A DNA stretch of 63,756 bases from Cyanobium sp. T1B-Tous. GTDB lineage: Bacteria; Cyanobacteriota; Cyanobacteriia; PCC-6307; Cyanobiaceae. Below, in pieces: positions 1-63,756 of the stretch (the first letter of the stretch is position 1; the number at the start of each line of letters is the position of its first letter). The translations under genes were made by a program, and so were the position numbers. Location of the stretch: positions 1-63,756 of the forward strand of contig NZ_JAGQBE010000006.1 of NCBI RefSeq assembly GCF_024345475.1, written 5' to 3'. The notes beneath the pieces were generated by a model. The model was given only the letters and a program-made list of their open reading frames with translations. It ran no database searches and was not told where the DNA came from.

Positions 1-1467
1 GCCCTGGCTGGGTTGGGGCATGGCTTGCTGCAGCAGGGCCGGATGGAGGAGGCCCTCGATTGTTTTCGTCAGCTGCGAACCACCGCGCCTTTGCAGGGCT
101 GGAGCCAGCTGATCCATGCCCGCGAGGTGCCTGACGATCCCGCCGTGCTGGAGCAGATGGAAACCAGCGCCCGGCAGCCCAGCCTGGAGGGCCGCGTGCG
201 CAGTGGCCTGTTGTTCACCCTGGCGGCCGCCTGGGATCGAAAAAAAGAGTATGGGAGGGCCTTCGCCCTGGCTCAGGAGGCCAACGAGGCTTCCAAGCTC
301 CATCTCCACTACTGCCCGCCCGCCCACCGCGAAAGCGTGGAGGAGGTTATGGCCGTGTTTTCGGAGTCGTTGCTCGCCTCCCGATCGGATTGGGGCCATC
401 CCTCCCGCCGACCCGTCTTTGTGTTGGGCATGCCCCGCTCAGGTACCACCTTGGTGGAGCAGATCCTGGGTAGCCACAGCCAGGTGCATGGGGCCGGCGA
501 ACTCTCCCAGGTGGGCGAGTTGATCCAGCGAATGATTGCCTGGGAGCTTCATCTGGGGAGTGGTCTCAGTTATCCAGCCTGTGTGGCCGATCTCACCGCC
601 ACCGATCTGCAGCGACATGGCCAGCACCTGCTCGATGGCCTTTCAGCTTTGGCCCCGGGCCCAGAACGCCATGTGATCGACAAGTTGCCCCACAACTTTG
701 AGCACATCGGCCTGATCAAGCTCGTGTTTCCCAATGCCGCAATCCTGCACGTGCGGCGGGATCCGCGCGACATCGCAATCTCCAACTACATCACCGATTA
801 CGCGGCGAAATTTGGAGGTATGGGTTTCGCCTACGACCTCGGCTGGATCGGCGAACAGCTGGTAGACCACGACCGCTTGATGACCCATTGGCACCGCCTG
901 TTTCCCGGGCAGATCCTTGAGGTGCCCTACGAAGCCCTCGTGGACGACACCGAGGCCTGGGCCCGGCGAATGCTGGAGCATCTGGACCTGCCCTGGGATC
1001 CAGCCGTGCTCGAGTTTCAAAGCCTCGAGCGCTCCGTTAAAACCGCGAGTGTTTGGCAGGTGCGGCAGCCGGTTTACACCAGCTCCAAAGCCCGCTGGCG
1101 CCGCTACGCCGAACACCTCAATGCCCTCGACGCGGTGCTGGCGGCATGCCCCCCGGCAGATCCGGATCCGCTTCCGCCACCCGAGCTTCCGCCGGGGCAA
1201 TTCGCAGCCGGGATGGAGGCCTTGCAGGCGGGCCGAGCCGATCTGGCGCGCCAGCAGTTCGCCCGTGTGTTGGTGGCCAACCCCCGCCATGCCGCTGCCC
1301 ACCATTTTCTGGGTGCGGCTCTAGCGCAGCTGGGGAATCTGCCTGCTGCCCGCGAAGCCATGCAGCGCTCGGTGCAGCTCCATCCGCGCCAACCGAGCTG
1401 GCAGGCCAACCTGGCGGCAATCCAGGCGGCGCTCGATCGCGCAGGCTTGGGGAACAGGCAGCCATGA
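1..1467 (+). CDS. TPR-repeat sulfotransferase (5' end outside window)
   Basis: This is the C-terminal part of a protein combining tetratricopeptide repeats with a sulfotransferase domain, which would move a sulfo group from PAPS to a carbohydrate, peptide or lipid; the substrate is unknown. The frame is open to the left edge, so the gene starts upstream. The P-loop-like 5'-phosphosulfate motif GMPRSGTT lies at about 427-450 and the 3'-phosphate motif RDPRDIAISNY at about 754-786. TPR-like helices recur near the N-terminal edge and again at about 1200-1440, after the catalytic domain. The stop overlaps the next start by 4 bp (ATGA), so the two genes are probably translationally coupled. Confidence 0.85.
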   Translation, partial: ALAGLGHGLLQQGRMEEALDCFRQLRTTAPLQGWSQLIHAREVPDDPAVLEQMETSARQPSLEGRVRSGLLFTLAAAWDRKKEYGRAFALAQEANEASKLHLHYCPPAHRESVEEVMAVFSESLLASRSDWGHPSRRPVFVLGMPRSGTTLVEQILGSHSQVHGAGELSQVGELIQRMIAWELHLGSGLSYPACVADLTATDLQRHGQHLLDGLSALAPGPERHVIDKLPHNFEHIGLIKLVFPNAAILHVRRDPRDIAISNYITDYAAKFGGMGFAYDLGWIGEQLVDHDRLMTHWHRLFPGQILEVPYEALVDDTEAWARRMLEHLDLPWDPAVLEFQSLERSVKTASVWQVRQPVYTSSKARWRRYAEHLNALDAVLAACPPADPDPLPPPELPPGQFAAGMEALQAGRADLARQQFARVLVANPRHAAAHHFLGAALAQLGNLPAAREAMQRSVQLHPRQPSWQANLAAIQAALDRAGLGNRQP

Positions 1468-2171
1468 GCCTCGCCTGGTTGCAGGACAACCGGGCCTCCA
1501 TGGCGCGCTGCGGCGTGTTGCGCCAGGCGCTGCGGGTGGAGCTGATCGAGCTGGCCCTTGCGGAGGCCCAGGTTCCGCTGCCCCCCCCTGACCAATTGCA
1601 GAGTGCGCTTCAAGCGTTCTGGAAGCAGCGGCAACTGCCGCCGCCGAAGCGCGTGGCCTGGCTCGCCGAGCGCGATCTCACAGAGCAGGATCTGGCGCTG
1701 ATGGTGAGCCGCTCCGGCCGCTGGCAGCACTGGTGCGGGCAGCAGTGGCACCAGAAGCACGAGGCCCTCTTTCTCAAGCACAAAAACCAGCTGGATCAGG
1801 CCACCGCTTCGGTGTTGCGGCTGGAGGAGGAGGGCCTGGCACGGGAGCTGTATTTGCAGCTCGCCGAGGGTGAAAGCAGCTTTGCCGAGATTGGTCGCCA
1901 CTTTTGCGGTGATCACCCCAACCGCCAGAGCGGGCAGTGGGGACCCAAACCCCTCAGTGAGCTGCCGCCAGCCCTGGCTGAGCTGATCCGCACCACGCCC
2001 GTGGGCCAACTGCGCGAACCCCACCGCCTGGGCCCGGGCGACTGGGTGGTGCTGCGGGTGGAAGCGTTCACGGGTAGCCGGGTGGATGACCCTGAGGTGC
2101 AGCAGCGCTTGCTGCGCTTGGAGGGGGAGGCCTGGCTGGATCAGCGGATTGAGGCGTGGCTGAAGGGCTAG
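1464..2171 (+). CDS. Parvulin-like peptidyl-prolyl isomerase family protein
   Basis: A 235-residue protein without a signal peptide. The C-terminal part, about residues 125-225, resembles a PpiC/parvulin rotamase domain: a SSFAEIG segment, a Gly/Trp-rich loop SGQWGPK, and a DWVVLRVE strand. The N-terminal half is helical and resembles the chaperone half of SurA/PpiC proteins. Similar cyanobacterial proteins often sit next to type I secretion or peptide-export genes, but that context lies outside this window. The ATG at 1464 is chosen because it gives the 4-bp overlap with the sulfotransferase. The stop overlaps the convergent toxin gene by 4 bp. Isomerase activity is inferred. Confidence 0.7.
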   Translation: MSLAWLQDNRASMARCGVLRQALRVELIELALAEAQVPLPPPDQLQSALQAFWKQRQLPPPKRVAWLAERDLTEQDLALMVSRSGRWQHWCGQQWHQKHEALFLKHKNQLDQATASVLRLEEEGLARELYLQLAEGESSFAEIGRHFCGDHPNRQSGQWGPKPLSELPPALAELIRTTPVGQLREPHRLGPGDWVVLRVEAFTGSRVDDPEVQQRLLRLEGEAWLDQRIEAWLKG

Positions 2172-2500
2172 CCGCCAGCCAGCCCTAAAAACACAACCGC
2201 GGCCTGCTGGAGTCTCTGCAGGTCGTTGCGACCCAGCTTGCCGATGCAGGCTCCGAGACGTCGCCGCGACACGGTTGTGATCTTGTCGACCATTAACTGG
2301 CTTGTGGCCGCGAGCCCGTTGCCACTGGAGGGCTTGACCGGGATCCGAAACAGGGGCGCCTCGGTGGGATCACTGGTGAAGGCACAGATCGTGATCGAAT
2401 CCGTGCCGTCGAACGCGTCGTGCTGCAGGATCACCGCAGGGCGAGGTTTGCCGGTGACATCGCCACCGCCGGCCACGGTCCAGATCTCACCCCGTTTCAC
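2168..2500 (-). CDS. MazF/PemK-family toxin (endoribonuclease)
   Basis: A 110-residue protein of the PemK/MazF family, whose members cut mRNA at short sequence motifs and are held inactive by a cognate antitoxin. Family marks are the opening MKRGEIW, the GKPRPAVIL strand, and the SQLMVDKITTV segment that forms the dimer core. Length is normal for the family. Its start overlaps the stop of the upstream antitoxin by 4 bp, the usual toxin-antitoxin arrangement, and its stop overlaps the convergent parvulin gene by 4 bp. Confidence 0.88.
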   Translation of the reverse strand: MKRGEIWTVAGGGDVTGKPRPAVILQHDAFDGTDSITICAFTSDPTEAPLFRIPVKPSSGNGLAATSQLMVDKITTVSRRRLGACIGKLGRNDLQRLQQAAVVFLGLAGG

Positions 2501-2715
2501 AGCTGATCGAGCTGGCTGATGTCGTCGATGAAGGCCTGATCGGTGGATGCCAATGGGCTCCCAGCCACCGCCATCGACTGGTGATGGGCTGCGACCAGGA
2601 AGGCGTTCGTGCGCGTATCAGGGATCCAGATCTGCACTGGGCGGAAGCCTTGCTCTCGAAGCCGTTGTCGATGGGCCATCACTCGTTGACGCGTGGCATC
2701 GGAGTTGGTTGCCAT
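2497..2715 (-). CDS. MazE-like antitoxin (DUF3018 type)
   Basis: A 72-residue protein of the antitoxin family (DUF3018) that pairs with MazF toxins. The N-terminal basic stretch VMAHRQRLREQGFRPVQIW is typical, and the tail is acidic, as expected of the toxin-binding part of an antitoxin. It is the first gene of the pair, so it would be made before the toxin. Autoregulation of the promoter in 2716-2784 is likely from family behaviour, but no operator was identified. Confidence 0.82.
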   Translation of the reverse strand: MATNSDATRQRVMAHRQRLREQGFRPVQIWIPDTRTNAFLVAAHHQSMAVAGSPLASTDQAFIDDISQLDQL

Positions 2716-2784
2716 ACCGCAGCCCCACTTGCAGTTACATGTTACGCGGGCGCGGGTGATGCGCGGCCAGATCCAGGAGTCTCT

Positions 2785-4740
2785 TCAGAGCCCCCGCTGC
2801 ATCAACTGCCCCATCAACGTCGCGCTGCGTTGCTGGAAGCCGGCCAGCTCGTTGGGCTCCAGGCCGCCCACCGCCAGGCGGGCGAGCTCGTAGATGTGGC
2901 GGCTGAGGTCGTCGGCTAGCTGTTGGCTCGGCGAGCTGCCGCCGGCGCCCGTGATCACCGACCCGGCCGAGAGCTTGAGCAGGCCCTCCACCAGGGGGTG
3001 CTTGCGGTTCACGAGCAGCACGTGGTGATCGGGCAGGCCCGGCAGGCGCTGCTCCATCAGGGCGCCCATGTCGTTGATGCGGCGCATCTGCTCTGGCAGC
3101 AGGATCAGGGCGGCGGGGGCGTTGTCGCCCTTGAGCGCCTGCACCTGGATGGTGATCTTGTCGTTGGCGAGGGCGCCCTTGAACAGCTCCCGCACCTTCT
3201 CGCTGGAATCCTTCCCCTCGGCATCGCTCAGTTCGCTCTCCTTCTCCTGCAGGGAGTCGTCGAGCTCGCTGTCCACCCGCTGGAACTTGAGCTCCTCATG
3301 GCGGTATTCCAGCCAGGGGATGAATTGGGTGTCGATGAAGGTGTCGGCCAGCAGCACCTCGGCCCCCTGGCTCTTCCACAGGGCCAGCGCACCGGCCTGC
3401 CCGGCCTCATCGGTGCAGTAGAGGATGCGCTTGTCGTTGTCGGTCGCCAGGCGCGTGCGATACCCCGCCAGGGTGGTGTAGGCCTTGCCGCCCTCAGCGG
3501 GGATGGGGTCGAGGGTCTGAGCTTCGGATGATTGATCGTCAGCGGCGGCTGGCTGTTCCTGCGGTTGCGCAGTGGTCCCGAAGAGCACCAGGTCGGCCAC
3601 CTGCTCGGCGAACTTGTCGTCTTCCAGGGCGCCGATCTTGATGAAGGGGGCCACCGATTCCCAGATTTCGGCGTAGCGCTTGGGATCGTCCTTGTGCAGT
3701 TCCTTGAGCCGGTCACCCACCTTCTTGGCCACGAAGCCGCCGATCGAGCGCACGCGCCGGTCGGTCTGCAGGGCTGAACGGCTCACGTTCAGCGGGATGT
3801 CCGGCGAATCGATCACCCCGCGCAGGGGCAGCAGGTAGCGGGGCACCACCTCCTTGATCGAGTCGCTCACGAACACGTTGTTGCAGTAGAGCTTGATCTC
3901 GCCCTTCTCCCAATCGGCCCGGCCGCTGGATTTGGGGAAGAACAGGATGCCCTGCAGGTTGTAGGGGTAGTCGGTGTTGAGGTGCACCCACAGCAGCGGA
4001 TCGCCCTGGAAGGGGTAGAGGTAGCGGTAGAGCTCGATGTAGTCGTTGTCGCTCAAGTCGCGGGGGCTCTTGCGCCAGGGGGATTCGCGCTTGTTGACCG
4101 TTTCGCCCTCCAGCTGCACCTCCACCGGCAGGAAGTCGCAATAGGTGGTGATCAGGGTGCGGATGCGGGATGGCTCGATGTACTCGAGCTCCTCGTCCAT
4201 CAGGTGCAGGACCACATCGGTGCCCGGCTCGCTGCGCTCGGCCCCTTCCAGGCTGAAGTTGGGGGAGCCATCGCAGCTCCAACGCACGGCCTCAGCCCCC
4301 TCCCGGGCTGAGAGCGTGACCAGCTCCACCTGCTTCGCCACCATGAAGCTGGAGTAGAAGCCCAGGCCGAAGTGGCCGATGATCGCGTCGCTTTCCTGCT
4401 TGTACTTCTCGAGGAAGTCTTCGGCGCTCGAAAACGCCACCTGGTTGATGTAGCGCTTCACCTCATCGGCATCCATGCCGATGCCGTTGTCAGAGATGGT
4501 GAGGGTGTTGGCCTCGCGGTCGATGCGAATGGAAATCTTGCCCTCGGGGCCCTCGCTGCAGTCGCCGCCCATGGCGGCCATGCGCCGCTTGCTGATGGCA
4601 TCCACGCCATTGCTCACCAGCTCCCGCAGGAACACCTCGTGGCCGCTGTAGACGGCCTTCTTGATGATCGGGAAGATGTTCTCGGTGTGGATCTGGATCT
4701 GGCCCTGTTCCGCCTGCAGCACCACAGCTTTTGAAATCAT
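2785..4740 (-). CDS. htpG: Molecular chaperone HtpG (Hsp90)
   Basis: Bacterial Hsp90, a dimeric ATP-dependent cytosolic chaperone; in cyanobacteria it is important under heat, cold and oxidative stress. The N-terminal GHKL ATPase shows LVSNGVDAIS (residues 41-50), an ISDNGIGMD loop, and FGLGFYSSFMVA. The middle and dimerisation domains follow, and there is no MEEVD tail, as expected for bacteria. The start at 4740 (MISKAVVL) is preferred over an upstream in-frame start at 4779, because the upstream 13 residues are low-complexity and a purine-rich GGGGGCAGC precedes the ATG. The predicted length of 651 residues fits cyanobacterial HtpG. Confidence 0.97.
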   Translation of the reverse strand: MISKAVVLQAEQGQIQIHTENIFPIIKKAVYSGHEVFLRELVSNGVDAISKRRMAAMGGDCSEGPEGKISIRIDREANTLTISDNGIGMDADEVKRYINQVAFSSAEDFLEKYKQESDAIIGHFGLGFYSSFMVAKQVELVTLSAREGAEAVRWSCDGSPNFSLEGAERSEPGTDVVLHLMDEELEYIEPSRIRTLITTYCDFLPVEVQLEGETVNKRESPWRKSPRDLSDNDYIELYRYLYPFQGDPLLWVHLNTDYPYNLQGILFFPKSSGRADWEKGEIKLYCNNVFVSDSIKEVVPRYLLPLRGVIDSPDIPLNVSRSALQTDRRVRSIGGFVAKKVGDRLKELHKDDPKRYAEIWESVAPFIKIGALEDDKFAEQVADLVLFGTTAQPQEQPAAADDQSSEAQTLDPIPAEGGKAYTTLAGYRTRLATDNDKRILYCTDEAGQAGALALWKSQGAEVLLADTFIDTQFIPWLEYRHEELKFQRVDSELDDSLQEKESELSDAEGKDSSEKVRELFKGALANDKITIQVQALKGDNAPAALILLPEQMRRINDMGALMEQRLPGLPDHHVLLVNRKHPLVEGLLKLSAGSVITGAGGSSPSQQLADDLSRHIYELARLAVGGLEPNELAGFQQRSATLMGQLMQRGL

Positions 4741-4865
4741 GCTGCCCCCACATTCCCCCGGGGTGGGCCTGGCCGCCAAGGGGGCGCCATGGGCAGGAAA
4801 CCGACCAAGCCCGCCGGCGGAGTGGGCTCCATAGGATTGCCCCCTCCCCTTCTCTGCCCCCGCAC

Positions 4866-5609
4866 ATGGCCAGCCAGTGGCAGAACTTCCTGCTCAACCT
4901 GGGCGCCTGGCAGGGTTCCTTCACGGGCATCAGCCCCACGGGCGCGGTGCTCAAGGACACGCCCTCCCTGCTGACGCTTGAAGCCGGCGAGCAAAGCGGC
5001 GACGGAGCGATCACGATGGTGCGCTTCGGCTTGCAGCGTTTTGAGGGGGGCGACCGCGGCGCAGCCCCCAGCAGCGACCTGAGCCAGGAGTACCGCAGCC
5101 TCGGCCGCCAGGTGGTGTTTTTTGACACGGGCACCTTCTGCAAGGGGTCGTTGCAGCTCGCCCCCGGCACGGTGTTTGGCGGGGAGTTTGGCTTTGTGCA
5201 TGGCGATCGCCGCCACCGGCTGGTGTTGCTCTACGGCGAAGCCGGCAGCGCGGACCAGTTGGTGTTGATCCGGGAATTCCGGGTGGGCACTGGCGCCCAG
5301 GAGTGCCCGCCGTTGACGGCTGAGCAGGTGCAGGGCCCCTGGCAGGGCACGGCTGCCACCATTGCGGCCGACTGGCCCGAACCCGACCGGGCCGAAGCCC
5401 AGGTGGACTTCACCGCCGCCGAACTGGCTGGGTTCCAGTGGCTCCCCGATGGGGGCTACTGCCGCTGGCCCCAACAGGTGAGCCACCGGGAGGCCTTCAC
5501 GGTGGAAGCGGGCTGGCTTACGGCGCCCGACCGGCTCGAGCGCCTGATCCGCCGCTACGACGGCAGCGGCGCCTGGCTCTCAGCCACCCATCAGGTGTTG
5601 GGCCGCTAG
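4866..5609 (+). CDS. DUF3598 family protein
   Basis: A 247-residue protein that looks like the cyanobacterial DUF3598 family, which adopts a lipocalin-like beta-barrel related in fold to phycobilin lyases of the CpcS type. The sequence is beta-rich and opens with a WQNFLLNLGAWQGSF segment typical of the family. No signal peptide or membrane segment is seen. Function is unknown; ligand or pigment binding would be a guess from the fold. It is divergent from htpG across a 125-bp gap and convergent with the ferredoxin at 5620. Confidence 0.7.
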   Translation: MASQWQNFLLNLGAWQGSFTGISPTGAVLKDTPSLLTLEAGEQSGDGAITMVRFGLQRFEGGDRGAAPSSDLSQEYRSLGRQVVFFDTGTFCKGSLQLAPGTVFGGEFGFVHGDRRHRLVLLYGEAGSADQLVLIREFRVGTGAQECPPLTAEQVQGPWQGTAATIAADWPEPDRAEAQVDFTAAELAGFQWLPDGGYCRWPQQVSHREAFTVEAGWLTAPDRLERLIRRYDGSGAWLSATHQVLGR

Positions 5610-5619
5610 GGGAGGCGGC

Positions 5620-5844
5620 TCAGCCCGCCTGCTGCAGCTCGGGTTTCTCCTCGGGCAGGATCGCCCCCGCCACCGGGCACACCTGCAGGCAGATGCCGCA
5701 GTCGATGCAGGTGTCGAAGTCGATCCAATAGAAGGCCGTGCCCTTGCTGTTGGCGCCCTGGCCGGGATGGATGCAGGCCACTGGGCAGGCATCCACGCAA
5801 TCGGCGACGCCCTCGCAGACGTTGGTGACGATCGTGTGGGCCAT
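5620..5844 (-). CDS. Bacterial-type ferredoxin with two Fe-S cluster motifs
   Basis: A 74-residue soluble electron carrier. The second motif, CIDCGICLQVCP, is a standard 4Fe-4S ligand set. The first, CEGVADCVDACPVAC, has unusual spacing (C-x5-C-x3-CP), resembling FdxA-type ferredoxins in which the first cluster may be 3Fe-4S. The start MAHTIVTNV at 5844 is chosen from the ferredoxin consensus, since the upstream in-frame sequence is proline-rich and non-conserved. It follows hisZ by 25 bp on the same strand and is probably cotranscribed. The redox partner is unknown. Confidence 0.88.
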   Translation of the reverse strand: MAHTIVTNVCEGVADCVDACPVACIHPGQGANSKGTAFYWIDFDTCIDCGICLQVCPVAGAILPEEKPELQQAG

Positions 5845-5869
5845 GAAATCGGTGGGTGCTGGCGGGATC

Positions 5870-7039
5870 CTAGGGAGCGATCCAGAGGGTGCGGCTGCAG
5901 CCCCGCTCCTGGCCAATGGCCTCGGCGGCGGCCTGGTTGGCGGTGGCACCGCTGAGCAGCTCGGCGGCGCTGCCGGCCTGGTGCAGGGCCTCCAACTGGT
6001 CGAGGGCCGTGGCCAGTTGGTCGGGGCGCCCGTAGGCCACCAGCACGGGTGCGGTCGTGTCCAGCGTGGGTGCCACGAGTTCGCGCACGGCCTCGATGTC
6101 GAAGCCGAAGCCCACCCCTGCCGCCTGGCTCGGCTCCGGGCAGAACCGCCCCACCAGGGCGTCGTAACGGCCGCCGCTGGCGATCTCCACCGGGGCCTCC
6201 GCTCCCTGGCACACCAGTTTCAACACCAACCCGTCGTAGAGGGCGAAGTGGGGCTGGAAGCTGGGGTCGAGTTGCAGCTGCACACCGAGCCGTTCGGCGG
6301 CCGGGGTCACCGCCGCCAGGGTGTCCGCCAGGGCGCTGAGCAGGGGGATTGGTCCGAGCCACTGCTCCAGTTGGTAGAGCACACGCACCGGTTCGCCCCG
6401 CAGGCGCATCAGGGCCGCCAGCCGCTGGTGATCGGCTTCCGGCAGGGTCAGCTGGGCCAGGGCGAGCGGGTCGAAGCTGGTGAGGGCATGGCGGGCGGCA
6501 CCGCGCTGCTGCGCCGGCAGCTGGGCCAGCAGGGCGCTCAGCAGGCCGTGGTGTCCCACCAGCAGGCGTGGCTGGTGCCGGCCCTCCAGCCCCAGGGTTC
6601 CGGCGGCGGCCAGCAGCAGGCGCATCAGCTCCACATCGGCGGCGGCCGACTCCACGCCCAGCAGCTCCACGCCGCTCTGCAGCTGCTCCAGGATGCGTTG
6701 GCCGCCGCCGTCCCCCACCGCGCTGCGGAAGGTGCTGCCCATGCCCCACAGCCTCAGCGGCCTGGGCCGTTCTGCCATGCGGGTGCTGGCGGCCCGGGCG
6801 ATGGAGGCGGTGAGCTCCGGGCGCAGCCCCAGGGGTTCATCGGTCGCCAGCCGCACCAGTTCCCGGCCGTCGATGCCTCCGCCCGCTTCCAGGGTGTCGA
6901 GCCGCTCAAAACTCGGTGGTGCCACCTCCTGGTAGCCCCAGAGCCGATACACCGACGCCAGCTGCTCGGCGATGCGGCGGTTGCCTTCCACCTCGCGGGG
7001 ATTGCGATCCCGGGCGCCGGCGGCGGGTTGGAGGGCCAT
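5870..7039 (-). CDS. hisZ: ATP phosphoribosyltransferase regulatory subunit
   Basis: HisZ is a catalytically silent paralogue of histidyl-tRNA synthetase that pairs with short-form HisG to form the first enzyme of histidine synthesis. The 389-residue protein keeps the class II synthetase core: a motif-2-like region GLRPELTASIAR near residues 70-82, SGVELLGVE, and a later GRYDALVGRF glycine-rich motif. The start MALQPAAGARDRNP fits homologues. It lies between the IMPase-family gene (36 bp upstream) and the ferredoxin, all on the minus strand. Confidence 0.88.
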   Translation of the reverse strand: MALQPAAGARDRNPREVEGNRRIAEQLASVYRLWGYQEVAPPSFERLDTLEAGGGIDGRELVRLATDEPLGLRPELTASIARAASTRMAERPRPLRLWGMGSTFRSAVGDGGGQRILEQLQSGVELLGVESAAADVELMRLLLAAAGTLGLEGRHQPRLLVGHHGLLSALLAQLPAQQRGAARHALTSFDPLALAQLTLPEADHQRLAALMRLRGEPVRVLYQLEQWLGPIPLLSALADTLAAVTPAAERLGVQLQLDPSFQPHFALYDGLVLKLVCQGAEAPVEIASGGRYDALVGRFCPEPSQAAGVGFGFDIEAVRELVAPTLDTTAPVLVAYGRPDQLATALDQLEALHQAGSAAELLSGATANQAAAEAIGQERGCSRTLWIAP

Positions 7040-7074
7040 TGCGGCGAGGGGCTGGAGAAAGGGGTGGCCTGATC

Positions 7075-7983
7075 CTATGGATCGAGCCTGGGCGGATCGA
7101 GTTCGGGGGCGCCGTAGCTGGCGCCGGCCAGGGGCCGGCACTGGGACAACCCCTCGATCAGCGGCTGCTGCAGGCCGGCGCCGCAGGCGAGGATCCGCCC
7201 CGATTCCAGCGCCAGGGGGCTGCCGTCGTAGGCGCTCACCACGCCGCCGGCCTCCTCCACCAGCACCACACCCGCGGCCAGATCCCAGGGGGAGAGCCCC
7301 CGCTCCCACAGGCCATCGAGCTTGCCGGCGGCCACGAAGGCCAGATCCAGGGCCACCGAACCGCCCCTCCGCACCCCCTGGGTGCGGTGGGTGAACCAGG
7401 CGAATTCGGCGTAGTTGTTGTCGAGCCGGGTACGGCGGTCGTAGGCGAACCCCGTCACCAGCAGGGCCTGATCCAGGCTGGGGCAGTCGCTCACCTGCAG
7501 GCGGCTGCCATTGCACCAGGCTCCCAGCCCGGGAGCGGCCCAGTAGAGCTGCTCGAGCCCCGGGGCCGCCAGGGCGCCCAGGAGGGGTTGGCCGCGCCAG
7601 CAAAGCCCCACCGAGGTGCCAAAGAACGGATAGCTGTGGGCGTAGTTGGTGGTGCCGTCCAGGGGATCGACGCACCATTCCAGATCGCCGGGCCTGGCCT
7701 GGCGGCCGCTCTCCTCGGCCAGCACTCCGATGGCTGGAGTTTCCGCCGCCAGCACCGCCAGCACCGCCGCTTCTGCGGCGTGATCGGCCTCGGTCACCAG
7801 GTCGCCCGAGCGCCCCTTTTCCCGCACCTGCTCGAGCTTGCCGAAGTACTGGCGCAGCTGGGCTCCGCCGGCTTCAGCCGCCGAGCGGGCCACATCCAAC
7901 AGCCGCTCCAGCTCGGCTGTGCTGAGCCCGGATCGCTGGAAGGCGTCACTGGATTGGCGGATGCCCGCGTCGGTCGCAGCCAT
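7075..7983 (-). CDS. Inositol monophosphatase family protein
   Basis: A 302-residue Mg-dependent phosphatase of the IMPase/FBPase superfamily. The metal-binding motifs are clear: ESGR near residue 92, DPLDGTTNY, and the C-terminal WDLAAGVVLVEEAGG. Cyanobacterial members act on inositol phosphates, fructose bisphosphate or histidinol phosphate. The position directly upstream of hisZ makes a histidinol-phosphatase role worth considering, but this is inference. Its ATG shares one base with the stop of the upstream ferredoxin gene (TGATG), so the two are translationally coupled. Confidence 0.9.
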   Translation of the reverse strand: MAATDAGIRQSSDAFQRSGLSTAELERLLDVARSAAEAGGAQLRQYFGKLEQVREKGRSGDLVTEADHAAEAAVLAVLAAETPAIGVLAEESGRQARPGDLEWCVDPLDGTTNYAHSYPFFGTSVGLCWRGQPLLGALAAPGLEQLYWAAPGLGAWCNGSRLQVSDCPSLDQALLVTGFAYDRRTRLDNNYAEFAWFTHRTQGVRRGGSVALDLAFVAAGKLDGLWERGLSPWDLAAGVVLVEEAGGVVSAYDGSPLALESGRILACGAGLQQPLIEGLSQCRPLAGASYGAPELDPPRLDP

Positions 7984-8363
7984 CACTCCTCGTCCAGGGG
8001 CAGGCCCGGCCGCACCTGGCCCCGGCCGAAATGGCGTCCGAACTGCAGTTCGTAGACCTCGTCCTCGTCCTGGGTTTCCACCTCGAGGGGGCCGGTGGCG
8101 CGGGCCACGCACAGCAGGCCATAGCCCTTGGCCCGCAGCTCCCGGGACAGCCCGAGGGCTTCGCGGTGGTCGATCTCACCGGTCAGCACCCGCACCGCGC
8201 AGGCGGTGCAGCAGCCGTTGCGGCAGCTGAAGGGCAGCGGGTCGCCCTGCTGTTCAAAGCTGCGCAGGATGTACTCCCCCTCCGGCACGTCGTGCTGGAT
8301 CACCTGGCCGGTCTGGCGCCAGTGGATCGTCACCGGATGGGCGCGTGGGGTGGTGCTACTCAT
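7983..8363 (-). CDS. 2Fe-2S plant-type ferredoxin
   Basis: A 126-residue ferredoxin with the C-x4-C-x2-C ligand pattern of plant-type 2Fe-2S proteins (CRNGCCTAC) and a fourth cysteine in GLLCVAR. The C-terminal extension beyond the core is longer than in photosynthetic PetF, so it is probably one of the accessory ferredoxins. The start MSSTTPRAHP at 8363 avoids running into the divergent tRNA-Ser gene, which a longer in-frame start would do. It heads the run ferredoxin, IMPase, hisZ, ferredoxin. Confidence 0.9.
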   Translation of the reverse strand: MSSTTPRAHPVTIHWRQTGQVIQHDVPEGEYILRSFEQQGDPLPFSCRNGCCTACAVRVLTGEIDHREALGLSRELRAKGYGLLCVARATGPLEVETQDEDEVYELQFGRHFGRGQVRPGLPLDEE

Positions 8364-8401
8364 GCTGCTACATTGCCATCCGGTTGCCCCATTTTGCCCC
8401 T

Positions 8402-8488
8402 GGAGAGGTGGCCGAGTGGTCGAAGGCGCAGCACTGGAAATGCTGTATAGGGGCAACTCTATCGAGGGTTCGAATCCCTCCCTCTCCG
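8402..8488 (+). tRNA. tRNA-Ser (anticodon GGA)
   Basis: An 87-nt class II tRNA with a long variable arm. The acceptor strands GGAGAGG and CCTCTCC pair. The anticodon stem CAGCA/TGCTG encloses the loop CTGGAAA, giving anticodon GGA at 8436-8438, which reads UCC and UCU. The T arm carries GGTTCGAATCC. The 3' CCA is not encoded, and G8488 is the discriminator base. A strong terminator follows directly. Confidence 0.97.
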
Positions 8489-8492
8489 TTTC

Positions 8493-8519
8493 AAAAGCCG
8501 GCTTCGCAGCCGGCTTTTT
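8493..8519 (+). terminator. Rho-independent terminator of tRNA-Ser
   Basis: A perfect 11-bp hairpin, AAAAGCCGGCT / AGCCGGCTTTT, with a four-base loop TCGC, ends in a T run. It lies 4 bp after the tRNA. Because of its symmetry it could also work in the opposite direction, ending the pst operon transcript that runs leftward from 8566. Confidence 0.9.
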
Positions 8520-8565
8520 CATGGCCTGATCGCAGGCCCGGGTGACATTCGATCGCTCCGGATTT

Positions 8566-9390
8566 TTAGCCGAAACGGCCGCTCACGTAATCCTGGGTGG
8601 CCTGCTGGCCCGGCGCATTGAAGATGCGTTCGGTGTCATTGAACTCCACCAGATAACCCACCTTGCCGGTGCCACCCTCAACGGCTTCAGCGTTGAAAAA
8701 TGCCGTTTGATCGGCGACGCGAACAGCCTGCTGCATGTTGTGGGTCACGATGATGATCGTGTAGCTCCGCTTGAGCTCGTGCATCGTTTCCTCGATCTTC
8801 AGGGTGGAGATTGGATCGAGGGCTGAGCACGGCTCGTCCATCAAAATCACCTCCGGCTCCGTGGCGATGGCCCGGGCAATGCAGAGGCGCTGCTGCTGAC
8901 CACCCGAGAGGGCAAAGCCGCTCTCACGCAGCTTGTCCTTGCACTCGTCCCACACGGCGGCCTTGCGCAGCGAGCGCTCCACCAGTTCGTCCATGTCCCC
9001 TTTGAAGCCGTTGATGCGAGCCCCAAAGGCGATGTTTTCGTAGATCGTTTTGGGGAAGGGGTTGGGTTTCTGAAACACCATGCCGATGCGGCGTCGCACT
9101 TCCACCGGATCCACCCGGGGGTCGTAGAGGTCGTGCCCGTCAAACACCACCCGGCCCTTGAGCTTGCACCCTGGAATCAGGTCGTTCATGCGGTTCAGGG
9201 CGCGCAGAACCGTTGATTTGCCACAGCCCGAAGGTCCGATGAAGGCCGTCACCCGCCCCCGGGGAATGTCCATGAAGACATTTTTGACCGCTTCAAACTT
9301 GCCGTAGGAGATGGTGACGTTCTGCAGGGACATGCAGGCATCAACCGTGGCGCTGTTGTCGGCCGACGTTTGGTAAAGGCTGCTGGTCAT
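8566..9390 (-). CDS. pstB: Phosphate ABC transporter ATP-binding protein PstB
   Basis: The ATPase of the high-affinity phosphate importer PstSCAB. The 274-residue protein has Walker [10 protein letters not shown] (residues 52-60), the ABC signature [14 protein letters not shown], Walker B VILMDEP and the H-loop histidine in VTHNMQQ. MTSSLYQ at 9390 is the likely start; an upstream in-frame extension overlaps pstA and is not conserved. It is the last gene of pstC-pstA-pstB. Confidence 0.97.
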
Positions 9391-9430
9391 GGGTCTGAAG
9401 GGGAGGAGGGGAGGCGGTGTGAAATGGCGT

Positions 9431-10345
9431 TCAGACTTTGGCCATCCGGCTGATCCAGCGTGCCAGCAGATTGGCACCGAGGATCATCATGACCAACACA
9501 AAGGAAGCAGCCCAGGCCAGGGCGTTCTGGACCTCATACGGCATGATCGCGAAGTTGAAGATCAGCACCGACATGGTGGCGATCGGGCTGAACACTCCCT
9601 CCGGCCAGAAGGGGGAGAACAGGGCGGTGAAAATCAGGGGAGCGGTTTCCCCCGCGGCCCTGGCGATGGCGAGCACCACCCCGGTGGCGATCGGGGTGAA
9701 GGCGGAGGGCAGGGTGATGCGCGTCACGGTCACAAACTTCGACGCGCCCACCCCATAGGCCCCCCAGCGCAGTTCCTGAGGCACGAGCTTCAGGCCCTCA
9801 TCGGTGGTTTTGATCACCGTGGGCAGCATCAGCACGGCCAGGGCGATGCCACCGGCCAAGGCGCTATAGCTCTGATCGAAAAAGATGCGGGTCGTCACCA
9901 CGACGCCGTAGACAAACACGCCGGCGATGATCGAGGGCACACCGGCCAGCACGTCATTGCCGAAGCCCACAAATTGGGCAAACCACCCCCGACTCGAGTA
10001 CTCGCTGAGATAGACGCCCCCGCCCACACCCACGGGGATCGCGATCAGGGAGGCGATCAGGGTCACGAGGATGGTGCCGAGGATGGCATTGCCAATCCCG
10101 CCACCATCGAGGCCGGGGGGTGGGGGCAGCTGGGTCAGCAGGCCGAAGCTGACCAACCGGCCCCCCTGCACCAGCACGTGAGCCAGCACCAACACCAGGG
10201 GCAGCACGGCGATGGCCGCAAACACACCGGCGATGGTGGTGAAGAGCAGGTTGAAGCGGTTGCGCCGCAGGCTCGGGTCAAAGTGCAGCGGCCGCCTGTC
10301 GAAGAGGGCGCTGGTGGCGTAGGTGATCGGTGCCGGAGTCGCCAT
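9431..10345 (-). CDS. pstA: Phosphate ABC transporter permease PstA
   Basis: An inner-membrane permease of the PstSCAB importer, 304 residues with about six hydrophobic helices. The ABC-permease EAA-type loop lies near [20 protein letters not shown]. The ATG at 10345 leaves an 8-bp gap after pstC; a start at 10387 would overlap pstC by 34 bp and is less likely. The gap to pstB is 40 bp. Confidence 0.95.
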
Positions 10346-10353
10346 GGGGAAGA

Positions 10354-11319
10354 TCAGTAACGCAGGCTTAGGCGACGCACGATCCATTGGGCGGCCACGT
10401 TCACTGAGAAGGTGAGCACCATCAGGATCAGGGCGGCATACATCAGAGCCGACACCTGGATGCCATCGGCTTCCCCGAATTGGTTGGCCAGCATGGAGGC
10501 GATCGTGTTGCCCGGAGCCAGCAGGGACAGGTCAAAGTTGAGGGCGTTGCCGATGATCATCGTCACGGCCATGGTTTCCCCCATGGCCCGGCCCAGAGCC
10601 AACATCACACCGCCGGTGATTGCCGAAATGGCCGCCGGCAGGATCACGCTGAAGATCGCCCCCCAGCGGGTGGTGCCCACCCCGTAGGCCCCCTGGCGCA
10701 GCTCGACCGGCACCTGGTTGAGGGCATCGCGGGCAATGGCCGTGATGATCGGCAACACCATCACCACCAGGATCAGGATCGCCGGCGCCATGCCGGGACC
10801 CTGGGGCACGGTGTTGAAGAAGGGACTCCAGCCCAGGAGGGTGTGGACCAGGTTGAGTGCAGGCCGGATCGCGGGTTCCATCACGAAGATGGCCCACAGG
10901 CCCAGCACCACGGAGGGAATCGCCGCCAGCAGCTCCACCATCAAACCGATGGCATCCCGCAGGGCGGTGGGGATCAGGTCTTCGGTGATGAAGATGGCCG
11001 TACCCACCCCGAGGGGGACGGCGATGAGCAGGGACAGCAAGGAGGTCACCAACGTGCCGTAGATGGCCACGAAGGCTCCGTACTGCTCGTTAACTGGGTC
11101 CCAATTGGAGGTGGTGAGGAAGTTCAGCCCGAAGGTGGCAATCGCCTCACGGGCTCCTTGGAACACCGTGAGAAAGATGCCCAGCAGCACGATGGCCACC
11201 GTGGAGGCCAGCAGCAGGGTGAGCTGCCGGAACCCGAGATCCACCAGCTTTTCCGCCGGCGGCCGGCGTCGCAGGGTGAACGCATCGGCGTTCAGGGCGG
11301 GGTTGGGATCCGTCGGCAT
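10354..11319 (-). CDS. pstC: Phosphate ABC transporter permease PstC
   Basis: A 321-residue permease partner of PstA with a cytoplasmic N-terminus and about six transmembrane helices. The EAA-type loop is near ELRQGAYGVGTTRWGAIFSV. It is the first gene of a pst operon that lacks pstS; in picocyanobacteria the binding protein is often encoded elsewhere. A candidate Pho box lies 78-96 bp upstream of the start. Confidence 0.96.
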   Translation of the reverse strand: MPTDPNPALNADAFTLRRRPPAEKLVDLGFRQLTLLLASTVAIVLLGIFLTVFQGAREAIATFGLNFLTTSNWDPVNEQYGAFVAIYGTLVTSLLSLLIAVPLGVGTAIFITEDLIPTALRDAIGLMVELLAAIPSVVLGLWAIFVMEPAIRPALNLVHTLLGWSPFFNTVPQGPGMAPAILILVVMVLPIITAIARDALNQVPVELRQGAYGVGTTRWGAIFSVILPAAISAITGGVMLALGRAMGETMAVTMIIGNALNFDLSLLAPGNTIASMLANQFGEADGIQVSALMYAALILMVLTFSVNVAAQWIVRRLSLRY

Positions 11320-11396
11320 GGGGGTGCGAGGCTTTGCATCGGTCAGCGCGGAGTTGGCCGATCCCTGCGAAATCTACGAACTGCCCCTCTCCGGGG

Positions 11397-11415
11397 CGTT
11401 TAAGTGGTGATTAAC
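11397..11415 (-). promoter_or_regulatory. Candidate Pho box upstream of pstC
   Basis: On the minus strand two 8-bp repeats, GTTAATCA and CTTAAACG, are separated by 3 bp, giving the 11-bp period of cyanobacterial SphR/PhoB sites (consensus PyTTAAPyPy(T/A)). A third, poor copy (GGCTTCCA) lies one period further upstream at 11419-11426. A -10-like TAGATT is at 11371-11376. Binding by SphR under phosphate limitation is inferred from position and pattern. Confidence 0.5.
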
Positions 11416-11519
11416 GTCTGGAAGCCCGGTAGTTTTGGGGCTCCACAGCGCGGGGCTACGCCAGCCGGTTTCATGGGTCGACGGGTTTCCTGGCTGCGGA
11501 CGTCATTGGGCGGGGACGC

Positions 11520-13640
11520 ATGTCCCGCATAGTCGGCATCGACCTGGGTACCACCAATTCGGTGGTGGCCGTGCTGGAGGGTGGCCGTCCCCAGGTGATC
11601 GCCAGCGCCGAGGGCGGCCGCACAACGCCGTCGGTGGTGGGCTTCAGCCGCGACCAGGAGTTGCTGGTGGGCCAGTTGGCTCGTCGCCAGCTGGTGCTGA
11701 ACCCCCGCAACACCTTCGCCAACCTCAAGCGCTTCGTGGGGCGGCAGTGGGATGAATTGGAAGAGGGCAGCCTGTCGGTGCCCTACACCGTGCGCGCCAA
11801 CGACCAGGGCAATGTGCGGGTGGTTTGCCCGGCTACGGAGCGGGAGTATGCCCCGGAAGAGCTGGTGGCCAGCATCCTGCGCAAGCTCGTCGACGACGCG
11901 TCCACCTACCTCGGTGAAGCGGTGGAGGCGGCGGTGATCACCGTACCCGCCTATTTCAACGACGCCCAGCGCCAGGCCACCCGCGACGCGGGCCGGCTGG
12001 CGGGGATCAGTGTGGAGCGCATCCTCAACGAGCCCACGGCGGCGGCCCTGGCCTACGGCTTCGACCGCAGCACCGTGAAGCGGGTGCTGGTGTTTGACCT
12101 GGGCGGCGGCACCTTTGATGTGTCCGTGCTGCGCATTGCCCAGGGGGTTTTTGACGTCAAGGCCACCAGCGGCGACACCCAGCTGGGCGGCAACGACTGG
12201 GATCGCCGCATCGTCGATTGGCTGGCCGACGGCTTCCAGCAGGAGCATGGCCTCGACCTCCGTCGCGACCGCCAGGCCCTGCAGCGCCTCACCGAGGCGG
12301 CGGAGAAGGCCAAGATCGAGCTGAGCGGCGTGCAGAGCACCCCCATCTCCCTGCCCTTCATTGCCACCGGTCCGGAGGGTCCCCTCCACCTCGAAACCAC
12401 CCTCGAGCGCCGGGTGTTCGAGGGGCTCTGCCCCGATCTCTTGGATCGGCTGCTGCGCCCGGTGCAGCGGGCCCTGCGGGATTCGGGCCTGGCGGCCGAC
12501 GACATCGATGACGTGGTGCTGGTGGGGGGCTCCACCCGCATGCCGATGGTGCAGGAGATGGTGCGCACCCTGATCCCCCTGGAGCCCTGCCAATCGGTGA
12601 ATCCCGATGAGGTGGTGGCGATCGGGGCGGCGGTGCAGGCCGGCATCCTCACCGGCGAGTTGCGGGATCTGATGCTCAACGACGTCACCCCCCTCTCGCT
12701 GGGTTTGGAGACGATCGGCGGCGTGATGAAGGTGCTGATCCCGCGCAACACCTCCATTCCGGTGCGCAAGAGCGACCTGTTCAGCACCTCCGAAGCCAAC
12801 CAGAGCTCCGTGGAGATCCATGTGCTGCAGGGGGAGCGGCAGATGGCGGCCGACAACAAGAGCCTGGGGCGTTTTCGCCTCTCTGGAATCCCGCCGGCTC
12901 CCCGCGGGGTGCCCCAGGTGCAGGTGTCCTTCGACATCGATGCCAACGGCTTGCTGCAGGTGTCGGCCACCGACCGCACCACCGGGCGGCAGCAGAGCGT
13001 CAGCATCCAGGGCGGCTCCAACCTCAGCGAGGAGGAGATCGCCAAGTTGATCGAGGAGGCGGAGCAGAAGGCCAGCGAAGACCGCCGCAAGCGCTCCGAG
13101 ATTGACCGCCGCAACCGGGCCCAGACCCTGGTGGCCCAGGCCGAGCGTCGCCTGCGCGATGCGGCCCTGGAGCTGGGGCCCTATGGCGCCGAGCGCCAGC
13201 AGCGCTCGGTGGAGATGGCCCTGCGCGATGTGCAGGATCTCCTGGCCGCCGACGACCTGGTGGAGCTGGAGTTGGCCGTGAGCCAGCTGCAGGAGGCCCT
13301 GTTCGGCCTCAACCGGCGGCTGCTGAGTGAGCGCAAGGCGGAGCAGGGCCCGCTGCAGGGTCTGAAGAACACCCTGGGCTCCCTCAAGGATGAGCTGTTT
13401 GCCGACGACGACTGGGATGACTGGAACCGCCCCGGCAGCGACCCCTGGGCCTCACCCCCCCCGCGCTACGACCGGGAGCCCGCCTATCGGGAACCCGCCT
13501 ACCGCGAGCCCTCTTATCGCGAACCTGCCTATCGCGACTCCCCTTATCGCGACTCCCCCTATCGTGATCCAGAGCCGGCCCTGCCGCAGCGACGTCCCCG
13601 TGTGGATGACGACCCCTGGGGGGATGGGGCCTACCGGTGA
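11520..13640 (+). CDS. dnaK: DnaK-type Hsp70 chaperone with repeat-rich C-terminal tail
   Basis: A 706-residue Hsp70, about 70 residues longer than E. coli DnaK. The nucleotide-binding domain shows [10 protein letters not shown]-type phosphate loop 1 ([13 protein letters not shown]), [12 protein letters not shown], and [13 protein letters not shown]. The substrate-binding domain follows from about residue 390. The C-terminus has an acidic [12 protein letters not shown] segment, then seven tandem pentapeptides ([10 protein letters not shown] types), and no EEVD-like end. Cyanobacteria carry several DnaK paralogues, and the long divergent tail points to DnaK1 or another non-DnaK2 type. Its stop overlaps the next start (GTGA), so it is coupled to a J protein. 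Confidence 0.95.
13473..13577 (+). repeat. 15-bp tandem repeat coding the DnaK tail
   Basis: Seven in-frame copies of a 15-bp unit encode [30 protein letters not shown] and RDPEP. The copies differ mostly at third positions, so the array is not a very recent expansion. It would form a charged, tyrosine-rich, disordered tail. Confidence 0.9.
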
Positions 13641-14593
13641 CGCGTAGCCCTGCTGCCCCGCCCGACTACTGGTCGGTGCTGGGCCTCGAGCCCGGTGCCG
13701 ATGCCAGCAGCCTCAAACGGGCGTTCCGCGGCCAGGCCCGGCGCTGGCATCCCGACCTCAACGGCAACGACCCCCTGGCCGAGGAGCGGTTCAAGCTGGT
13801 GAACGAGGCCTACGCGGTGCTCTCGGATCCGCGGCGGCGCCAGGCCTGGGAGGCGGGTGGAGCCGGTTCGGGGACCGCTGCTTCCGAGCCCCAGGATCCC
13901 TTTGCCACGGGCTTTCCAGACTTCGAGGATTACCTCGACGCCCTCTTGGGGGATCGCCGCCGCCCGCGCCGCGCCGCCGCCGCCGACGGGTTCGAGGCCG
14001 AGCGCGATCCTGTGCCTCCCGACGAGCCCCAACCGCCGCGGCAGGCTTCGGGTTCGGTGACCGCTTCCCCGCCGCCACCGCCGCCGGTGCAGGCCTCCAG
14101 CGACCAGGAGAGCCTGGTGGAGCTCACCCCCGAGCAGGCGCTGCAGGGGGAGCGGGTGGAGTTGGAGTTGGCCGATGGCACGGCGGTGGAGGTGTGGACC
14201 CCGCCGCTAGCTGGCGACGGTTGGCGCCTCCGGCTCGCCGGCGTGACCCCCGGGGGTGGCGACCATTTCCTCCAGTTGCGCGTGCGAACGGAGGAGGGGC
14301 TGCGCATTGATGGTCTACGGGTGCTCTATCCGCTCGAACTCACCCCCGCCGAGGCGGCCTTGGGCTGCCAGGTGGTGGTGCCGACCCTGCGGGGCGCAGT
14401 GAAGCTGCGGGTGCCGCCGGGCTCCTCCAGTGGCCGTCTCCTGCGGCTGCGGGGTCGGGGCCAGGAGTGGGGCGAGCTGCGCGGCGACCAGTTGGTGGAG
14501 GTGCGGATCGTGGTGCCCGAGCAGCTCGACGAGGCCGAGGCCGCCCTGTATCGCCGCCTTCAGGAGCTGGCCAACGATCCCGACCGCCCGTAA
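13637..14593 (+). CDS. DnaJ-class co-chaperone (type II, no zinc finger)
   Basis: A 318-residue J protein. The J domain spans about residues 9-75 with the HPD motif at 38-40, which stimulates Hsp70 ATPase. It lacks the Cys-rich zinc domain and goes through a proline-rich linker to two beta-sandwich substrate-binding domains (from about residue 155), like CbpA/type II DnaJ. The GTG start overlaps the dnaK stop by 4 bp, so this J protein is probably the dedicated partner of the adjacent DnaK. Confidence 0.92.
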   Translation: MTRSPAAPPDYWSVLGLEPGADASSLKRAFRGQARRWHPDLNGNDPLAEERFKLVNEAYAVLSDPRRRQAWEAGGAGSGTAASEPQDPFATGFPDFEDYLDALLGDRRRPRRAAAADGFEAERDPVPPDEPQPPRQASGSVTASPPPPPPVQASSDQESLVELTPEQALQGERVELELADGTAVEVWTPPLAGDGWRLRLAGVTPGGGDHFLQLRVRTEEGLRIDGLRVLYPLELTPAEAALGCQVVVPTLRGAVKLRVPPGSSSGRLLRLRGRGQEWGELRGDQLVEVRIVVPEQLDEAEAALYRRLQELANDPDRP

Positions 14594-14609
14594 GCCCGAC
14601 CGCCCGTAA
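14579..14609 (+). repeat. Short tandem duplication across the dnaJ stop codon
   Basis: The 15-bp sequence CCCGACCGCCCGTAA occurs twice with a 16-bp period. The first copy contains the last codons and stop of the J-protein gene; the second lies in the 3' untranslated part and repeats the stop. It looks like a local slippage duplication. Confidence 0.85.
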
Positions 14610-14664
14610 CCCCGCGGGCCTGCACCGGTGACACACTGAGTGGCCCCGCCCTTTGCCGCGATCC

Positions 14665-15081
14665 ATGCCGGTGCATGTGCTGCTCTTTGATGCCGGAAGC
14701 GACCAGGAAGGCATCCATTCGCTGGAGCTCAATGGCCGCACCGTGGTGCTCCTGTTTGAGGATCGCGATGACGCGGAGCGCTACGCCGGCCTGCTGGAGG
14801 CCCAGGACTTCCCCGTGCCGACCGTCGAACCCCTCGACCGCGAGGAGATGGAACTCTTCTGCAGCCAGGCGGGTTACGAGGCCCGCTTCGTGCCCGCCGG
14901 CTTCCTGCCCCAGAGCGCCGAAGATCGGCTGTTGATTGCCCCGCCTGAACGCAACATGGATGTGGCCAACTGGCAGGAGCAGCAGGCCGCCGAGGCCGCA
15001 GCGGCGGGCCAGGCCGAGCCGATCAGCTCCGGGGATCCCAGCCTGGAGGCCTTTCGTCGCCAGTTGGAGGGCCTGCTGTGA
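14665..15081 (+). CDS. DUF3110 family protein
   Basis: A 138-residue conserved cyanobacterial and plastid protein of unknown function. The N-terminal half (MPVHVLLFDAG, VVLLFEDRDDAERYAGLLEAQDFP) matches the DUF3110 pattern; the tail is Ala/Glu-rich. No membrane segment is seen. ATG 14665 is preferred to an upstream TTG at 14653, based on the family N-terminus. It overlaps murQ by 4 bp (GTGA), suggesting cotranslation, though no functional link is known. Confidence 0.85.
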   Translation: MPVHVLLFDAGSDQEGIHSLELNGRTVVLLFEDRDDAERYAGLLEAQDFPVPTVEPLDREEMELFCSQAGYEARFVPAGFLPQSAEDRLLIAPPERNMDVANWQEQQAAEAAAAGQAEPISSGDPSLEAFRRQLEGLL

Positions 15082-16037
15082 GTGGCTCCCTGCCGGGCGC
15101 CGACCGCGGCCACCTGCTCACCGAACAGGCCAATCCCCTCAGCGAGCGGCTCGACCAGCTGCCCACTGACCAGCTGGTGGCCCTGTTCTGTGCCAACGAC
15201 CTGGAGCCCCAACGGGCCCTGGAGCGGGCCGCCCCAGCCCTGGCCGCTGCCGTGGATGCCATTGCGGCACGGCTGGGTGCGGGCGGGCGCCTCTTCTATC
15301 TCGGAGCCGGCACCTCCGGGCGCCTCGGGGTGCTGGATGCGGCGGAATGCCCGCCCACCTTCTGCACCCCACCGGAGCTGGTGCAGGGCGTGCTGGCGGG
15401 CGGAGCCCCGGCCCTGCTGCGCAGTTCCGAGGGCCTGGAGGATCTGGCTGATGCCGGCCAACGGGATCTCGAGGAGCGGGGCTTTGGCCCCGGGGATTGC
15501 CTGGTGGGCATCGCCGCCGGCGGCACCACCCCCTATGTGCTGGGCGGCCTGCAGCATGCGCGCTCCATTGGCGCCCTGGCCATTGCCCTGGCCTGCGTGT
15601 CCGCAGACCAGGTGCCGATGCCCTGCGACATCGACATCCGCCTGCTCACGGGCCCGGAGCTGGTGGCCGGCTCCACCCGGCTCAAGGCCGGCACGGCCAC
15701 CAAGATGGCCCTCAACCTGCTCTCCACCGGCGTGATGGTGCGCCTGGGCAAGGTGCACGGCAACCGCATGGTGGATGTGGCCGTCACCAACACCAAGCTC
15801 GAAGATCGGGCCCTGCGGATCCTGCGCGACCTGGCTGGCGTGAGCCGCGAGCGGGGCCGTGAGCTGCTGCAGCAGAGCGGCGGTTCGGTGAAGTTGGCCC
15901 TGTTGATGGCCGCCTCAGGCATGGAGCTGGACGCGGCCCGTGCCCATCTCGCCCGCCATGGTCCCCGGCTGCGGGTGGCCCTGGAGGCCTGTGGCGCCGA
16001 GCTCACCGGGCTGGTTCAGCCGCAGGGCCCCCAGTAG
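15078..16037 (+). CDS. murQ: N-acetylmuramic acid 6-phosphate etherase
   Basis: MurQ cleaves the lactyl ether of MurNAc-6-phosphate to give GlcNAc-6-phosphate and D-lactate in peptidoglycan recycling. The 319-residue protein shows the SIS-domain motif GAGTSGRLGVLDAAECPPTF with the catalytic-region glutamate, AAGGTTPYVLGG, and the KAGTATKMALN region. The GTG start overlaps the DUF3110 stop. Its 3' end overlaps the convergent mtnP by 22 bp. Confidence 0.95.
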   Translation: MSGSLPGADRGHLLTEQANPLSERLDQLPTDQLVALFCANDLEPQRALERAAPALAAAVDAIAARLGAGGRLFYLGAGTSGRLGVLDAAECPPTFCTPPELVQGVLAGGAPALLRSSEGLEDLADAGQRDLEERGFGPGDCLVGIAAGGTTPYVLGGLQHARSIGALAIALACVSADQVPMPCDIDIRLLTGPELVAGSTRLKAGTATKMALNLLSTGVMVRLGKVHGNRMVDVAVTNTKLEDRALRILRDLAGVSRERGRELLQQSGGSVKLALLMAASGMELDAARAHLARHGPRLRVALEACGAELTGLVQPQGPQ

Positions 16038-16939
16038 GGCGCCGTGAACAGGTCGACCTTGCGACGGGTGGCCGCGGGCACCTGATCCTTGGGTGTCATC
16101 AGGGCATGGCGCAGGGCGTGGTGGGCGCTGCTGGTGGGGCGCTGGGCGGCCACCCGCTCCGCCGCCACCCGCACGATCTGCTTGGCGAGGTCGGCGTTGG
16201 CATGGAGGTTGGCGATCACCATCTCCACCGTCACCGAGGCATGTTCCTGGTGCCAGCAGTCGTAGTCGGTCACCATCGCCAGGGTGGCGTAGGCGATTTC
16301 CGCTTCCCGGGCCAGCCGCGCTTCGGTGTGGTTGGTCATGCCGATCACGCTGCAGCCCCAGGAGCGGTAGAGCTCCGATTCCGCCCGCGTCGAGAAGGCC
16401 GGCCCCTCCATGCAGAGGTAGGTGCCGCCGCGGTGCAGCTGGCGCCCTGCGGGCATCAGGCTTTCGCCCACGTCGGCCAACAGCCGGCTCAGGGCCGGAC
16501 AGAAGGGATCGCCAAAGGTCACGTGGGCCACCAGCCCCTCCCCAAACAGGGTCAGGGGCCGCTGGTGGGTGCGGTCGATGAACTGATCAGGCACCACCAT
16601 GTCGAGGGGCCGGCACTGCTCCTGCAGGGATCCCACCGCCGAGAGGGAGAGGATCCAGCGCACGCCCAGGGAGCGCAGGGCCCAGAGGTTGGCCCGGTAG
16701 GGCACTTCCGTGGGTGTGTGGCTGTGATGGCGGCCGTGGCGGGCCAGGAACACCACCTCCAGGTCGCCGATGCGTCCCAGCCGCAGGCTGTCGGAGGGTG
16801 CGCCGTAGGGCGTGTCGATGGTCAGCTCCTGCACGTCCTCCAGGCCCTCCATGGCGTACAGGCCGCTGCCCCCCAGGATTCCCAGCCGGGCCCGGCTCAG
16901 ATCGATGCCGGGGGCGGAGTCGGGGGTGGAGCTGCTCAT
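16016..16939 (-). CDS. mtnP: S-methyl-5'-thioadenosine phosphorylase
   Basis: It splits methylthioadenosine with phosphate into adenine and methylthioribose-1-phosphate, the first step of methionine salvage. The 307-residue protein has the phosphate-binding [22 protein letters not shown], and the substrate loop [15 protein letters not shown] typical of the MTAP/PNP family. MSSSTPD at 16939 is chosen as start because conserved sequence begins shortly after. It overlaps murQ tail to tail. Confidence 0.94.
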
Positions 16940-17066
16940 CGGCGAGGGGGCTGGCGACGGGGCGTTGGGAGGGTGGATCCGGCTGGATCGGACCCCATTC
17001 TCAACATGCGACTTCAGCCGCAGCCCCCCGCCAACCCCATACAGTCGCCTTTTATCCCCTGTGCCC

Positions 17067-17507
17067 GTGACCAAAGCCCTGATGGAGACCGATGCCGGCA
17101 CCATCGAACTCGAGCTGTTCGAGGCCGATGCGCCCAACACCGTGGCCAACTTCACCAAGCTCGCCAAGGAGGGCTTCTATGACGGCCTGGCCTTCCATCG
17201 CGTGATCCCGGGCTTCATGGCCCAGGGCGGCTGCCCCAACAGCCGTGAAGGCTCCCGTGGCATGGCCGGCACCGGTGGCCCCGGTTACCAGATCGACTGC
17301 GAAATCAACCGCCAGAAGCACCAGGCGGGCACCCTGGCCATGGCCCACGCCGGCAAGAACACCGGGGGCTCGCAGTTCTACATCTGCCACGAGGCCCAGC
17401 CCCACCTCGATGGGGTCCACACCGTGTTCGGACTCACCGGCAACATGGACGTGGTGCAAGCCCTCAAGAACGGCAGCCGCATCACCAAGGTCACCATCGT
17501 CGCCTGA
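17067..17507 (+). CDS. Cyclophilin-type peptidyl-prolyl cis-trans isomerase
   Basis: A small cytosolic cyclophilin of about 146 residues that catalyses proline isomerisation. Active-site motifs are [27 protein letters not shown] and [10 protein letters not shown]. No signal peptide is seen. Three in-frame starts are close together: GTG 17061, GTG 17067 and ATG 17082. GTG 17067 is a compromise, as related proteins begin with TKAL. It is divergent from mtnP. Confidence 0.93.
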
Positions 17508-17538
17508 GTGAGCGCCGCCCCTGTGAGCGCCGCCTGAG

Positions 17539-19209
17539 TCAGCGCCAGACCAGAAAGGCTCCGGGTTGCAGGGTCAACAGGCTCGTCAACCCGGCTTCCT
17601 GGACCGCCCCCAGCTCGGCGAGGGGGCGCTGTTCCGGCTCCAGGTTGGCGCTGGGGTGGCTGCTGCGCTGGGTGTCCGGTGCCAACAGCAAGCTCAAGCG
17701 GCTGGTCTGGGGCCAGCCGGCCATCAGGGCCAGGGCCGCCCCCACGGCCCCCACGCCTCCGCTGGCCTGATCAAGGCCCCCGAGCACCACGGCGAGCTGG
17801 GGTTGGTTGAGCAGGGCCAGCAGGCGGGGATGGTCCTCCCGTTCCACCTGCAGGCCCTGGCCGGTGGCCCAGCTGCCGAGGTGATCCAGCTCGTCTCCAG
17901 CCGGCGTGCCGTGCCAGGCCAGCACCGCTGTCGGTCCGCCGATCGGGCAGGACGGCCCATCCCCCATCAGGTGGCCGAGCTTGATGCGTTTGGTCTGCAG
18001 GTAGGCGGCGTTGTGGCTGCCGGCATCCATCACCAGCGGCACCCGGTCTTCCACCTGGAGCCCGTAGCCCCCCAGGCCGGCGATCTTGCGCGGGTTGTTG
18101 GTGATCAGCCGCAGCCGTTGCACGCCCAGGTCGCTCAGGATCTGGGCCCCCACGCCGTAGTTACGCAGGTCGGCGGCAAAGCCGAGGCGCTCATTGGCCT
18201 CCACCGTGTCGAGGCCCGTGTCCTGGAGGGAATAGGCCTTGAGTTTGTTGATCAGGCCGATGCCGCGGCCCTCCTGGCGCAGATACACCACCACCCCTTC
18301 CCCGGCCGCTTCGATCATGCGCAGGGCCGCCTCCAGCTGGGGGCGGCAGTCGCAGCGCAGGGAACCGAAGGCATCGCCGGTGAGGCACTCGCTGTGCACC
18401 CGCACCAGCAGCGGCGCGCTGGCCCGATCCAGCTGGCCCTTGACGATGGCGACGTGCTCGCTGCCATCGAGCTCGTTGCGGTAGCCGATGGCGCGGAAGT
18501 CCCCGAAGGCGCTGGGCAGGCTGGCCTCCGCCTGGCGGCGCACGAAGCGCTCCGTGTCGAGGCGATAGCGGATCAGATCGGCGATGTTGATCAGCCGTAG
18601 TCCGTGACGCTGGGCGTAGGCCGCGAGCTGGGGCAGCCGGGCCATCGACCCATCGCTGTTCTGGATCTCGCAGATCACGCCGGCGGGATAGAGGCCAGCC
18701 AGGCGGGCCAGGTCAACGGCGGCCTCCGTGTGGCCCGCCCGCTTCAGCACCCCGCCCTGCCGGGCCCGCAGCGGAAAAATGTGGCCGGGCCGGCGCAGAT
18801 CGGCCGGGCGGCTGGCCGGGTGAATGGCCACCTGGATGGTGCGGGCCCGGTCCTCGGCGGAGATGCCGGTGCTCACGCCGTTTTCGGGGCCCGCATCCAC
18901 GCTCACCGTGAAGGCGGTCTGGTTGCTGTCGGTGTTGCGATCCACCATCAGTGGCAGATCCAGGGCATCCAGCCGCTCACCCTCCATCGCCAGGCAGATC
19001 AGGCCGCGGGCCTCGATGGCCATGAAGTTGATCTGCTCGGGCGTGGCGAACTGGGCCGCGCAGATCAGATCGCCCTCATTTTCCCGGTTCTCGTCGTCGA
19101 CCACCACAATCGACTCGCCGTTGCGGATCGCCGCCAGGGCGTCGGCAATCGAATCAAACCGGATGCCGGGCTCCTGGGAGGGGAGGGGCTGGTCGCGCAG
19201 GAGGGTCAA
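17539..19209 (-). CDS. ribBA: Bifunctional DHBP synthase / GTP cyclohydrolase II
   Basis: A riboflavin synthesis enzyme. The N-terminal RibB domain (to about residue 200) makes dihydroxybutanone phosphate, with [12 protein letters not shown] as its metal and substrate motif. The RibA domain opens the GTP imidazole ring, with zinc ligands in [14 protein letters not shown] and the RQEGRGIGL loop. About 150 extra residues follow the RibA core, as in other picocyanobacterial RibBA. No good ATG exists: TTG 19209 leaves room for the argC promoter, whereas ATG 19290 would overlap the argC start. The 5' end is uncertain. Confidence 0.93.
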
Positions 19210-19288
19210 CGGGGTGCGGGTGGGCCGTTGGGCCCGGGCGCAATCATCCTTTATAAAGCCCGAGTCGTTCGGCTTCCGGACTCCTGCC

Positions 19289-20353
19289 ATGGCCAACAAG
19301 CGCGTTGCGGTGATCGGGGCCAGTGGCTATGGCGGTCTGCAGACCCTGCGGCTGCTGCACCAGCACCCGGCCCTGGAGGTTTCCTTCCTGGGGGGGGAGC
19401 GCAGCAGCGGCAAGCGCTGGAGCGAGCTGGTGCCGTTTCTGCCGCTCGCCGGCGATCCGGTGGTGCAGACGCCGGACCCCGATGCCATCGCGGAGAAGGC
19501 CGATTTCGCGGTGCTGAGCCTGCCCAACGGCCTGGCAGCCCAGCTGGTGCCGCCGCTGCTGGAGCGGGGAGTGCGGGTGGTGGACCTCTCCGCCGATTAC
19601 CGCTACAGCTCCCTGCCCCAGTGGCAGGAGGTGTATGCCGCTGAGGCCCGCCAGGTGCCCCGCAGCGATGGCGACCTCTGCGCCGAGGCCGTGTATGGCC
19701 TGCCGGAATGGGAGGCGGAGGCGATTCGACGGGCACGCCTGGTGGCCGCCCCGGGGTGTTTCCCCACGGCCTCCCTGCTGGGCCTGTTGCCGTTCCTCAA
19801 GCAGGGGCTGATCGACACCAGCGGCATCGTCATTGACGCCAAGACCGGCACGTCCGGCGGGGGCCGGGCTGCCAAGGAGCACCTGCTGTTGGCCGAATGT
19901 TCCGAGGCGGTGGCGCCCTACGGCGTGGTGGGGCACCGCCACACCAGTGAAATCGAGCAGATGGCCGGCCGGGTGGCCGGGCGGGAGATCCAGCTGCAAT
20001 TCACACCCCATCTGATCCCGATGGTGCGGGGCCTGCTCGCCACGGTGTACTGCCGGCTGCGGGACCCGGGCCTCACGGCGGAAGACTGCGCCACCCTGCT
20101 GGCGTCGGCCTACCGCCAGGCTCCCTGCGTCGAGGTGCTGCCCGTGGGCACCTACCCCTCCACCAAATGGGTGCGCCAGACCAACCGGGCCCTGCTCTCA
20201 GTGCAGGTCGATGCCCGCACCGGTCAGTTGATCGTCATGGGTGCCATCGACAACCTGGTTAAGGGTCAGGCGGGCCAGGGGGTCCAGTGCCTCAACCTGA
20301 TGGCGGGCCTGGAACCCACGGCGGGTCTGCCGCTGCTGCCCTTCTATCCCTGA
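19289..20353 (+). CDS. argC: N-acetyl-gamma-glutamyl-phosphate reductase
   Basis: The third step of arginine synthesis, an NADPH-dependent reduction of N-acetylglutamyl phosphate. The 354-residue protein has the NADP loop GASGYGG (10-16), the catalytic cysteine C157 in APGCFPTAS, and the HRHTSEIEQ histidine motif. Length is normal. The stop overlaps convergent purN by 10 bp. Its ATG lies in a CCATGG palindrome that also offers an ATG on the other strand for ribBA. Confidence 0.97.
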
Positions 20354-21042
20354 ACGGCCAGGCGCTGGGCGGTGAGGGCTACCGCCAGGGGCAGGATCCG
20401 GTGTTCCTGCCGCCGGATGCGGGCACTCAGGCTGGCGTGGTCGTCGTCGGAGAGCACGGGCACGGCCGCCTGCACCAGGATGCGGCCCGCATCCACCTCC
20501 TCGCACACCAGGTGGGCGGTGCAGCCCGTCAAGGTGACTCCCGCCGCCAGGGCCTGGCCCACCGCATCAAGCCCCCGGAAGCTGGGCAGCAGGGAGGGGT
20601 GAATGTTCACCAGCCGCTCCGCAAAGGCCCCGATCAGGGTGGGGGTGACGACCCGCATCCAGCCGGCCATCACCACCAGATCCACAGCGGCGCCGCGGAA
20701 GGCCGTCACCAGGGCCGTATCCAGCTGCTCCCGGCTGGGCTGGGTCCGGTGGTCGTGCACCTGGCAGGGCACGCCCAGCCGTTCCGCCCGCTGCTGGGCC
20801 CCACAGCCGGGATTGTTCACCACCAGCAGCGCCACCTCGGCGCGGAGGGCGCCGCCCCGGCAGGCCTGCACCAGCGCCTCGAAGTTGCTGCCCGATCCGG
20901 AGGCCATCACCCCCAGCCGCAGCGGTTGGTGGGCGGGTTGGCCCTCCACTGGACAAGGCCGGTCCTGCAGCCAATCCCCATCCGGTGGCCATGGCCACTG
21001 GACGGAGGGCTCCTGATCGCTAGGGTCTGAAAAAGCGGGCAT
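20344..21042 (-). CDS. purN: Phosphoribosylglycinamide formyltransferase
   Basis: PurN transfers a formyl group from 10-formyltetrahydrofolate to GAR in purine synthesis. The catalytic NIHPSLLPSFRG motif, the phosphate loop MASGSGSNFEAL, and the HLVCEEVDAGRIL aspartate motif are present. The chosen ATG gives 232 residues, with about 40 N-terminal residues before the domain that look non-conserved. A shorter start is possible but no good internal ATG precedes the domain. Confidence 0.94.
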   Translation of the reverse strand: MPAFSDPSDQEPSVQWPWPPDGDWLQDRPCPVEGQPAHQPLRLGVMASGSGSNFEALVQACRGGALRAEVALLVVNNPGCGAQQRAERLGVPCQVHDHRTQPSREQLDTALVTAFRGAAVDLVVMAGWMRVVTPTLIGAFAERLVNIHPSLLPSFRGLDAVGQALAAGVTLTGCTAHLVCEEVDAGRILVQAAVPVLSDDDHASLSARIRRQEHRILPLAVALTAQRLAVQG

Positions 21043-21048
21043 TGCGCC

Positions 21049-21393
21049 GTGTCCCACCTCTCCATCCTGCCAACCGTGCTGCGTGATGCCGAGGGGCTCG
21101 CGGCCAGCCTCAACGCCATGGGGCAGTCCCCCATCTGGGGGGGCCAGCTCGAGGGCTTTGCCGGCGAGTCCCAACCGGTGGTGCTCCAGGTTGCCCTCGC
21201 CGGCGGCGAACGCCTGGGCTGGATGCGCCATGCCGATGGCTCCCTGGCGCTGGTGGGAGATCTGCAGCGGCTCAGCCGCTCCCAGACCCTGCAACGGTTG
21301 TTGGGGCGGATCACCAAGCGCTATGCGGCGGAAATGGCCCTGCGCCAGGCCTCCAGCCGTTTTCCAGGGGCCCAGGTGAGCGTGGTGGTCTGA
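21049..21393 (+). CDS. DUF1257 / Ycf35-like protein
   Basis: A 114-residue soluble protein that resembles the DUF1257 (Ycf35) family found in cyanobacteria and red-algal plastids. It opens with SHLSILPTVLRD and ends with a helix followed by QVSVVV. The GTG at 21049 is 6 bp from the divergent purN start, which leaves almost no room for a promoter, so transcription may begin inside purN. Function is unknown. Confidence 0.65.
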   Translation: MSHLSILPTVLRDAEGLAASLNAMGQSPIWGGQLEGFAGESQPVVLQVALAGGERLGWMRHADGSLALVGDLQRLSRSQTLQRLLGRITKRYAAEMALRQASSRFPGAQVSVVV

Positions 21394-21418
21394 CGCCTCT
21401 CCGTGCCGGAACGAGCCC

Positions 21419-23152
21419 GTGCCTGCGTTTCACCTTGACCTCACGGCCTGCCACCAGCACCTGGTGCGGGTGCGCCTCAGCCACACCCCAACGCGCCCCA
21501 GCCTGGGCTTCACCCTGCCGGGCTGGACGCCGGGCTCCTATCTGATCCGCGATTACGTCCGGCAGCTCGAGGGGCTCACGGTGGTGCAGGCGGGCCAGAG
21601 CCTGGAGCCCCGTCGTCTCACCCCGAGCCGCTGGCAGCTGGAGCTGCCCACGCTCGAGCCGCTGGAGATCAGCTACACCCTGCTGGCGGCCGACCTCACC
21701 GTGCGCACCTGCCATCTCAACGGTGACCATGGCTTCCTGGCCCTGGCGGCGGTGCTGCTGGAGCTCGATGGGGAGCGCTGGTCCCCCCACGCGCTCCAGC
21801 TCAACCTGCCCCCTGACTGGCAGGCCTTTGTGCCCCTGCCGCCCCCAGACCGGGCTGGCTCCGAGGGCTGGGTGGCGGCCACCTTCGACCAGCTGGTGGA
21901 CACGCCGATTGAGGTCGGCCCCCACCGCAGCCACCCCTTCCAGGTGGCCGGCGTGCCCCACCGCTGGGTCACCTGGGGCGCCGATCTGGCTGGTGTCGAT
22001 CCGCTGGAGAGCGATCCGCTCTGGCTGACCGACCTGGAACAGGTGTGCCTGGCCTGTTGCCGGTTGATGGGGGTGGAGCGGCCTGCGGCTCCCCACTACC
22101 TGTTTGTTCTGCACCTCACCGACAGTGGCTACGGGGGCCTGGAACACGACCTCAGCACCGTGCTGCAGTTCGGTCGCCGGGCCCTGGCCCGGCCCGCGGG
22201 TCGCCGCAAGTTGCTGCAACTCGCGGCCCATGAATACCTCCACCAGTGGAACGTCCGCCGGCTGCGGCCCGCCGAACTCACCCCCTACCGCTACGACCAG
22301 GCGGTGGTGGTGCCCACCCTTTGGTTTGCCGAGGGCATCACGAGCTATGTCGACCAGCTCCTGCCCCACAGCGCTGGCTGCTGCACGGAGGCGGAGGTGC
22401 TGGAGGACCTTGGCGCCGACCTGAGCCGTTATCTGCTCAGCCCGGGGCGGCAGGTGCAGAGCCTGCGGGCCAGCAGCGAGGAGGCCTGGGTGAAGCTGTA
22501 CCAGCCCGATGCCCACTCCCCCAACAGCCAGATCAGCTACTACCTCAAGGGGGCGGTGCTGGCGCTGGTTCTGGATCTGCATCTCCGCCGTGCCGGCAGC
22601 GGCCTGCCCCGGGTGTTGCGGGAGCTCTGGGCCAGCCATGGTGCCGTGGGTCGGGGCTACCGGGAGGCCGACCTGATCGAGGCGTTCGCACGTCAGGCCC
22701 CGGATCTGGCTGAGCGGTTGCCCCGCTGGCTGGACTCCTGTGAGGACCCTCCTCTGCAGGCCTGTCTGGCCGACGTGGGCCTTCGCCTTCAGCCCAAGTT
22801 GGGACGGAGTCAGCACCTGGGCTGCCGCCTGGAGGCCGGCGCCGATGGGGTGACACTGGCGCGGGTGGCCCGGGAGGGGCCTGCCGTGCGGGCGGGCCTG
22901 GCGGTGGGCGATGAATGGATTGCCCTCAACGGCGTGCGGCTGCGCGGCGTTGACGATTGCATGGAGCTGTTTCAGCCGGAGGCCCCCCTGACTGCCCACC
23001 AGCTGCTGTTCTGCCGGGATGGACTGGTGCGTTCCACCACCCTCCTGCCCGAGCCGCCGTCGGTGGAGAGCTGGCGTCTGGAGATCGTGCCCGAAACCGC
23101 CGTGGCCACCGCCCCCCAGCGCCGCCGCTGGCTCACGCTGGAGGCACCATGA
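21419..23152 (+). CDS. M61 family metallopeptidase with PDZ domain
   Basis: A 577-residue glycyl-aminopeptidase-like enzyme. The gluzincin motif is HEYLH (His271, Glu272, His275), and a downstream WFAEGIT supplies the second glutamate. GGLEHD before the motif corresponds to the substrate-binding GxMEN-like strand. A PDZ-like domain (about 465-545, VARVAREGPAVRAGLAVGDEW) closes the protein. No signal peptide is visible. The GTG start follows the Ycf35-like gene by 25 bp, and the stop overlaps the amidase start (ATGA). Confidence 0.92.
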   Translation: MPAFHLDLTACHQHLVRVRLSHTPTRPSLGFTLPGWTPGSYLIRDYVRQLEGLTVVQAGQSLEPRRLTPSRWQLELPTLEPLEISYTLLAADLTVRTCHLNGDHGFLALAAVLLELDGERWSPHALQLNLPPDWQAFVPLPPPDRAGSEGWVAATFDQLVDTPIEVGPHRSHPFQVAGVPHRWVTWGADLAGVDPLESDPLWLTDLEQVCLACCRLMGVERPAAPHYLFVLHLTDSGYGGLEHDLSTVLQFGRRALARPAGRRKLLQLAAHEYLHQWNVRRLRPAELTPYRYDQAVVVPTLWFAEGITSYVDQLLPHSAGCCTEAEVLEDLGADLSRYLLSPGRQVQSLRASSEEAWVKLYQPDAHSPNSQISYYLKGAVLALVLDLHLRRAGSGLPRVLRELWASHGAVGRGYREADLIEAFARQAPDLAERLPRWLDSCEDPPLQACLADVGLRLQPKLGRSQHLGCRLEAGADGVTLARVAREGPAVRAGLAVGDEWIALNGVRLRGVDDCMELFQPEAPLTAHQLLFCRDGLVRSTTLLPEPPSVESWRLEIVPETAVATAPQRRRWLTLEAP

Positions 23153-24027
23153 GCACCGCCCCCCAACCCTGGTGGATTGCCTGCGCCGCTGGCGGGATGC
23201 TGGCCCTGGGGGCGGTGGGATGGCTGGCGCGGGAGCTTTCGGCCGAACCCTCGGCCGGCCATCTGCGCCCCTCTCTGTTCGAGCTGCTCGAGGAGGTGCG
23301 GCAGCCACCGGCCGCCCCGGAGCCCGGTCGGCGCGCTGCGCCGGGTCCGCCCTCCCAGCGCAGCTGGCAATCTCCCCTGCGGGCGAGTTGCACCATCACC
23401 GATCCGGGCCAGCGCCAGAGGCTGCAGCGCCTGGTTGGCCAGGTGCAGACCTCCCCAGCCCGGGTGCAGATCCACCCCACCAACTTCGGGGAGCGCTTTA
23501 CCCGCGATGCCTATGGCAATCCGATCGATCCCACCCCCCAGCTGGTGGTGCTGCACGAGACGGTGTACGGCATCGGCTCCGCCATCAACACCTTTCTCAC
23601 CCCCCATCCCCGGGATGACGATCAGGTGAGTTATCACACCTTGATCGGTGGCGATGGCTCCGTGGTGCAGGTGCTTGATCCCGCCAAGCGGGCCTTCGGT
23701 GCGGGCAATTCGGCTTTCAACGGCCGCTGGGTGGTGACGAATGCCAAGGTGGGCGGCTCGGTGAACAATTTCGCCCTCCACGTCAGCCTCGAGACTCCCC
23801 TGGATGGGGAAGACGAAGGCCCTGCCCACAGCGGCTATTCCCCAGCCCAGTACGACGCTCTGGCGGCCCTGCTCGCCGGCTGGATGGAGACCTACTCCAT
23901 CCCGGCCGAGCACATCACCACGCACCGGGCGGTGGATCTGGGTGGCGAGCGGGCCGACCCGCGCAGTTTTCAGTGGTCGGCCCTGCAGCAGCGCCTCCAG
24001 AATCTCGGCGCGCTCTGCCGGCGCTGA
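23149..24027 (+). CDS. N-acetylmuramoyl-L-alanine amidase (Amidase_2 type)
   Basis: A 292-residue cell-wall hydrolase that cuts the MurNAc-L-Ala bond. Zinc ligands are probably H136 in VVLHETV and the histidine in TTHRAVD, with supporting residues in YHTLIGGDG. An N-terminal hydrophobic segment (about residues 8-27) is a signal anchor, so it acts in the periplasm. It is coupled to the M61 peptidase by a 4-bp overlap. Confidence 0.9.
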   Translation: MSTAPQPWWIACAAGGMLALGAVGWLARELSAEPSAGHLRPSLFELLEEVRQPPAAPEPGRRAAPGPPSQRSWQSPLRASCTITDPGQRQRLQRLVGQVQTSPARVQIHPTNFGERFTRDAYGNPIDPTPQLVVLHETVYGIGSAINTFLTPHPRDDDQVSYHTLIGGDGSVVQVLDPAKRAFGAGNSAFNGRWVVTNAKVGGSVNNFALHVSLETPLDGEDEGPAHSGYSPAQYDALAALLAGWMETYSIPAEHITTHRAVDLGGERADPRSFQWSALQQRLQNLGALCRR

Positions 24028-24033
24028 GCGCGG

Positions 24034-24879
24034 TCAGATCAGGGGGCTGGGTGCCTGCTTGCGCTTGGAGTAGAGCAGGGCATGGAGCTCCGGGTCCTGC
24101 ATGGTGCGCAGAATCCGTCGGGGGTAATCCAGCTTGCCGTTGTGGAGATAGGCCAGGGTGGCGAGGGCCTTGGCATCCCGTTGACTGACGCTCGCCTGCA
24201 GCGGACGGGAGGGCAAGTTCAGTTCCCGACTCAGTCGGGCGAATTTCCCGACCAGCAACACCACGTTGCGCTCGGGATCCAGCAGCTGTTCGCGAGCCTG
24301 GGTGATCTCCTGGTCTGAGGCCTTGGGCCTGAGCAGGCCTTGGTGCACCATCTCGCCAAGGCCCAGCTGGGCGGGGCCATGGGTGCTGAACAGGCCCGAG
24401 TGGGCCGCCAGGGGGAGGTCTTCACCCGGTTTGGCGTGGCGCATCTCATCGAAGAGCACCGCCGCCACCAGCAAAGGGTTCACCCCCTGGCGCTGGCTCT
24501 CAGCCAGGATCAAGGGCCGAAGGTCCGAGATCCGGCCCAGGGTGTGGTTCCGCAGGGGCTCCAGCTGGTCAATGCCGTGGGTGAACAGCTGGGCCAGCCG
24601 GGGTTGGGGGCCGTGGACGCCAAAGCGGCGTTGCAGTTCCTGAAGCTCCGAGGCGGAAAACTGCAGAGGGTCATTCGAGCTGCGCTCGCGCGCAGGGGCG
24701 CTGATACTGGCGCTCAGACCCGGATCCAGGAGCAGAGGGTCGCTCGAGACGGCCGTGAAGCGTCCCGTGCCCAACGGCACGGTGGCGAGTAGCGCCAGGG
24801 CCAGGGTGCTGAAACGCCTCTGCCCCAGTAGGCGCTTGCCGGTGGCAAGCCAGCGCCGATGGCTGGGGCGGGACGTCAC
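24034..24879 (-). CDS. DUF1402-like protein with lysozyme-type helical region
   Basis: A 281-residue protein with a hydrophobic N-terminal helix (about 20-38, preceded by arginines) that looks like a signal anchor. The segment LILAESQRQGVNPLLVAAVLFDEMRH followed by GPAQLGLGEM has the layout of lytic-transglycosylase-like proteins and resembles DUF1402. The catalytic glutamate expected of a true transglycosylase is not obvious, so activity is doubtful. It starts with GTG at 24879 and converges with the amidase gene 6 bp away, a cell-wall context that fits. Confidence 0.6.
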   Translation of the reverse strand: MTSRPSHRRWLATGKRLLGQRRFSTLALALLATVPLGTGRFTAVSSDPLLLDPGLSASISAPARERSSNDPLQFSASELQELQRRFGVHGPQPRLAQLFTHGIDQLEPLRNHTLGRISDLRPLILAESQRQGVNPLLVAAVLFDEMRHAKPGEDLPLAAHSGLFSTHGPAQLGLGEMVHQGLLRPKASDQEITQAREQLLDPERNVVLLVGKFARLSRELNLPSRPLQASVSQRDAKALATLAYLHNGKLDYPRRILRTMQDPELHALLYSKRKQAPSPLI

Positions 24880-25027
24880 AAAACCTTCATGAATCGACTA
24901 CGAGCTTAAAGAAATTTCCTGGTTTGTCGCTGCATCACAGATCGGTCCGCCGGCCGGCCCAAGGGCTGGTGCTGTTTTCGGGTCAGGCCTAAGTTCTGGA
25001 GGCGTGAGTGGCCAGAGCCGCGAGCCC

Positions 25028-26623
25028 ATGCTTGCCAATTTCGATGGCTCCAGTGCCGAAACCCAGTGGCAGCGCTTCTGTGAGCTGCTCTGGTACGAGG
25101 GCGATCTGGGCATTTGGCTCGATGTGAGTCGCATGGCGATCGGCCAGGCCGATCTGGAAGCCCTTGCTCCCCGCTTCGACCAGGCCTTTGCAGCCATGGC
25201 TGCCCTGGAAGCGGGAGCCATCGCCAACCCTGATGAACAGCGCCAGGTGGGGCACTACTGGCTGCGGACGCCAGACCTGGCTCCGGATCCCACCATCACC
25301 GCCCATATCTCCGGGGAGGTGGACCGGATCGAAGCCTTTGGCCGGTCCGTGCTCGATGGCAGCTTGCGGGCTCCCAATGGGGAGGCCTTCACCGATGTGC
25401 TCTGGATCGGCATCGGCGGTTCCGGGTTGGGCCCCCTGCTGATGGTCCGTGCCCTGCAGGACGAAGGGGTGGGGCTGCCCTTCCACTTCTTCGACAACGT
25501 CGATCCCAACGGCATGAGCCGCACCCTGGCGGCCCTGGACGGCCGCCTCAGCACCACATTGGTGGTGGTGGTGAGCAAGTCCGGTGGGACGCCCGAGCCC
25601 CACATCGGCATGGAGCAGGCCCAAGCCCGGCTCGAGGCGCGCGGTGGCCAGTGGGCCGGTCAGGCCGTCGCCGTCACCATGCTCGGCAGCAAATTGGATC
25701 AGCTGGCCGTTGCGGGCAACTGGCTCCGCCGCTTTGACATGTTCGATTGGGTGGGAGGGCGCACCAGCATCACCAGTGCGGTGGGCCTGCTTCCCGGGGC
25801 CCTGATCGGTGCCGATATCCGCGGCTTTCTCGCCGGTGCCTCCCAGATGGATGGGGTGACCCGGGTTGCTGACCTGCGCCAGAACCCTGCGGCCCTGATG
25901 GCGGCGTCCTGGTACGTGGCCGGTCATGGCCAGGGCCAGCGCGACATGGTCGTCCTCCCCTATCGCGATCGGCTGGAGGTGTTCAGCCGCTATCTCCAGC
26001 AACTGGTGATGGAGAGCCTGGGCAAGAAGCACGACCGCAGCGGCGGTGTGGTGCACCAGGGCATCGCCGTGTACGGCAACAAGGGATCCACCGACCAGCA
26101 CGCCTACGTGCAGCAGTTGCGCGATGGTGTTGACAACTTCTTTGTCACCTTTGTGGAGGCCCTGGAGGAGCCCAGTGACATCCCCCCCATCGGCGATGAA
26201 ATTCCCGGTGATTTTCTCGACGGTTTCCTGCAGGGCACCCGTTCGGCCCTGATGGAAGGGGGACGGCAGAGCCTCTCAATCACGCTTCGCCGCTTCGATG
26301 CCACGGCCCTCGGGGCCCTGATCGCCTTGTTCGAGCGCGCCGTTGGGCTCTACGCCGAACTCGTCAACGTCAACGCCTACGACCAACCCGGGGTGGAAGC
26401 CGGCAAGAAAGCGGCGGCCCAGATCCTGGCGCTGCAGGAGCAATTGGAAACCCTGCTCAGCGATGGCCAGTCCCGCAGCCTGCAGGACCTGCAGCAGGCC
26501 CTAGGCGCCAGCAGCCCGGAGGCCCTCTTCTGGATCCTGCGCCATCTCTGCGCCAACCCCCGCGGCTACCAGGCCAGTGGAGATTGGGGCCAGCCGGCGG
26601 CGATGCGGTTCGTCAAGGTCTGA
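25028..26623 (+). CDS. pgi: Glucose-6-phosphate isomerase
   Basis: It interconverts glucose-6-phosphate and fructose-6-phosphate in glycolysis, glycogen and pentose phosphate routes. The 531-residue protein has [28 protein letters not shown] (signature 1) and the [13 protein letters not shown] histidine region. ATG 25028 is preferred over GTG 25004, because the spacing to the conserved QWQRF then matches other cyanobacterial enzymes. Confidence 0.97.
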
Positions 26624-26637
26624 GTTCTCCGTTGCCC

Positions 26638-28485
26638 GTGCCCACGCTCCCGGCTCCCGAGCAGGTCCTGCGGGAGGTCTTTGGCTACGGGGAGTTTCGG
26701 GGTCCGCAACAGGAGATCGTCGCCCACGTGGTGGCCGGGGGCTCAGCCCTGGTTCTGATGCCAACCGGGGGTGGCAAGTCGCTTTGCTATCAGATTCCGG
26801 CCCTCTGCCGGCCTGGCACCGGGGTGGTGATCTCGCCCCTGATTGCCCTGATGCAGGACCAGGTGGAAGCGCTGCGTCAGGCCGGTGTGCGGGCGGCTGG
26901 CCTCCATTCCGGTTGTTCCGCCGGCGAGACGGCGGCCACTTGGCGGGCTCTGGAGTCGAGCCAGCTGGATCTCCTCTATCTCTCCCCGGAGCGCCTGTTG
27001 TCCCCAGGCACCTTGGATCGACTCGCGCAGCTGCCGATCGCCCTGTTCGCCATTGATGAAGCCCACTGCGTCTCGCAATGGGGGCACGATTTCCGTCCGG
27101 AGTACCTGCAGCTGTCGGTGCTGGCGGACCGCTTTGCCGGTGTGCCTCGCCTAGCCCTCACCGCCACCGCCGACCCGCGCACCCGGGAGGAGATCCGGGC
27201 GCGGCTGCAGCTGGAGCAAGGCCGACTCTTCCTGGCCAGCTTCGATCGCCCCAACATTCGCTACCTGCTGCGCGACAAGGACGACGTGCGGCTGCAGCTT
27301 CTGGCTCTGTTGGCCGAGCATCGTGGCGACGCCGGCATTGTCTATGCCCGCTCCCGCAGCCGGGTGGATCGCCTCTGCCGTGAGTTGCAGGCTGCTGGCT
27401 ACGACGCGGTGGCCTACCACGCGGGGCTGGACGGCGCCGTGCGGCGATCGGCACTGGAGCGCTTCCGCCGTGAGAGCGGCGTGATTGTTGTGGCCACCAT
27501 TGCCTTCGGCATGGGGATCGACAAGCCGGACGTGCGCTTTGTGGCCCATGTGGACCTGCCCAAAAGCCTGGAGGCCTACTACCAGGAAACGGGCCGGGCC
27601 GGTCGCGATGGGCTGCCGGCCGTGGCCTGGATGGCCCATGGGGCCGGCGATCTGCCCCAGCTGCGCCGTTTCATTGACGACTCCGATGCCGACCCCAGCC
27701 AGAAGCGGATCGAACACGGCAAGCTCGACGCCCTGATCGCCTTCACGGAAGCCCCGCTCTGTCGCCGGCAGGTGTTGCTCAGCCACTTCGGTGAATCCCT
27801 GCCGTCCCCCTGCGGCAACTGTGATCTTTGCCTCGATCCCTCCACGGCCCAGGACGTGACCGACGCTGCGCGCAAGGCCCTCTCTGCGGTTTTCCGCTGT
27901 GACAGTCGCTTCGGTGCCGCCCATCTCACCGATGTGTTGCTCGGCGCCGACACCGCCAAGATCCGGGAGCTGGGCCACAGCCGCCTCAGCGTGTATGGCA
28001 TCGGCCAGGAACTGGATCGGGGCCAGTGGCGCAGCCTGTTTCGTCAGTTAGTGGCCCGGAACCTGCTGCGGGCCGATCCGGAGCGATTCGGTGCCCTGGC
28101 CTTCGGTGACGATGTTCGGCTCAAGGCCCTGTTGCGGGGGGAGGAGCGGTTGGAACTGCGCCTGCCCCCACCCCGCCGGGAGCGCCGGCGGGAGGGTGTC
28201 GCCGCTAGGGGGGCCTCAGTGGCGCTGGATGCTGCGGATTCGCCCCTGTTGCAGCACCTCAAGGACTGGCGCCGTGAGCAAGCGCGTCTCCAAGGCGTGC
28301 CGCCCTATGTGGTGTTCCACGACCGCACCCTGGTGGAGGTGGTGGTGCGCCGACCCAGTTGCCTCGAGGAGCTTGGCCAGATCAGCGGCGTGGGCCAGGC
28401 CAAGCTTGAGCGCTACGGCCCTGGCCTGCTCCAAAGCCTGCAGGCGTTCCAGGCTCAGGCTTTGGGCAGCCGGCAACCGAGCTGA
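26638..28485 (+). CDS. recQ: ATP-dependent DNA helicase RecQ
   Basis: A 3'-5' helicase in recombination and fork repair. Motifs seen are Walker [13 protein letters not shown], the DEAH box [18 protein letters not shown], motif [12 protein letters not shown], a zinc site with CGNCDLC, a winged helix, and a C-terminal HRDC domain (about 535-605). GTG 26638 or TTG 26632 begins the gene 14 or 8 bp after pgi; neither is certain. The 3' end overlaps a small convergent gene by 31 bp. Confidence 0.95.
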
Positions 28486-28637
28486 ATCACCCCTTGGTCG
28501 AGCAGGCGACCCAAGCGCAGGGCCGTGGCCTCTTCGACGCGGTTGAAGTCCCCCTGATGACGGGTGAGCCAGCTCAACTCGGCTGGGGCAATCACGCCGG
28601 TGCTGAGGGCTTCGAGAAACACGGTTCCAACGGACAT
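28455..28637 (-). CDS. Small conserved hypothetical protein (60 aa)
   Basis: A 60-residue soluble, mostly helical protein that I believe is conserved in marine and freshwater Synechococcus. It begins [14 protein letters not shown] and includes the segment [20 protein letters not shown]. No known domain is visible. Its start lies upstream of and divergent from the HLIP gene, and its 3' end overlaps recQ by 31 bp antisense. Function is unknown. Confidence 0.55.
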
Positions 28638-28764
28638 GGTGGAGCGGTGCGGCTTGGCAGAAGTTTGCTGCGTGAATCCGCCAGTGACCGGAGCTCAGTG
28701 TTTCGTAACACAGCGAACCTCCGGCAGATGGGGCGCAAAGGCATCAGGGGCTACATCCAGGCCC

Positions 28765-28782
28765 TTTACCCACCGTTACAAT
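28765..28782 (+). promoter_or_regulatory. HLR1-like site (RpaB) overlapping a -10 box
   Basis: Two 8-bp direct repeats separated by 2 bp, TTTACCCA and GTTACAAT, match the HLR1 layout (G/T)TTACA(A/T)(A/T). The second is perfect and the first has two mismatches in the core. TACAAT at 28777-28782 can act as the -10 element of the downstream HLIP gene. A site at the core promoter would fit repression by RpaB in low light with release in high light; this is inference. Confidence 0.55.
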
Positions 28783-28811
28783 GTGATGAAGTTTCACAAA
28801 GGCTTCCACCC

Positions 28812-28955
28812 ATGGCTGACTCCTCTTCCCGCTTTGGTTTCGTGGCATTCGCCGAAACCTGGAATGGCCGGTTGGCCATGCTCGGCTTCGTGATCGGCCT
28901 CGGCACCGAGTTGCTCACCGGCCAGGGCATTCTTGGCCAGATCGGCCTCGGCTGA
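28812..28955 (+). CDS. hli: High-light-inducible protein (HLIP)
   Basis: A 47-residue one-helix protein of the light-harvesting-like family. It has the chlorophyll-binding ETWNGRLAMLGF motif followed by a hydrophobic helix (VIGLGTELLTG), so it sits in the thylakoid membrane, where such proteins protect photosystems and bind chlorophyll and carotenoids under stress. AAAGG at 28798-28802 is its ribosome-binding site. Control by the HLR1-like site just upstream is likely. Confidence 0.95.
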   Translation: MADSSSRFGFVAFAETWNGRLAMLGFVIGLGTELLTGQGILGQIGLG

Positions 28956-28964
28956 TCCCCGGGC

Positions 28965-29477
28965 TCAGAGCCACTGCATCCCCGGTGTCTCGAGCATTTC
29001 TGTGGTGGGCCAGGCTCCGAGTCCCGAGAGGGCTGCTCCGAGCATGGCCCACACCCCCCTCCCGCTGGCCAGGTCCTGTTCGGCGGCCCACTCGGCCTCC
29101 TGCACCTGGGTCTCGCTGAGGCCCAGGCCGTCCACCAACCGGCGATACACGGCCTTCTCCTGGGCGTTGATCGGAGAAGCGTCCTCGGGACGCTGACTCA
29201 CCCTGGCCATCATGTTGGCCAGTTTTAGGGCCAGAACCCTGTCTTCTTCACTGTCGAGGCCCCGGATCGCGTCCTCCAACACGGTGTTGTCCAGGCTCCA
29301 GGCAGCCAGTTGACGGGCCGCTTCCTCGGTGGGGCTGGATCCTTCGCTCCCCGGGAAGTACTGGGCCACCAGCTTCTCCAGCAGGTGTTTTTCCTGCGCC
29401 GACACGTCCCCATCGGCCCAGGCCACGCAGCAGACGATCCGGAGTAGGTCGAGCTGACGATCGCGTTCACGGGTCAT
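28965..29477 (-). CDS. TerB-like domain protein
   Basis: A 170-residue helical protein. The stretch CCVAWADGDVSAQEKHLLEKL matches the first acidic helix pair of the tellurite-resistance TerB fold, in which ADG...E motifs bind metal ions. No membrane segment is seen. It converges with the HLIP gene with a 9-bp gap. ATG 29477 is preferred over an upstream non-ATG start at 29525. The role is unknown, perhaps metal or stress sensing. Confidence 0.65.
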   Translation of the reverse strand: MTRERDRQLDLLRIVCCVAWADGDVSAQEKHLLEKLVAQYFPGSEGSSPTEEAARQLAAWSLDNTVLEDAIRGLDSEEDRVLALKLANMMARVSQRPEDASPINAQEKAVYRRLVDGLGLSETQVQEAEWAAEQDLASGRGVWAMLGAALSGLGAWPTTEMLETPGMQWL

Positions 29478-29635
29478 GGACGGTGCCGTTGGTGGTGCCC
29501 CCCATTGTGGTGGCCATGTCCTCAACGGATTTGCTTGGGGAGAGGGAGCCTGAGCCTGCGAATCACCCCCGGATGGGGGCAGACACGGGCATCAGGCCCA
29601 CCGATGATGGAACCAAGGGCGAGGGGAGAGGAACC

Positions 29636-29839
29636 ATGACCAGTGCCAACAGGACCAGCGCCAACACACGGATGGCTGCTAGCTGCTTGGGACGGACCTG
29701 TCTGAAGTGGCAGGCTGACGGCGAATTGACTCCCCTCGATCTGCGGTTGGTTCTCGAGCGGCTCGCCCAGGTCGATCAGGATGCAACGGTTCTGCTGGAT
29801 CGAACCGTCGACAACCTGCCATGTCCATCGATCAGTTGA
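29636..29839 (+). CDS. Small hypothetical protein upstream of Nif11 gene
   Basis: A 67-residue reading frame preceded by a strong GAGGGGAGAGG ribosome-binding sequence 4 bp before the ATG. The C-terminal half (ELTPLDLRLVLERLAQVDQDATVLLDRTVDNLP) looks like a helical, protein-like domain; the N-terminal part is low complexity. It overlaps the Nif11 gene by 19 bp. No family is recognised. Confidence 0.4.
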   Translation: MTSANRTSANTRMAASCLGRTCLKWQADGELTPLDLRLVLERLAQVDQDATVLLDRTVDNLPCPSIS

Positions 29840-30036
29840 AGGCCTTTCTGGGGCGTGTTCAGGATGATGCTTCGCTGCGCCTGGCCGTTCAGGCGGCAGC
29901 CACGGCCGACGATGTGGCCCAGATCGGCGCTGGATTGGGGTACGAATTTTCCGGTGACGAGCTGCTGCGTCTCTCGGGTCAGCGGGTGGGTCGGGTCACG
30001 GTGACCAAGCAGGACCTCCCTGGCGAGTACAACTAG
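29821..30036 (+). CDS. Nif11-like domain protein (stand-alone)
   Basis: A 71-residue protein matching the Nif11/nitrile-hydratase-leader family: MSIDQLKAFLGRVQDDASLR, then a helix ending in DDVAQIGAGLGYEFSGDEL. In picocyanobacteria this domain often forms the leader of lanthipeptide (prochlorosin) precursors. Here there is no Gly-Gly cleavage site and no Cys-rich core peptide, so it is more likely a stand-alone Nif11 protein or an orphan leader. No modifying enzyme is nearby. Confidence 0.8.
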   Translation: MSIDQLKAFLGRVQDDASLRLAVQAAATADDVAQIGAGLGYEFSGDELLRLSGQRVGRVTVTKQDLPGEYN

Positions 30037-30254
30037 GTTCCCAGGCTCTGCACCAGGCTGCCGGCGTCGAAGCGTTCCAGCAATTCAGCTCCGCCGAGAC
30101 CATGGGTCCAAAGCTCCACGTCGGCGTCGATGGGTGCTTGAAAGCACCAGTCTTCGAACGGAAAAATCACCTTTTCCAGGAAGTAGGCCTCGGCTCCGAT
30201 GCAGCGCAGAATCACCAGCCGCTCACTGCTATTGCGGTAGTGGCAGGTTTCCAT
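30033..30254 (-). CDS. DUF1830 family protein
   Basis: A 73-residue cyanobacterial protein of unknown function. The CHYRNSSERLVILRC opening and the FPFEDWCFQAPIDADVELWT segment match the DUF1830 pattern. It has three cysteines and is beta-rich. The METCHYRN start at 30254 is chosen from the family N-terminus. Its stop overlaps the convergent Nif11 gene by 4 bp. Confidence 0.75.
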   Translation of the reverse strand: METCHYRNSSERLVILRCIGAEAYFLEKVIFPFEDWCFQAPIDADVELWTHGLGGAELLERFDAGSLVQSLGT

Positions 30255-30405
30255 CGCGCCGGACGGGGGGAGACCCAGTGACCTTGTGCCATGGCCTGTC
30301 CAGCTTCTGTGCCGGTGCACACCGTTTCCGGGATTGTCCCCAGCAGGGGGCAGCGTGCTGCAGCCCCTCCAGCCGAAGCTAGGCCTCGCCCACGGATCGG
30401 CTGCC

Positions 30406-30645
30406 ATGTCATCCACCACGTTCACCACCCAGCTTTCGATTGGAGAACTGGAGGCCAACTACTCCCTGTACTGCCAGGCCCTGCGAATCCTGGCCCGTGA
30501 AGGCGCAACGGTGACCAAGGTGAAGCGCACCGTGTGCTGGAGCCGTCTCGAGACCCTCCATCAGTGCTTGCCCCGCCAGTACAAGGACCCGGAGATCCTG
30601 TATTTCCGCCTCTGCCGTGACCTGCAGACCGTCACCCCTGCCTGA
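30406..30645 (+). CDS. Conserved small hypothetical protein (79 aa)
   Basis: A 79-residue soluble protein with a helical core (IGELEANYSLYCQALRILAR) followed by a basic segment and a second helix. It appears to belong to a family restricted to picocyanobacteria, but no domain name can be assigned. It is divergent from the DUF1830 gene with a 151-bp gap that should hold promoters for both. Confidence 0.6.
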   Translation: MSSTTFTTQLSIGELEANYSLYCQALRILAREGATVTKVKRTVCWSRLETLHQCLPRQYKDPEILYFRLCRDLQTVTPA

Positions 30646-30864
30646 GGGAGGGCGGGGGCCAGCCTCCACCCCATCGGTGGACTCCCAGTCGCCAATGAGA
30701 TGGTCTACGGATGGAGTCTTGTTGGAGAACGGATTCAAGATCAAGCTCCCCCAGCCTGCTTTCGGCCAGCGCCCTCTGCCAGCTGATCGCCAACGCGTCG
30801 GGCTGAGCAGGGCCCGGCCAAGGCTGCCCAGGCTGGCTAGAGAAGGGGCAGTGAACCTGTGCCC

Positions 30865-31569
30865 ATGACGCTGAACACACGAGCCGTGGTTTGCACGGCT
30901 GCTCTGCTGGGGCTGATGGGTGCGGGCCCCCTGCTGGAGGTTGCCCAGGCCCGACCCCGGGCTGGAGGGGGCATGGGTGGACCGGCCTCCGGGGCTGGGG
31001 TTCGTCCCGGTGCCGGGTGGGGCGCTCCGGGTGCGGGGATGACGCGGGGGCCTGGCGTGGCCGCACCCGGTGTCGGTGCCCCGGGAGCCGGTGTGCGCCC
31101 GGGAGTGGGCCTGGGAGCGCCTGGTGCCGGCCTGACCCGGGCCCCCGGGGTGTCCGCCTGGAATCCAGGCTGGGCCAGGCGTGGCTACTGGCCCTCCCGC
31201 ACCTGGGCTACGGGGTGGTATCGCGCGTACCCCGCCGCCTGGCCCTGGTGGCGCACCAGTTCCGTGGCCTGGGGTGTCACCGGACTGGCCACCGCTGCCG
31301 CCATCACCAGCGCCGTGGATGCTGCGGCTGATCAGCAGTCGACGGTGATCGTTGTGCCCCAGACCAGCGTCCAGCTGGATTACGGCTCGATTCAGGCCCT
31401 CCCTCCCAATGGTGTGCAATTCGCCTACAGCGTGGCCGGCATGCCCTATGGGACGGCCACCAGTGACTGCAAGCAGGGGTTGCTCAACGGCCAGGCACCG
31501 ATGACGGCAGACCAGGCCCAGGTGCTCAACGCCAGCTGTCAGATCGCCTACGGCTCCGTTGGAGGGTGA
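30865..31569 (+). CDS. Secreted Gly/Pro/Ala-rich hypothetical protein
   Basis: A 234-residue protein with a signal peptide (hydrophobic 8-21, probable cleavage after AQA). Residues 38-96 are a low-complexity Gly/Ala/Pro region with a duplicated 23-residue unit. A Trp-rich patch (about 99-133) and a hydrophobic stretch (TGLATAAAITSAV) follow, then a C-terminal domain with two cysteines. ATG 30865 is chosen over GTG 30859. Its stop overlaps the next gene by 4 bp (GTGA). Function unknown; cell-surface location is likely. Confidence 0.65.
   Translation: MTLNTRAVVCTAALLGLMGAGPLLEVAQARPRAGGGMGGPASGAGVRPGAGWGAPGAGMTRGPGVAAPGVGAPGAGVRPGVGLGAPGAGLTRAPGVSAWNPGWARRGYWPSRTWATGWYRAYPAAWPWWRTSSVAWGVTGLATAAAITSAVDAAADQQSTVIVVPQTSVQLDYGSIQALPPNGVQFAYSVAGMPYGTATSDCKQGLLNGQAPMTADQAQVLNASCQIAYGSVGG
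30991..31152 (+). repeat. Duplicated Gly/Pro-rich coding unit
   Basis: Two copies of a 69-bp unit (30991-31059 and 31084-31152) encode GAGVRPGxGxGAPGAGxTRxPGV with 4 amino-acid differences. They lie in frame in the secreted protein gene and are spaced by 93 bp start to start. Confidence 0.8.
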
Positions 31570-32453
31570 CAGGGCCCTCCCTGCTGCGCATCCGCACGTT
31601 GGAGAAAGCCGACCTGCCGACGGTGATTGGCTGGGCTCGGGCCGAACGGTTCGCTCCCGGCATCGGAGACGTGGCCATCTATCGCCATACCGATCGCCAG
31701 GGACTCTGGGTGGGCTGCCTCGGCGGTCGCCCCATCGGCTGTATCGCCGGTGTGCGTTACAACGCTGCCTATGGATTCATCGGCCTGTTCCTGGTGGAGC
31801 CGGAGCAGCGGGGCCAGGGCTATGGCCGCCAGCTCTGGGCCCAGGCCCTCGATCACCTGAGTGATCTGGCCTGCATCGGCATCGAGGCCGCCCCGGATCG
31901 GGTTGCCGACTATGCCGGGTGGGGGTTTGAAGCCGCCTCGCCAACCCGCCGTTGGCAGAGGGTTGGCGCAGCTGGGGACGACACCTGCCTGGAGGGCTTG
32001 CCCGAGGGGTTGGCGTTGATCGAAGGGGAGGCCATTCCGCAGCAGGCCGTGCAGGCCTATGACGCCATGCGTGAGCCCAGCCCACGCCCCCACTTCCTGG
32101 CCGATTGGCTCGGCCATCCCGCCGGCACGGTGCTGGCCCTGCTCGATGCGAATGGGGCCTGCCATGGCTTTGGTCGGATCCGGCCCTGTCTGTTGCAGCC
32201 GGGGGAGGGATGGCGCATCGGACCCTTGCTGGCGGACAGCCCGGCCCTCGCCCAGCTCCTGATCACTGCTCTGCTGCAACGCCATCCTGGCGTTGTGCTG
32301 ATGGATGCACCAGGCGCCAATCCCCAGGCGGATCCACTGCTGCAGCGGCTTGGTTTTGTCGTCGTGGGAGAAACCCTGCGGATGTATCGGGGCACGGCTC
32401 CCACCGTGTCCCTTCGGGATGTGTATGGATTGGCGTGTCTGGAGCTGGGCTGA
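31566..32453 (+). CDS. GNAT-family acetyltransferase
   Basis: A 295-residue protein with an N-terminal GNAT domain; the acetyl-CoA loop is visible as EPEQRGQGYGRQLW at about residues 78-91. The C-terminal half (from about 145) resembles the second domain found in two-domain acetyltransferases (Acetyltransf_18 type). The GTG start overlaps the secreted protein gene by 4 bp, so both come from one transcript. The acceptor is unknown. Confidence 0.82.
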   Translation: MTGPSLLRIRTLEKADLPTVIGWARAERFAPGIGDVAIYRHTDRQGLWVGCLGGRPIGCIAGVRYNAAYGFIGLFLVEPEQRGQGYGRQLWAQALDHLSDLACIGIEAAPDRVADYAGWGFEAASPTRRWQRVGAAGDDTCLEGLPEGLALIEGEAIPQQAVQAYDAMREPSPRPHFLADWLGHPAGTVLALLDANGACHGFGRIRPCLLQPGEGWRIGPLLADSPALAQLLITALLQRHPGVVLMDAPGANPQADPLLQRLGFVVVGETLRMYRGTAPTVSLRDVYGLACLELG

Positions 32454-32508
32454 ACGGCGATGCCTGGCGGCCCGGTTCTGCGGGGCTCCAGGTGGATCAC
32501 GAATCGGG

Positions 32509-33627
32509 TTAGCGGGTGCGAATGGCGTTCACGTCGTCCGGGTGGCGCTTCAAGGCCGCCACGCAATCGGCGTCAATCTTGCCGATCTGCACCAGCCGTT
32601 CAAGCTCGGCAATCGCCGCCTCCAGGGGCCAGGGTTCCTTGTAGGGGCGGTGGGTGGTGAGAGCGTCGAAGATATCGGCCACGCTAATGATCCGGGCCTC
32701 GAGGGGAATCTGATCCCGCTTCAAACCCTTGGGATAGCCGGATCCATCCAGGCATTCATGGTGGCTGGCCACGACATTCACCATCATGGCCGAGTCGGGC
32801 AGCTCTTCGAGCCCGAATTCGCCGATCAGCCGATCCAGCACGTCGATCCCTTTTTGAACGTGGGTGTCCATGATCTGGCGCTCATCGGGATCGAGGCGCC
32901 CTGGCTTGAGCAGCACGCTGTCGGGAATGCCGATTTTGCCGATGTCATGCAGCGGGGCGAACAGGAACAGGTGCTCGATGAATTCGTCGCTTAAGTGATG
33001 ACTGGTGGCCAGATCCTTGGCGATTAAGCGGGCGTAGTGGGCCATCCGTTCGAGGTGGCTGCCGGTTTCGAAATCCCGAAGGTTGGCGAATTCCCGGGCA
33101 ACCTGGGCCGAGGCCGTAATTGAACGAACCACATTGAGTTCGCTCGAGATGGTCATGTTGATGAGTTTTGAATACAGGGAGAGATTGCGCTGAACCTCTG
33201 GGGTGAAGGCCCCGGGTTGGCGGGAGTCGTAGAAGAGGAAACCAATGAATTGATGGTGATCAAAGAGCGGTACGGTGAGCGATGACCGATATCCCTCCTT
33301 CAGCAGCCAAACCGAATGGAGAGAGTTGGCATGGACGGCCGCCGGAATGTCATCCAGCACGCGTACCGTGCCCTGTTCGGCGAGGTTGCTCAGCGACTTG
33401 CTGTCAGACAGTCGAAATTCGTAGCCGCTGATGGCAACGCCTTCCCGGGTGCTGCTGACGAAGGTTTTGAGCAGGTCTTCCTGTCGCTCATACAGCACAC
33501 AGGCGATGCGATCGACAACTGGAAAGCTCTCCAGTAATTGACTATGCAGTTGCCTGAGCCGTCCATTCAGTTGATCTCCAACCTCGCCAACGGTGAGTGC
33601 TTCGGTGTTGGGCTGATCAGGAGTCAC
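32509..33627 (-). CDS. GAF and HD-GYP domain c-di-GMP phosphodiesterase
   Basis: A 372-residue signalling protein. The N-terminal half (about 20-170) is GAF-like. The C-terminal HD-GYP domain has HLERMAHYARLIA, the HD pair H227-D228 in LHDIGKIGIPD, ASHHECLDGSGYPKGL with an intact GYP, and SVADIFDALT. These residues are complete, so cyclic-di-GMP hydrolysis is plausible. It is cytosolic, with no membrane segment. The start is GTG at 33627. A GAF-GGDEF protein lies 6 kb away. Confidence 0.92.
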   Translation of the reverse strand: MTPDQPNTEALTVGEVGDQLNGRLRQLHSQLLESFPVVDRIACVLYERQEDLLKTFVSSTREGVAISGYEFRLSDSKSLSNLAEQGTVRVLDDIPAAVHANSLHSVWLLKEGYRSSLTVPLFDHHQFIGFLFYDSRQPGAFTPEVQRNLSLYSKLINMTISSELNVVRSITASAQVAREFANLRDFETGSHLERMAHYARLIAKDLATSHHLSDEFIEHLFLFAPLHDIGKIGIPDSVLLKPGRLDPDERQIMDTHVQKGIDVLDRLIGEFGLEELPDSAMMVNVVASHHECLDGSGYPKGLKRDQIPLEARIISVADIFDALTTHRPYKEPWPLEAAIAELERLVQIGKIDADCVAALKRHPDDVNAIRTR

Positions 33628-33716
33628 AGTGATGCTTAAGCCTGGCTACATCCTAGGTGGGCCTCCCAGGTCTGGCCGCGACAAGGCAGGCTGGAGCTCT
33701 TCCCGCTCGCTGTGCC

Positions 33717-34163
33717 GTGCTGGCCGCCCTGGTGATTCTGTTGGTGATGGCGCTGGTGGTTGCAGGCCTGAATCCCGGTCGGGCCGATCTGGCCTGGTTC
33801 ATGCGGCTGCGGCGACCCCGCTGGTTGGTGTTCGAAGGATGGATTCCAGCGATCTGGCTGGTGATCTACGGCTGCTTTTTCGTGTCGGCCTGGCTCACCT
33901 GGCAGTCCTCCTGGAGTGGGGTGCTGATGGTGGGGTATCTGGTGCAGCTGCTGCTGGTGCAGAGCTACACCCTGCTGATCTGCCGCAGTCGCAGCCTGGG
34001 CAAAGGCACCGCGATCGGGTTTGCGGGCTGGGTGTGGGGAATCGCCCTCACCATGGCGGTGGTGATGCAAAGGCCCGCCGCTGCGGCCCTGCTGGTGCCC
34101 TACCTGGTGTGGGGCCCGGTGGGCACCTGGGTGACCTGGCAGATGCGTCAGCTCAACCGTTGA
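33717..34163 (+). CDS. TspO/MBR-family membrane protein
   Basis: A protein of about 148 residues with five hydrophobic segments. The MRLRRPRWLVFEGWIPAIWLVIY stretch matches the TspO/MBR pattern (KPxWxPP...W..LY). Bacterial TspO binds porphyrins and takes part in tetrapyrrole and stress responses. The start is uncertain: GTG 33717 leaves 90 bp for a promoter divergent from the HD-GYP gene; GTG 33657 would add 20 residues. The stop overlaps the convergent rhomboid gene by 11 bp. Confidence 0.75.
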   Translation: MLAALVILLVMALVVAGLNPGRADLAWFMRLRRPRWLVFEGWIPAIWLVIYGCFFVSAWLTWQSSWSGVLMVGYLVQLLLVQSYTLLICRSRSLGKGTAIGFAGWVWGIALTMAVVMQRPAAAALLVPYLVWGPVGTWVTWQMRQLNR

Positions 34164-34752
34164 TGTTGGGCCCCCGGTAGGGATCCCGGGCCACGGCCAG
34201 GGCCGCCAGTAGCCCGCCGCCAAAGCCACTGACGTGGCCGATCCAGCTGACGCCCGGCGGCGAGAAGATCGGCAGCAGGCTGGGGAGCACGCCGGCATAG
34301 GTCACCAGGGCCAGCCCCGAGAGCAGCATCGACAGGGGGCGTTTCTCCAGCCAGCCGATCAGCAGGAGGTAGCCCAGCAGCCCGTACACCACCCCGGACA
34401 GGCCATGGCTGCCCGTGGGCCAGAGCAGCCACACCGGAATGGCTGTGGCGTACACCCCCAGCCACACCGCCAGATAGTCCCGTCGCCCCCGCAGCAGCAC
34501 CAGCCAGGAGAGGGGCAGGAAGGTGAGCGAATTGGCGAGCAGGTGGCCGAACCCCCCATGGCTGAAGGGTGCGGTCAGCACGCCCAGGAAGGATCCACCT
34601 GGGGTCATGGCCAGGTTCCAGCGGCCGCCGAAGAGGAGCTGATCCACCAGCTCCTGCAGCCAGGGCAGCACCAGGATCAGGGGCGGGATCAACAGGGTGC
34701 GCCCGGCTCGGGCCAGCCAGCGATCCAGGCGTTGGGGCAGGGATCTGGTCAC
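34153..34752 (-). CDS. Rhomboid-family intramembrane serine protease
   Basis: A 199-residue polytopic membrane protein. The catalytic serine is S119 in HGLSGVVYGLLGY and the histidine is H173 in WIGHVSGFGGG; HLLANS upstream matches the third rhomboid motif. It would cleave transmembrane substrates within the membrane. Its GTG start overlaps the stop of the upstream unknown gene by 4 bp, making it the last gene of a tightly packed minus-strand run. Confidence 0.88.
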   Translation of the reverse strand: MTRSLPQRLDRWLARAGRTLLIPPLILVLPWLQELVDQLLFGGRWNLAMTPGGSFLGVLTAPFSHGGFGHLLANSLTFLPLSWLVLLRGRRDYLAVWLGVYATAIPVWLLWPTGSHGLSGVVYGLLGYLLLIGWLEKRPLSMLLSGLALVTYAGVLPSLLPIFSPPGVSWIGHVSGFGGGLLAALAVARDPYRGPNING

Positions 34753-35327
34753 GCGACGGGGGTGATGCTGCAGCGCAGCATGGCAAGGGCCTCATCGGGA
34801 AGGCCGAGAAAGCGATCCAGCCACCGGTCACCGCTGGGGGGCACCATCGCCACCCCCACCAACAGCGCACCCCCGTCGTCTCCGAGGGGCTGGCCCACGG
34901 CACTGTGGCGCTGGCCCTGCACCAGGCCCGTACCCAGCTGGGTATCAATCACGAGATCAGGGGCTTGGTAAAGGCCGGCGAGGCGGAAGCGAAAGCGGGC
35001 CTGGAAGCGCAACGTCACCTCGCCGGTGGTGGCATGGAGCCGGCCTGCCAGCTGGGTTGGAGCGATGGTGATGGAGAGGCCAGGGGGCAGGGGCAGCCCC
35101 AAAATCCTGGTGGTCTGCCAGGTGAGTGCAGGGATGCAGAGGCCTTCGGCCGGAAACACCAACGCCTGATCGTTGCCGCCTTCTGGGGCGTCCAGCCCAC
35201 CCATACCGCCGCCGCCGCGGGCGTCGTATCGGAACTGGGGATAGCGACCGATGGCCAGGGCGCAATCGGCGCCGGTCTGGAGCTGGAGCCTGGTGGGGAC
35301 AGGACCGCTGTTCACGGGGAAGGCCAA
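34749..35327 (-). CDS. Hypothetical protein in rhomboid operon
   Basis: A 192-residue protein with no recognised domain. It is beta-rich, with no clear signal or membrane segment; the middle part has alternating hydrophobic and basic residues (TLRFQARFRFRLAGLY), as in lipid-binding or barrel-like folds. TTG 35327 directly abuts the stop of the DUF296-glutaredoxin gene; GTG 35315 is another possible start. It is coupled to the rhomboid gene downstream. Confidence 0.55.
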   Translation of the reverse strand: MAFPVNSGPVPTRLQLQTGADCALAIGRYPQFRYDARGGGGMGGLDAPEGGNDQALVFPAEGLCIPALTWQTTRILGLPLPPGLSITIAPTQLAGRLHATTGEVTLRFQARFRFRLAGLYQAPDLVIDTQLGTGLVQGQRHSAVGQPLGDDGGALLVGVAMVPPSGDRWLDRFLGLPDEALAMLRCSITPVA

Positions 35328-35906
35328 TCAGTAGCCGCGCAGCTGGTCGAGCTCCCCACGGCTGTGCAGTTCAGCGAGGGCGTCGTAGCCGCCGATGGCC
35401 ACCCCATCAATGAACAGTTGGGGCACGGACTCCCCGCCACTGGGTTCGAGTTCAACGAAGGGAATCCCCAGGGTGCGCAGCATGCGCAAGGCCCGCCGGG
35501 TGTAGGGACAGCCCGGGAGTCCGGCAATTTCCACCCGGGGTACCCCGGGCTGGGCAGTCTGGGCGGGGCTGGGTTCGGCATCGGTCAGCAGACCGACGAG
35601 CAGATCGGCCCCCCGCAGCACCAGGGTGCCGTATTCGAGGTGCCCCCCCCACACCTGGCACTGGCCATCGGAGAAGCTCAGGTGGAGGTGCACCCCTTCC
35701 GGCGCCAGGGTGCCCTGCAGGGTGATGATTTCAAGCTCTCCGCTGAGCAGCGTGGGTGCTGCCTGGCCCGGGCAGGCGAAGGCCGCCTGCGACAGGTTCC
35801 CCACCACGCTCAGCACAAAGCCACCGGCGTTTTGGGTCAGGGCCAGCTGCTCGAGGCTGCGGCGCACGTCGCTGCCGGCATCAAGGTGGAGCGGCAGGGC
35901 GCGCAT
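35328..35906 (-). CDS. DUF296 (PPC) domain fused to glutaredoxin
   Basis: A 192-residue two-domain protein. Residues 1-107 match the plant and prokaryote conserved (PPC/DUF296) domain (MRALPLHLDAGSDVRRSLEQ opening, GFVLSVVGNLSQA, SGELEIITLQGTL). Residues 122-192 are a glutaredoxin-like thioredoxin fold with CPYT at 133-136, so only one active-site cysteine, plus VPQLFIDGVAIGG for glutathione binding. ATG 35906 is chosen by the PPC N-terminus; GTG 35954 would overlap the SDR gene by 4 bp. Confidence 0.8.
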   Translation of the reverse strand: MRALPLHLDAGSDVRRSLEQLALTQNAGGFVLSVVGNLSQAAFACPGQAAPTLLSGELEIITLQGTLAPEGVHLHLSFSDGQCQVWGGHLEYGTLVLRGADLLVGLLTDAEPSPAQTAQPGVPRVEIAGLPGCPYTRRALRMLRTLGIPFVELEPSGGESVPQLFIDGVAIGGYDALAELHSRGELDQLRGY

Positions 35907-35950
35907 CGCTGGGGCTGAAGCTCGCGGCAGGTTACGCCGGCCAAGGCTGG

Positions 35951-36616
35951 TCACCAGGGCAGCACCTCGCCGTTGGCATGCCAGAAGGTGCCCGAGCTCT
36001 CCAGCGTGAGGGCATCGATGCGCTGGAGCAGTCCGCAGACCGCCTCCTCCGGGCTGATGCCCTGGGAATTGAAGTTCACCATGCGGGTGCGCACCAGGCC
36101 TGGGTGCAGGATCGCCACGGCGATGCCCCGGGGCCGCAGGTCAATCGCCAGCGATCGGCCCGCCATGTTGAGCGCCACCTTCGACATCCGGTAGCCGTAG
36201 GAGCCGCCGGAGCTGTTGTCGTCGATGGATCCCATGCGGCTGGTCATCAAAATCAACTTGGATCCGGCCTGCAGCTGGCCCAGAAGAGCCTGGGTGAGCC
36301 GCAGGGGTCCCAGGGCATTCACCTCAAACTGGCGGCGCATGCTGGCGAGATCCAGCCGCTCGAGGCTGGTGGATTCCAGGAGTCCGGCGTTGTGGATCAG
36401 CCCATCGATCGGTCGTCCGTCGAGCCGCGCTACCAGGTTGGCGATCGACTCCCCAGCGGTGATGTCCACGCCGGATTCCAGGCGAACACCCAACGCCTCG
36501 AGCTCCGGTGATGGCTGCCGACACACGGCGATCACCTGCTCCCCCCGGGCCTGCAGCTGGCGGCAGTACTCCAGACCGATGCCCCGGTTGGAGCCCGTGA
36601 CAAGGAAGGTCTTCAA
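35951..36616 (-). CDS. Short-chain dehydrogenase/reductase
   Basis: A 221-residue NAD(P)-dependent SDR. The nucleotide loop is TGSNRGIG (residues 8-15), with HNAG, and the catalytic Ser...YGYRMSK set. The substrate is unknown. The start is TTG 36616. It may head the run SDR, DUF296-glutaredoxin, unknown, rhomboid. Confidence 0.88.
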   Translation of the reverse strand: MKTFLVTGSNRGIGLEYCRQLQARGEQVIAVCRQPSPELEALGVRLESGVDITAGESIANLVARLDGRPIDGLIHNAGLLESTSLERLDLASMRRQFEVNALGPLRLTQALLGQLQAGSKLILMTSRMGSIDDNSSGGSYGYRMSKVALNMAGRSLAIDLRPRGIAVAILHPGLVRTRMVNFNSQGISPEEAVCGLLQRIDALTLESSGTFWHANGEVLPW

Positions 36617-36665
36617 GGCAGCACGATCGGCAGGACGCGCCGTTCATTGTCTCTGCCGTTGTCCG

Positions 36666-37475
36666 TCAGCGTCGGCCGTTGACGATCACGGACTGGCCGC
36701 TGCCCGGGGCGGAACCCGGCAGGGCGGGAACCACGGAGGTCTGGCCGTCCCACTTGTCGAGGAAGAGCTTGTAGAGCACCTGGTCGTCGAGGCTGGTGTT
36801 CAGCGTCTCGTAGCGCTTGGCTTCCTGTTCGGCGATCAGAACCTCGGTTTGGGCCCGCAACAGCTGCTGCTCGGCGATCTGCTTCTGCTCGATGGCGGCA
36901 CGGTATTCCTCGGCAATTTGCAGGCCGGTGAGGTCGAGGCCCTGCACGGTGACGTAGTCGAATTTGCGCAGTTCTTCGGCCACCTTCTCCTGCACCAGCT
37001 CGGAGATGGAGTTCCACTCCGTGGCAATCGTGACCAGTTCATATTGCGAGAACACCGATTTGAGGGCCTTCAGCAGGGACGGCTGGATCACCCGTGGATA
37101 GATCTGCTGATCGTCTGTGGCGATGGTTTCGTAGATGCGGCCCGCTTCGGCCGGTTTCATCGCGTACTTCACCGTGGCCGTGGCCTGGATCACCTGCAGA
37201 TCCTTGGTGAGGGTGGAGAACTGCTCCGGTCGCACCTGGGTGCGCACGTCAAACAGGGAGGTGTTCTGCACCAGGGGCGCCTTGATGTTGGCGCCGGGAT
37301 TGCGGGGAACGCCGGTGACTTTGCCGAGGGTGGTGACCACGGCCACGTTGCCGGCTGGAACGATGAATACGGTTTGGCTCAGCAGGATCGCCAGCCCGAC
37401 CACGACGGCAACGATCAGGCTGAGGGCGGCTCCCGGCCCCTCTGGACTGGCGGTGGAGCGAAGGGGCGACTGCAT
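36666..37475 (-). CDS. SPFH/prohibitin-family membrane protein
   Basis: A 269-residue protein with one N-terminal transmembrane helix (about 18-38, AALSLIVAVVVGLAILL) followed by an SPFH (band 7) domain and a coiled-coil region (about 175-230, EEYRAAIEQKQIAEQQ). Such proteins form large rings in the membrane and can regulate proteases. ATG 37475 is preferred to an upstream start at 37526 that would overlap the racemase gene. Related to cyanobacterial prohibitin-type proteins. Confidence 0.88.
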   Translation of the reverse strand: MQSPLRSTASPEGPGAALSLIVAVVVGLAILLSQTVFIVPAGNVAVVTTLGKVTGVPRNPGANIKAPLVQNTSLFDVRTQVRPEQFSTLTKDLQVIQATATVKYAMKPAEAGRIYETIATDDQQIYPRVIQPSLLKALKSVFSQYELVTIATEWNSISELVQEKVAEELRKFDYVTVQGLDLTGLQIAEEYRAAIEQKQIAEQQLLRAQTEVLIAEQEAKRYETLNTSLDDQVLYKLFLDKWDGQTSVVPALPGSAPGSGQSVIVNGRR

Positions 37476-37501
37476 CGGGGAACCCGGTCCAATCGTCAAC
37501 C

Positions 37502-38584
37502 CTAGGAACGGTCGTGGATCAAACAACGGCTCACAAAGGGTGACGTCATCGCGCGCAGCAGGGCGCTGTAGCTCAAGCCAAAGCGCAGTTCATCGCCCAC
37601 CTGGGGTGGCGTGCCGCAGGATCCGATCACGAGGTGGTCACTGGAGGCCCCCCGGATTACCACCCCCTCAGGCGGGCTCAGTCCTGCCGGGTCCACATCC
37701 TGTTCGCCGACGGCCACCAGGGCTCTCAGTTCGCCGGCGTGTGCTCCTGGCGCCTGGGGACGAGCCCTCTGGCTTGAGAAGCTCGTGCGGCGACGCTGCC
37801 CCCAGGGGTGGCTGGGTTTGGTCTTGGCCTCGATCACCTCCGTCACCAGGGTGATGGCATCGGTGTGCAGCCCGGGGATGGCCGTGCCTCCAAGGGGCTC
37901 CCGGCCCAGCAGCAGGGCCTCCCCCAGGCGCAGATGGTTGACCCGGCCCGGCTCACCCCCCGCGGCCAACCAGGGAAGGTTGGCGGAATTTCCCCCGGAG
38001 CACCAGGGCAGATGCACCAAGAAGCGGCGCTCCAGGGCTGTGGCCAGGCGGGAGAGCTCCGCCATGTTGCTCGCATCGGGGGCCACGCCGTGTTGGCAGC
38101 CCAGGTTGGTGCCGATTCCCATCAGTTTCAGGTTGGGAAGGGCCAGCGTCAACTGGGCCACGGCCTCCAGATCGGCAGCCAGGATTCCCTCCCGCAGATC
38201 CCCGAGTTCCACCATCAACACAACCCCATGGCGCACCCCCTGGCGTGCAGCCGTTCGGGCCAGGGCCTCCAGCACCACCGGTTCGCTGTTGCAGCTGATC
38301 GCCGCGTGGGCCACCACCCGCTCCACCTGGCTGAGCATGGGTGCCCGAATCAGCAGCATCGGCACCGTCACGCCGCTGGCGGCCAAGGCTTCGATGGACT
38401 CGATGCGGGATTCCCCGATCGAGCCGATTCCTGCGGCCACCCAGGTCCGCACGATGTCGGTGTCGCCCAGGGTGGCCTTGCTCACCCCCGTTACCTCGAT
38501 CCCCTGCTGGCCGAGGCGCTCCACCAGGACTTGGGCGTTGTGCCGCAGCCGCTCGAGATGAATCTCGAGGCGCGGTGCGCTCAA
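37502..38584 (-). CDS. Alanine racemase-like PLP enzyme (ornithine racemase type)
   Basis: A 360-residue fold-type III PLP enzyme with the barrel of the alanine-racemase N-terminal family. The PLP lysine is probably in VSKATLGD (about residue 36). The pattern resembles ornithine or other basic amino-acid racemases (Orr) rather than Alr. A low-complexity basic insert (about 260-285) interrupts the C-terminal region. It starts with TTG, overlapping the DUF1611 stop by 4 bp (TTGA). The substrate is not known. Confidence 0.78.
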   Translation of the reverse strand: MSAPRLEIHLERLRHNAQVLVERLGQQGIEVTGVSKATLGDTDIVRTWVAAGIGSIGESRIESIEALAASGVTVPMLLIRAPMLSQVERVVAHAAISCNSEPVVLEALARTAARQGVRHGVVLMVELGDLREGILAADLEAVAQLTLALPNLKLMGIGTNLGCQHGVAPDASNMAELSRLATALERRFLVHLPWCSGGNSANLPWLAAGGEPGRVNHLRLGEALLLGREPLGGTAIPGLHTDAITLVTEVIEAKTKPSHPWGQRRRTSFSSQRARPQAPGAHAGELRALVAVGEQDVDPAGLSPPEGVVIRGASSDHLVIGSCGTPPQVGDELRFGLSYSALLRAMTSPFVSRCLIHDRS

Positions 38585-39723
38585 GCCACACCGCGTCGTT
38601 GGCCGCTGAGTTCGGGAAAGGCTCGCAGCACCATGGTCACCAGGCGGGAGGCCGGTCGGCTGACCGCATCGGTGACGGGGATGGCGAGCTCTGCCTCATA
38701 GAGCGCGATGGCGGCGGTCAGTTCGGCGTCATCCATTCCCTCATGGTTGATCGTCAAGCCGATCACCCGGGTGGGGGCGAAGGCCTCGATCAGGCGGATC
38801 TCACTGGTGGGGGTGGGCATGGCAACAAAGGGGAAATCACTCAGATTCCGCCGGGCGGGGGCGTGTTGGAGGATCACCGCCTGGGGCTGGCTGCCGCGCA
38901 GGATGAAGGCCGAGGAGAGGTAGGCGGGATGGCTGAGCGCCCCCTGCCCCTCAATCACGATCACGGCCGGATGCTGGCTCTCGAACGCCTCCACCACCGC
39001 TCCCTCGACCGCTCCGGAGCAGAACTGGGAGGGGATGGCATCGAGGGGGATGCCGAAGCGTCCACCCTGGATCAGGCCGGTCTGACCGGTGTTCACCAGC
39101 ACGGCGTGGATGCCATGGTCCTGGAGGGCCTTCACCAGCAGGGTGGCCGTGGTGCGTTTGCCGATCGCTCCATCGGTGCCGAGCACGGCGATGCGCAGGC
39201 AGTTCGCCCTGGCAATCGATCCATCAAACAGCCGTAAATCCTTCAAGGCAGCGGGACGACGGACGTCCCGGATCCACACCTGCTGTCGTTGGGCCACTGC
39301 CGCGAACTCGGCGTCGTCGCCGAGAAATTCGCGCATGCCACTCACTAGGTTGAGCCCTGAGGCCATCGCCTCCAGCAGGGCCTGGCGGTCTTCAGGGCGG
39401 AACAGACCGTTGGCTGGAGCCATCCCGTAGATGAAGGTGTCGGCGCGCACTCCGGCCAGGGCCAGGGCGGCCGCCAGATCGGTCACGATCGGAATGCCAT
39501 TGGCAACCCCATCGAGCACCATCCCCGCATCCAGGCCCGCACTGTGGCTATCCACCACGGCACGGATCTCAAAGGCATCGCAGTGACGCACCAGCCCGTG
39601 GGCGGTTTTGCCATCGAGTCCGCTGAAATGCCCTTCGCAGTGAACGATCGCAACCCGGCGCTGGACTGTGGACAGCCGACTGAGTGCCGGGGACAGGTCA
39701 GAGACCTGCGTTGAAAATGTCAA
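38581..39723 (-). CDS. DUF1611 family protein (DgcN-like)
   Basis: A protein of about 380 residues with an N-terminal Rossmann-like region (RVAIVHCEGH, DSHSAGLDAG) and a C-terminal P-loop GTDGAIGKRTT, the layout of DUF1611. The characterised member DgcN is a D-amino-acid N-acetyltransferase in D-glutamate catabolism. No ATG lies near the N-terminus: TTG 39723 has a GAGG 11 bp upstream, and TTG 39750 is the alternative. It is coupled to the racemase gene, suggesting joint D-amino-acid metabolism. Confidence 0.78.
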   Translation of the reverse strand: MTFSTQVSDLSPALSRLSTVQRRVAIVHCEGHFSGLDGKTAHGLVRHCDAFEIRAVVDSHSAGLDAGMVLDGVANGIPIVTDLAAALALAGVRADTFIYGMAPANGLFRPEDRQALLEAMASGLNLVSGMREFLGDDAEFAAVAQRQQVWIRDVRRPAALKDLRLFDGSIARANCLRIAVLGTDGAIGKRTTATLLVKALQDHGIHAVLVNTGQTGLIQGGRFGIPLDAIPSQFCSGAVEGAVVEAFESQHPAVIVIEGQGALSHPAYLSSAFILRGSQPQAVILQHAPARRNLSDFPFVAMPTPTSEIRLIEAFAPTRVIGLTINHEGMDDAELTAAIALYEAELAIPVTDAVSRPASRLVTMVLRAFPELSGQRRGVA

Positions 39724-39802
39724 AGAGGCCAGACCTCGTCGGCCGCGCAACGTTGGACGGCGCAGACGTCAGAAGCACAGAGGTGGCCGCTGAATGGCGT
39801 GG

Positions 39803-40828
39803 TTAATCCATGCTAGGTGGCATATCTGGATCGAGGGGATCGGCCAGCAGCTCGGCGATCTGGTTGTGGCCGTTGCCCTGGGCCAGAAACAGGGCCCGCT
39901 CCGCCCGCAACAGCAGATCGTGAATGCCGGCATCCCCTGGTGCCAGGAGGGTGAGCCCCCCGCTGATGTGGAGCCGGTGGCCACTGCCCCTGAACACGCC
40001 ACCCAGCTCGGCGATGCCGCAGCGAATCGCTTCAGCCCGCTCCATGGCCCCTTCCGCGTTGGCATCCACCATCAACAGGGCGAACTCCTGGTCGCCGATC
40101 TGGCCGATCAGGTCTTTGGGACAGAGCTGGGAGCGGAGCAGCTCGGCCACATCCTGGAGGGCCCGGTCCGAGGCTTCCTGCCCCCATCGGTTTCGGATCT
40201 GGCTGAAGTGGTCGATCTCGATCGCCAGGAGTGCCAGGTTGGCGCTGGCCGTCCGAGCGCGCTCCAGCTCCGGCTTCGCCTGCTCCAGGAAGCTGATCCG
40301 GTTGGCGAACCCGGTGATCGGCTGGACCGTGGCCAGGCGGCGGAGTTCGAGTTCGCGCAGCACCAGCTGGGCCAGGTCTTCGAGCAGTTTCACCTGGTTG
40401 GCACTGAAATGCCTTGGCAGTCGATCGATCACACAGAGCGTGCCGAGGTTGTGGCCCTCCCGGCTCTGCAGGGGTGTACCGGCGTAAAAACAGACCTTGG
40501 GGTCGCCGGTGACCAGGGGATTGGTGCAGAAGCGGGGGTCCTGCCGCGCATCGGGCACCACCAGGGTTTCGTCACTGGCAATGGCATGGGCGCAGAAAGC
40601 CATCTCCCGTGGCGTTTCCGTGGCCTCGAGGCCATGGCGGGCGAGGAACCACTGCCGATCGCGATCCACCAGGGAAATCAGGGCGATCGGGGTCTCCAAC
40701 ACGGTGGAGGCCAGCTGGACCAGCCGGCTGAAGTGCTCATCCTCCGGTTGATCGAGCACGCCCTGACGCTCCAGGTCACGCTGGCGCTGGACCTCGTTCG
40801 GCAGGATCGGATAGTCGGGGTACGGCAC
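39803..40828 (-). CDS. GAF-GGDEF protein with degenerate GGDEF motif
   Basis: A 341-residue signalling protein. The GAF domain (about 20-165) has the typical FCAHAI and GTLCVID strands. The GGDEF domain follows (about 175-330), but the active loop reads GDQEF where GGDEF is expected. Cyclase activity is uncertain; it may bind GTP or act as a regulator. It is cytosolic. Together with the HD-GYP protein it points to cyclic-di-GMP signalling. Confidence 0.88.
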   Translation of the reverse strand: MPYPDYPILPNEVQRQRDLERQGVLDQPEDEHFSRLVQLASTVLETPIALISLVDRDRQWFLARHGLEATETPREMAFCAHAIASDETLVVPDARQDPRFCTNPLVTGDPKVCFYAGTPLQSREGHNLGTLCVIDRLPRHFSANQVKLLEDLAQLVLRELELRRLATVQPITGFANRISFLEQAKPELERARTASANLALLAIEIDHFSQIRNRWGQEASDRALQDVAELLRSQLCPKDLIGQIGDQEFALLMVDANAEGAMERAEAIRCGIAELGGVFRGSGHRLHISGGLTLLAPGDAGIHDLLLRAERALFLAQGNGHNQIAELLADPLDPDMPPSMD

Positions 40829-40918
40829 TGAGGCATCCCGATGATCTCCAGCCTAGGAACGCCCTGGTGCTGCGTCTCGGCGGCGCCATGATTCGATCAC
40901 GACCTGCGCCAGGCCACC

Positions 40919-41251
40919 ATGAGCCTCTCCAAGGAAACCTGCATCCCCTGCCGGGATGGGGCACCCACCCTCAGCGCTGCCGAGCTGGCCGCCCTGTTGC
41001 CTGAATTGCCGGGTTGGGAAGTGGTTGGCGGCCACCACCTGCGCAAGGCTTGGACCTTCCCCGACTTTCAGCAGGCCCTGGATTGGCTGAACGGGGCTGG
41101 GGCCATCTGTGAGGCCGAGGGCCACCATGCGGAGTTCAGCTTGGGCTGGGGCCATGCCGAGGCCGTGATCTACACCCACAAGGTGGATGGACTCACCCGC
41201 GCCGATGCGGTTTTGGCGGCCAAGTTTGATGGGCTTCCGGCTGGGGGCTAG
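40919..41251 (+). CDS. Pterin-4a-carbinolamine dehydratase
   Basis: A 110-residue PCD/DCoH family protein that dehydrates 4a-hydroxytetrahydropterin. The EGHHAEFSLGWGHAEAVIYTHKVDGLT region contains the catalytic histidines. Cyanobacterial homologues are common even without phenylalanine hydroxylase, and some affect photosynthesis or molybdopterin. It is divergent from the GAF-GGDEF gene. Confidence 0.92.
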   Translation: MSLSKETCIPCRDGAPTLSAAELAALLPELPGWEVVGGHHLRKAWTFPDFQQALDWLNGAGAICEAEGHHAEFSLGWGHAEAVIYTHKVDGLTRADAVLAAKFDGLPAGG

Positions 41252-41253
41252 GC

Positions 41254-42114
41254 CTACCCCGTTGCCAGGGTCCTGACCCGGTAGCGCGTTTCCAACAGGC
41301 AGCTGGCTCCAGGGTCCAGCTCCAGCTTGTGGTCGCCGCTGATCAGGGCCTGGCGCGGTCCGCTCCAGGGCTCCAGGCACACCATGCGGCGGGGTGGTTC
41401 GGTCCAGATCACCGCCAGGTCCATCGGCGCACTCAACTCAAGCTCCAGGCTGATGCCGGCCTCCGGGTCCACCAGCCGCACATGGCCCTCCGGTCGCACC
41501 AGCAGGTCTACGCCGTCATTGAGCCTGGCCATCTGGGAGGCCGTGGAGGTCTCCGCCATGGAGAGGTGATTGAGGCACTGATCCGGCAGGCCTTCGAACC
41601 GGGCGGAGTTGAGGTTGGTGAGGTTGAAGTAAGGGTGCAAGCCGAAGCTGAAGGGCATGGGATCGGCGCTCCGGTTGTGCACGGTGGTGCGGATCCCCAG
41701 GGCCCCCGCTTCCAGGCGCAGTTCCATGCGCAGCAGGAAGGCGAAGGGGTAGGCGGCCCGACTGGTTGGGTCGTCGTTGAGTTCCAGGGCGATTCCCTGG
41801 CCGTCGTCCAAGGCGCTCAGCTGCCAGGGCATCTGGCGGGCAAAGCCGTGCTGCCCCAGGTTGAAGTTGCCCTGGGGGAGCGGCAGGGTGTTGTTCGGCA
41901 GGCCCCCGCAGATTGGGAACAGCACCGGCACCCCTCCCCGGACTGACTGGGCCGGGTCGAGGAAGCGCTCGAGGTCGAGGTAGAGGATCTCCCGCCCATC
42001 ACAACGCCAGCCGGTCACCAGTCCGCCACGCTCGGGAACGACCCGCAGCTGGTCTCCCTCAGCGTTGCTGAATTCCCAGTGGGGGTAGGGAGTGGAGCGA
42101 TAGTCCAGCGTCAT
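41254..42114 (-). CDS. Aldose 1-epimerase / hexose-6-phosphate mutarotase family protein
   Basis: A 286-residue beta-sandwich sugar mutarotase. It has GGVPVLFPICGGLPNN and the histidine motif FGLHPYFN, typical of the galactose-mutarotase fold. The GNFNLGQHGFAR segment supplies the second active-site histidine. The substrate is probably glucose-6-phosphate or a related sugar. It converges with the carbinolamine dehydratase with a 2-bp gap. Confidence 0.88.
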   Translation of the reverse strand: MTLDYRSTPYPHWEFSNAEGDQLRVVPERGGLVTGWRCDGREILYLDLERFLDPAQSVRGGVPVLFPICGGLPNNTLPLPQGNFNLGQHGFARQMPWQLSALDDGQGIALELNDDPTSRAAYPFAFLLRMELRLEAGALGIRTTVHNRSADPMPFSFGLHPYFNLTNLNSARFEGLPDQCLNHLSMAETSTASQMARLNDGVDLLVRPEGHVRLVDPEAGISLELELSAPMDLAVIWTEPPRRMVCLEPWSGPRQALISGDHKLELDPGASCLLETRYRVRTLATG

Positions 42115-42260
42115 CAGCCGCAGGCAGGGGTGCGGGAATTTAGGCCGTGTTCCTCGCGAAAGGCCCGAACGCCTTCACACAATCTTCCATTGAAAACCTG
42201 GTGCCGCTGTCTCGGCCACAGCGGCTTTCTCCATAGGGTTCGCAAAACCGACGTCCCACC

Positions 42261-42449
42261 ATGTCAGCTCCGGAGGAAAGTCATCCCAACGCAGCGATTG
42301 GTTCGGAGATGTTCGAGCCCCGCAGCCTGGAATGGCAGGACAACGGTGAACTGGCCGCCACCGAGGTGTTTGAGCTGGTGAAACGTCTGCGGGCGGTTGA
42401 AACCGGGGAGCACGTCAACGAGCTCTGGAGACTGAGCCAGAAGGCCTGA
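42261..42449 (+). CDS. Small conserved hypothetical protein (62 aa)
   Basis: A 62-residue soluble acidic protein with a predicted C-terminal helix (ATEVFELVKRLRAVETGEHV). No known domain. The upstream 146 bp, shared with the divergent mutarotase gene, holds an 8-bp hairpin at 42203-42225. Function unknown. Confidence 0.5.
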   Translation: MSAPEESHPNAAIGSEMFEPRSLEWQDNGELAATEVFELVKRLRAVETGEHVNELWRLSQKA

Positions 42450-42518
42450 ACGCCCTTGCCGTTGGGCGCGGCCTCGGTTTGATGGCGTCAGGCCCACGCC
42501 CCTTTGGCCCCATTCGCC

Positions 42519-42740
42519 ATGACCAATGCTCCAGCGATGCCTGAAAGTCCTGCCATGGCGGAATGGCGGCATCGGGGCTGCAGCGTGCGGCTGATCCGCC
42601 GTTGTGCCGCCGCCGAGGCCTACCGGATCCACCACTGCAGTGGGGTGCCCATGGGCACGGCCGCCAGCCTGGAGGAGGCCCGCAGCCTGATTGATGAGCA
42701 CGTTGAGCTGTTGCGTCAGCGGCTGGTTGCCGCGGCCTGA
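42519..42740 (+). CDS. Small conserved hypothetical protein (73 aa)
   Basis: A 73-residue protein with three cysteines and a beta-then-helix arrangement (CSVRLIRRCAAAEAYRIHHC, then SLEEARSLIDEHVELLRQR). No domain name is recognised. It follows the 62-aa gene by 69 bp and converges with the transglycosylase gene. Confidence 0.5.
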   Translation: MTNAPAMPESPAMAEWRHRGCSVRLIRRCAAAEAYRIHHCSGVPMGTAASLEEARSLIDEHVELLRQRLVAAA

Positions 42741-42807
42741 ATTGGTGCGATTGGCCCGATCCGATTGATCCGGCGGGTTCGGCCCCTTGGAGTAGGGCTT
42801 GGGGCGC

Positions 42808-43749
42808 TCAGGGTTGGCTTGGGCGACTGGCCGGCATGCGGTCCAGATAGGTGTTGACGGCAAGGGGTTGGGTTTGGTGATATCCCTGTGGCAGCCATAG
42901 GTCGCCAGCACTGGTGGTGATGTGAATCTCCCAGTGGTAGAGCCCCCGATAGGCACGGGGATCCTCTTTCAGCAGCTGGGCGTACTGCAGCACCGCTTCG
43001 CCGTAATGCCAGCTGTTGTTGTAGCCCCAGAGCCCGCGGCGGATGTCCCGCAGGCCGCCCCGCCGCACCAGATACCGAGCTGCAGCAGCGATGGCATCCT
43101 GGGGGGCACGGATGTCGCCCTGGCCGATGCCAGGTTCGGCCCAGGTGGTGGGAAGGAACTGCATCGGTCCCTGGGCGTTGGCAACGGAGATGCCATCGAT
43201 TCGGCCCATCCCCGTTTCCACGAGATTCACGGCGGCCAGCACCTCCCAGGGGATTCCGGTGGCGGCGGCGGCCTTGCGGTAATGGCGCAGCAGAAGCTCG
43301 GCCGGCTCCGGGGCAATGATCCGCCAGGCAGGCACCGCACTGATCGGTCGGCCCCGATGCATGGCCAGAAAGGCCCGTCGTGCGGCCAGGTGCCGGTCGA
43401 AGACCCTGCGCCACTGTTCTGGCAAAGACGCCCGCACCTGGCGGGCGAGCTCGGGGTGGCGGCTGAGCCGGCGATAGATCACCTGTTGCTGATGCCCGAG
43501 CTGGGGCAGCAGCGGCTCGGGGGTGTCGCTCGCCCTGAGCGCTGATTCCACCTCGCTCAGCAGGCGGGCGATGGCGGCGGCGGTGGTTGGGACCAGGGGG
43601 TAGTGCCGGCCATCAGCACTGCGGGGGAGCTGCGGCTGGGGGAGGGGCGCCCGGACATCCGTGGCCAGACATCCGGTTCCGCAGAGCAGCAGGGCCCCCC
43701 AGGCGAGCAGGGCAAGGCTGGTGGTGCGCAGGCTGGCCGGGATCACCAT
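42808..43749 (-). CDS. Lytic murein transglycosylase (SLT type)
   Basis: A 313-residue periplasmic enzyme with a hydrophobic N-terminal signal (residues 10-27) ending in a cysteine context that is a weak lipobox. The SLT domain has catalytic Glu178 in NLVETGMG, then GPMQFLPTTW, and a later LWGYNNSWHYGEAV. It cleaves the MurNAc-GlcNAc bond, forming anhydro-MurNAc, and thus could feed MurQ-linked recycling. It is preceded by a tiny membrane-protein gene 3 bp away. Confidence 0.88.
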   Translation of the reverse strand: MVIPASLRTTSLALLAWGALLLCGTGCLATDVRAPLPQPQLPRSADGRHYPLVPTTAAAIARLLSEVESALRASDTPEPLLPQLGHQQQVIYRRLSRHPELARQVRASLPEQWRRVFDRHLAARRAFLAMHRGRPISAVPAWRIIAPEPAELLLRHYRKAAAATGIPWEVLAAVNLVETGMGRIDGISVANAQGPMQFLPTTWAEPGIGQGDIRAPQDAIAAAARYLVRRGGLRDIRRGLWGYNNSWHYGEAVLQYAQLLKEDPRAYRGLYHWEIHITTSAGDLWLPQGYHQTQPLAVNTYLDRMPASRPSQP

Positions 43750-43752
43750 GGC

Positions 43753-43908
43753 TCAAGGCCCAACGCTCACCAGCCGGCGGCGTTGCAGTTCCAGCTGGAA
43801 GGCATGGCTGAGGGCATCCCCCCTCCGCCACCGTTGGATCCCCTGCCAGAGGGACTGCAACCGCCAGCCCAGCCAGAGCAGGCACAGCACCAGTCCCAGC
43901 CAACGCAT
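43753..43908 (-). CDS. Small single-helix membrane protein (51 aa)
   Basis: A short reading frame beginning MRWLGLVLCLLWLGWRL and ending RRRLVSVGP. The N-terminus is one transmembrane helix rich in Leu and Trp; the C-terminus is basic and cytoplasmic. Its stop lies 3 bp before the ATG of the transglycosylase gene on the same strand, and AAGG precedes its ATG. The layout suggests a translationally linked small partner. No family is recognised. Confidence 0.5.
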   Translation of the reverse strand: MRWLGLVLCLLWLGWRLQSLWQGIQRWRRGDALSHAFQLELQRRRLVSVGP

Positions 43909-44212
43909 GGTTCAGCCTTGCAATCCATCCGGTTTAAGGATGAATTCCTGCTCTGGCGAGGGGCGGCCCAGCCACTGACACAGATCTGCAGGAAGCGTTT
44001 CCCAGCCCACGGAGCATGGTTTGCTCCCGCTGACAGCGGAATGGCCGCATGGTCTTCCCTCTCTCGTCCTGGCCTCACAGGGCTCTCCCCGTTCGTTGTG
44101 GGCAACCTCGGGCGGTCCGATCCCCGCGGGACGTGGCGATCCCCTGACAGAACCCGAAATCCTGGACTGAGAACGACAGGATTGCTCCAGTTTTTACCGG
44201 AAAGCTTTCGTC
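43909..44212 (+). other. Non-coding interval between divergent genes
   Basis: About 300 bp between the small membrane-protein gene (minus) and the DUF4912 gene (plus). It should hold promoters for both. No tRNA, strong hairpin, tandem repeat or conserved regulatory box was recognised. The last 40 bp before 44213 are AT-richer (CCAGTTTTTACCGGAAAG), fitting a promoter and leader for the DUF4912 gene. Confidence 0.5.
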
Positions 44213-45319
44213 ATGACCACGTCAGGTTTTCCGATGTCGGACGAGGGGAACACCAACGACCTGACGCTGCGTCAGCTGCGGGAACTGGCCAGCAACCTCG
44301 GGATCGGCCGCTACAGCCGCATGCTCAAGGACCAATTGGTCCGCGCGATCGATCGCCAATCCGATGCTGCCCCCGAGTCGGTAGAGCAGTCCACTGACCT
44401 GCGGGCGCTGGAAGCGGAGATGCTCCCGGCCCCCCGACCCTCGGCCCAGACCTCGGTGGTGTTCCTGCCCCGCGATCCCCAGTGGGCCTATGTGTTCTGG
44501 GAGCTGTCCGATGCCGATCGGCGCCAGGCGATGGCTGATGGGGCCAGCCAATTGGTGCTGCGGGTGGCCGACGTGACGGGTCTCGGTGGCGGAGCGGCCC
44601 ACCAGCACACCATGCAGGAAGTGGTGGTCAACAGCCACGCCACAGAGTGGTACCTCCCCGTTCCCCTCAGCGACCGTGACTACCGCGTCGAGCTGGGCTA
44701 TCGGCTTGGTGCCGGCGGCTGGCGCTCCCTGGCTTTCTCGGCCGTGGCTCGGGTTCCGGCCCTGCACCCCAGTGAGCAGATCCTCGACCAGTTCGTTCCC
44801 TTCTCCCTGGAAGCACCGGCTGCCGCGGCGGCGGCGGTCGCGGCCGTCCCCCAAGCTGCTCCCGGCATCCACGAGCGGGTTTACCAGGCCGCCACGTCCA
44901 CCTTCCGTGCCGTTGGACGCGGTTCCGAGGCCTTCCATGAAGTGGACGCTTCCGGTGACCATTCCCACGGCCTGAATGCTTCAGGCGTGGGCCTTTGGGC
45001 CAGCGGCCGCCAGGAATCCGGTGTCGGTGGCGTGGCCTCCCGCCAGCGTTCCTTCTGGCTGGTGGCTGATGCGGAGCTGATCGTGTATGGCGCCACCGAC
45101 CCGGCGGCCACCCTGCGCATTGGGGACGAGGTGGTGCCCCTGGCCGAGGACGGCACCTTCCGCCTGCAAGTGCCGTTCCGCGATGGTCAACAGCTGTATC
45201 CGATCACGGCTGTGGCCGCCGATGGGGAGCAGCGCCGCCACATCACCCTCGAATTTGCCCGCACCACCCCTGATGCCCATGTCAACAGTGCCGAGGAGGC
45301 CGTAGCCGAGTGGTTCTGA
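44213..45319 (+). CDS. DUF4912 domain protein with SAP/Rho-N-like N-terminus
   Basis: A 368-residue cyanobacterial protein. Residues 14-47 (LTLRQLRELASNLGIGRYSRMLKDQLVRAI) form a SAP or Rho-N-like helix-extended-loop-helix often linked with nucleic-acid binding. The DUF4912 domain (about 80-190) contains the DPQWAYVFWEL motif. A low-complexity Ala linker and a C-terminal beta domain follow. It ends 17 bp from the convergent leuS stop. Function unknown. Confidence 0.82.
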   Translation: MTTSGFPMSDEGNTNDLTLRQLRELASNLGIGRYSRMLKDQLVRAIDRQSDAAPESVEQSTDLRALEAEMLPAPRPSAQTSVVFLPRDPQWAYVFWELSDADRRQAMADGASQLVLRVADVTGLGGGAAHQHTMQEVVVNSHATEWYLPVPLSDRDYRVELGYRLGAGGWRSLAFSAVARVPALHPSEQILDQFVPFSLEAPAAAAAAVAAVPQAAPGIHERVYQAATSTFRAVGRGSEAFHEVDASGDHSHGLNASGVGLWASGRQESGVGGVASRQRSFWLVADAELIVYGATDPAATLRIGDEVVPLAEDGTFRLQVPFRDGQQLYPITAVAADGEQRRHITLEFARTTPDAHVNSAEEAVAEWF

Positions 45320-45336
45320 GGGGGCCTCGGCTCCCT

Positions 45337-47955
45337 TCAGGGCACCAAGTTGACGAGTTTGCCGGGCACCACAATCACCCGGCTCGGGGCCTTGCCCTCC
45401 AGCCACTTGGCCGCGATGTCGCTGGCCAGGGCCAACTGCTCCAGGGTGGCCTTGTCCGCATCGGCGGGGACCTCGAGGTTGCCGCGTACCTTGCCCTTCA
45501 CCTGGATCACCAGGGGGATCGTGTCGCGCACCAGGGCTGTGGCATCGGCGCTCGGCCAGACCTGCTCATGCACGCTGGTGTGGCCATCGGCATTGCCGCC
45601 TGCCCGCAGCCAGAGCTCTTCGGCCAAGTGCGGCGCAAACGGGGCTAAAAGCACCAACAGGGTGCGCAGGGCTTCGCTGGCCACGGGCGCTGAAGCTCCA
45701 GGCAGGTGTTCGCCCATGGCGTTGCTGAGTTTCATCAACTCGGACACAGCCGTATTGAACTGGTAGTCGCCGTCCAGGTCTTCGCTGATGGCGGTGATCG
45801 CGGTGTGCACCGCACGACGTAGGGCTTGGTCTTCTGGGTTCTGGGGGGAGGGCCTGGTCGTGGCGTCCCGGGGGGCCAGCACCAGACCGCCTGCCACGGC
45901 CCCATCCACCAGGCGCCAGAGGCGCTGCAGGAAGCGGAACTGGCCCTCCACATCGGCGTCGTCCCACTCCAGGTCCTTTTCGGGCGGAGCCTTGAACAGG
46001 ATGAACATGCGGGCCGTGTCGGCACCGTATTTGTCGATCACCACGGCTGGGTCGACGCCGTTGTGCTTCGACTTCGACATCTTTTCGTAGAACGTCTCCA
46101 GCGGCTCGCCGCTGAGCGGGTCCCGCGGATCACTGGGGTCGGCGACATCGGCGGGGGCGATGTATTTGCCGGAATGGGGGTTCTTGTAGGTGATGCCCTG
46201 CACCATGCCCTGGGTGAGCAGGCGGGTGAAGGGTTCATCGAAGCCCAGCAGACCGCGGTCGCGCAGCACCTTGGTGAAGAAGCGCGAGTAGAGCAGGTGC
46301 AGGATCGCGTGCTCGATACCGCCCACGTATTGATCCACCGGCAGCCAGGAATCGACCGCCTCACGGGTGAAGGGAAGGGCGGTGTTCTTGGGATCGCTGT
46401 AACGCAGGTAGTACCAGCTGGAGCACATGAAGGTGTCCATGGTGTCGGTCTCCCGTCGGGCCGGCTGACCGCAGCAGGGGCAGTCCACGCGCCACCAGCT
46501 CTCCAGCTGGGCCAGAGGCGACCCGCCCTTGCCCACCAGGTTGGCGCCCTGGGGCAATTCCACCGGCAGCTGTGCGGCCGGCACCGGCACCACGCCACAA
46601 CTCTCGCAGTGGATCACCGGGATCGGGCAGCCCCAGTAGCGCTGGCGGGAGATCAACCAATCGCGCAGGCGGTAGGTGATGCGGGCCTGGCCCCAGCCCT
46701 CCTGCTCGGCCGCTGCTGTGATGGCCTGCTTGGCCTCTCGGCTGGACAGGCCATCGAAGCGCCCGGAGTGAATCAGCACGCCGGCTTCGGTCCAGGCTCC
46801 GCCCTCGTAGGCGTGCTCATCACTGCCCTCGGGGATGATCACCTGGCGCACCGGCAGTTCGTACTGGCGGGCGAACACGAAGTCGCGCTGGTCGTGGGCC
46901 GGCACCCCCATGACGGCGCCGGTGCCGTAGTCGGCCAGCACGTAGTCGGCAATCCATAGGGGGATCAGCTCGCCGTTGGCGGGGTTGCGCACGTGGGCAC
47001 CGATGGGCACGCCGCGTTTGGGCTTGTCATCGGCGGTGCGTTCCTGCTCGCTCTGGCGGCTCACCAGATCGCAGAAGGCCTCCACGTGAATGGCCTGCTC
47101 CGCCGTACTGAGGGAGGTGACCAGGGGATGTTCGGGGGCCAGCACCACGTAGCTGGCGCCAAAAATCGTGTCGGGCCGGGTGGTGAACACCGTGATGCCC
47201 TGGGCGGTGTCGTGGCCCTCGGCATCGACCACCGGGAAGGTGAGCTCGGCACCGGTGCTGCGGCCAATCCAGTTGGCCTGCATGGTGCGCACCCGCTCTG
47301 GCCAGCCCTCCAGCTTGGGCAGGTCGTCGAGCAGCTGGTCGGCGTAGGCGGTGATCTTCAGGAACCATTGGCGCAGCTTGCGCTTTTCCACCAGGGCGCC
47401 CGAGCGCCAGGAGCGTCCCTCACTGTCCACCTGTTCATTGGCGAGCACCGTCTGATCGATCGGGTCCCAGTTCACCGTGGCGTCTTTCTGGTAGGCCAGG
47501 CCGGCTTCCAGGAACTGCAGGAACAGCCACTGGGTCCAGCGGTAGTAATCGGCGTGGCAGGTGGCCACCTCCCGGTCCCAGTCGATCGACAGCCCCAGCC
47601 GTTGCAGCTGGGCGCGCATGGACGCGATGTTCTGATCCGTCCACACCCCAGGATCGATTCCCCGTTCGATCGCCGCGTTTTCCGCGGGTAACCCAAAGGC
47701 ATCCCAGCCCATGGGGTGCAGCACCTGCTTGCCGCGCATGCGCTGCACCCGGGCGACGACGTCGGTGATGACGTAGTTGCGCACATGGCCCATGTGCAGG
47801 TTCCCCGAGGGATAGGGGAACATCGACAGGGCGTAATAGCGGTTGCCGGCGGCCGAATCTTGCCCGGGGGGGGTGCGGTGCTGCCCGGTGACCGTCCACT
47901 GGGCCTGCCAGCGGGCTTCAAGCGCCTGGGGTTGGTAGCGGGGGGCGTCGCTCAC
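45337..47955 (-). CDS. leuS: Leucyl-tRNA synthetase
   Basis: An 872-residue class I synthetase that charges tRNA-Leu. The HIGH motif appears as HMGH in [15 protein letters not shown], and KMSKS is intact in [11 protein letters not shown]. The CP1 editing domain (about 230-420, with [13 protein letters not shown]) is present. Length is normal. Confidence 0.98.
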
Positions 47956-48013
47956 GGCAGCCAGGGCTGGATCAGAGCTGTGATCGTGCCACAGCCCTCT
48001 GGGAAGGGGGTGC

Positions 48014-48253
48014 TCAGCCCAGGGCGCGGATCGTGCTCGCCGCGGCGCGACTGATCAGGGTGAGGGGCCGTCCTTCGTCCTGGCTCAGGGCCAGGTAGTG
48101 GATGTCTTGCCAGTGGAGGGTGCCTTCCAGTTCCCCCACCCCAGACACCTGAATGGCCACGGGCGTTCGGTGGCGGATCAGGTCTTGGAGGTGGCGGATG
48201 CTCGGCTGGGACGTATCGAGGGCGGTTGTCCGCTTCTCGAAAAAGCTCTGCAT
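48014..48253 (-). CDS. hfq: Cyanobacterial Hfq-like protein
   Basis: A 79-residue Sm-fold protein. [20 protein letters not shown] followed by GTLHWQD matches cyanobacterial Hfq, which lacks several RNA-binding residues of enterobacterial Hfq. In Synechocystis Hfq binds the pilus motor PilB1 and is needed for phototaxis and transformation. It is divergent from dapF, an arrangement shared with other cyanobacteria. The start is ATG 48253, only 31 bp from the dapF start. Confidence 0.85.
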
Positions 48254-48284
48254 AGGATTTGCACGTGGCTGCGCTCGCCCCATC

Positions 48285-49424
48285 GTGCTCCAGTTCAGCA
48301 AATATCAAGGCCTGGGAAACGATTTCCTCATGCTTGATGGCCGGAGTGCCGCCATCGGCGATGACGACATGGGGCTGACCCAGGAGCGCATTCAGCGGTT
48401 GTGTGACCGGCGCTTTGGCGTGGGTGGAGATGGGGTGATCCTGGCCCTGCCCCCCCGGGAGGGCGGCGAGCTGCGGATGCGGATCTTCAACGCCGATGGC
48501 AGCGAACCGGAAATGTGCGGCAACGGCATCCGCTGTCTGGCTCGTTTTCTGGCGGATAGCGATGGCGATGGGCCGGGCCGGCAGTGGCAGATCGAAACCC
48601 TGGCGGGGCGCATCGTGCCCGAGCTCCAGGCCGATGGCACCATCCGGGTGGATATGGGGGCACCCTTCCTGGAGCCCGCCACCATCCCCACCACCTTGGC
48701 CGTTGGCGAGGCGGGTTTGCCCCAGGGCCAGCTGGAGGCTGCGGGCATCAGCTTTGCGGTCGGTGCTGCCGGGATGGGCAATCCCCACGTGGTGATCCCG
48801 GTGGACGACGTGGCGGCCATCGATCTGGAGGGCTGCGGTGCCGCCCTGGAAGTGGATCCCGCGTTCCCCGCTCGCACCAACGTCCACTTCGTCCAGGCCC
48901 TGAGCCCGACCCACCTGGTGATGCGGGTCTGGGAGCGGGGCGCCGGCCCCACGCTGGCCTGCGGCACCGGCGCCTGCGCCACGTTGGTGGTGGCCCATCG
49001 GTTCGGATTGGCCGAGCGACGGGCCCGGATTGATCTACCCGGCGGCCCCCTGGAGATCGACTGGGACCCTGCCAGCGACCACCTGTTCATGACCGGTCCC
49101 GCCGTTGCGGTGTTTGACGGGGTGGTGACGCCCGAGCTCTGGGGCGATGACCCCGCTGGCGACTCCCCGGACAGTCGAATCGAGCTGGTGTCCCCAGCCC
49201 AGGCTCCTGACGGCGTTCCCGGCGCCGCGGCTTCCGTGGATTGCGCCAGCGTCTGCGTCAACGGCTGCATCCGGCCTGAGGCCTGCCCCTCGGCAGAGGC
49301 CCGCGCCCGGGTGCAGGCGCTGCTGAACAACAGCTCCCTGGACGACCTCGTGGCCCTGGCCACCGAATCCCTCGAAACGCGCACCAGGGCTCGCTTCGAG
49401 CGAACCATGCCCCCAGGCGGCTAA
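48285..49424 (+). CDS. dapF: Diaminopimelate epimerase with Cys-rich C-terminal extension
   Basis: DapF converts LL- to meso-diaminopimelate for lysine and peptidoglycan. The catalytic cysteines are C78 in EMCGNGIRC and C226 in ACGTGAC. The core ends near residue 285, but the frame continues to 379. The extra part has C320, C324, C328 and C334 (C-x3-C-x3-C-x5-C), then a helical tail. GTG 48285 is chosen as start. Its TAA overlaps the next ATG by 1 bp. Confidence 0.93.
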   Translation: MLQFSKYQGLGNDFLMLDGRSAAIGDDDMGLTQERIQRLCDRRFGVGGDGVILALPPREGGELRMRIFNADGSEPEMCGNGIRCLARFLADSDGDGPGRQWQIETLAGRIVPELQADGTIRVDMGAPFLEPATIPTTLAVGEAGLPQGQLEAAGISFAVGAAGMGNPHVVIPVDDVAAIDLEGCGAALEVDPAFPARTNVHFVQALSPTHLVMRVWERGAGPTLACGTGACATLVVAHRFGLAERRARIDLPGGPLEIDWDPASDHLFMTGPAVAVFDGVVTPELWGDDPAGDSPDSRIELVSPAQAPDGVPGAAASVDCASVCVNGCIRPEACPSAEARARVQALLNNSSLDDLVALATESLETRTRARFERTMPPGG

Positions 49425-50593
49425 TGGCATCTCCGGCCCTGGCGACCTATTTCGACACCAGCGCCACCACGCCGCCGTCCGAGGCCGTGCTCCGCGCGAT
49501 GGCGGAGGTCCAGTCCACGGCCTGGGCTAACCCCTCCAGCCTGCACGGGCCCGGGTTGGCCGCTGCCGAACAGCTGGAGCGCTCGCGGCAGACCCTGGCG
49601 ATGCTCCTGGGCTGTGACGCCGAGGAGCTGGTGGTGACCTCCGGCGGCACCGAGGCCATCCATCTGGCCCTACTCGGAGCCGCAGCCACGCTTCAGCCCG
49701 GCCGCCTGCTGATCTCCGCGGTTGAGCATCCCGCCACCCAGGCGGCCGCCAGCCGCCTCGCGGAGCGGGGGTGGCAGGTGCAGATCCTTCCGGTGGACTG
49801 CCAGGGGCTGCTGGATCTCCACGCCCTCGACGCCCTGCTCGCCCCACCCACCCGGCTCGTGTCCCTGATCTGGGGCCAGAACGAGGTGGGCAGCCTGCAA
49901 CCGATCGAGGCCATTGGCAGCCGTTGCCGGGCATCCGGCGTGCTGCTGCATGTCGATGCGGTTCAGGTGCTGGGGCACCGTCCCCTCCAGTTCCGCGATC
50001 TTCCCGTGGACCTGCTCAGCGGTGCGGCCCACAAGCTGCAGGGCCCCCGGGGCGTGGGTGTGTTGCTGGTGCGCGCCGGTGTGCCCCTCCAGGGCCAGCT
50101 CGGGGGCGGTGGGCAGGAGGGCGGGCGCCGGGCCGGGACGGAACCGGTGGCCCTGCTGGCCGGATTCGCCAAGGCCCTGGAGCTGGCCAGACAGTTGCCC
50201 TCGACGGCCCGACTGCGCGATCCGCTGCTGGATCAGCTGCTGGCCATCCCGGGGATTCGGCTCACCGGTCCTGCCCCGGGCCCTCAGCGCCTGCCCCATC
50301 ACATCAGCTTGTTGGTGGCTGGGCCGGATGGCCAGCCCCTCTCCGGACGTTGGCTGGTGGCTGAGATGGCACGCCAGGGCTTTGCCATCAGCAGTGGCTC
50401 GGCCTGCAGCAGCAGTGGTTCGGCGGCCAGCCCCGTGCTGCTGGCGATGGGTTGCAGCGAAGCTGAAGCCAGCAGTGGCGTGCGCATCAGCCTGGGCCCC
50501 TGGCATACCCCCGCCGACGGCATGGCCCTGGTGGCGGCCTTGACACGCACCCTGGATCGGCTGCGCGAGGTCCCGGTCGAGACCACTCGTTAG
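49424..50593 (+). CDS. Cysteine desulfurase (NifS/IscS family)
   Basis: A 389-residue PLP enzyme that frees sulfur from cysteine for Fe-S clusters and other uses. The PLP lysine is K204 in GAAHKLQGPRG and the persulfide cysteine is C328 in SSGSACSSSGSAA. It belongs to group I (NifS/IscS-like) rather than SufS. It overlaps the dapF stop by one base. Confidence 0.93.
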   Translation: MASPALATYFDTSATTPPSEAVLRAMAEVQSTAWANPSSLHGPGLAAAEQLERSRQTLAMLLGCDAEELVVTSGGTEAIHLALLGAAATLQPGRLLISAVEHPATQAAASRLAERGWQVQILPVDCQGLLDLHALDALLAPPTRLVSLIWGQNEVGSLQPIEAIGSRCRASGVLLHVDAVQVLGHRPLQFRDLPVDLLSGAAHKLQGPRGVGVLLVRAGVPLQGQLGGGGQEGGRRAGTEPVALLAGFAKALELARQLPSTARLRDPLLDQLLAIPGIRLTGPAPGPQRLPHHISLLVAGPDGQPLSGRWLVAEMARQGFAISSGSACSSSGSAASPVLLAMGCSEAEASSGVRISLGPWHTPADGMALVAALTRTLDRLREVPVETTR

Positions 50594-50618
50594 CGTCAGC
50601 CGGTTAGATCCCGCCCTG

Positions 50619-51311
50619 ATGCTTCCCCCCGATCTGCGCAGCGCTGAGGCCGAAGCCCTGGTGGCGATCCAGGCCGCCCTGGCTGCAGGGGCCAAGGGGC
50701 TCTGGTCTGTGGAACTGCGCTTTGAGGGACTGCGTCTGTTGCCGGTGGCCCTGCGCCTGCAGGCGGCGCTGGCCCCAACGGTGGCTGGCCTGCGTCTGCT
50801 GTGTGCCGATGCCGGGGCCACGGCCCTGGCCCAGCGGGATGCTCCGGAGGCGGCGTCCCAAATTGCCAGCCTCCGGGATCAGATGCGCTTGCAGCAGGCC
50901 GACGGCGGCAGCGAGGGCGTGCTGCTGCTGCTGGCTCCCTCCCCGTCCGACTACGAGGAGGTGGAGCAGGTTTGTGCCCTGCATCGCGGGGCTGTGGTGC
51001 TGCTCAACGGCAATCTGGAAGATGCCGCCGTGGGCATCGGCAGTGTGGCCCGCCAACGCCGCAAGGGATTTCTGTCCGGATGGCAGAGCGCCTATGCCCT
51101 GATCCCCACGGGCGATGGTGCCCTGCGGCGGGCCTGCCCTGGTGCCTGGGAGCTCTATCGCCGCGATCCGGATGGCTTTCGCTTTGTGAGCCAGTTCGAC
51201 CACAAACCCGATGCCGAGGAGCAGGCCCTGGCCCTGGCCGGTGGGGCCGGTCTGGGATTGGGCGGCAATCTCAAGGTGATGGACGCCTTCATCGAGGGTC
51301 TGCGCAACTAG
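50619..51311 (+). CDS. DUF1995 family protein
   Basis: A 230-residue protein of the DUF1995 family, found in cyanobacteria and plastids, with links to photosystem or adenylate metabolism in plants. It opens MLPPDLRSAEAEALVAIQAAL and carries the VVLLNGNLEDAAVGIGSVARQRRK segment. No signal or membrane segment. It follows the desulfurase by 25 bp. Confidence 0.8.
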   Translation: MLPPDLRSAEAEALVAIQAALAAGAKGLWSVELRFEGLRLLPVALRLQAALAPTVAGLRLLCADAGATALAQRDAPEAASQIASLRDQMRLQQADGGSEGVLLLLAPSPSDYEEVEQVCALHRGAVVLLNGNLEDAAVGIGSVARQRRKGFLSGWQSAYALIPTGDGALRRACPGAWELYRRDPDGFRFVSQFDHKPDAEEQALALAGGAGLGLGGNLKVMDAFIEGLRN

Positions 51312-51391
51312 CCCCGGGCCTGGCCGCCGCCGCTTGCCCTGGTGGGAGTGGGCGAACCTCCGTAAACTTCGCCGAACCTCCGAGTTGTTCG

Positions 51392-51931
51392 ATGGCTGCC
51401 CAGAGCGACCCCACCCCCGCCCGCGACGGCCGCTCCTGGAGCCTGGTGGATCTCGGTGCCGCCGCCGCCGTTGGTCTTGCCCTCGCGGGGGTGATCTGGA
51501 GCCCCAAGCTCAGTGGTGCCGTGGCCAGTGCCACGGGTGCCCTGATCCCCGTCACGGTGCTGGTGGATGTCCGCGGTGTGGCGGTGGCCGATCCCGCCGG
51601 CCTGATTCAGGCCGCCCAGAAGGAGGGCAAGGTCGCCATCGTGATTCGCAACCAGCCCCACGGTTCGGTGGCGGTGAAGCAGGTGTTGCCCCTGCAACGC
51701 AAATTGGTGGCCGTCCAGCCGAATGGCTCGGTCGTGTCGGCTGTGGATCCCAACCAAGCCACCCTGGGCACGCTCGACGCCCGCTTTGTGCTCCAGGGTC
51801 AGGGCCGGCGGAGTGGGGGGGGCGTGGTGTTCGGCAACCAAAACCTCAAAATCGGAGCGCCAGTCGAGATCGAGGGGGAGCAATACCGCATTGGCGGCAC
51901 CGTGAGTGGCCTGCAACTGGGAGGCCAGTGA
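51392..51931 (+). CDS. DUF4330 family membrane-anchored protein
   Basis: A 179-residue protein with one N-terminal hydrophobic helix (about 18-36, LVDLGAAAAVGLALAGV) and a beta-rich outer domain (GALIPVTVLVDVRGVAV). This matches the DUF4330 pattern of cyanobacteria. Its stop is 1 bp before the dacB ATG. Function unknown; an envelope location is likely. Confidence 0.78.
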   Translation: MAAQSDPTPARDGRSWSLVDLGAAAAVGLALAGVIWSPKLSGAVASATGALIPVTVLVDVRGVAVADPAGLIQAAQKEGKVAIVIRNQPHGSVAVKQVLPLQRKLVAVQPNGSVVSAVDPNQATLGTLDARFVLQGQGRRSGGGVVFGNQNLKIGAPVEIEGEQYRIGGTVSGLQLGGQ

Positions 51932-51932
51932 C

Positions 51933-53243
51933 ATGACACCGCTCACCCCTTCCCGCCTCGTTGCCCTGGCCCTGTTGCCGGCGAGCCTGGCCCCACTGGT
52001 TTCGATCGCGGCACCGGCCCCGCAGACCCCTGCCGTTCCCGCCTTCGCCCCCCTGGCAGCGGCTCCGCTCGCCTCCCTGCCTCCCCTGCCCCCGCCGTTG
52101 GGTCTGCCCCTGCTGCAGGGCCAGGTGAGTTGTCCGGTCCTGCAACAGCGCCTCCTGGCCGCGGTGGGAGGGGAGGCTTCGGTGTGGAGCATCAGCATCG
52201 CCGATCCCCAAGGACGCCTGCTGGCCGATCTCAATGGCACCCGTCCCCGCATTCCGGCTTCCAATCAGAAGCTGGTGAGCACGGCCTATGCGCTTGATCG
52301 TCTTGGGCCTGATTACCGCCTGAACACCCAGCTCTGGCGCCTCACGGACGGCAGCTTCCGCCTCACCGGTGAGGGGGATCCCGACCTGGCCCTGCCCCAG
52401 TTGCAACGCTTCGCCAAGTTGGCCCTGGGATCCGGAGGCAGCACCGGGGATGTCCCCAGTGTGGTCAAACTCCAGATCGCCGAAGAGCCTCGCCAGGCCT
52501 GGTGGCCCCAGGGATGGCATCCGGATGATCGCTACACCGCCTACGGCGCTCCGATCACCCGCTTGGCCGTCACCAGCAACGCCATCCATGAGGCGGTGAT
52601 GAACCCGCCCTCCAGGCTCCAGAGCCTGATGACCAAAACCATGGGTCAGAAGGGCACCAAAGTGCAGCTGTCGCTTGTGTCTTCCCGTTCCCCCATGCCT
52701 GGGGATGCGGTGCTGCTCCATCAGGAATCCTCGGCGCCGATGCACAATCTGCTGAGCCTGGCCAACACCGAAAGCCACAATTTCACCGCCGAGGTGCTGC
52801 TGCGCCAGGCCGCTGGCAGCTGGGATCTGGGCCAGGCGGCCCAGCGGGAAACCCTCTGGCTGATGGAGCAGGGCTTGCCGATGCAGGGTGTGCGGGTAGC
52901 GGATGGCAGTGGCCTGGACCGGGCCAACCGGCTCACCAGTCGCTTTCTGGCGGCCCTGCTGCTGCGCATGGACCAGCATCCCTACGGGCGCGATTACCTC
53001 GCCTCGATGGCGGTGGCGGGCCAGCGGGGCACCCTGCGCAACCTGTACATCGGGACGCCCTTGCAGGGCAAGTTCTTTGGCAAGACGGGCACGATCAGCG
53101 GGGTGCGCTCGATCAGCGGCGTGCTGCTCACGGCGGATGGCCCCCGCTACGTGAGTGCGATCAGCAATGGAGCGGGATCGCCCAATGACACGATCGGCCG
53201 GGTGTTGCGCCAAGCGCAGAACACCCAGCTCTGCCCCCTCTAA
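51933..53243 (+). CDS. dacB: D-alanyl-D-alanine carboxypeptidase/endopeptidase (PBP4 type)
   Basis: A 436-residue periplasmic penicillin-binding protein with a signal peptide (hydrophobic 9-26). The active site has SNQK (Ser110-Lys113), an SHN triad in NTESHNFTAE, and KTG at 384-386. It trims or cuts peptide crosslinks. A Pro-rich linker follows the signal. The 3' end overlaps the convergent coiled-coil gene by 4 bp. Confidence 0.93.
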   Translation: MTPLTPSRLVALALLPASLAPLVSIAAPAPQTPAVPAFAPLAAAPLASLPPLPPPLGLPLLQGQVSCPVLQQRLLAAVGGEASVWSISIADPQGRLLADLNGTRPRIPASNQKLVSTAYALDRLGPDYRLNTQLWRLTDGSFRLTGEGDPDLALPQLQRFAKLALGSGGSTGDVPSVVKLQIAEEPRQAWWPQGWHPDDRYTAYGAPITRLAVTSNAIHEAVMNPPSRLQSLMTKTMGQKGTKVQLSLVSSRSPMPGDAVLLHQESSAPMHNLLSLANTESHNFTAEVLLRQAAGSWDLGQAAQRETLWLMEQGLPMQGVRVADGSGLDRANRLTSRFLAALLLRMDQHPYGRDYLASMAVAGQRGTLRNLYIGTPLQGKFFGKTGTISGVRSISGVLLTADGPRYVSAISNGAGSPNDTIGRVLRQAQNTQLCPL

Positions 53244-54115
53244 CCGGCCAGTTGCTTGAGGGTGTTGGCCACGCGGCGGCGGCGGCTCACCGGCTCTGAC
53301 GCTGCAGCTGCCGCCGAACCCTCCGGTGCCTGCAGTCGCACCAGCTCCCGGCGGCCACCCAGCACCACCTGGCTCATCTCCTTGAGCCGACCTTCCAACT
53401 CGCCCAGCACCTGCTCGGCGTAGCGGTTCGCCCCCTCCTCGATGGTGCCGGCCTCCTGGCGGCTGCGGGCCACCAGCGCGTCGCACTGCTGCTGGGTCTG
53501 CTGGCGGAACTGCAGGGCGTCGTTGTGCAAGCGCTCGGCTTCGCCCTGGCTGTCCCGCTGCACCCGCACGCCCTCCTGGCGGATCTGCTCCAGTTCGGCC
53601 ATCGCCTGTTGGCGGTTGCGGTCGTGCTGTTCCACCAGCAGGCGGTTGCGTTCGGCGCTCTCCTGCTCGAGCTGTTGGCGCCGCAGCGCAAACTGCTGCT
53701 CCATCTGGGCCAGCCGGGCCTGGTGCTCCTGTTCAGCCTGGGCCACCTGCTGGCGGGCCTGCAGCAGCAGCTGCTCACATTGCTGGCGCGCCTGGTCGCG
53801 AAGTTCGGCCACCTGCCGCTCCGCCTCCTGGCGGATCGCGGCGCTGTTGATCAGCTGGTCCCGCTCCCGCTTGCCGGCCGCCACGATCTCCTCAGCCTGC
53901 TGGCGCGCCTGGCCGATGAAGTCGTCCCGCTGGCGGATCAGCTCAACGGCCTGGCCCAGCTGGGCGGGGAGCGCGTCGCGCAGCGCATCCATCACCTCGA
54001 TGGCGTCCTGCTCGTTCACCAGTCGCCCGCCGCTGAAGGGAATGCGGCTGCCTTCCAACACGACTTCCTCGAGTTGATCGAGCTGGTCGAGCACGGTGAT
54101 GGTGACCTCGGCCAT
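53240..54115 (-). CDS. Cdv3/DivIVA-like coiled-coil protein
   Basis: A 291-residue protein. The N-terminus (VTITVLDQLDQLEEVVLEGSR) and the following IPFSGGRLVNEQDAIEVMDAL resemble cyanobacterial Cdv3, a DivIVA-like division factor. The rest is one long coiled coil (about 60-255, Gln/Arg/Glu-rich). No membrane segment. ATG 54115 is chosen; a GTG 9 bp earlier is possible. It is directly downstream of coaD. Confidence 0.7.
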   Translation of the reverse strand: MAEVTITVLDQLDQLEEVVLEGSRIPFSGGRLVNEQDAIEVMDALRDALPAQLGQAVELIRQRDDFIGQARQQAEEIVAAGKRERDQLINSAAIRQEAERQVAELRDQARQQCEQLLLQARQQVAQAEQEHQARLAQMEQQFALRRQQLEQESAERNRLLVEQHDRNRQQAMAELEQIRQEGVRVQRDSQGEAERLHNDALQFRQQTQQQCDALVARSRQEAGTIEEGANRYAEQVLGELEGRLKEMSQVVLGGRRELVRLQAPEGSAAAAASEPVSRRRRVANTLKQLAG

Positions 54116-54123
54116 GGACGGCA

Positions 54124-54618
<495 letters not shown>

Positions 54619-54684
54619 CTATGGGCGAGCGCTGCGTTTCTAGAGTTGGCACCGTTCCCCGCGCCTCCCGGCGCTCCAGCCGCC

Positions 54685-55179
54685 ATGGCCCAGACCGCCG
54701 CCCTCAATGCCGAAGCCAAGAAAACCCTGCTGCGCAAGATCCCCCATGGCGTCTTCATCTGTGGCGTGGCAGAGGGAGAAGAGGTGAACGGCTTCACCGC
54801 CAGCTGGGTGACCCAGGGCTCCTTTGAACCGCCCCTGGTGGTGATGGCCGTGCGGGCTGACAGCACCAGCAACGGCATGATCCAGCGCACGGGCAAGTTT
54901 TCCCTCAACGTGCTGGCTGCCGACCAGAAGGACCTGGCCGCCGTGTTCTTCAAGCCTCAGAAGGGAGTGGGTGGCCGCTTTGATGCCGCTCCCTTCACCC
55001 TGGGGGAGCTGGGCTTGCCCATCCTCGACAACGCCCTTGGTGCCGTGGAGTGTGAGCTGGTGGGCCAGGTGGCCCATGGGGATCACACCGTGTTCGTGGG
55101 AGAGGTGAAGACCGCCACCCTGCACCGGGATGGTGCCGCCCTGGAGCTGGGGAGCACCGGCTGGCAGTACGGCGGCTGA
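54685..55179 (+). CDS. Flavin reductase-like FMN-binding protein
   Basis: A 164-residue protein of the flavin-reductase-like split-barrel family. It has the HGVFICGV opening strand, [20 protein letters not shown], and GKFSLNVLA, all typical of NAD(P)H:FMN reductase domains. In cyanobacteria related domains also occur at the C-terminus of flavodiiron proteins. It is followed 1 bp later by the uvrC start. Confidence 0.88.
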
Positions 55180-55180
55180 T

Positions 55181-57142
55181 TTGGCGCTGCCCCTGCTGCA
55201 GCAACCCGAACGGCTCAAGGCCCGGCTGAGAGAGGTTCCCTCCGAGCCGGGCTGCTATCTGCTGCGCGACGCCGACGACCGCATCCTCTACATCGGCAAG
55301 GCCAAGCTGCTGCGCAACCGCGTGCGCAGCTACTTCCAGAGCGGCAGTGGTCACGGCCACAGCCCGCGCATCTCGCTGATGGTGCGCCAGGTGTGCGAGA
55401 TCGAGTTCATCGTCACCGACAGCGAAGCCGAGGCGCTGGCCCTCGAATCCAACCTGATCAAGCAGAACCAGCCGCACTTCAACGTGCTGCTCAAGGACGA
55501 CAAGAAATATCCCTACCTCTGCATCACCTGGAGCGAGGCCTATCCGCGCATTTTCATCACCCGGCGCCGCCGCTTCCGTTCCCCTCTCGACCGTTTCTAT
55601 GGGCCCTATGTGGATGTGGGCCTGCTGCGCCGCACCCTCACCCTGGTGAAGCGGGTGTTTCCCCTGCGCCAGCGTCCCCAGCCCCTGTATCGCGAGCGCA
55701 CCTGCCTCAATTTCGACATCGGCCGCTGCCCGGGCGTGTGCCAGGAAAAGATCAGCTCCGAGGCTTACCACCGCACCCTGCGCCAGGTGGCGATGGTGTT
55801 CCAGGGCCGCAACGAGGAGTTGCTGGAGCTGCTGCACGAGCAGATGGAGCGCTATGCCGAGCGCCTGGATTTCGAGAGCGCCGCTCGCGTGCGGGATCAG
55901 CTCCAGGGCATCGACACCCTCACCGCTGATCAGAAGATGAGCATCGGCGACAGTTCCGTGAGCCGCGATGTGGTCGCCCTTGCGGCGGATGCCCGTCTCG
56001 CGGCGGTGCAGTTGTTTCAGATGCGGGCGGGCAAGCTGGTGGGGCGGCTGGGGTTCACCGCCGATGCCGTGGGCGCCGATGGCCAGCCCCTGGAGCCCGG
56101 CCGGATCCTGCAGCGGGTGGTGGAGGAGCACTACAGCCAGGTGGAGCCCGTGGAGATTCCGCCTGAGCTGCTGCTCCAGCACCCCTTGCCCCAGCAGGGG
56201 CTGATCGAGGAGTGGCTGGCAGAGCGGCGCGGTCGCAAGGTGAAGCTGGCCGTGCCCCAGCGCCAGCAGAAGGCCGACCTGATCGAGCTCCTGGAGCGCA
56301 ACGCCAGCTACGAGCTGCAGCGGGCCCAGCGCGGTGCCGAGCAGCAGCTGCTGGCCACCGAGGATTTGGCCCAACTGCTGGAACTTCCCAACCCGCCGCG
56401 TCGGATCGAGGGCTTCGACATCAGCCACATCCAGGGCAGCGATGCGGTGGCCTCCCAGGTGGTGTTCCTCGATGGCCTGCCTGCCAAGCAGCATTACCGC
56501 AAATACAAGATTCAGAGCAGCTCCATCCGCGCCGGCCATTCCGACGACTTCATGGCCATGGCCGAGATCATGCGCCGCCGCTTTCGTCGCTGGGCCCAGG
56601 CCAAGGCCGAGGGGGGGGACCTTCAGGCCCTGCGCCGGGCCGCAGACAGCGCCCTACACACCGCAGGACTCAACGACTGGCCGGATGTGGTGATGATCGA
56701 TGGCGGCAAGGGGCAGCTCTCGGCGGTGATGGAGGCCCTGCGGGAACTCAACCTCCATGAGGAGTTGGTGGTCTGTTCCCTGGCCAAGCAGCGCGAGGAG
56801 GTGTTTGTGCCGGGGGCCAAGCAACCCCTCGACAGTGAGCCCGACCAGTTGGGCGTGCAGTTGTTGCGGCGTTTGCGGGATGAGGCCCACCGGTTTGCCG
56901 TGAGCTTCCACCGCCAACAGCGGGGCGAACGCATGAAGCGCTCCCGTCTCTCCGATATCCCTGGTCTGGGCCCCAAGCGGGTGAAGGAGCTGCTGGCCCA
57001 CTTCCGCTCCATCGATGCCATCCAGCTCGCCAGCCCGGAGCAGATCGCCGCGGCCCCCGGGGTGGGTGCGGCCCTGGCGCGCCAAGTGTGGGACTACTTT
57101 CATCCCAGTGATGAGCCCGAGGGCGAGGAGTTGGCCAGTTGA
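55181..57142 (+). CDS. uvrC: UvrABC excinuclease subunit UvrC
   Basis: The dual-incision nuclease of nucleotide excision repair. The 653-residue protein has an N-terminal GIY-YIG domain ([20 protein letters not shown]), a UVR motif near 215-250, an RNase-H-like C-terminal nuclease with [11 protein letters not shown], and tandem HhH motifs at the end. TTG 55181 is the likely start. The stop overlaps the next TTG by 4 bp. Confidence 0.95.
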
Positions 57143-57453
57143 GGCGCCTGGCTTGTTCCGTTCTGTTCCCCGTGCTCCTGGCCCTGCTGCTTCAGCTGCT
57201 GCCGGGCCTGCCCCCCCCGGCGTTGGCGGCTCCCGGACTCTGCGTGGGACCGGTCTGTGGGGATGAGATCCATCGCAGTGCCAAGCACCATTGGCAGTTG
57301 CGGCTGCGGGTGGGTGACCAGCGCGGCCAGCACGAACGGCTGGTGGTGGATTGCAGAAACGGGGTGCTCAGTCCCCTGGCTGGTCCGGTGGAGCGGGGCT
57401 ACGCCGCCGCCGTGGCGCGGCGCGCCTGCCGCTTGGCGGGTGAACCGGGCTAG
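57139..57453 (+). CDS. Small secreted hypothetical protein with four cysteines
   Basis: A 104-residue protein with a signal peptide (hydrophobic 8-24, cleavage probably after ALA at about 30). The mature part has four cysteines (CVGPVC, then two later ones) that could form two disulfides. No family recognised. The TTG start overlaps the uvrC stop by 4 bp (TTGA). Confidence 0.6.
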
Positions 57454-57536
57454 GCCGGAACGGTTCTCCGCCCCTCCACCCGCGATTGGAGCGGGGCCGG
57501 CGCTCCAGAATCAAGACCCCTCTCCGTGGTGCCGCC

Positions 57537-57794
57537 ATGGTCCGTTTCACCACCCTCCGGGTCGCCGCCCGTGGCGGTCCGCCCCCCCTGCTGGTGGCCC
57601 CGGTGCTGGCCCTGGCCGCGGTGGGTGCCCTGGTGATCGTGCCGTTGCTCGCGTTGGCGGCGATTCCGGTGGTGATCACCATCCTGATGGCGATGGGCTG
57701 GCTGCTGGCCTGTGGCCTTGGGCTCTGGGCCCTGATCGAGGGCTTGGCGGCCTTCGAGCGTTGGATGGAAGCCGACTCCCGTTTCCAGCAATGA
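57537..57794 (+). CDS. Small hypothetical membrane protein
   Basis: An 85-residue protein that is mostly two long hydrophobic segments (about 15-37 and 40-68), with a short charged C-terminus ending RWMEADSRFQQ. No domain recognised. It lies between the small secreted protein gene and the photolyase on the same strand. Confidence 0.55.
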   Translation: MVRFTTLRVAARGGPPPLLVAPVLALAAVGALVIVPLLALAAIPVVITILMAMGWLLACGLGLWALIEGLAAFERWMEADSRFQQ

Positions 57795-57825
57795 CCCGGC
57801 CGGCTCCGGCGCAACCGGCACGGCC

Positions 57826-59364
57826 ATGATCGGCATCTGGATCCTGGGGGACCAGCTCTCCCCGGATCATCCCGCCCTCTCGGCCCTGGAGCAGCAGCTC
57901 GGCGCTGGCCAGGCCCGCCGCCAGTGCCGCATCCTGCTGCTCGAGAGCAGCTCGGTGCTGGCGGCGCGGCGTTATCACCGCCAGAAGCTGGTGCTGGTGT
58001 GGAGTGCCATGCGCCATTTCAGCGAGGAGCTTCGTCAGGCGGGCTGGAGGGTGGACCACCTGGAAACCGATCGGTTTTCGGAGGGCCTCGCCGGTTGGAT
58101 CAGCCACCATGGCCTCACCGAACTCCAGGTGATGGAGCCGGCGGAGCGGCCCTTTCGCCGCGCGATCGAGCGGCTCACCCTGCCGATCCCGCTGCAGTGG
58201 CATCCCTCCAACGCCTTCCTCTGGAGCCGGGAGGACTTCGCGGCTTGGGCCCAGCCCTACAAACAGCTGCGGATGGAGCTCTTCTACCGGGAGGGTCGAC
58301 GGCGTTACGGCGTTTTGATGGAGGGCGACACCCCCCTGGGTGGCCAGTGGAATTACGACCAGGACAACCGCAAGGCCCCGCCCAAAGGCCTCGCCGGGCC
58401 GCAGCCGCAGTGGTTTGAGCCCGATGGGATCACCGAGGCCGTGATCGCCAAGGTGGACCAGCTTGCGGCTGGGCTGGAGGCGGCCGGTGAAGCGGGCCTC
58501 CCCGGCTCCAGCCAACCCTTTGGCTGGGCGGTGACCCGGCAACAGGCCCTGGCGGTGCTCGAGCACTTCATCGCCACCCGCCTCGATGGCTTCGGCCCCT
58601 ACCAGGACGCGATGGTGACGGGCCAACCCACCCTCTGGCATGCCCTGCTCTCCCCCTACCTGAACCTCGGCCTGCTGGGCCCCCTGGAGGTGATCCGGCG
58701 GCTGGAGGAGGCAGGCCTGGAGCGCGGCACGCCCCTGGCGTCCCTGGAAGGGGTGATCCGCCAGATCCTGGGCTGGCGGGAGTACACCCATGGCCTGTAT
58801 TGGTGGTTTGGCGAGGAGTACCCAGCTCGCAACCACTTCGGCGCCGCTCGTCCGTTGCCGGCCTGGCTGGAGCAGCTCGGCGGCAGCGAGATGGCCTGCG
58901 TGGACACCGTGCTGGGGGAGCTCAAGGCCACGGGCTACGCCCACCACATCCAGCGGCTGATGGTGCTGGCCAACTACGGCCTGATCGCCGGGCTGGACCC
59001 CCAGGCCCTGACGGCTTGGTTCCACCGCATGTTCATCGACGGCTACGACTGGGTGATGCAGACCAACGTGCTTGGCATGGGGCTGTTTGCTGACGGGGGT
59101 CTGCTGGCGAGCAAGCCCTATGCGGCCAGCGGCAACTACATCAACCGGATGGGCACCTACTGCAAGGGCTGCCGCTACAACCCCAAACAGCGCAGCGGTG
59201 AGACGGCCTGTCCCTTCAATGCCCTCTACTGGGACTTCCTGGCCCGCCACAGCGATGGCCTGCGTCGCAATCCGCGCATGGCTCTGGTGATGAAGCAGTT
59301 GGAGAAGATCCCCGCCGAAGAGCTGGCGGCGATTCGGGCAACGGCAACAGCGCACATGGGGTAG
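57826..59364 (+). CDS. Fe-S bacterial cryptochrome/photolyase (FeS-BCP)
   Basis: A 512-residue member of the FeS-BCP (PhrB-like) family, with known members acting as (6-4) photolyases using FAD, a 4Fe-4S cluster and a ribolumazine antenna. The four cluster cysteines are C358, C446, C449 and C462 (AC, YCKGCRYNP, ACPFN). The C-terminal FAD-binding helices contain WREYTHGLYWWF and NYGLIAGLDPQ. It has the family's typical length and opens with IGIWILGDQL. It lies in the same area as uvrC, another UV-repair gene. Confidence 0.93.
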   Translation: MIGIWILGDQLSPDHPALSALEQQLGAGQARRQCRILLLESSSVLAARRYHRQKLVLVWSAMRHFSEELRQAGWRVDHLETDRFSEGLAGWISHHGLTELQVMEPAERPFRRAIERLTLPIPLQWHPSNAFLWSREDFAAWAQPYKQLRMELFYREGRRRYGVLMEGDTPLGGQWNYDQDNRKAPPKGLAGPQPQWFEPDGITEAVIAKVDQLAAGLEAAGEAGLPGSSQPFGWAVTRQQALAVLEHFIATRLDGFGPYQDAMVTGQPTLWHALLSPYLNLGLLGPLEVIRRLEEAGLERGTPLASLEGVIRQILGWREYTHGLYWWFGEEYPARNHFGAARPLPAWLEQLGGSEMACVDTVLGELKATGYAHHIQRLMVLANYGLIAGLDPQALTAWFHRMFIDGYDWVMQTNVLGMGLFADGGLLASKPYAASGNYINRMGTYCKGCRYNPKQRSGETACPFNALYWDFLARHSDGLRRNPRMALVMKQLEKIPAEELAAIRATATAHMG

Positions 59365-59412
59365 GTCTGTCTTGGGCCCTACCTTGTGGGCCTGATCCCG
59401 ATGCCACCCGCC

Positions 59413-60003
59413 ATGTCGCTCCTGGCCCTGAGCTGGCCTCCGGAGGCCTACCTCTGGTTCAAGACCCTCCACATCGTGGGTGTGGTGGTGTGGTTTGCCG
59501 GATTGTTCTATCTGGTGCGGCTGTTCATCTACCACCGGGAAGCGGAGGAGCTGGACGCTCCCTTGCGGCAGGCGTTTCAAGACCAATACGCCCTGATGGA
59601 GCGCCGTCTGGCCAACATCATCACCACCCCCGGCATGGTGGTGGCCGTGGTCTGTGCGGCCGGTCTGCTGAGCGTCAACCCAGCCTGGCTCCAGCAGGGT
59701 TGGATGCACGCCAAGCTGGCCTTTGTGGCCGCTCTGCTGGCCTATCACGCCTTCTGTTATCGCCTGATGGGCCAGCTCCAGGGGGGTCGCTGCAGCTGGA
59801 GCCCCAAACAGCTGCGGGCCCTGAATGAACTGCCCACCCTGCTGCTGGTGATCGTGGTGATGCTGGTGGTGTTCAAGGCCCAGTTCCCCACTGGAGCAGC
59901 CACCTGGTTCATCGTGGCCCTGGTGGTGTTCATGGCGGCCTCGATCCAGTTCTATGCCCGATGGCGTCGCCTCAGGGCCGAGCGTCTGGCGGCCGGTGCC
60001 TGA
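59413..60003 (+). CDS. hemJ: Protoporphyrinogen IX oxidase HemJ
   Basis: HemJ is the membrane protoporphyrinogen oxidase used by most cyanobacteria for heme and chlorophyll synthesis. The protein of about 196 residues has four transmembrane helices, with the conserved KTLHIVGVVVWFAGLFYLVRLF segment including the haem-binding histidine. ATG 59413 is preferred; ATG 59401 and GTG 59386 are alternatives. The next gene may start inside its last codons. Confidence 0.93.
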   Translation: MSLLALSWPPEAYLWFKTLHIVGVVVWFAGLFYLVRLFIYHREAEELDAPLRQAFQDQYALMERRLANIITTPGMVVAVVCAAGLLSVNPAWLQQGWMHAKLAFVAALLAYHAFCYRLMGQLQGGRCSWSPKQLRALNELPTLLLVIVVMLVVFKAQFPTGAATWFIVALVVFMAASIQFYARWRRLRAERLAAGA

Positions 60004-60646
60004 CCATCCCCTGCGGTCGGTGCTCCGCCAGGTCACGCCGACCTGCTGCCCAACCCGGCTCAATTTTCACTGCCACACCACCTGCAGCGACGGCAGCCTC
60101 CCGCCCCTGGAGCTGGCCTCCCAGGCCCTGCAGATCGGGCTGGAGCATCTGGCCATCACCGACCATCACAGCGTCGACGCCCACGCCGTCGTCGAGGCGG
60201 CCTTCCAGGCTGCGGCCCGGTGCGGCCAACCGGTGCCCAGGCTCTGGCGAGGTGTGGAGATCAGTTGCCTGCTCGAAGGCTGCCTGGTGCATGTGCTGGC
60301 CCTGGGCTTTGGCGAGGAGCACCCCAGTCTTTTGCCCTATCTCCAGGGCCGGTCCGTGGTGGGGGCGTCCCTGCAAGCGGCGGCGGTGCTGGAGGCGGGT
60401 CGCCAGGCTGGCGCGCTGGTGCTGCTCGCCCATCCGGCCCGCTACCGGCTTCCCTTTCAGCGCCTGATCGATGCGGCCCATCGGCTGGGATTTGACGGGG
60501 CCGAGGCCTGGTACGACTACCGGCTTCAACCCCGCTGGGCTCCCACGCCCCTGGTGTGCGAGGCCATTGCGGCCGAGCTCCAGCAGCGCGGCCTTTTGCT
60601 GAGTTGTGGTACGGATACCCATGGTCTTGCCCTCGATGGCCGCTAG
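59996..60646 (+). CDS. PHP-domain phosphoesterase
   Basis: A protein of about 216 residues of the PHP superfamily (metal-dependent phosphoesterases). Metal ligands are seen in NFHCHTTCSDGSL, AITDHHSVD, GVEIS, AHPARYR and GTDTHG. The substrate may be a nucleotide or sugar phosphate. The N-terminus is uncertain: GTG 59996 overlaps hemJ by 8 bp, and GTG 60020 is the alternative. Confidence 0.88.
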   Translation: MPDHPLRSVLRQVTPTCCPTRLNFHCHTTCSDGSLPPLELASQALQIGLEHLAITDHHSVDAHAVVEAAFQAAARCGQPVPRLWRGVEISCLLEGCLVHVLALGFGEEHPSLLPYLQGRSVVGASLQAAAVLEAGRQAGALVLLAHPARYRLPFQRLIDAAHRLGFDGAEAWYDYRLQPRWAPTPLVCEAIAAELQQRGLLLSCGTDTHGLALDGR

Positions 60647-60673
60647 GGTTTGCTGACGCTTTCCTGCCAGCCG

Positions 60674-61207
60674 ATGGGTCTGTTTGATCGCCTGTTCGCC
60701 TCCCGCGCCGGCAACGCCAGTTCCAACACCTCTCCTGCCAAGCCGAAGAAGGAGGTCGAAACCTTTTTCCTCGATGCCGATGCGTCCAGCAGCATGGGCA
60801 ATGTGGACTTCATGCGGCGCTCCAACACCATTCGCCGCACCTTCCCCGGAACGGCCGATAGCCCCGGCAACAAGGAGATGGTCGCTGAGGTGGCGTCCAT
60901 GGAGGCCAAGCTCGAAAGGATGTCCGAGGGGCTGGGCGGTATGACCACCCAGCAGGAGAGTGTGGACCTCACCGGCGGCATCCCCAAGCCGGTGAAGAAG
61001 ACCTTCGCCCAGACCATGTCGCCTGCCGAGCTGGAGCAGCGCAAGAAAGGGTCCGCCTTGGGCGTCAACGTGCCTGGGGGATCGACCGGGATCGGCAAGC
61101 AGAAAGAGCAGGAAGCCTCCGCTCAGTCCCAGATCAACCAGCCCGCCACGGGCAAGGCCGGCGCGATCGACCCCTTCAAACAGATGGTCAGGGACCTGAA
61201 CAGCTGA
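60674..61207 (+). CDS. Conserved cyanobacterial hypothetical protein (177 aa)
   Basis: A 177-residue hydrophilic, probably partly disordered protein. It begins MGLFDRLFASRAG and contains a conserved-looking core FFLDADASSSMGNVDFMRRS followed by TIRRTFPGT. No known domain. Its stop is 1 bp from the convergent cobN stop. Function unknown. Confidence 0.6.
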   Translation: MGLFDRLFASRAGNASSNTSPAKPKKEVETFFLDADASSSMGNVDFMRRSNTIRRTFPGTADSPGNKEMVAEVASMEAKLERMSEGLGGMTTQQESVDLTGGIPKPVKKTFAQTMSPAELEQRKKGSALGVNVPGGSTGIGKQKEQEASAQSQINQPATGKAGAIDPFKQMVRDLNS

Positions 61208-61208
61208 A

Positions 61209-63756
61209 TCAAGAGCCCTCGATCTGTCCTTCGCTCTCCAACACCAGCTGGCGCAGATGCTCCAGCTGGTTTTTTTGTGCCCCTTCCCACAGTCCCCGGT
61301 TGTGGGCCTCCAGCAGCCGCTCGGCCATGTCCCGCAGGGCCCAGGGATTGCTCTGCTCCAGAAAAGCGAGCACGGTGGGGTCGCGGAGCCACTGGTCGCA
61401 GAGGGCGCCGTAACCCCAGTCCGGCACCCGGCCGGTGCTGGCGTCGTAGGCAAACAAATAGTCGAGGCTGGCGGCCATCTCGAAGCCGCCCTTGTAGCCG
61501 TGCTGCTGCATCGCCTGGATCCAGCGCGGATTGAGCACCCGGCTGCGCAGCACCTTGTCAAACTCCCGCTCCAGCCGATGCAGCTGCGGTCGGGCGGCCC
61601 GGGAGTGGTCCCCAAACCACAGGGCCGGCCGCTGCCCTGACACCCGCTCCACGGCGGCACTCATCCCGCCCTGGAACTGGTAGTAATCATCGGAATCGAG
61701 CAGATCGTGTTCCCGGTTGTCCTGGTTGTGCAACACCACCTGCACCGCAGAGAGGCGCTGCTCCAGGCCGGCCCGGTCCGCCCTGGCCTCGATCCCCGCC
61801 TGGCCTGGGCCCCCTGGCTGACCGTCGTAGCGCCAACTGCTCCAGTTGAGGAAGGCCTCGCCCAGGTCGCCCCGCTGCTCCCAGTGGCCGCTGTCGATCA
61901 GCCCCTGGAGCCCGGCTCCGTAGGCCCCAGGGGCGGAGCCGTACACCCGGGCGCTGTGGCCTTCCCGCCGGCAGGCGGCCGCCAGGGGGTTTTGGGCCTC
62001 CGTTTCATCCAGGGCCGCCACCAGGTCGGTGGCCCGGTTCACCCAGGTCACCAGCTGGGGGAAGGCGTCGCGGAACAGCCCGGAGATGCGCAGGGTGACA
62101 TCCACCCGCGGGCGCCCGAGTAGGGAGAGCGGAATCACCTCCAGGTCGACCATCCGGCGGGTGGGACCATCCCAGACCGGCCGCACCCCAAGCAGGGCCA
62201 GCACCTGGGCGATGTCCTCGCCGCCATTGCGCATTGTCGCCGTGCCCCATACCGACAGCGCCAGGGTCTGCAGGTGCTCCCCCTGCTCCTGCAGGTGCAA
62301 CTCGAGCAGCAAGTCAGCACTGCGGCGGCCGAGGTCCCAGGCGGCCTCGGTGGGCAGGCCGCGGAGGTCAACGCTGTAGAAATTCCGGCCCGTGGGCAGG
62401 AGATCGGGCCGGCCCCGGGTGGGGGCGCCGGAGGGACCGGCGGCGATGCGCTCCCCTGCCAATCCCCGCAGAAACCCTTCGCGTTCTGTCCTGTCGCAGG
62501 CGAGCAGGCGCGGCAGCAGCACCTGGCGCAGGTGACCCAGGGCCTGGGTCAGGGCGGGGCCGTGGCTGGCCTGGTGTCGATCCTTGCCGTGGCTGGCCAG
62601 TTCCTGGCGCACCAGGGAGAGTGCCCGCTGCTCCAGCAGTGCCACCCCGTCGCCCACCAGACGCGGCGGATCGCCGCCAAAGCTGGCCTGGAGCCGCCGC
62701 TGATCCTCCGGTTCCAGGGCGGAGGCATCGGCATCAGACCAGGGATCCAGGCCGAGGCCGAGGTCACGGGCCAGGGCCTGGGTCAGGCCGGGCTGCTCGG
62801 CCAGGGGGCAACGGGCGAGACAGAGCAGCAGCTCGGCCAGCCGCTCCGGTTCCGGCAGGGTGCCGTAGGTGTGGAGTCCCAGGCGGATCTGGGCTTCCTT
62901 CAATTCACAGAGATAGCCGTCGGCGGCATCAAGGCGCGCATCCAGTTCGGCGGCGGTGCCGAGGGGCAGCTGGAGGCTCTCCAGCTGCTTGGCCAAGGCG
63001 AGGCGCAGGGGGCCGGCCCGCTCGCTGCCCAGTTGGCTGGCTTCCCAGTACTCATCCAGCAGCACCTCCAACTGCTGCAGCTCGCCATGGAGCCCGGCCC
63101 GCCCTAGCGGTGGGGTGAGGTGGTCGAGGATGACCGCCTGGCTGCGCCGTTTGGCCTGGGACCCTTCCCCGGGGTCGTTGACGATGAACGGATAGAGATG
63201 GGGCAACGGGCCGAGGGCCCACTCCGGAAAGCAGCAATCCGAGAGTCCCAACCCCTTGCCCGGCAGCCACTCCAAATTGCCGTGCTTGCCCACATGCACC
63301 ACGGCATGGGCGCCGAAGCCTTGGCGCAGCCAGAGGTACTGGGCCAGGTAGGCATGGGTGGGGGGCAGATCGGGGCTGTGATAGCTGAGGCTCGGGTCGC
63401 GGTCGTAGCCCCGTTCGGGCTGGATCAGCACGGTCACGTGGCGCCAGCGCAGGCCTCGGATCGGGAAGCAGGCCCTGCCTCCCCTCGGCGTTTCCAGGGC
63501 CGCATCCTGGTGCGGAGGCCCCCAAACCGCTTCCAGGCGCTCGCGCCCCTGGCTGGGCAACTGGTCGTACCAGGCCAGGTAGTCCTCGAGAGGGAGATGG
63601 TCGAGCGGGGGGCGGTGCCCGCTTTCCGGGTCATTGCTGCGGCCGGCCAGCAGCTGCTGGATCAGCTCCTCCCCGCTGCTGGGCCACTCGGGCCCGAGGG
63701 CATAGCCCGCCTCGGCCAGCCAGCGCAGCATCAGGGCCGTGGAGGCCGGGGTGTCG
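61209..63756 (-). CDS. cobN: Cobaltochelatase subunit CobN (N-terminus outside window)
   Basis: CobN is the large subunit of the Mg-chelatase-like enzyme that inserts cobalt into hydrogenobyrinic acid a,c-diamide in aerobic B12 synthesis. The visible part of about 849 residues covers the catalytic core: HVGKHGNLEWLPGKGLGLS, IVNDPGEGSQAKRR, RNFYSVDLRGLPTEAAWDLG, and RVYGSAPGAYGAGL. The frame is open to the right edge, so the N-terminal third is missing from the window. ChlH is the close paralogue, but the length and motif wording fit CobN. Confidence 0.94.
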   Translation of the reverse strand, partial: DTPASTALMLRWLAEAGYALGPEWPSSGEELIQQLLAGRSNDPESGHRPPLDHLPLEDYLAWYDQLPSQGRERLEAVWGPPHQDAALETPRGGRACFPIRGLRWRHVTVLIQPERGYDRDPSLSYHSPDLPPTHAYLAQYLWLRQGFGAHAVVHVGKHGNLEWLPGKGLGLSDCCFPEWALGPLPHLYPFIVNDPGEGSQAKRRSQAVILDHLTPPLGRAGLHGELQQLEVLLDEYWEASQLGSERAGPLRLALAKQLESLQLPLGTAAELDARLDAADGYLCELKEAQIRLGLHTYGTLPEPERLAELLLCLARCPLAEQPGLTQALARDLGLGLDPWSDADASALEPEDQRRLQASFGGDPPRLVGDGVALLEQRALSLVRQELASHGKDRHQASHGPALTQALGHLRQVLLPRLLACDRTEREGFLRGLAGERIAAGPSGAPTRGRPDLLPTGRNFYSVDLRGLPTEAAWDLGRRSADLLLELHLQEQGEHLQTLALSVWGTATMRNGGEDIAQVLALLGVRPVWDGPTRRMVDLEVIPLSLLGRPRVDVTLRISGLFRDAFPQLVTWVNRATDLVAALDETEAQNPLAAACRREGHSARVYGSAPGAYGAGLQGLIDSGHWEQRGDLGEAFLNWSSWRYDGQPGGPGQAGIEARADRAGLEQRLSAVQVVLHNQDNREHDLLDSDDYYQFQGGMSAAVERVSGQRPALWFGDHSRAARPQLHRLEREFDKVLRSRVLNPRWIQAMQQHGYKGGFEMAASLDYLFAYDASTGRVPDWGYGALCDQWLRDPTVLAFLEQSNPWALRDMAERLLEAHNRGLWEGAQKNQLEHLRQLVLESEGQIEGS

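Follow-up and report, generated by a model that had tools for sequence, protein, structure and literature searches.

What does a PLP-dependent racemase do together with a protein of the DUF1611 family when the genes for the two overlap? The question was raised by a contig of Cyanobium sp. T1B-Tous (NZ_JAGQBE010000006.1 of assembly GCF_024345475.1), of which positions 1 to 63,756 were analysed; this whole stretch is referred to here as the window. The initial annotation had read the two genes (Table 1) as a short pathway in which an ornithine-racemase-type enzyme is joined by a DgcN-like acetyltransferase for the D form. The pairing points to a widespread two-step amino-acid pathway that has so far gone unstudied. 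A literature search found no description of a DUF1611–racemase pairing; it returned papers naming DUF1611, but not on this subject judging by their titles, and no paper combining DUF1611 or DgcN with ornithine racemase or dipeptide epimerase.

Table 1. Features of the DUF1611–racemase locus, listed in the direction of transcription.
Feature	Position	Strand	Details
GAF–GGDEF protein	39803–40828	minus	Pfam assignment; upstream of the DUF1611 gene, 79 bp gap, co-directional
DUF1611 protein	39723–38581	minus	380 aa; PF07755 and PF17396 above cut-off
TTGA overlap (DUF1611 stop TGA, racemase start TTG)	38581–38584	minus	4 bp shared
Orr-like fold-type III PLP racemase	38584–37502 (TTG start, TAG stop)	minus	360 aa; Ala_racemase_N above cut-off
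SPFH/Band_7 membrane protein	37475 (ATG)–36666	minus	Band_7 above cut-off
Short-chain dehydrogenase	35951–36616	minus	Pfam assignment; co-directional with the pair

The 4 bp overlap of the two genes was confirmed, as was the placing of the SPFH gene, the start codon of which lies 26 bp past the racemase stop codon. An in-frame TTG is also present at 39750 ahead of the DUF1611 gene; a homologous copy on contig C83 of the same assembly begins at the equivalent of 39723. The SPFH protein scored 103.5 bits against Band_7 (Pfam; cut-off 23.6). The co-directional run is longer than had been stated and comprises the genes for the GAF–GGDEF protein, the DUF1611 protein, the racemase, the SPFH protein, the short-chain dehydrogenase and a protein with PCC and glutaredoxin domains. 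The last two genes, at 35328–36616, overlap by 4 bp (35951–35954), and the presence of PCC and glutaredoxin domains in one gene is in our view an unusual combination.

The source genome (2.7 Mb in 122 contigs, 99.0% complete, 2.7% contaminated) contains a second GGDEF–DUF1611–racemase–SPFH block on contig C83, the proteins of which are 72–75% identical to those of the window. This contig (12.6 kb) is 95.7% identical to and colinear with Cyanobium usitatum over 9.5 kb and has a GC content of 61.6% versus 67.4% for the window; for these reasons it was treated as probable contamination of the assembly by a foreign contig, and a duplication giving two paralogous blocks in one genome was dropped as an explanation.

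To follow the conservation of the pair, the DUF1611 proteins of the window and of C83 were aligned, and genomes were scanned with this alignment. The best 80 of 296 relatives were kept, so that these loci were chosen by DUF1611 similarity; searches based on the racemase were run in addition. The closest scan match, Cyanobium sp. FACHB-13342, was 93% identical at the level of the DUF1611 protein. A racemase gene was found directly downstream of DUF1611 in 78 of these best 80 loci; of the other two, L080 is cut off by the end of its contig right behind DUF1611, and L049 has no racemase in the flank available. With the overlap length scored from the nearest in-frame start, 65 of the 78 paired loci showed a 4 bp overlap and six a 1 bp overlap, and the remaining seven had another spacing or no standard start. 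The pair occurred under seven phylum names (Cyanobacteriota, Actinomycetota, Pseudomonadota, Myxococcota, Nitrospinota, Verrucomicrobiota and Krumholzibacteriota) as given by NCBI; many of the pair-bearing genomes are MAGs, and a MAG may be mislabelled. Such an arrangement is far beyond chance, and the coupled pair proposed for picocyanobacteria is both present in them and conserved well outside the genome in which it was noticed.

The racemase-based searches gave the same picture. Across 292 sampled genomes of the phylum, nine genes in eight genomes scored above 280 bits on the ornithine racemase (Orr) model, the next best reaching 54.5; all nine adjoined a DUF1611 match, two of them being the window gene and its doubtful C83 copy. 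In a sample of 201 genomes of the family, 41 matched the racemase at E ≤ 0.001, 35 with a full-length copy (one of which, in G366, carries an internal stop), two with fragments only and four weakly only. DUF1611 lay beside the racemase in all 19 loci fetched from the family search. No fusion of the two proteins was present among the fetched loci.

Trees were calculated by a quick method with SH-aLRT as the only support measure, and long-branch warnings were given. The DUF1611 set went from 138 to 126 rows: two short ones (L090 and L093) and any copies of the window gene were removed, and close copies were thinned. The racemase tree excludes weakly matching rows and those shorter than 300 aa. 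Partner labels were taken from tblastn or phmmer matches inside each locus. In the racemase tree (101 rows) the 92 sequences with DUF1611 in their locus were separated by one change from the nine without it (SH-aLRT 99). In the DUF1611 tree the rows with a PLP partner and those with an enolase partner were split by a single change with seven rows of unknown partner uncounted, and the PLP label took three changes when these seven were counted. Patristic distances in the two trees were correlated with r = 0.87 over 83 shared rows, the highest value among 2000 permutations being 0.16. That the adjacency reflects two unrelated genes hitch-hiking together, with no functional meaning, is extremely improbable in view of these congruent trees and of an overlap kept in 71 of the 78 loci across seven named phyla; nothing speaks for it directly, beyond the rarity of the pair in the phylum overall (8/292 genomes), most members of which do without the module.

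The pair is also found on plasmids. A plasmid search with the racemase returned 21 records, 16 of which were fetched, and DUF1611 adjoined the racemase in seven of the 16. Pair-bearing plasmids of Vibrio and Phaeobacter were mobilisable or conjugative, and others, from Vibrio, Ruegeria and Aliiroseovarius, were typed as non-mobilisable. Its parts are known, and as a two-enzyme module the pair is both conserved and transferable. Relatives of the window-type DUF1611 protein without a racemase were seen in L049 and in all seven loci from a viral collection (47% identity). In the latter contigs (L214–L220) the DUF1611 gene follows one for NhaA, and no racemase match was present within the 3 kb flanks (7/7). 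The viral-contig NhaA is 70% identical to an NhaA encoded near a Vibrio plasmid pair. In L214, the sole contig of this collection in which the genes were read, the genes that come after belong to the ArsR family and to the SBF transporter family, the latter encoding, judged by eye, an arsenite exporter.

The racemase matched Pfam Ala_racemase_N with 91.3 bits (cut-off 24.1). Against the Orr model NF040742 it scored 302.1 bits over residues 4–353, below the curated cut-off of 480, while an Ilyobacter protein annotated as Orr scored 520.3 bits. Motifs shared with the Ilyobacter protein in an alignment include the surroundings of K36, GDLREG, N160–C163, SGGNS, R219, SSDH and Y339. The PLP lysine, K36, is invariant in 46 aligned sequences and aligns with that of the genome's own alanine racemase Alr, which is encoded on contig C37 (343.8 bits). 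The assignment to the ornithine-racemase type stands as far as the near full-length match and the common motifs go; in score the protein stays under the Orr cut-off, and in the tree it belongs to a separate clade tied to DUF1611. It shares its overall fold with Alr as well as the PLP lysine, but reached only 27.4 bits on the alanine racemase model TIGR00492 (cut-off 168), and the genome has a separate Alr. The closest structures to the predicted model (pLDDT 92.8) were alanine racemases, which matched almost all of its length (Z up to 29.9, 327 aligned residues, rmsd 3.3). D-Threonine aldolase and D-serine dehydratase structures were near to or tied with them, so the fold score does not settle the choice; an aldolase or dehydratase identity was set aside because the paired proteins carry the Orr-family motifs.

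The partner protein scored 216.2 bits against PF07755 (cut-off 25) and 85.1 bits against PF17396 (DUF1611_N; cut-off 22.6). It consists of a Rossmann-like N-terminal domain and a P-loop C-terminal domain with an intact Walker A motif, GTDGAIGKRT, containing K189 (380-residue numbering). The solved structures closest to its AlphaFold model (pLDDT 88.3) were 2obn (Z 41.3), 2g0t (Z 38.2) and DgcN, 7xrj (Z 32.7); the model and 7xrj aligned over 322 residues with an rmsd of 4.1 and 27% identity. On the DgcN model NF041892 the protein scored 154.7 bits, and the curated cut-off of 480 was not reached. Calling it DgcN-like was apt for the fold, 7xrj being among the closest structures, but does not carry over to the score or to the tree, where the DUF1611 partners of the PLP racemase branch apart from the enolase-linked DUF1611 proteins, true DgcN included.

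A DUF1611 gene of the enolase-linked kind occurs in the same genome. It lies on contig C1 and overlaps a gene for an enolase-superfamily protein with MR_MLE domains above the Pfam cut-off; the best NCBIfam matches of the latter, DgcA (156.6 bits, cut-off 400) and L-Ala-D/L-Glu epimerase (110.7 bits, cut-off 343), are both below threshold. Among the 30 best-scoring phylum-sample loci fetched, an enolase match adjoined DUF1611 in 25, so that DUF1611 genes recurrently adjoin genes for likely amino-acid-inverting enzymes. The window pair resembles the C1 pair in that a likely stereoinverting enzyme is encoded directly beside DUF1611, but the enolase partner lies upstream and the PLP racemase downstream. 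The comparison with DgcN–DgcA is similar: a DUF1611 gene stands next to that of a likely amino-acid-inverting enzyme and the two-domain fold is the same, but the partner is a PLP racemase rather than an enolase-type protein, the DUF1611 proteins are 27% identical, and the window protein scores below the DgcN cut-off and sits on a separate branch. A tblastn search (1e-8) with the C1 enolase-type protein gave no match in loci L006–L093, a range that covers the 80 scan loci as well as the window's own locus (L091). Twelve pair-bearing genomes, hand-picked from the 80, were searched with the DgcN model; five also hold a true DgcN above the cut-off, each with an enolase-type match beside it. Judged by sequence, the PLP-linked DUF1611 protein is a separate paralogue and a different enzyme from DgcN, not a missed DgcN, because these five genomes contain both.

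Beyond its own family, the C-terminal half of the model matched SIMIBI P-loop NTPases, namely BioD (dethiobiotin synthetase), CTP synthase, cobyrinic acid a,c-diamide synthase and MinD, with Z about 14 over 166–189 aligned residues and an rmsd of 3 to 4. By its predicted fold and the conserved GTDxxxGK, this half of the protein has the fold of the SIMIBI P-loop NTPases. A GNAT acetyltransferase fold was absent from the structure matches listed, a list which in itself excludes nothing. In an alignment, the Walker A motif GTDxxxGK, E258 and N326 were common to all three DUF1611 groups (present in at least 93% of the 86 rows of paired proteins, 85% of the 28 linked to an enolase and 80% of the five of DgcN), as was K39. 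C29, R190, Q233 and H327 were kept in at least 93% of the 86 paired rows, the usual residue at each being different in both other groups. Departures from the pattern at 190 and 326 are seen in two distant pairs from cyanobacteria, L086 and L088, both with Ser at 326.

Shared motif and fold raise the alternative that the DUF1611 protein is a SIMIBI-class ATP-using enzyme (a ligase, a kinase or a carboxylating type, compare dethiobiotin synthetase and CTP synthase) acting on a D-amino acid, and not an acetyl-CoA-dependent acetyltransferase. We regard this as rather unlikely: fold alone proves no function, the family member 7xrj is titled N-acetyltransferase DgcN, and excerpts of two later papers cite dgcN as the key gene of a D-Glu route (PMC12363236, PMC10845958). 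The proposal of a racemase followed by an acetyltransferase for the D form has partial support: on its side are the coupling of the genes, the Orr-family motifs and the place of 7xrj among the nearest structures, and against it are two proteins below their curated cut-offs and a P-loop NTPase fold.

The reading that we favour, at somewhat less than even confidence, is that of a co-translated and horizontally mobile module in which a D-amino acid is produced by the PLP racemase and then modified by its DUF1611 partner. Weighing against it, besides the curated cut-offs and the fold, are the relatives of the DUF1611 protein that lack a racemase, the want of a regularly accompanying deacylase or dedicated transporter among the neighbours examined, and the rarity of the module in the phylum (8/292 genomes). 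As a first step the racemase would convert a free amino acid between its L and D forms, as its family and motifs suggest. In the second step the DUF1611 enzyme may modify the amino group of the D form; homology to DgcN hints, weakly, at N-acylation as the most likely modification, which would pull the racemase reaction towards the N-acyl-D-amino acid. A PLP enzyme forms an imine with the amine of its substrate, which has to be free, and the racemase must therefore act before any acylation. In the DgcN–DgcA order acetylation comes first and the enolase-type enzyme then inverts the acetylated product. If the DUF1611 enzyme of the pair acylates, the PLP version would run in the reverse order, racemising and then capping, to give an N-acyl-D-amino acid. 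Enolase-type racemases act on N-acyl substrates according to an excerpt of a review, in which kinetics with N-acetyl-methionine are listed (PMC8142540). A fuller version, in which the mobile module, under at least seven phylum names, turns an L-amino acid into its N-acyl-D form (perhaps N-acetyl-D-ornithine, -lysine or -arginine) with a possible role in stress or at the envelope, is conceivable, with the balance against it.

The substrate of the first step is possibly basic, i.e. ornithine, lysine or arginine. Among the unpaired racemase homologues are three fusions with a domain of the arginase family; these are proteins of 595 aa, with this domain C-terminal to the Orr-like racemase, from Roseateles, Sinorhizobium and Shinella (L204:7001–8785, L206:5001–6785 and L213:5001–6785). 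The Roseateles gene lies beside those for a D-amino acid dehydrogenase and 5-guanidino-2-oxopentanoate decarboxylase, and the fused loci look like an arginine racemase pathway. The Shinella gene also follows one for a D-amino acid dehydrogenase. A further unpaired homologue, on a Salmonella plasmid, is 2.4 kb from argT. For the pair itself these homologues give a weak hint of a basic substrate, since they are only 35–39% identical to the window racemase.

If a module that makes and caps D-amino acids is real, it is a common gene pair whose halves may be filed in surveys under unrelated labels, alanine or ornithine racemase for one and DgcN or DUF1611 for the other. Makers of D-amino acids could then be told apart from D-glutamate eaters among the carriers of DUF1611, and picocyanobacteria and roseobacters would gain a route to an uncharted metabolite.

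The neighbours of the pair were examined with a crude gene caller, taking the nearest genes of at least 90 aa (68 loci downstream, 71 upstream), and ten proteins selected by eye from the surroundings, some of which were not nearest neighbours, were run against Pfam. No consistent transporter, deacylase or regulator stood beside the pair in these 68 downstream and 71 upstream neighbours. Some of the genes found would suit a catabolic module for scavenging D-amino acids, in which the racemase converts D to L and the DUF1611 enzyme handles or detoxifies the excess: peptidases of families M81 (L042, L045), M19 (L059) and M42 (L074, L082) and a family 5 solute-binding protein, part of a peptide-type transporter (L068). 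Few of the 80 loci have such neighbours, which were selected by eye, and a PLP racemase alone would suffice for D-to-L conversion, leaving the second enzyme needless; we consider catabolism unlikely and keep to the making and modification of a D-amino acid.

At least six of the 80 scan loci, each from a cyanobacterium, have the window-type SPFH gene with the pair (downstream in four, upstream in two), a lower bound as some loci end near the pair. SPFH was rejected as a functional partner of the module on account of this restriction to six loci and to cyanobacteria, and is a local, lineage-specific neighbour rather than a part of the conserved module. It is nevertheless one of several genes that would fit an island for stress or the envelope, whose product protects the envelope or acts as a solute and whose partners include SPFH, NhaA and chaperones. 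HflK and HflC are encoded near the pair at least in scan locus L039 and in two of the seven pair-bearing plasmid loci (Vibrio and Ruegeria). NhaA is encoded on a Vibrio plasmid and beside DUF1611 in the seven loci of the viral collection, two plasmid loci have GroEL/GroES, and a Cys-rich repeat protein that looks secreted is encoded in 25 of the 80 loci of the scan. Each of these is confined to one lineage or to few loci, and they were examined post hoc, without a background rate, so that we hold such an island to be very unlikely as the explanation of the pair; the two-enzyme module remains the preferred one.

The gene for the Cys-rich protein (e.g. L053:5001–5858) is usually upstream of the pair on the same strand, often with one for a membrane-like protein of 117 aa, and its hosts are roseobacters, some Myxococcota and gammaproteobacterial MAGs. 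Its repeats resemble PxNAxLxxxGxxWxCxxGY; no Pfam family was above cut-off in L053, and EGF_MSP1_1 was matched in two plasmid copies. In all four Vibrio plasmid loci (L198, L199, L201 and L210) a gene for a small lipoprotein annotated as GspS-beta overlaps or closely follows the racemase gene, and in L198 the T2SS pilotin domain of this protein was confirmed.
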